Below, piece after piece: positions 1 through 10,939 of a stretch of DNA of 10,939 bases. Where the stretch lies: contig JAJHRM010000068.1 of NCBI GenBank assembly GCA_020832965.1, positions 1-10,939 of the forward strand, in the 5' to 3' direction. This DNA is from Thermofilum sp. Lineage in GTDB: Archaea > Thermoproteota > Thermoprotei > Thermofilales > Thermofilaceae. Position numbers and translations under genes: made by a program. The notes below the pieces were generated by a model. That model saw nothing but the letters and a program-made list of their open reading frames with translations, was not told the DNA's origin and searched no databases. Within the stretch, counting starts at the first letter, position 1; every line of letters begins with the position of its first letter.

Positions 1-165
1 CGATAATATCAGAAGGAAGAATTCTCGCCATCGACACCATCGATGAACTGAAGAAAAGGGTTGCAGACACAGTCTTCATAGAGGTACGACTACCAAGCAT
101 GTCGGGACTACAGGCACTAAACATCCTCAAAGATTTTCCAAGCAACGAGGTAAAAATCTACCACA
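1..165 (+). pseudogene. ABC exporter ATPase, internal/C-terminal fragment cut at a GC decamer
   Basis: Reading from base 3, 54 codons align without gaps to codons 221-274 (7180-7341) of the intact ABC exporter ATPase later in this window. 40 of the 54 residues are identical, including the stretch ADTVFIEVRLPS, and most changes are conservative. This is the post-H-loop region of a DrrA/NatA-type ATPase. The nucleotide match is much weaker at third codon positions, so this is an old paralogue rather than a recent duplication. Homology stops after the Tyr-His at 159-164, exactly where GCGCGCGCGC begins. The last ~58 residues expected from the paralogue are absent. The frame continues open to 548 but that extension is unrelated, being antisense to glpA. 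The gene enters from the left edge, so its Walker motifs cannot be seen. It is a real gene remnant, or half of a chimeric join. Confidence 0.8.
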
Positions 166-491
166 GCGCGCGCGCACTTCTTCAAAAAGAAGTCCTTATA
201 CTTCAAGTCCGACTCGTCTATAGCAACAAAGAGCCCACCATTCTTCTCAAACAAAAAAGGTGCAATCTTCCTCAAAACAACATTCTCCGAATAACACTCC
301 CTAGCAACCTCTACATCGGCGACGTACCTGCAGCCACTATGCAGAAGTCCATGCGTCCTTCCACTTGTACCACTGCCAATAGAGCCACGTTCAAGCAACG
401 TAACCTTAGCTCCACGCTGGGCAAGGTCGTAAGCAACTGCAGCACCAGTAATACCTCCGCCAATGACTACTACGTGTTTCAGCAAGCTCAC
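117..491 (-). CDS. glpA: Anaerobic glycerol-3-phosphate dehydrogenase (GlpA-like), 3'-truncated
   Basis: This is the N-terminal FAD-binding part of a GlpA/GlpD-type glycerol-3-phosphate dehydrogenase, which oxidises sn-glycerol-3-phosphate to dihydroxyacetone phosphate at the membrane. The dinucleotide-binding motif VVIGGGITGAAVAYDLAQRG is at residues 8-27. The GlpA hallmark TSGRTHGLLHSGCRYV, then ARECYSEN and GGLFVAIDE, follow E. coli GlpA in order. Homology ends at LKKC (about residue 105, base ~176) at GCGCGCGCGC; the remaining ~19 residues to the stop at 117 are antisense to the ABC fragment and not glpA-like. Full-length GlpA is 400-550 residues, so substrate-site and C-terminal domains are missing and the product should be inactive. 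The GTG start at 489-491 puts the glycine motif at the expected distance, and a TATA-like box (515-522) lies ~27 bases upstream. The family is clear; the truncation is either real or an assembly artefact. Confidence 0.85.
   Translation of the reverse strand: MSLLKHVVVIGGGITGAAVAYDLAQRGAKVTLLERGSIGSGTSGRTHGLLHSGCRYVADVEVARECYSENVVLRKIAPFLFEKNGGLFVAIDESDLKYKDFFLKKCARAVVDFYLVAWKIFEDV
166..175. repeat. GCGCGCGCGC decamer at gene-gene junction 1
   Basis: Ten bases of perfectly alternating G and C, self-complementary. They separate a truncated ABC ATPase (left) from a truncated glpA (right). An identical decamer at 1489-1498 sits at a second junction of two truncated genes. Possible readings are a deletion or recombination scar at a Z-DNA-prone (GC)5 tract, a recombinase site, or a ligation or assembly mis-join. 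Confidence 0.85.
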
Positions 492-514
492 TCAAGAAGC
501 GCCTATATGAATAA

Positions 515-522
515 TATAAAAA
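515..522 (-). promoter_or_regulatory. TATA-like box for the glpA fragment
   Basis: On the minus strand this reads TTTTTATA in a very A+T-rich stretch. Its centre is about 27 bases before the GTG at 491, the spacing expected for a leaderless archaeal transcript. Assigned by position and composition only. Confidence 0.45.
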
Positions 523-613
523 CCTTGTTAAAAAATATAGATTTTTAATAATTTTAAGTATATGCAGTCTTGAAGCAGATCAATCTCAGACGGAGACCCA
601 GTACGCTTCAATT

Positions 614-634
614 CCTTCTTAATCCATTAGAAGG
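614..634. other. Inverted repeat CCTTCT-N9-AGAAGG between the HAD and glpA genes
   Basis: Perfect 6-bp arms (614-619 and 629-634) with a 9-base loop, in the 219-base gap between the HAD stop (711) and the glpA start (491). It could be a termination or processing hairpin, or an operator. The rest of the gap (about 535-680) shows no gene or RNA that I recognise. Confidence 0.3.
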
Positions 635-684
635 CCGCTTTAGCAGTAAGGATGTTTATTGACAGCATAGTAAGCCTTCCTTGG

Positions 685-707
685 CTTAAGAAAATAAAAT
701 ACTTAAG
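685..707 (-). terminator. U-rich terminator after the HAD phosphatase
   Basis: Directly after the HAD stop codon (711-713), the minus strand reads CTTAAG, then TATTTTATTTT, then CTTAAG. The arms (685-690, 702-707) can pair around a T-rich loop. The T-rich tract fits archaeal intrinsic termination, which depends on U-runs more than on hairpins. Confidence 0.45.
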
Positions 708-710
708 AGC

Positions 711-1490
711 TCAGATGCATTCAAGGTTCTCGGAAGAGGAGCACATAGCACCTAATGCATCAAGCAGGTCACATAGATCCTTAAAGACTAAAATTCTTTT
801 CTCTTGCAAAGCAACATCACTGATCAAATCTTGGAGTGTAGCTTCACCACTTAACACTAAAATTGGAATAGCATTGCTCTCTACAGCCATTCTTATATCT
901 GTATAAATTCTATCACCAATATAGCAAACTTCTCTTGTGCTAACATTATTTTTTAAAGAAATTTCAATCAGCATTTCTGAAGAAGGCTTACCTAAAATTG
1001 CAATGGGCCTGGTTCCAGTTGTCAACTCTATTGCTTTACCTATGCTTCCTGCGTCCGGAAGATACCCCGCCTCAGCAGGGCAGCGAAGATCTGGATGTAC
1101 CAGCACCCAGGGCACTCCTTTTTGTATAAAGATACAGGCATCTGCAAGCTTAGAGTAGGTAAGCTCTTTATCAAAACCTACAACAACTAGTCTAGGTGAT
1201 TTGTCACTAAACTTTACACCATATTTGTGATGAAGATACCTTTTAGAACTCCGCGTAAGTAAAGGAAAAACGTTTTCTATCATGCCGTGTTTCTTTAAGT
1301 AGTTCCCAAGATGGTCAAGTGAGCTGTAAATCTCGTCAGCAGTAATTTTAATTCCTAAGATGCGGGAAAGATTCTTCGCATGTTTCTCATTTGGCTCAGA
1401 GGAATTATTTGTCACAATAACGAATCTGCGATTGCTCCTCCTCATATACTCGATAAGTTCACGTGCACAACTGAGAGGCTTGTTCCCAGC
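711..1490 (-). CDS. HAD-IIA (NagD/AraL-type) phosphatase, 5'-truncated
   Basis: Members of this HAD subfamily dephosphorylate small sugar or polyol phosphates such as glycerol phosphates and p-nitrophenyl phosphate. Visible motifs are motif II VIVTNNSSEPNEKHA, motif III lysine in ILGKPSSEM, and motif IV CYIGDRIYTDIRMA, with a cap domain between II and III containing VVVGFDKELTYSKLADA. The first in-frame ATG is at 1445, but homology continues upstream through GNKPLSCARELIEY to base ~1487. There the normal preceding segment carrying the nucleophile (DxDGV..R) is replaced by the GCGCGCGCGC decamer. Motif I with both catalytic aspartates, about 15-20 residues, is therefore missing and the product should be inactive. 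The U-rich terminator follows immediately. Lying beside glpA on the same strand, it may have acted on glycerol-3-phosphate; that is inference from context. Confidence 0.85.
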   Translation of the reverse strand, partial: AGNKPLSCARELIEYMRRSNRRFVIVTNNSSEPNEKHAKNLSRILGIKITADEIYSSLDHLGNYLKKHGMIENVFPLLTRSSKRYLHHKYGVKFSDKSPRLVVVGFDKELTYSKLADACIFIQKGVPWVLVHPDLRCPAEAGYLPDAGSIGKAIELTTGTRPIAILGKPSSEMLIEISLKNNVSTREVCYIGDRIYTDIRMAVESNAIPILVLSGEATLQDLISDVALQEKRILVFKDLCDLLDALGAMCSSSENLECI

Positions 1491-1498
1491 GCGCGCGC
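1489..1498. repeat. GCGCGCGCGC decamer at gene-gene junction 2
   Basis: Second perfect copy of the alternating GC decamer. It separates the 5'-truncated HAD gene (minus strand) from a 5'-truncated ABC permease (plus strand). Both genes have coding homology up to the edge of the tract, so no promoter or intergenic DNA remains between two divergent genes. Confidence 0.85.
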
Positions 1499-2185
1499 TA
1501 CTATACTTTTGAAAATATACGGATGTTATTCATAGAACTACCTAGCTATATTCAAAATACGCTAATTTTTAGTGCTATCGCCTTGCTAATGGCGTTGCCG
1601 ATAGCTCTCGGGACTGGCTACGTGTTGGCTAGAACAAATATTTCTGGGAAGAACGTCCTAGATGGAATCATGACCTCAGTACTTGCTATACCGGGAATAA
1701 TGATGGGAATAGGTTACTTAATCGGATTTGACTACCCACTGCCATTTATCAATGAGTCTCTGAGCAGGGTATGGCTAATCATGCCTCTTGTGCTTACAGC
1801 GAGAAGACTACCATACATGACAAGAACAACGCATGCGTCTTTCCTTCAATTAGAGAAGAGCCTTGAAGAGGCAGCATTTGTCTCAGGAGCATCAAAGCTG
1901 AGAACGTTCTTCAATATCACACTACCCCTTATTCTCAAGGGAGTTTTTGCGGGAATGCTACTCTTCTTAGTAATGGCTATTCAAGAGATTTCGGCAACGA
2001 TCTTCCTCTATCGTCCAGGATGGGAAACACTACCTATAGGAATATACCTTCAGTGGAACAGAGGAACAGAGTTCGGAGTTCCAGCGGCTGCAGCCTTTAT
2101 TTTGATCATATTCACTCTTATCCTGTTAATAATATTTAGTAAAACAGGGCAAAGAGTATTAGGAGGAGCGTTTGCAGCTGTATGA
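1499..2185 (+). CDS. ABC importer inner-membrane permease (AfuB/PotB type), 5'-truncated
   Basis: This is a binding-protein-dependent transport permease. The EAA loop contacting the ATPase is LEEAAFVSGASKLRTFFNIT, followed by LPLILKGVFAGML. Hydrophobic segments surround it, including IFSAIALLMALPIALGTGYV, SVLAIPGIMMGIGYLIGF and the C-terminal AAAAFILIIFTLILLIIF. The first ATG is 1523 (220 residues), but the frame is open back through YYTFENIR (1499-1522). That segment resembles the periplasmic run-in before the first helix of the second half in AfuB-like fused permeases. These proteins are usually ~260-280 residues per half, or ~500-550 when fused, so an N-terminal part, possibly a whole half, has been lost at the GC decamer. 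The ATPase follows 11 bases downstream. No substrate-binding protein is present. The substrate is unknown; iron, polyamine, phosphonate or glycerol phosphate are all possible. Confidence 0.85.
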   Translation, partial: YYTFENIRMLFIELPSYIQNTLIFSAIALLMALPIALGTGYVLARTNISGKNVLDGIMTSVLAIPGIMMGIGYLIGFDYPLPFINESLSRVWLIMPLVLTARRLPYMTRTTHASFLQLEKSLEEAAFVSGASKLRTFFNITLPLILKGVFAGMLLFLVMAIQEISATIFLYRPGWETLPIGIYLQWNRGTEFGVPAAAAFILIIFTLILLIIFSKTGQRVLGGAFAAV

Positions 2186-2196
2186 GGTGAAATGAT

Positions 2197-3291
2197 ATGA
2201 GTATGAGGCAAGAATTTGTCAAATTAGTAAAAGTGGTTAAAACCTTTAAGAAGGTAACAGCTGTAGCAGGGGTCTCTCTATCAGTAAATAAGGGCGAACT
2301 AGTAACTCTTTTAGGTCCTAGCGGTTGCGGAAAAACCACTACTCTTCGTTTAATTGCCGGGCTAGAGATACCTGATTCTGGTGAAATCTACATAGATGAC
2401 TTGCTTGTTTCAGCGCCGGAAAAAGGTATATTTGTTCCTCCGCACAAAAGAGGAATAGGCATGGTTTTTCAGAATTATGCCGTCTGGCCGCACATGACTG
2501 TTTTTGACAATATTGCCTATGGATTAAAGATTCAAAGGTTGTCCAAAGACGAGATTTCTAGAAGAGTAAAAGAAGTGTTAGAACTTATCGGTCTTAGTGG
2601 CTTGGAAGACAGGTATCCTACACAGCTAAGTGGAGGGCAACAGCAAAGAGTAGCTTTAGCTAGGGCTCTCATTACTAGACCTCAACTATTGTTGCTTGAT
2701 GAGCCTCTAAGCAATCTCGATGCAAAGTTACGCGAACGAATGAGGTTCGAAATTAGAAGCCTTGTAAAGAATCTCGGACTAACTGCGATCTACGTTACAC
2801 ATGATCAAGCAGAGGCATTGGTCATCAGTGACCGGATAGTAGTCATGAATCATGGAAAGATCGAGCAAATAGGGAAACCTGAAGAAGTCTATAAAAACCC
2901 TGCAAACAGGTTTGTTGCCGATTTTATTGGTGTGGCAAACTTCATCCCTGTTACCGTGAAGAAAATTGCAGAAAACTTCCAGGGAATAGTTGTAACAGAG
3001 GATGGAAGTGTTATCAGGTGCACAGTTTCTTCTAGGCTCAAAGAGAACAACAAGGCATACTTACTAATTCGTCCCGAAGACATAGTCCTCTATAAAGATT
3101 CCCCACCTGGTGAGAATACTTTACAGGTCAAAGTTGTACATAGAGTGTATCTCGGAAACATTAACTACTACTGGCTAAATTATAACGACTTAGAATTTCG
3201 TGTCCAAACCTCTCCTGACTTTGAAGCTAATGAGGGTGAAAGAATATTCGCATTCCTGAAGCCGGACAAAGCTATCGCCTTACCGGAGTAG
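2197..3291 (+). CDS. ABC importer ATPase, FbpC/PotA/UgpC family
   Basis: This 364-residue cytoplasmic ATPase would power the adjacent permease. Walker A is GPSGCGKTT (residues 40-48), the Q-loop is MVFQNYAVWPHMTVFDN (from 89), the signature LSGGQQQRVALARAL (from 144), Walker B LLLLDEPLSNLD (163-174), the H-loop THDQAEAL (201-208). A C-terminal regulatory (TOBE-like) region from about residue 245 contains LLIRPEDIVLY. The phrase VWPHMTVFDN is closer to FbpC/AfuC-type than to MalK-type proteins, which usually have LYPHMTV. Length and motifs are normal, so this gene is intact, unlike its neighbours to the left. ATG 2197 follows a strong ribosome-binding site GAGGTGA (2184-2190) overlapping the permease stop, so the two genes are translated from one mRNA. 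Confidence 0.93.
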   Translation: MSMRQEFVKLVKVVKTFKKVTAVAGVSLSVNKGELVTLLGPSGCGKTTTLRLIAGLEIPDSGEIYIDDLLVSAPEKGIFVPPHKRGIGMVFQNYAVWPHMTVFDNIAYGLKIQRLSKDEISRRVKEVLELIGLSGLEDRYPTQLSGGQQQRVALARALITRPQLLLLDEPLSNLDAKLRERMRFEIRSLVKNLGLTAIYVTHDQAEALVISDRIVVMNHGKIEQIGKPEEVYKNPANRFVADFIGVANFIPVTVKKIAENFQGIVVTEDGSVIRCTVSSRLKENNKAYLLIRPEDIVLYKDSPPGENTLQVKVVHRVYLGNINYYWLNYNDLEFRVQTSPDFEANEGERIFAFLKPDKAIALPE

Positions 3292-3314
3292 CGACGCCTT
3301 GGAAGCACAGTTTC

Positions 3315-3340
3315 AATAAATAGTATTCAAGGGATTTATT
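3315..3340 (+). terminator. Possible terminator hairpin after the importer ATPase
   Basis: AATAAAT (3315-3321) and ATTTATT (3334-3340) are perfect 7-base arms with a 12-base loop, 24 bases after the ATPase stop. A T-run (GTTTTTAG) follows at about 3361-3368. The stem is entirely A/T and so weak at high temperature; the T-run may matter more. Confidence 0.3.
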
Positions 3341-3371
3341 CAGTAAACTTACTTAATTAGGTTTTTAGTAG

Positions 3372-3387
3372 CATGACACGCGTCATG
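3372..3387. other. Inverted repeat CATGAC-ACGC-GTCATG
   Basis: A perfect 6-bp inverted repeat around a 4-base centre, in the AT-rich gap between the importer ATPase and the plus-strand HAD gene. Dyads like this are typical of dimeric regulator sites, but there is no promoter close enough to assign it to, so its role is open. Confidence 0.3.
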
Positions 3388-3559
3388 AGGGTTGTCTTTG
3401 AGAGACCTTGCAGAATCTTTCTTTTTCATTCATGTAATGTTTTAGCTCAGGAAGTTTCTTCCTAAATTCCTCTCGGTCTTATCTTTCCTGTTCCACTGAA
3501 GCTTGTTCCACGGTTTCTAAATTTTTAACATGAAAACAGTTTTTATGGCTTCCACTGTA
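3383..3559 (-). pseudogene. Possible decayed coding remnant, unrecognised
   Basis: Within the 359-base gap 3292-3650, the minus strand has one frame that reads like protein except for a TAA at 3479-3481. Before it is NLETVEQASVEQER; after it is DREEFRKKLPELKHYMNEKE, then RFCKVSQ, ending at TGA 3383-3385. The charged, helix-like composition is unlike random AT-rich sequence, but I do not recognise a family and there is no start codon or ribosome-binding site. A decayed transposase or lost flanking gene is possible. The frame also overlaps the hairpins at 3372-3387 and 3449-3463 (AGGAAG-TTT-CTTCCT). It may equally be chance. Nothing else coding is seen in this gap. Confidence 0.2.
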
Positions 3560-3615
3560 CTAGCTTAAACATTGCCGGAGTTCGAGAGCTAATTACTTTG
3601 AAGTGTCGAGATAGA

Positions 3616-3621
3616 TTTAAA
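3616..3621 (+). promoter_or_regulatory. TATA-like box for the plus-strand HAD gene
   Basis: TTTAAA centred about 32 bases before ATG 3651, preceded by purine-rich GAGATAGA that could serve as a BRE. The spacing predicts a transcript starting within a few bases of the ATG, i.e. a leaderless or nearly leaderless mRNA. Confidence 0.45.
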
Positions 3622-3650
3622 GCCTAGTCTTCTTTTAGCTTTTGGTTCAC

Positions 3651-4376
3651 ATGAGTACTCTGGAAAGCATCATTAATAGTGCTAAGGTCTTCTCGTTCGA
3701 CATAGACGGCACGCTGATCGACAGCTACACTTACATGAGGGATGTCATCCAGATACTGCTTCTCTACTTGGGTGTCCCGGCAAGCATGCTTGAAATGCTG
3801 ACGGACGAGGTGTACAGGAGCTGGTACGAGCTCGAGAAAGAGGGGGTACTGGACTACGGCAAGTTCCACTACCTGCTCGAGGATTTTGCCAGAAAGCACT
3901 CGGTAAGTGTTCGTTACGACGTAGGGAGTTTTCAAGAGCTCCTCTTTGAAGCGAGGGTGAAGGGGTCCGAGCTCTGCAGGTGCGCAGTGAAGCTCCTGTC
4001 TGAGCTCAAGAAGAGGGGCAAAATCGTAGTCTCCGTCTCCGCGGGTGACGGTGTGCCGGGAATGAAGCATAAGAGGATCATTGAGAGCGGGCTTGCCCCC
4101 CTCTTCGACAGGATACTCGTTGTTCAAGAGGATGTCCCCTCAAGGGTGGAGGCGTGGATGAAGCTGGAGGAAGAATTCAAAACCCCCAGGGACGAGATAG
4201 TCCACGTAGATGACAGGCCCAGGCTTGCACTAGAGGCTTTTAACGCAGGCCTTAAAGCAATAGTCGTCAAGACAGGATTCTACGATCCTTACTTTAATTT
4301 ACCTGGCAGTATCCCAGCAGTGGACTCCCTCTGCACACTACTGGACATGGTTGTGAAGTTGCCGCTGAAGCAGTGA
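3651..4376 (+). CDS. HAD-superfamily phosphatase (HAD-IA-like), substrate unknown
   Basis: A 241-residue HAD hydrolase with all four motifs: motif I FSFDIDGTLIDS (Asp17 nucleophile and Asp19 acid/base), motif II VSVSAGDG with its serine, a motif III lysine around GMKHKR, and motif IV HVDDRPRLALEA. A helical cap-like insert lies between motifs I and II (about residues 25-110), as in the phosphoglycolate phosphatase/haloacid dehalogenase group. A TTG at 3642 would add three residues, but ATG 3651 fits the TATA-like box and gives the usual short lead-in to motif I. It is complete and unlike the truncated HAD-IIA gene at 711-1490; the two are not duplicates. It stands alone, 57 bases before the lysO-like gene, and could be co-transcribed with it. 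The substrate cannot be read from the sequence. Confidence 0.85.
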   Translation: MSTLESIINSAKVFSFDIDGTLIDSYTYMRDVIQILLLYLGVPASMLEMLTDEVYRSWYELEKEGVLDYGKFHYLLEDFARKHSVSVRYDVGSFQELLFEARVKGSELCRCAVKLLSELKKRGKIVVSVSAGDGVPGMKHKRIIESGLAPLFDRILVVQEDVPSRVEAWMKLEEEFKTPRDEIVHVDDRPRLALEAFNAGLKAIVVKTGFYDPYFNLPGSIPAVDSLCTLLDMVVKLPLKQ

Positions 4377-4400
4377 ATAATATTCAAAGACTCCTCAAAT

Positions 4401-4409
4401 AAATTTATG
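4401..4409 (+). promoter_or_regulatory. TATA-like box for the LysO-like gene
   Basis: AAATTTATG, centred ~29 bases before ATG 4434 in an A+T-rich gap between G+C-richer genes. A GGTGA at 4416-4420 is 13 bases before the ATG, rather far for a ribosome-binding site, so a leaderless start is more likely. Confidence 0.45.
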
Positions 4410-4433
4410 AAAATGGTGAAATGATTTACCTGC

Positions 4434-5306
4434 ATGACTGACACGGCTTCCTCTTTTACGATCATCGTAGTATTCGCACTCTCAATTGCTCTCGGCAGAG
4501 TATTGAAGATAAGGATTCCACGCGCTGTGTTTCAAGCAATGGTGCTGGTGCTTGTCTGGAGCATAAGCGCGTGGTCAGCTGCGAGCGGTATTGAGGCTTT
4601 GAAGGCTTCCCTAGCACATACCCTGGCGTTTCTAGCCCTAATAATCCTCTCTGTGCTCGTTGTTGGCGCTGTCTTCGTGGAGGAAGGAAAGAAGTCTTCA
4701 AGCCCTGTACACGTGCATCTCAATTCCCCAATTATTCTCACAGTGCCTCTCGGCTGGCTAACAGGGATATACGCTAGCTGGCTCCGGGACCTCCTTTCAA
4801 GGATTATCTGGCCCCTTGTCCTAGCAGTTATCTTCGCGACTGGCCTCACGATGCAATTATCGATAACTTCGCGAGCGGTGAGGAGTGGAGGGAGGGTTGT
4901 CCTCAAGGCTCTCTCGGCAACAATTACCTCAGCATTCCTAGCAGGGCTCGCCGCCTCATTCGTACTCAGAGTTCCTCTCAACTACTCGCTATCCATAGTC
5001 TTCGGGCTTGGATGGTACAGCTTCGCAGGGCCCTTCGTTGCACAGCACTTCGGACCAGTAGGGGGTCTGACCGCTTTCCTGGTCAACGTCATGCGGGAAC
5101 AGGCAACGCTTATACTTACCCCTGTACTAGCAAGGTTTAAGGTCTCGACGGTGAGCCTGGGGGGAGCAACAACCATGGACAACACCCTTCCAATATACAT
5201 CTACACGTATGGCGAAGAAGCAACAGTGCCAAGCATAATACATGGCTTCGTACTCACGCTCCTCGTACCCGTCCTGGAGACACTCGCTATCATGATCCCT
5301 GCTTGA
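4434..5306 (+). CDS. lysO: LysO-family (YbjE/DUF340) lysine/amino-acid exporter
   Basis: A 290-residue integral membrane protein of about eight hydrophobic segments. The conserved C-terminal half of the LysO family is clear: GLGWYSFAGPFVAQHFGPVG, then NVMREQATLILTPVLARF, then GGATTMDNTLPIY. In E. coli, LysO exports L-lysine and the toxic analogue thialysine; here lysine or a related amino acid is the best guess. Length is close to the bacterial protein. The first segment (residues ~7-24) starts directly after the initiator region, supporting ATG 4434. The MFS transporter starts 15 bases downstream, so the pair is probably one export operon. In bacteria lysO is often controlled by ArgR or a lysine riboswitch; neither is seen here. 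Confidence 0.87.
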   Translation: MTDTASSFTIIVVFALSIALGRVLKIRIPRAVFQAMVLVLVWSISAWSAASGIEALKASLAHTLAFLALIILSVLVVGAVFVEEGKKSSSPVHVHLNSPIILTVPLGWLTGIYASWLRDLLSRIIWPLVLAVIFATGLTMQLSITSRAVRSGGRVVLKALSATITSAFLAGLAASFVLRVPLNYSLSIVFGLGWYSFAGPFVAQHFGPVGGLTAFLVNVMREQATLILTPVLARFKVSTVSLGGATTMDNTLPIYIYTYGEEATVPSIIHGFVLTLLVPVLETLAIMIPA

Positions 5307-5321
5307 GCGAGGCGATGAAAC

Positions 5322-6399
5322 ATGAAGAGGCTATACGTCCTGCCATTTGCACTATCCTTCCTGCAAGGTCTTCTAGTCCCTTTGGTCGTCCTCTACATGC
5401 TAAAGCTAGGCTACGGAGAGGCAGAGATAGGCATCGTGACTGGATCATCCTCACTCCTGTACATCACTGGTGCACTGCTGTCATCCTTCCTTGTGAGCAA
5501 GCTCGGCGACTCGAGAACGTTATCACTCTCACTCAGCCTCATTGGAGCAGGATACATAGCCCTCCCCCTCTCCCGAACCATTCCAGCCATATTCTCGGCG
5601 GTCAGCCTAGTCCTCTTGGGATTCGGCGTATTCTGGCCATCAATCGAGAACGCAGTTTCAAGCAGCGGTGGACAAGTATCCTCCTTCTCCTTCTCCTGGA
5701 GTTCAGGCTCCCTCCTAGCAATGGCATCCGTCTACCCAGCCTCCTTGATAGAGCCGAAACTAGCATTCCTCCTTTTTGCGGCGTCTTCCCTGCTCTTAAC
5801 CCCTCTGGCCAGATTCGGCTCAGTGAGGAACATTAAGCCTGCATCAATCAGCAGAGTTTTAGCATCAGTTAGGAGGGCGGCTCTAGCTTGGATTCTCTGC
5901 ATCACATACTCGACAAACTCCGCTGGACTAATCACCTTCTATCCCATACTCGTGGAAGAGAAGGGGATGCCGCCCATCATGCTCTCGGCAACACTCTTCA
6001 CAATGATTTTTTCCAGGACGACTCTTTTTTACCTGTACGAGAGGATTCCCGTGAAGCTTCGAAGACCGGACATCGCCTCGCCTCTGATGCTTGCCCCGGC
6101 CCTCATAGCGTACACGAGAAACCCCCTCTCCCACATAGTTCTAGCCCTCTTTTCAGGTTTAGGGCAGGGAATAGTGTACGGCAACGCTCTGGAGAGGGTA
6201 TTTAAGAGGGGGGGTCCTTGAAGTCCACCTATACACATCACTCTTTGAGTCATTTATCGGGGCAGGCTACTTCTTCGGACCAATAGTCGGAGTCACTTTT
6301 AGCAAATTGATACTGGTTCAACCAGTGGTTTCGACAGCCTTCATAAGTTTCCTTCTCACACTAGCTTCGTCCAAGCTCTCGCCGGAGGAGACGCGCTGA
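5322..6399 (+). CDS. MFS transporter, frame broken at a run of seven Gs
   Basis: A major-facilitator permease. ATG 5322 follows GAGG (5309-5312) at good spacing. Hydrophobic helices begin at once (LYVLPFALSFLQGLLVPLVV), with an MFS-like loop after helix 2 (SSFLVSKLGDSRTLSL) and a glycine/tryptophan-rich helix LGFGVFWPSIENAVSS. The original frame stops at TGA 6219-6221 after 299 residues, at FKRGGP. Removing one G from the run 6208-6214 restores the frame: FKRGVLEVHLYTSLFESFIG, then AGYFFGPIVGV and a last helix to TGA 6397-6399. That is a normal MFS ending and gives 358 residues. The total of 1078 bases is one more than a multiple of three, fitting a single extra base. Sequencing error, phase variation, slippage or a true pseudogene are all possible. 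The substrate is unknown; the LysO neighbour suggests metabolite efflux. Confidence 0.85.
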
Positions 6400-6420
6400 G
6401 AAGCTCACGCACTTGAAAAA

Positions 6421-6429
6421 TTTTTATAG
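6421..6429 (+). promoter_or_regulatory. TATA-like box for the ABC exporter operon
   Basis: TTTTTATAG just after the MFS stop and ~95 bases before ATG 6520. Unlike the other promoters in this window, this one would leave a leader of roughly 65-70 bases. That agrees with the strong GGTGGGG (6512-6518) right before the ATG, which implies ribosome-binding-site-driven initiation. Confidence 0.4.
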
Positions 6430-6519
6430 AGCTGAAAAGTCCATATTGACGAAGATAAAGTACAGTAATGTAACAGAGGATTCGCTCTTTACCCCTCACA
6501 CTTTCTGGGGTGGTGGGGA

Positions 6520-7518
6520 ATGTACCCAGTAGAGGTACACAACCTCAGGAAGACGTACGTAACGAGGAAGCGAATAGGCTTGTTTAAGACAGTTGAGAGT
6601 AGAGTAGAGGCATTAAGGGGGGTTTCCTTCACAGTCAACGAGGGCGAGATTCTGGGAATACTGGGTCCTAATGGCGCTGGAAAGTCCACATTGGTTAAAA
6701 TACTGGCCACCCTTCTGCTCCCAGATGAAGGTTACGCTAAAATTCTCGGTCACGACATTGTCGAGGAGAGAAGCACAGTGAGAAAGCTCATAGGAATCTC
6801 TCTAAGCGTGGAGAAAGGCTTCTTCTATAAACTCACTGCTAGGGAAAACCTAAAGTACTTCGGCATGCTCTACGGTTTAAGCGGGGGGAAACTCGAAGAA
6901 AGGGTGAGCGAAGCTCTTAAAGCAGTTGGGCTGCAAAACCTTGCCGACAAGTTTTACGAAGAAATGTCCCTGGGAATGAAGGCGAGGCTCAGCATAGCTA
7001 GATCCCTGCTCCTAGACCCGCCAGTCCTCATATTGGACGAGCCAACCCTTGGCTTAGACCCCGTAACCTCCAGGAAAATTAGACAACTACTAGTAAACTT
7101 AGCCCACCAGAAGCGCAAGTCCGTGCTCATAACAACGCATAACCTGTTTGAGGCAGAGCTAATATGTGACAGGGTTGCAATTTTGTCGGAGGGAAAAATA
7201 CTGGCAATAGACACCGTTGATGATCTTAAGAAGCGCATAGCGGACACGGTTTTCATCGAAGTTAGGCTCCCCAGCGTCTCAAGCCTCCAGGCACTAAACC
7301 TGCTCAGGAGCTTTCCAAGCAGCGAGATTAGAGTCTATCACAAGAAGGGCGTCGCCGAGAAAATCGTCCTCTCGGTACCCGTATCGCAAGCCGAGGAGAT
7401 CATGGAGAAGCTACTCCACGAAGTTAAGGCATCAAAACTAAAGGTTAGAAGCATTAGCGTGCTTGAGCCAACGCTTGAGGATGTATTCGTAAAGCTGACG
7501 GGTCACAGGGGTGTCTAG
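6520..7518 (+). CDS. ABC-2 type exporter ATPase (DrrA/NatA family)
   Basis: A 332-residue ATPase of a drug, bacteriocin or sodium-type exporter. It has Walker A GPNGAGKST (residues 49-57), the family-typical signature MSLGMKARLSIARSL (149-163) in place of LSGGQ, Walker B LILDEPTLGLDP (170-181) and H-loop TTHNL (205-209). A C-terminal extension of ~100 residues ends with the DrrA-like LEPTLEDVFVKLTG. The usual Q-loop glutamine after IGISLSVEKG is not obvious, so coupling to the permease may be unusual. ATG 6520 follows a strong GGTGG. The stop overlaps the next gene by 8 bases. Residues 221-274 match the fragment at the left edge of the window (40/54 identical), so the organism carries at least one diverged paralogue. 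The exported substrate is unknown. Confidence 0.92.
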   Translation: MYPVEVHNLRKTYVTRKRIGLFKTVESRVEALRGVSFTVNEGEILGILGPNGAGKSTLVKILATLLLPDEGYAKILGHDIVEERSTVRKLIGISLSVEKGFFYKLTARENLKYFGMLYGLSGGKLEERVSEALKAVGLQNLADKFYEEMSLGMKARLSIARSLLLDPPVLILDEPTLGLDPVTSRKIRQLLVNLAHQKRKSVLITTHNLFEAELICDRVAILSEGKILAIDTVDDLKKRIADTVFIEVRLPSVSSLQALNLLRSFPSSEIRVYHKKGVAEKIVLSVPVSQAEEIMEKLLHEVKASKLKVRSISVLEPTLEDVFVKLTGHRGV

Positions 7519-8302
7519 AGTGGAAGTAGGTAAATTCGTCAACCTGCTCAGGGCGGGGCTATACTTTGAGACCTGTATCCTGAAGAACAATAAGGGACTC
7601 TTCATCGCATTGCTGGCCAGACCCTACCTAGTCCTAGCCATGCTTCACTTCCTGCACCAGCAACTGGGAACAGCAACCACTCTAAAAGACCTTGTCTTGC
7701 TAAGTCTAACCGTGACGGGCTCAATAGACGTTTTGTGGGATATTGCAGGCAGGGGAATCATTCTAAGAATGCAGGGCACACTTCCCTACTACGCAGTAGT
7801 CCCGGAAGGCGTACTGACATCATTAACAGTCACCTTTATACCTAGATACCTGCTGGAAAACCTCTTCAAAACCCTCATATTCCTGCCACTACTCATCATC
7901 CTCCTGGAGCCAGCTATGGCTCTAGGCTACGTTGCAAGCACTTACATCCTTATAATCCTCGGACTTCTTCCACTAGTAGGCCTCGGCGCGTTCTTGGCTG
8001 GCTTAGCTCTGCTTACAAAAGAAGAGTCTCCGTGGCTCGAATGGATAACGCCCCTAATACTCCTCGCCTCTGGAGCCCTCTTCCCAGTGAGCGTGCTCCC
8101 CCGCTGGCTCCGGGCCATCTCTAAGCTACTTCCAACAACATACATAGTTGAAGCCTCCAACCTACTAACACGAGCACTCAAGGCCAAGAGCGTCCTTGGC
8201 AGCATGATAATAGCCATAGCTCTTCTCTCAATTGCCTACAATGCCGTATTCAGCAAACTCGCCAAGAGAACGGAGGAAAAACTTTTGACGAGGGGCGTCT
8301 AA
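7511..8302 (+). CDS. ABC-2 type exporter permease, first subunit
   Basis: A 263-residue membrane protein with about six hydrophobic segments and the architecture of ABC-2 permeases. There is a cytoplasmic N-terminus, a long hydrophobic middle (TLIFLPLLIILLEPAMALGY, then YILIILGLLPLVGLGAFLAG), and the ABC-2-typical run PLILLASGALFPVSVLPRWL followed by LPTTYIVEASN near the C-terminus. GTG 7511 overlaps the end of the ATPase gene by 8 bases, indicating translational coupling. The next permease starts one base after its stop. The order ATPase-permease-permease suggests a heterodimeric membrane channel. The substrate is unknown. Confidence 0.85.
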   Translation: MSRVEVGKFVNLLRAGLYFETCILKNNKGLFIALLARPYLVLAMLHFLHQQLGTATTLKDLVLLSLTVTGSIDVLWDIAGRGIILRMQGTLPYYAVVPEGVLTSLTVTFIPRYLLENLFKTLIFLPLLIILLEPAMALGYVASTYILIILGLLPLVGLGAFLAGLALLTKEESPWLEWITPLILLASGALFPVSVLPRWLRAISKLLPTTYIVEASNLLTRALKAKSVLGSMIIAIALLSIAYNAVFSKLAKRTEEKLLTRGV

Positions 8303-8303
8303 G

Positions 8304-9053
8304 TTGGGAAAAATTAGAGCCATTATTTGGCTGCACACACTGAGAACAAGGAGGTACTTCCTGTCCATGGCTTCAGGCTCACTAACAGACACACTCTGGA
8401 TAATTACCCTACTCCTGGGCTTCACACTTACTGGTAAAACACACCTCCTGCCAGAGAACTTCCTCGGACTCGTTGCATGGACAATTGCTTCAAACGCTAC
8501 GTGGATGATTGGTGGGTGGGTAGACTACCTAAGCGTTCTGGGGCTCATAGAGGAGCACGAAGCCAGAGGAACCCATCTCCTCCTCGTTTTAGCGGGGCGA
8601 GTCATCCCCCTGCTTACAACTTCAGCAATAACTTCCCTGCTTACGCTACTATTCCTCAAGATCATCGGGCTGGAAATTCCTGCACTCTACCCCACCTACA
8701 CGATCGCCTCTCTGTGCATTCTGCTTATACAGTCAGTTGAGTACGGACTGCTGCTTGCAAACCTAGCGCTAAAAACCGGCGTACCAGGCTACATGCTTGA
8801 CATAGCAAGCCTAGCATTCCTAGGTCTAGCCATAATGCCCGTAGAAGAAAACCGGCTGAGGTTACTCGCCCCTGTCCCTCTCCTGGGACCAATGCTTGCT
8901 GCAAAAGCTTCCAGCAAACAACCAGTGAATAGCGATGTGCTAGCATCTCTCCTGCTGTCAACCCTGTTAGTAACGTTTGTCCTACTAGCTGCGAGTAAGA
9001 AAGTTATGAGTGATGCGCGAAGAAGAGGAATAAAAACTATTGGCGAGGTTTAA
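8304..9053 (+). CDS. ABC-2 type exporter permease, second subunit
   Basis: A 249-residue membrane protein with about six hydrophobic stretches, such as LLTTSAITSLLTLLFLKIIG and LASLLLSTLLVTFVLLAA. The sequence is more divergent than the first permease; ABC-2 identity rests on size, helix pattern and operon position. The TTG start at 8304 is one base after the previous stop, with a GAGGGG ribosome-binding site at 8290-8295. The N-terminus (GKIRAIIWLHTLRTRRYFLS) is a basic amphipathic lead before the first helix, as in other ABC-2 subunits. The operon ends here; the next gene converges from the other strand with 43 bases between. Confidence 0.75.
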   Translation: MGKIRAIIWLHTLRTRRYFLSMASGSLTDTLWIITLLLGFTLTGKTHLLPENFLGLVAWTIASNATWMIGGWVDYLSVLGLIEEHEARGTHLLLVLAGRVIPLLTTSAITSLLTLLFLKIIGLEIPALYPTYTIASLCILLIQSVEYGLLLANLALKTGVPGYMLDIASLAFLGLAIMPVEENRLRLLAPVPLLGPMLAAKASSKQPVNSDVLASLLLSTLLVTFVLLAASKKVMSDARRRGIKTIGEV

Positions 9054-9096
9054 CACCAGCTCCACAGCAGCATTTCATCCCTCATTGCCCAGGGGG

Positions 9097-9648
9097 CTAC
9101 TCAAGAGTCTTCGTCGTTGCATATTCCTCGCCGCCCAGGTGGAGCAGGGGCATAACGCTCGACAAGTCGTATGTCGAGTCTTTCCAAGCACCACGCCTAA
9201 CTCGGGCAACCCTCACCTCCCCCACAAATATTGAGTGGTCCCCGCAGGGATACTCAGCGCTAACCCTGCACTCTATGCAAGCCAGCGAGCCCATGATGCA
9301 TGGAGGCTTAACCGCGAGCGCGGGAAAGATCTCAATCCCGTACTCGGCAAACTTGTCCACCCTACTCCCACTAGTAGAGCCAGTCTCCTCTACAAGCTTC
9401 AACATACCCACCTCCACGGGACTCAGAGTAAATTCCCCAGCTTCTCTTATTAAGCTGTACGTGTGTCTCCTAGGTGATATGGCAACAGCAACCAGCGGCG
9501 GGCTAACAGACACCGGCATCACCCACGCGGCAGGCATCACGTTCGCCCTCCCATCCTTACCGATAGAGGTCACGAGGACAACGAGCTTTGGGTGGAGAAG
9601 CCTCGTATGCTGACGTAAAGCAACCTCAACGTATTCCGGATTGCTCAT
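9097..9648 (-). CDS. Flavin reductase-like FMN-binding protein
   Basis: A 183-residue protein of the flavin reductase-like (flavoredoxin / split-barrel FMN) family. Typical features in order are LLHPKLVVLVTSIGKDGRAN near the start, MPAAWVMPVSVSPPLVAVAI (FMN-phosphate side), RHTYSLIREAGEFTLS, and the later segment CIECRVSAEYPCGDHSIFVG with the histidine seen in this family. These proteins bind FMN and pass electrons between NAD(P)H or ferredoxin and acceptors; the exact partner cannot be read here. Length is normal. The ATG at 9648 lies ~27 bases after a TATA-like box (9671-9680), suggesting a leaderless mRNA separate from the kaiC-like gene upstream. It converges with the ABC exporter operon. 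Confidence 0.87.
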   Translation of the reverse strand: MSNPEYVEVALRQHTRLLHPKLVVLVTSIGKDGRANVMPAAWVMPVSVSPPLVAVAISPRRHTYSLIREAGEFTLSPVEVGMLKLVEETGSTSGSRVDKFAEYGIEIFPALAVKPPCIMGSLACIECRVSAEYPCGDHSIFVGEVRVARVRRGAWKDSTYDLSSVMPLLHLGGEEYATTKTLE

Positions 9649-9670
9649 ACATGGTGCAGAGCGCTAGACA

Positions 9671-9680
9671 CGTATAAAAG
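9671..9680 (-). promoter_or_regulatory. TATA-like box for the flavin reductase-like gene
   Basis: The minus strand reads CTTTTATACG, centred about 27 bases before ATG 9648. It lies in the 46-base gap between the kaiC-like stop (9695) and this start, so the flavin gene probably has its own leaderless transcript. Confidence 0.55.
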
Positions 9681-9694
9681 TTATGCGACACCAG

Positions 9695-10483
9695 CTACTC
9701 CACCGAGAACTCCTCAGAGTGCATCCTGATCTTCCTCTGAACCCTTTCGGGCAGGGACTCGTCCTCAAGGCGCCTCTCCAAGGGTCTCGCAACCACAACC
9801 CCAACGCCGTCCTCTATTTTTACCTCCCAGGCCCTCAAATCGTGAGCAGTCTGCCTCATCTTCTCGATAATGATGTACCTCGTCAGCACGCCGTTGATCA
9901 TCCTCCGCTTAAAGTGGATAATCCCGTCGGCAATATGCTCAAGCCCCCACCCAAAGGCACTACCAGTCGTAATCGCGTACTGGCTCGTAGCCACGATGGT
10001 GAAGCCCCACTTATTCAGAATCCTCTTCACAGTGTAGCTGTCCTCCCTAGCCCTAACGGGAGCCCTCAGCCAAAAAGCACTCATCGAGTCGATCACCAGC
10101 CTACGGGCGTTCCTGCCAAGCCTCTTCTTCGCCTCTATAACCCTGCTAAGCATTTCCTCAACAGCAAGCTCTCGCAGCGTCCACTCATCCTCCTTCTCAC
10201 GCATCAAGGCATCAATGATAACCAGCCTTCCGGACCCGAGAGCACCCGCGAAATCCATCTTAAACTGCGCCGCCTGCCTCACAATACTCTCCCTGCTCTC
10301 CTCCGTGGTCACGTAGATAGCGCTCTCCCCAGCCTTCAAACCAGCCCAGACAAAGTGAAGACAAGTAATAGTTTTGCCTGTGCCAGGCATCCCTACAAGG
10401 GCTACAAAGAACCCCTCCGGAATCCCGCCCCTCACAAGAGCATCCAAGCCAGGAATACCCGTAGACAGCCTCCTAACCTCCAC
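9695..10483 (-). CDS. KaiC-like RecA-superfamily ATPase (single KaiC domain)
   Basis: A 262-residue single-domain member of the KaiC/GvpD/RadA-like group. It begins with the family lead VRRLSTGIPGLDALVRGGIP, then Walker A GMPGTGKT (residues 31-38), the catalytic glutamate pair in VTTEES (Glu61-Glu62) and Walker B RRLVIDS (Asp132). KRRMINGVLTRYIIIEKMR is the usual late segment in which a conserved arginine/lysine region contacts the neighbouring subunit. Cyanobacterial KaiC has two such domains; archaeal single-domain versions are common and mostly uncharacterised, with links to signalling and motility in some species. GTG 10483 gives the family-standard N-terminus. The tnpB stop is 34 bases upstream, so the promoter must sit in or next to the tnpB 3' end. 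Function unknown beyond ATP-dependent regulation. Confidence 0.9.
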   Translation of the reverse strand: MEVRRLSTGIPGLDALVRGGIPEGFFVALVGMPGTGKTITCLHFVWAGLKAGESAIYVTTEESRESIVRQAAQFKMDFAGALGSGRLVIIDALMREKEDEWTLRELAVEEMLSRVIEAKKRLGRNARRLVIDSMSAFWLRAPVRAREDSYTVKRILNKWGFTIVATSQYAITTGSAFGWGLEHIADGIIHFKRRMINGVLTRYIIIEKMRQTAHDLRAWEVKIEDGVGVVVARPLERRLEDESLPERVQRKIRMHSEEFSVE

Positions 10484-10510
10484 ACCTAACCTATGCAGAA
10501 CAATCAGTTG

Positions 10511-10517
10511 GAATATT
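10511..10517 (-). promoter_or_regulatory. Weak TATA-like box for the kaiC-like gene
   Basis: The minus strand reads AAATATTC about 30 bases before GTG 10483, directly abutting the tnpB stop codon (10518-10520). It is the only A+T-rich box in the short gap, so it is the likely promoter unless the gene is read from tnpB. Confidence 0.3.
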
Positions 10518-10939
10518 TCAGTCTTTCTCTGAAGTAGCGCGCAGCGCGCGCCACTCCTTACCCCGCCTTTTCGCAGGGGTTATGAGTTTTACTCCGCCGG
10601 GTGTCGCCAGGAAGCTGAGCACCCTGATCTGCTTCGGTAGCTCTGCCTTTATGCCCAGCGCCTTTAGCCCCCTAGCCATTACACCCAAGCCACCGTTCAC
10701 GTCGCTGTGCATCGTGTGCCCGTGTGGGCAGCGGATGAGCCCTCTGGGCTTCCTCAAGACCTCGCAGCCGTGGTACGCGCACTTCCTCGATGTGCCGTCC
10801 TCGCTGACAGCAAACACAGGTATGCCAGCGTTCTCCAGCGTCGTTGCGAGCCTCATCAGCTGCCTCCGCTGACCCCACATGTTCACGTTGCCCTTCCCAG
10901 GCTTCTCCTGCGATATGTACCATGGGTATCCTATGAAGA
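10518..10939 (-). mobile_element. tnpB: TnpB (IS200/IS605-family OrfB) nuclease, C-terminal part, runs off right edge
   Basis: The open frame continues to the window edge (first visible residues FIGYPWYISQEKPGKGN), so this is the 3' end of a longer gene; full TnpB is ~370-430 residues. It shows the zinc-ribbon region TSRKCAYHGCEV ... IRCPHGH, with Cys-x2-His pairs as seen in archaeal TnpBs rather than four cysteines, and the RuvC-III acidic site HSDVNGG. A basic tail PAKRRGKEWRALRATSEKD ends at TGA 10518. TnpB is an RNA-guided DNA nuclease carried by IS605-type elements; its guide (omega) RNA usually overlaps the 3' end of the gene. The 3' end here is strongly GC-alternating (10537-10551). 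No tnpA is visible, and whether the element is complete cannot be judged. Confidence 0.88.
10537..10551 (-). other. GC hairpin inside the tnpB 3' end
   Basis: On the minus strand GCGCGC, a three-base loop GCT, then GCGCGC: a perfect 6-bp G/C stem inside the last codons of tnpB. It could be part of the omega-RNA scaffold or of the element's right end. The tract stays in frame and encodes a plausible TnpB tail, so it need not be a junction like the decamers at 166 and 1489. Confidence 0.4.

What the first reader, a model, noticed from the sequence alone, without database searches (positions are those of the whole stretch)
166..1498. Two identical GCGCGCGCGC decamers, each joining two truncated unrelated genes
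A perfect (GC)5 tract is very unlikely by chance in DNA this A+T-rich, yet it occurs twice, and both times homology of the genes on either side stops at the tract. Four genes are cut: an ABC ATPase, glpA, a HAD phosphatase and an ABC permease. Options: (1) deletions or exchanges at Z-DNA-forming GC tracts; (2) a site-specific rearrangement system using a 10-bp palindrome, with missing gene parts next to other copies; (3) artefact, since blunt joining of two filled-in GCGCGC ends gives exactly this decamer, and an assembler could also join contigs ending in GC tracts. The artefact is a serious contender; the biological version would be new.
Basis: partly seen in the sequence, partly recalled or inferred. 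Interest (0 to 1): 0.75.

Follow-up and report, generated by a model that had tools for sequence, protein, structure and literature searches.

The report
Probable false joins in archaeal contig
Two identical GCGCGCGCGC stretches join broken pieces of unrelated genes in a Thermofilum-like archaeal contig, and because an intact copy of one broken gene lacks the stretch, they look like cloning or assembly scars rather than a new DNA-rearranging system.

Summary
GCGCGCGCGC occurs exactly twice, at 166-175 and 1489-1498, where 0.002-0.01 copies are expected, and gene homology ends at or next to the tract on the three sides that could be tested. The decisive new evidence is an intact HAD-IIA phosphatase, P0004. 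It equals the window's HAD fragment over 258 of 258 residues, but where P0004 reads ...MDGTLILGNKPL... the window reads ...ARAGNKPL.... So the tract is foreign to the HAD gene. None of the 25 closest GlpA relatives has the alanine that the tract encodes after the conserved cysteine, and the drrA fragment stops matching its in-window paralogue at base 165. The permease side could not be tested. This removes recombination between pre-existing GC tracts, and BssHII cut, fill-in and ligation, as explanations of junction 2. What is left is a fixed-length palindromic filler between unrelated gene interiors, most simply a library or assembly chimera. The technical source was not identified. No reads or whole genome were available. 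A real rearrangement with 10-nt filler remains possible but improbable. I score this low, as not a real biological feature.

The parts
1..165 (+). Internal piece of a DrrA-type ABC ATPase gene (54 codons, 3-164); cut at its 3' side by the first decamer
   Evidence: 71% identical over 157 nt to 7186-7342, inside the intact ATPase 6520-7518; the match ends at base 165
166..175 (.). First GCGCGCGCGC decamer, junction 1 (palindromic)
   Evidence: exact match; up to 3 bases at its right end could be native to glpA (inference from a TGC codon followed by G)
176..491 (-). 5' part (105 codons) of a glpA-type FAD-dependent glycerol-3-phosphate dehydrogenase gene
   Evidence: TIGR03377 positions 1-100 of 530, below its cut-off; closest relative P0054, 94% identical over the arm, 384 aa
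711..1488 (-). HAD-IIA phosphatase gene lacking its N-terminal part, including the DMDGT stretch present in the intact copy (catalytic motif, name recalled)
   Evidence: PF13344/PF13242; identical to P0004 over 258 of 258 residues from GNKPL on
1489..1498 (.). Second GCGCGCGCGC decamer, junction 2
   Evidence: exact match; not encoded by the intact HAD copy P0004
1499..2185 (+). BPD_transp_1 ABC permease, probably lacking its 5' part
   Evidence: PF00528; WtpB model matched from position 46 of 251, PhnU2 from 336 of 546, ModB from 3 of 208
2197..3291 (+). ABC ATPase with TOBE domain, best NCBIfam match PhnT2 (below its cut-off)
6520..7518 (+). Intact DrrA-type ATPase, paralogue or orthologue of the piece at 1-165
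10537..10551 (.). Third GC-rich tract, GCGCGCAGCGCGCGC, near the 3' end of a TnpB-type frame; no gene shown to be cut
   Evidence: the best plasmid TnpB match (Saccharolobus) covers residues 1-110 of 139, short of the tract

Best explanation
The two decamers are scars of false joins. Pieces of archaeal DNA that are not neighbours in nature were put end to end during library making or assembly, with the same 10-nt palindromic filler at both joints. Shown: the tract is not native to the HAD gene, and HAD and GlpA homologues run through the breakpoints. Inferred: the tract is not native to glpA or drrA either, and the cause is technical. The exact source is unknown. It could be a ligated double-stranded linker, an untemplated tail amplified early, or a software join at the shortest allowed overlap.
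For: An intact HAD copy, P0004 (280 aa, cluster of 4 sequences on 3 contigs, longest 350,926 bp), equals the window piece over 258 of 258 residues and departs where the decamer begins. The 4 other HAD homologues in that alignment also have Leu-Gly there. In 25 of the 25 closest GlpA relatives the residue after the conserved Cys is not Ala, which the decamer encodes, and after that Cys the window's frame runs into 18 residues that the 12 aligned relatives do not share as a stretch. Two unrelated junctions carry the same 10 nt, expected 0.002-0.01 times per window. The filler is its own reverse complement, as a blunt linker or a shared overlap would allow. The chimeric glpA frame (124 aa) was not found as such: of 38 hits none covers more than 93% of it, the two at 93% are 53% identical, and the best is a 103-aa partial glpA. 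The contig has other oddities: a frame break at a G-run in the MFS gene and a sharp base-composition step near 3,600-3,700.
Against: No reads, coverage or whole genome could be examined. No linker or adaptor equal to GCGCGCGCGC turned up in two literature searches, listings only. P0004 was read as protein only, so a rare broken allele beside the intact one is not excluded. The window's chimeric ORF could have been absorbed into the 90% cluster of P0054, so its absence is weak. Decamers of this kind are natural in other genomes. Among 119 GlpA relatives read, 35 do have Ala at that position, so a native glpA tract is not strictly excluded.
Confidence: 0.8

Rival explanations
1. Real chromosomal rearrangements in this strain. 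Two double-strand breaks inside genes were repaired end to end with about 10 nt of added GC-alternating filler, leaving pseudogenes.
For: The pieces 3-164, 177-491, 714-1487, 1499-2182 and 2197-3288 have similar composition (GC3 0.35-0.48), so they may come from one genome; at least three genes are broken.
Against: Two independent repairs would have to add the same 10 nt. The HAD piece shows no decay: 258 of 258 residues equal the intact copy.
Confidence: 0.1
2. Breaks, in the cell or in the tube, at the edge of a native GC tract that lies on one side of each joint only (glpA at junction 1, the permease at junction 2). A Z-DNA or hairpin-forming tract blocks a polymerase, and the end is joined to unrelated DNA.
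For: Read in the glpA frame, the tract gives C-A-R-A, which fits the common C-x-x-A of the close relatives; Ala at the second position occurs in 35 of 119 relatives read. In the permease frame it gives R-A-R before YYTFEN.
Against: 0 of the 25 closest GlpA relatives has Ala at the second position. Two native decamers would be needed in a stretch of about 41% G+C where 0.002-0.01 are expected per window.
Confidence: 0.06
3. A site-specific recombination system that uses the 10-bp palindrome as its crossover site.
For: Two identical palindromic sites, each at a gene breakpoint.
Against: The intact HAD gene has no such site, so the site was not there before the event. No site-specific recombinase family came up for the window proteins scanned (9, 7, 5, partly the same; not every frame was scanned, and 8304-9053 matched no family). 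The KaiC-like ATPase has weak matches to RecA and RadB, below their cut-offs. The TnpB-type frame 9 kb away is not a known partner for such sites (recalled).
Confidence: 0.03
4. Proximity-ligation or restriction library product: BssHII-type ends (GCGCGC) filled in and joined blunt, which gives exactly this decamer.
For: The arithmetic fits exactly (cut position of BssHII recalled).
Against: Needs a native GCGCGC at every arm; the HAD arm encodes I-L there in the intact copy. The 8 papers shown of 48 on proximity ligation and fill-in hold no mention of BssHII (listing).
Confidence: 0.01

Closest known systems
Chimeric joints in sequencing libraries and metagenome assemblies (general class, recalled)
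   Same: Unrelated gene interiors abut, intact versions exist elsewhere, and the joint sequence is not native to at least one piece
   Different: The joint filler is the same 10-nt palindrome twice; no specific published source of that filler was found (listings)
Deletions and breaks at Z-DNA-forming GC repeats (recalled; listing only)
   Same: An alternating GC tract sits at each breakpoint
   Different: Such events start from a tract already present in the gene; the intact HAD copy has none
Site-specific recombination at short palindromes (invertases, integrons; recalled)
   Same: Identical short palindromes at two joints
   Different: No pre-existing site in the intact HAD gene, no reciprocal product seen, no site-specific recombinase recognised among the window proteins scanned

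Membership tests
Assembly or library chimera | Intact versions of the cut genes exist in the same kind of organism | tested here: met
   HAD: P0004, identical over 258 of 258 residues, intact; GlpA: P0054, 94% identical over the arm, full length
Assembly or library chimera | The joint sequence is not native to the pieces joined | tested here: inconclusive
   Met for HAD, likely for glpA and drrA, untested for the permease
Assembly or library chimera | Reads do not span the joint, or coverage changes there | not testable with these tools
   no reads; no genome held
Recombination at pre-existing GC/Z-DNA tracts | Tract present in the unrearranged gene | tested here: not met
   intact HAD copy encodes I-L-G where the window has R-A-G; other arms not settled
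Site-specific recombination system | Sites present before the exchange | tested here: not met
   site absent from intact HAD
Site-specific recombination system | Reciprocal products beside other copies of the site | not testable with these tools
   no genome held
Site-specific recombination system | A recombinase gene in the same genome | tested here: inconclusive
   no site-specific recombinase among the window proteins scanned; the rest of the genome was not available
BssHII fill-in ligation | Native GCGCGC at each joined end | tested here: not met
   HAD arm

The most novel reading that the evidence does not exclude
A thermophilic archaeon that rejoins broken chromosome ends with a fixed, untemplated (GC)5 filler, or that inserts a 10-bp palindrome at sites of programmed rearrangement. 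The intact HAD copy would be the unrearranged version in the same population.
Probability: 0.04. Interest if true: 0.75.

Novelty: not a real feature. Interest (0 to 1): 0.12.

Why it matters
If it is an artefact, as is likely, it matters as a warning. Apparent gene fusions and pseudogenes at identical short GC tracts in metagenome contigs should be checked against intact homologues before any biology is built on them. If it were real, a fixed untemplated filler at repair joints in an archaeon would be a new kind of end joining.

Tried and rejected
BssHII or Hi-C fill-in ligation was my first idea, since it gives exactly this decamer; the intact HAD protein excludes it at junction 2. Overlap joining by an assembler at (GC)5 ends needs the tract in both parents and fails at HAD unless the tip itself was an artefact. 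That some assemblers join tips at overlaps of about 10 nt is recalled and comes from no call.

A general (GC)5 artefact was tested in 36 bacterial genomes (36 of the 73 loci found; none is kin of the window's organism). 22 of 36 hold the decamer and 19 of 36 the reversed control; the sums are 201 decamers against 179 controls, overlapping copies counted apart. In the four genomes that had decamers but no control (7:0, 3:0, 1:0, 1:0), 12 of 12 sites lie inside a stop-to-stop frame of at least 159 codons (no homology test made). So the decamer looks ordinary in those genomes and no general artefact was seen.

Attempts to reach the organism's relatives failed. Genome contigs gave no relative of P0004, and with an alignment of 6 HAD proteins it gave 73 loci, all bacterial by their titles. 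The junction 1 sequence is absent from viral contigs, and the TnpB protein found no relative there. A search of plasmids with the DrrA protein hit the 5000-record limit with no match at 60% identity or more and told nothing. The plasmid of Thermofilum pendens has no decamer and could not serve as a centre for a genome search. Rfam found nothing in the window at gathering threshold. The drrA arm's own intact version was not listed among the best 120, which are FAD-dependent dehydrogenases by their Pfam domains.

Papers: all seen as search listings only; none was opened. 'GCGCGCGCGC' together with 'artifact' occurs in 1 paper, a Z-DNA structure review, PMC9867160. In one search the exact decamer had 0 occurrences in the 15 rows shown.

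Full report
The decamer GCGCGCGCGC occurs exactly twice in the window, at 166-175 and 1489-1498, and nowhere else. Dinucleotide shuffles give 0.01 copies on average, and 0 of 200 shuffles give two. Markov models of order 0 to 3, with the decamers left out, expect 0.002 to 0.007. In both places the base before it is A; the base after it is A at the first and T at the second.

The pieces that meet there are: an internal stretch of a DrrA-type ABC ATPase (1-165, +), the first 105 codons of a glpA-type dehydrogenase (about 176-491, -), a HAD-IIA phosphatase without its beginning (711 to about 1488, -), and an ABC permease followed by an ABC ATPase (1499-2185 and 2197-3291, +). The drrA piece matches the intact ATPase gene further on in the same window at 71% over 157 nt, and the match ends at base 165. 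The nearest named relatives are Thermofilum or Infirmifilum (names given by sources), so the organism is probably a member of the Thermofilaceae; this is inference.

An intact HAD protein, P0004, exists in public data (280 aa; cluster of 4 sequences on 3 contigs, longest 350,926 bp). It is identical to the window piece over 258 of 258 residues. It reads FVFDMDGTLILGNKPLSC where the window reads SARAGNKPLSC. The codon before GGG AAC AAG is GCT in the window and must be a leucine codon in the intact gene; the codon before that is CGC in the window and must encode isoleucine. So at most the last base before GGG can be native, and the decamer is foreign to this gene. The 4 other homologues in that alignment also have Leu-Gly there.

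For glpA, 119 of the 120 listed relatives could be read past the arm. The Cys right after FLKK is present in 98 of 119, and the window keeps it. The next residue is Glu in 44 and Ala in 35 of 119, but in the 25 closest relatives (one of them, P0072, a partial protein) it is never Ala, and the best relative, P0054, reads CEEAGIPV. The window reads CARAVVDF and then runs on into residues that do not fit the family. So the tract is probably foreign to glpA as well, with up to 3 bases possibly native, but this is less certain than for HAD. For the permease no intact relative was obtained; whether it is cut at all is an inference from family models.

What follows is mostly inference. If the tract is not in the parent gene at junction 2, recombination or breakage between pre-existing tracts in both parents cannot have made that joint, nor can filling-in and blunt joining of GCGCGC-cut ends. 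What is left is an added 10-nt palindrome of the same sequence and length at two joints between unrelated gene interiors. A technical origin explains this most simply: a linker, an amplified untemplated tail, or an assembly join. I could not identify which. The HAD piece has not decayed at all relative to the intact copy, which also fits a recent false join better than an old pseudogene.

Results against this reading: no reads and no genome were available. P0004 is a protein record, so a rare rearranged allele beside the intact one is possible. The chimeric glpA frame was not found as such among 38 hits, but a cluster at 90% identity may hide it, so that absence says little. A native tract on one side only (glpA at junction 1, the permease at junction 2) is not strictly excluded. 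The decamer is natural in many other genomes: 22 of 36 bacterial genomes have it, 201 copies against 179 of its reversed control, and 12 of 12 sites looked at lie in long open frames.

Two other features raise doubts about the contig. Coding GC3 is 0.35-0.48 for the five pieces up to 3288 and 0.50-0.75 for the nine frames from 3642 on, with the step near 3,600-3,700. The MFS gene changes frame at a run of seven G at 6208-6214: its reading frame stops at 6221, while another frame runs on to a stop at 6397-6399. The first could be horizontal transfer and the second a sequencing indel or a true mutation; neither was resolved.

The biological readings are unlikely, and the feature is most probably a pair of false joins. 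Confidence 0.8; interest 0.12.

Noticed in passing
window 3288-3700: Sharp composition step: coding GC3 0.35-0.48 before, 0.50-0.75 after. It could be another join or a horizontally acquired block; there is no GC decamer there.
   Followed up: partly
window 6195-6402: MFS transporter frame breaks at a run of seven G at 6208-6214; the C-terminal part continues in another frame.
   Followed up: partly
window 10537-10551: Third GC-rich tract, GCGCGCAGCGCGCGC, in the last codons of a TnpB-type frame, beside a KaiC-like ATPase gene. Not shown to be a breakpoint.
   Followed up: partly
window 1-165 and 7186-7342: Two DrrA-type ATPase genes or orthologues in one window, 71% identical at DNA level but with different GC3 (0.48 and 0.58), possibly from two related organisms.
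   Followed up: partly
P0180 (119 aa): A GlpA fragment from another source also leaves the family sequence right after the conserved Cys (FIDGCAKPVV...), close to the position where the window's glpA is cut. Its DNA was not seen.
   Followed up: no
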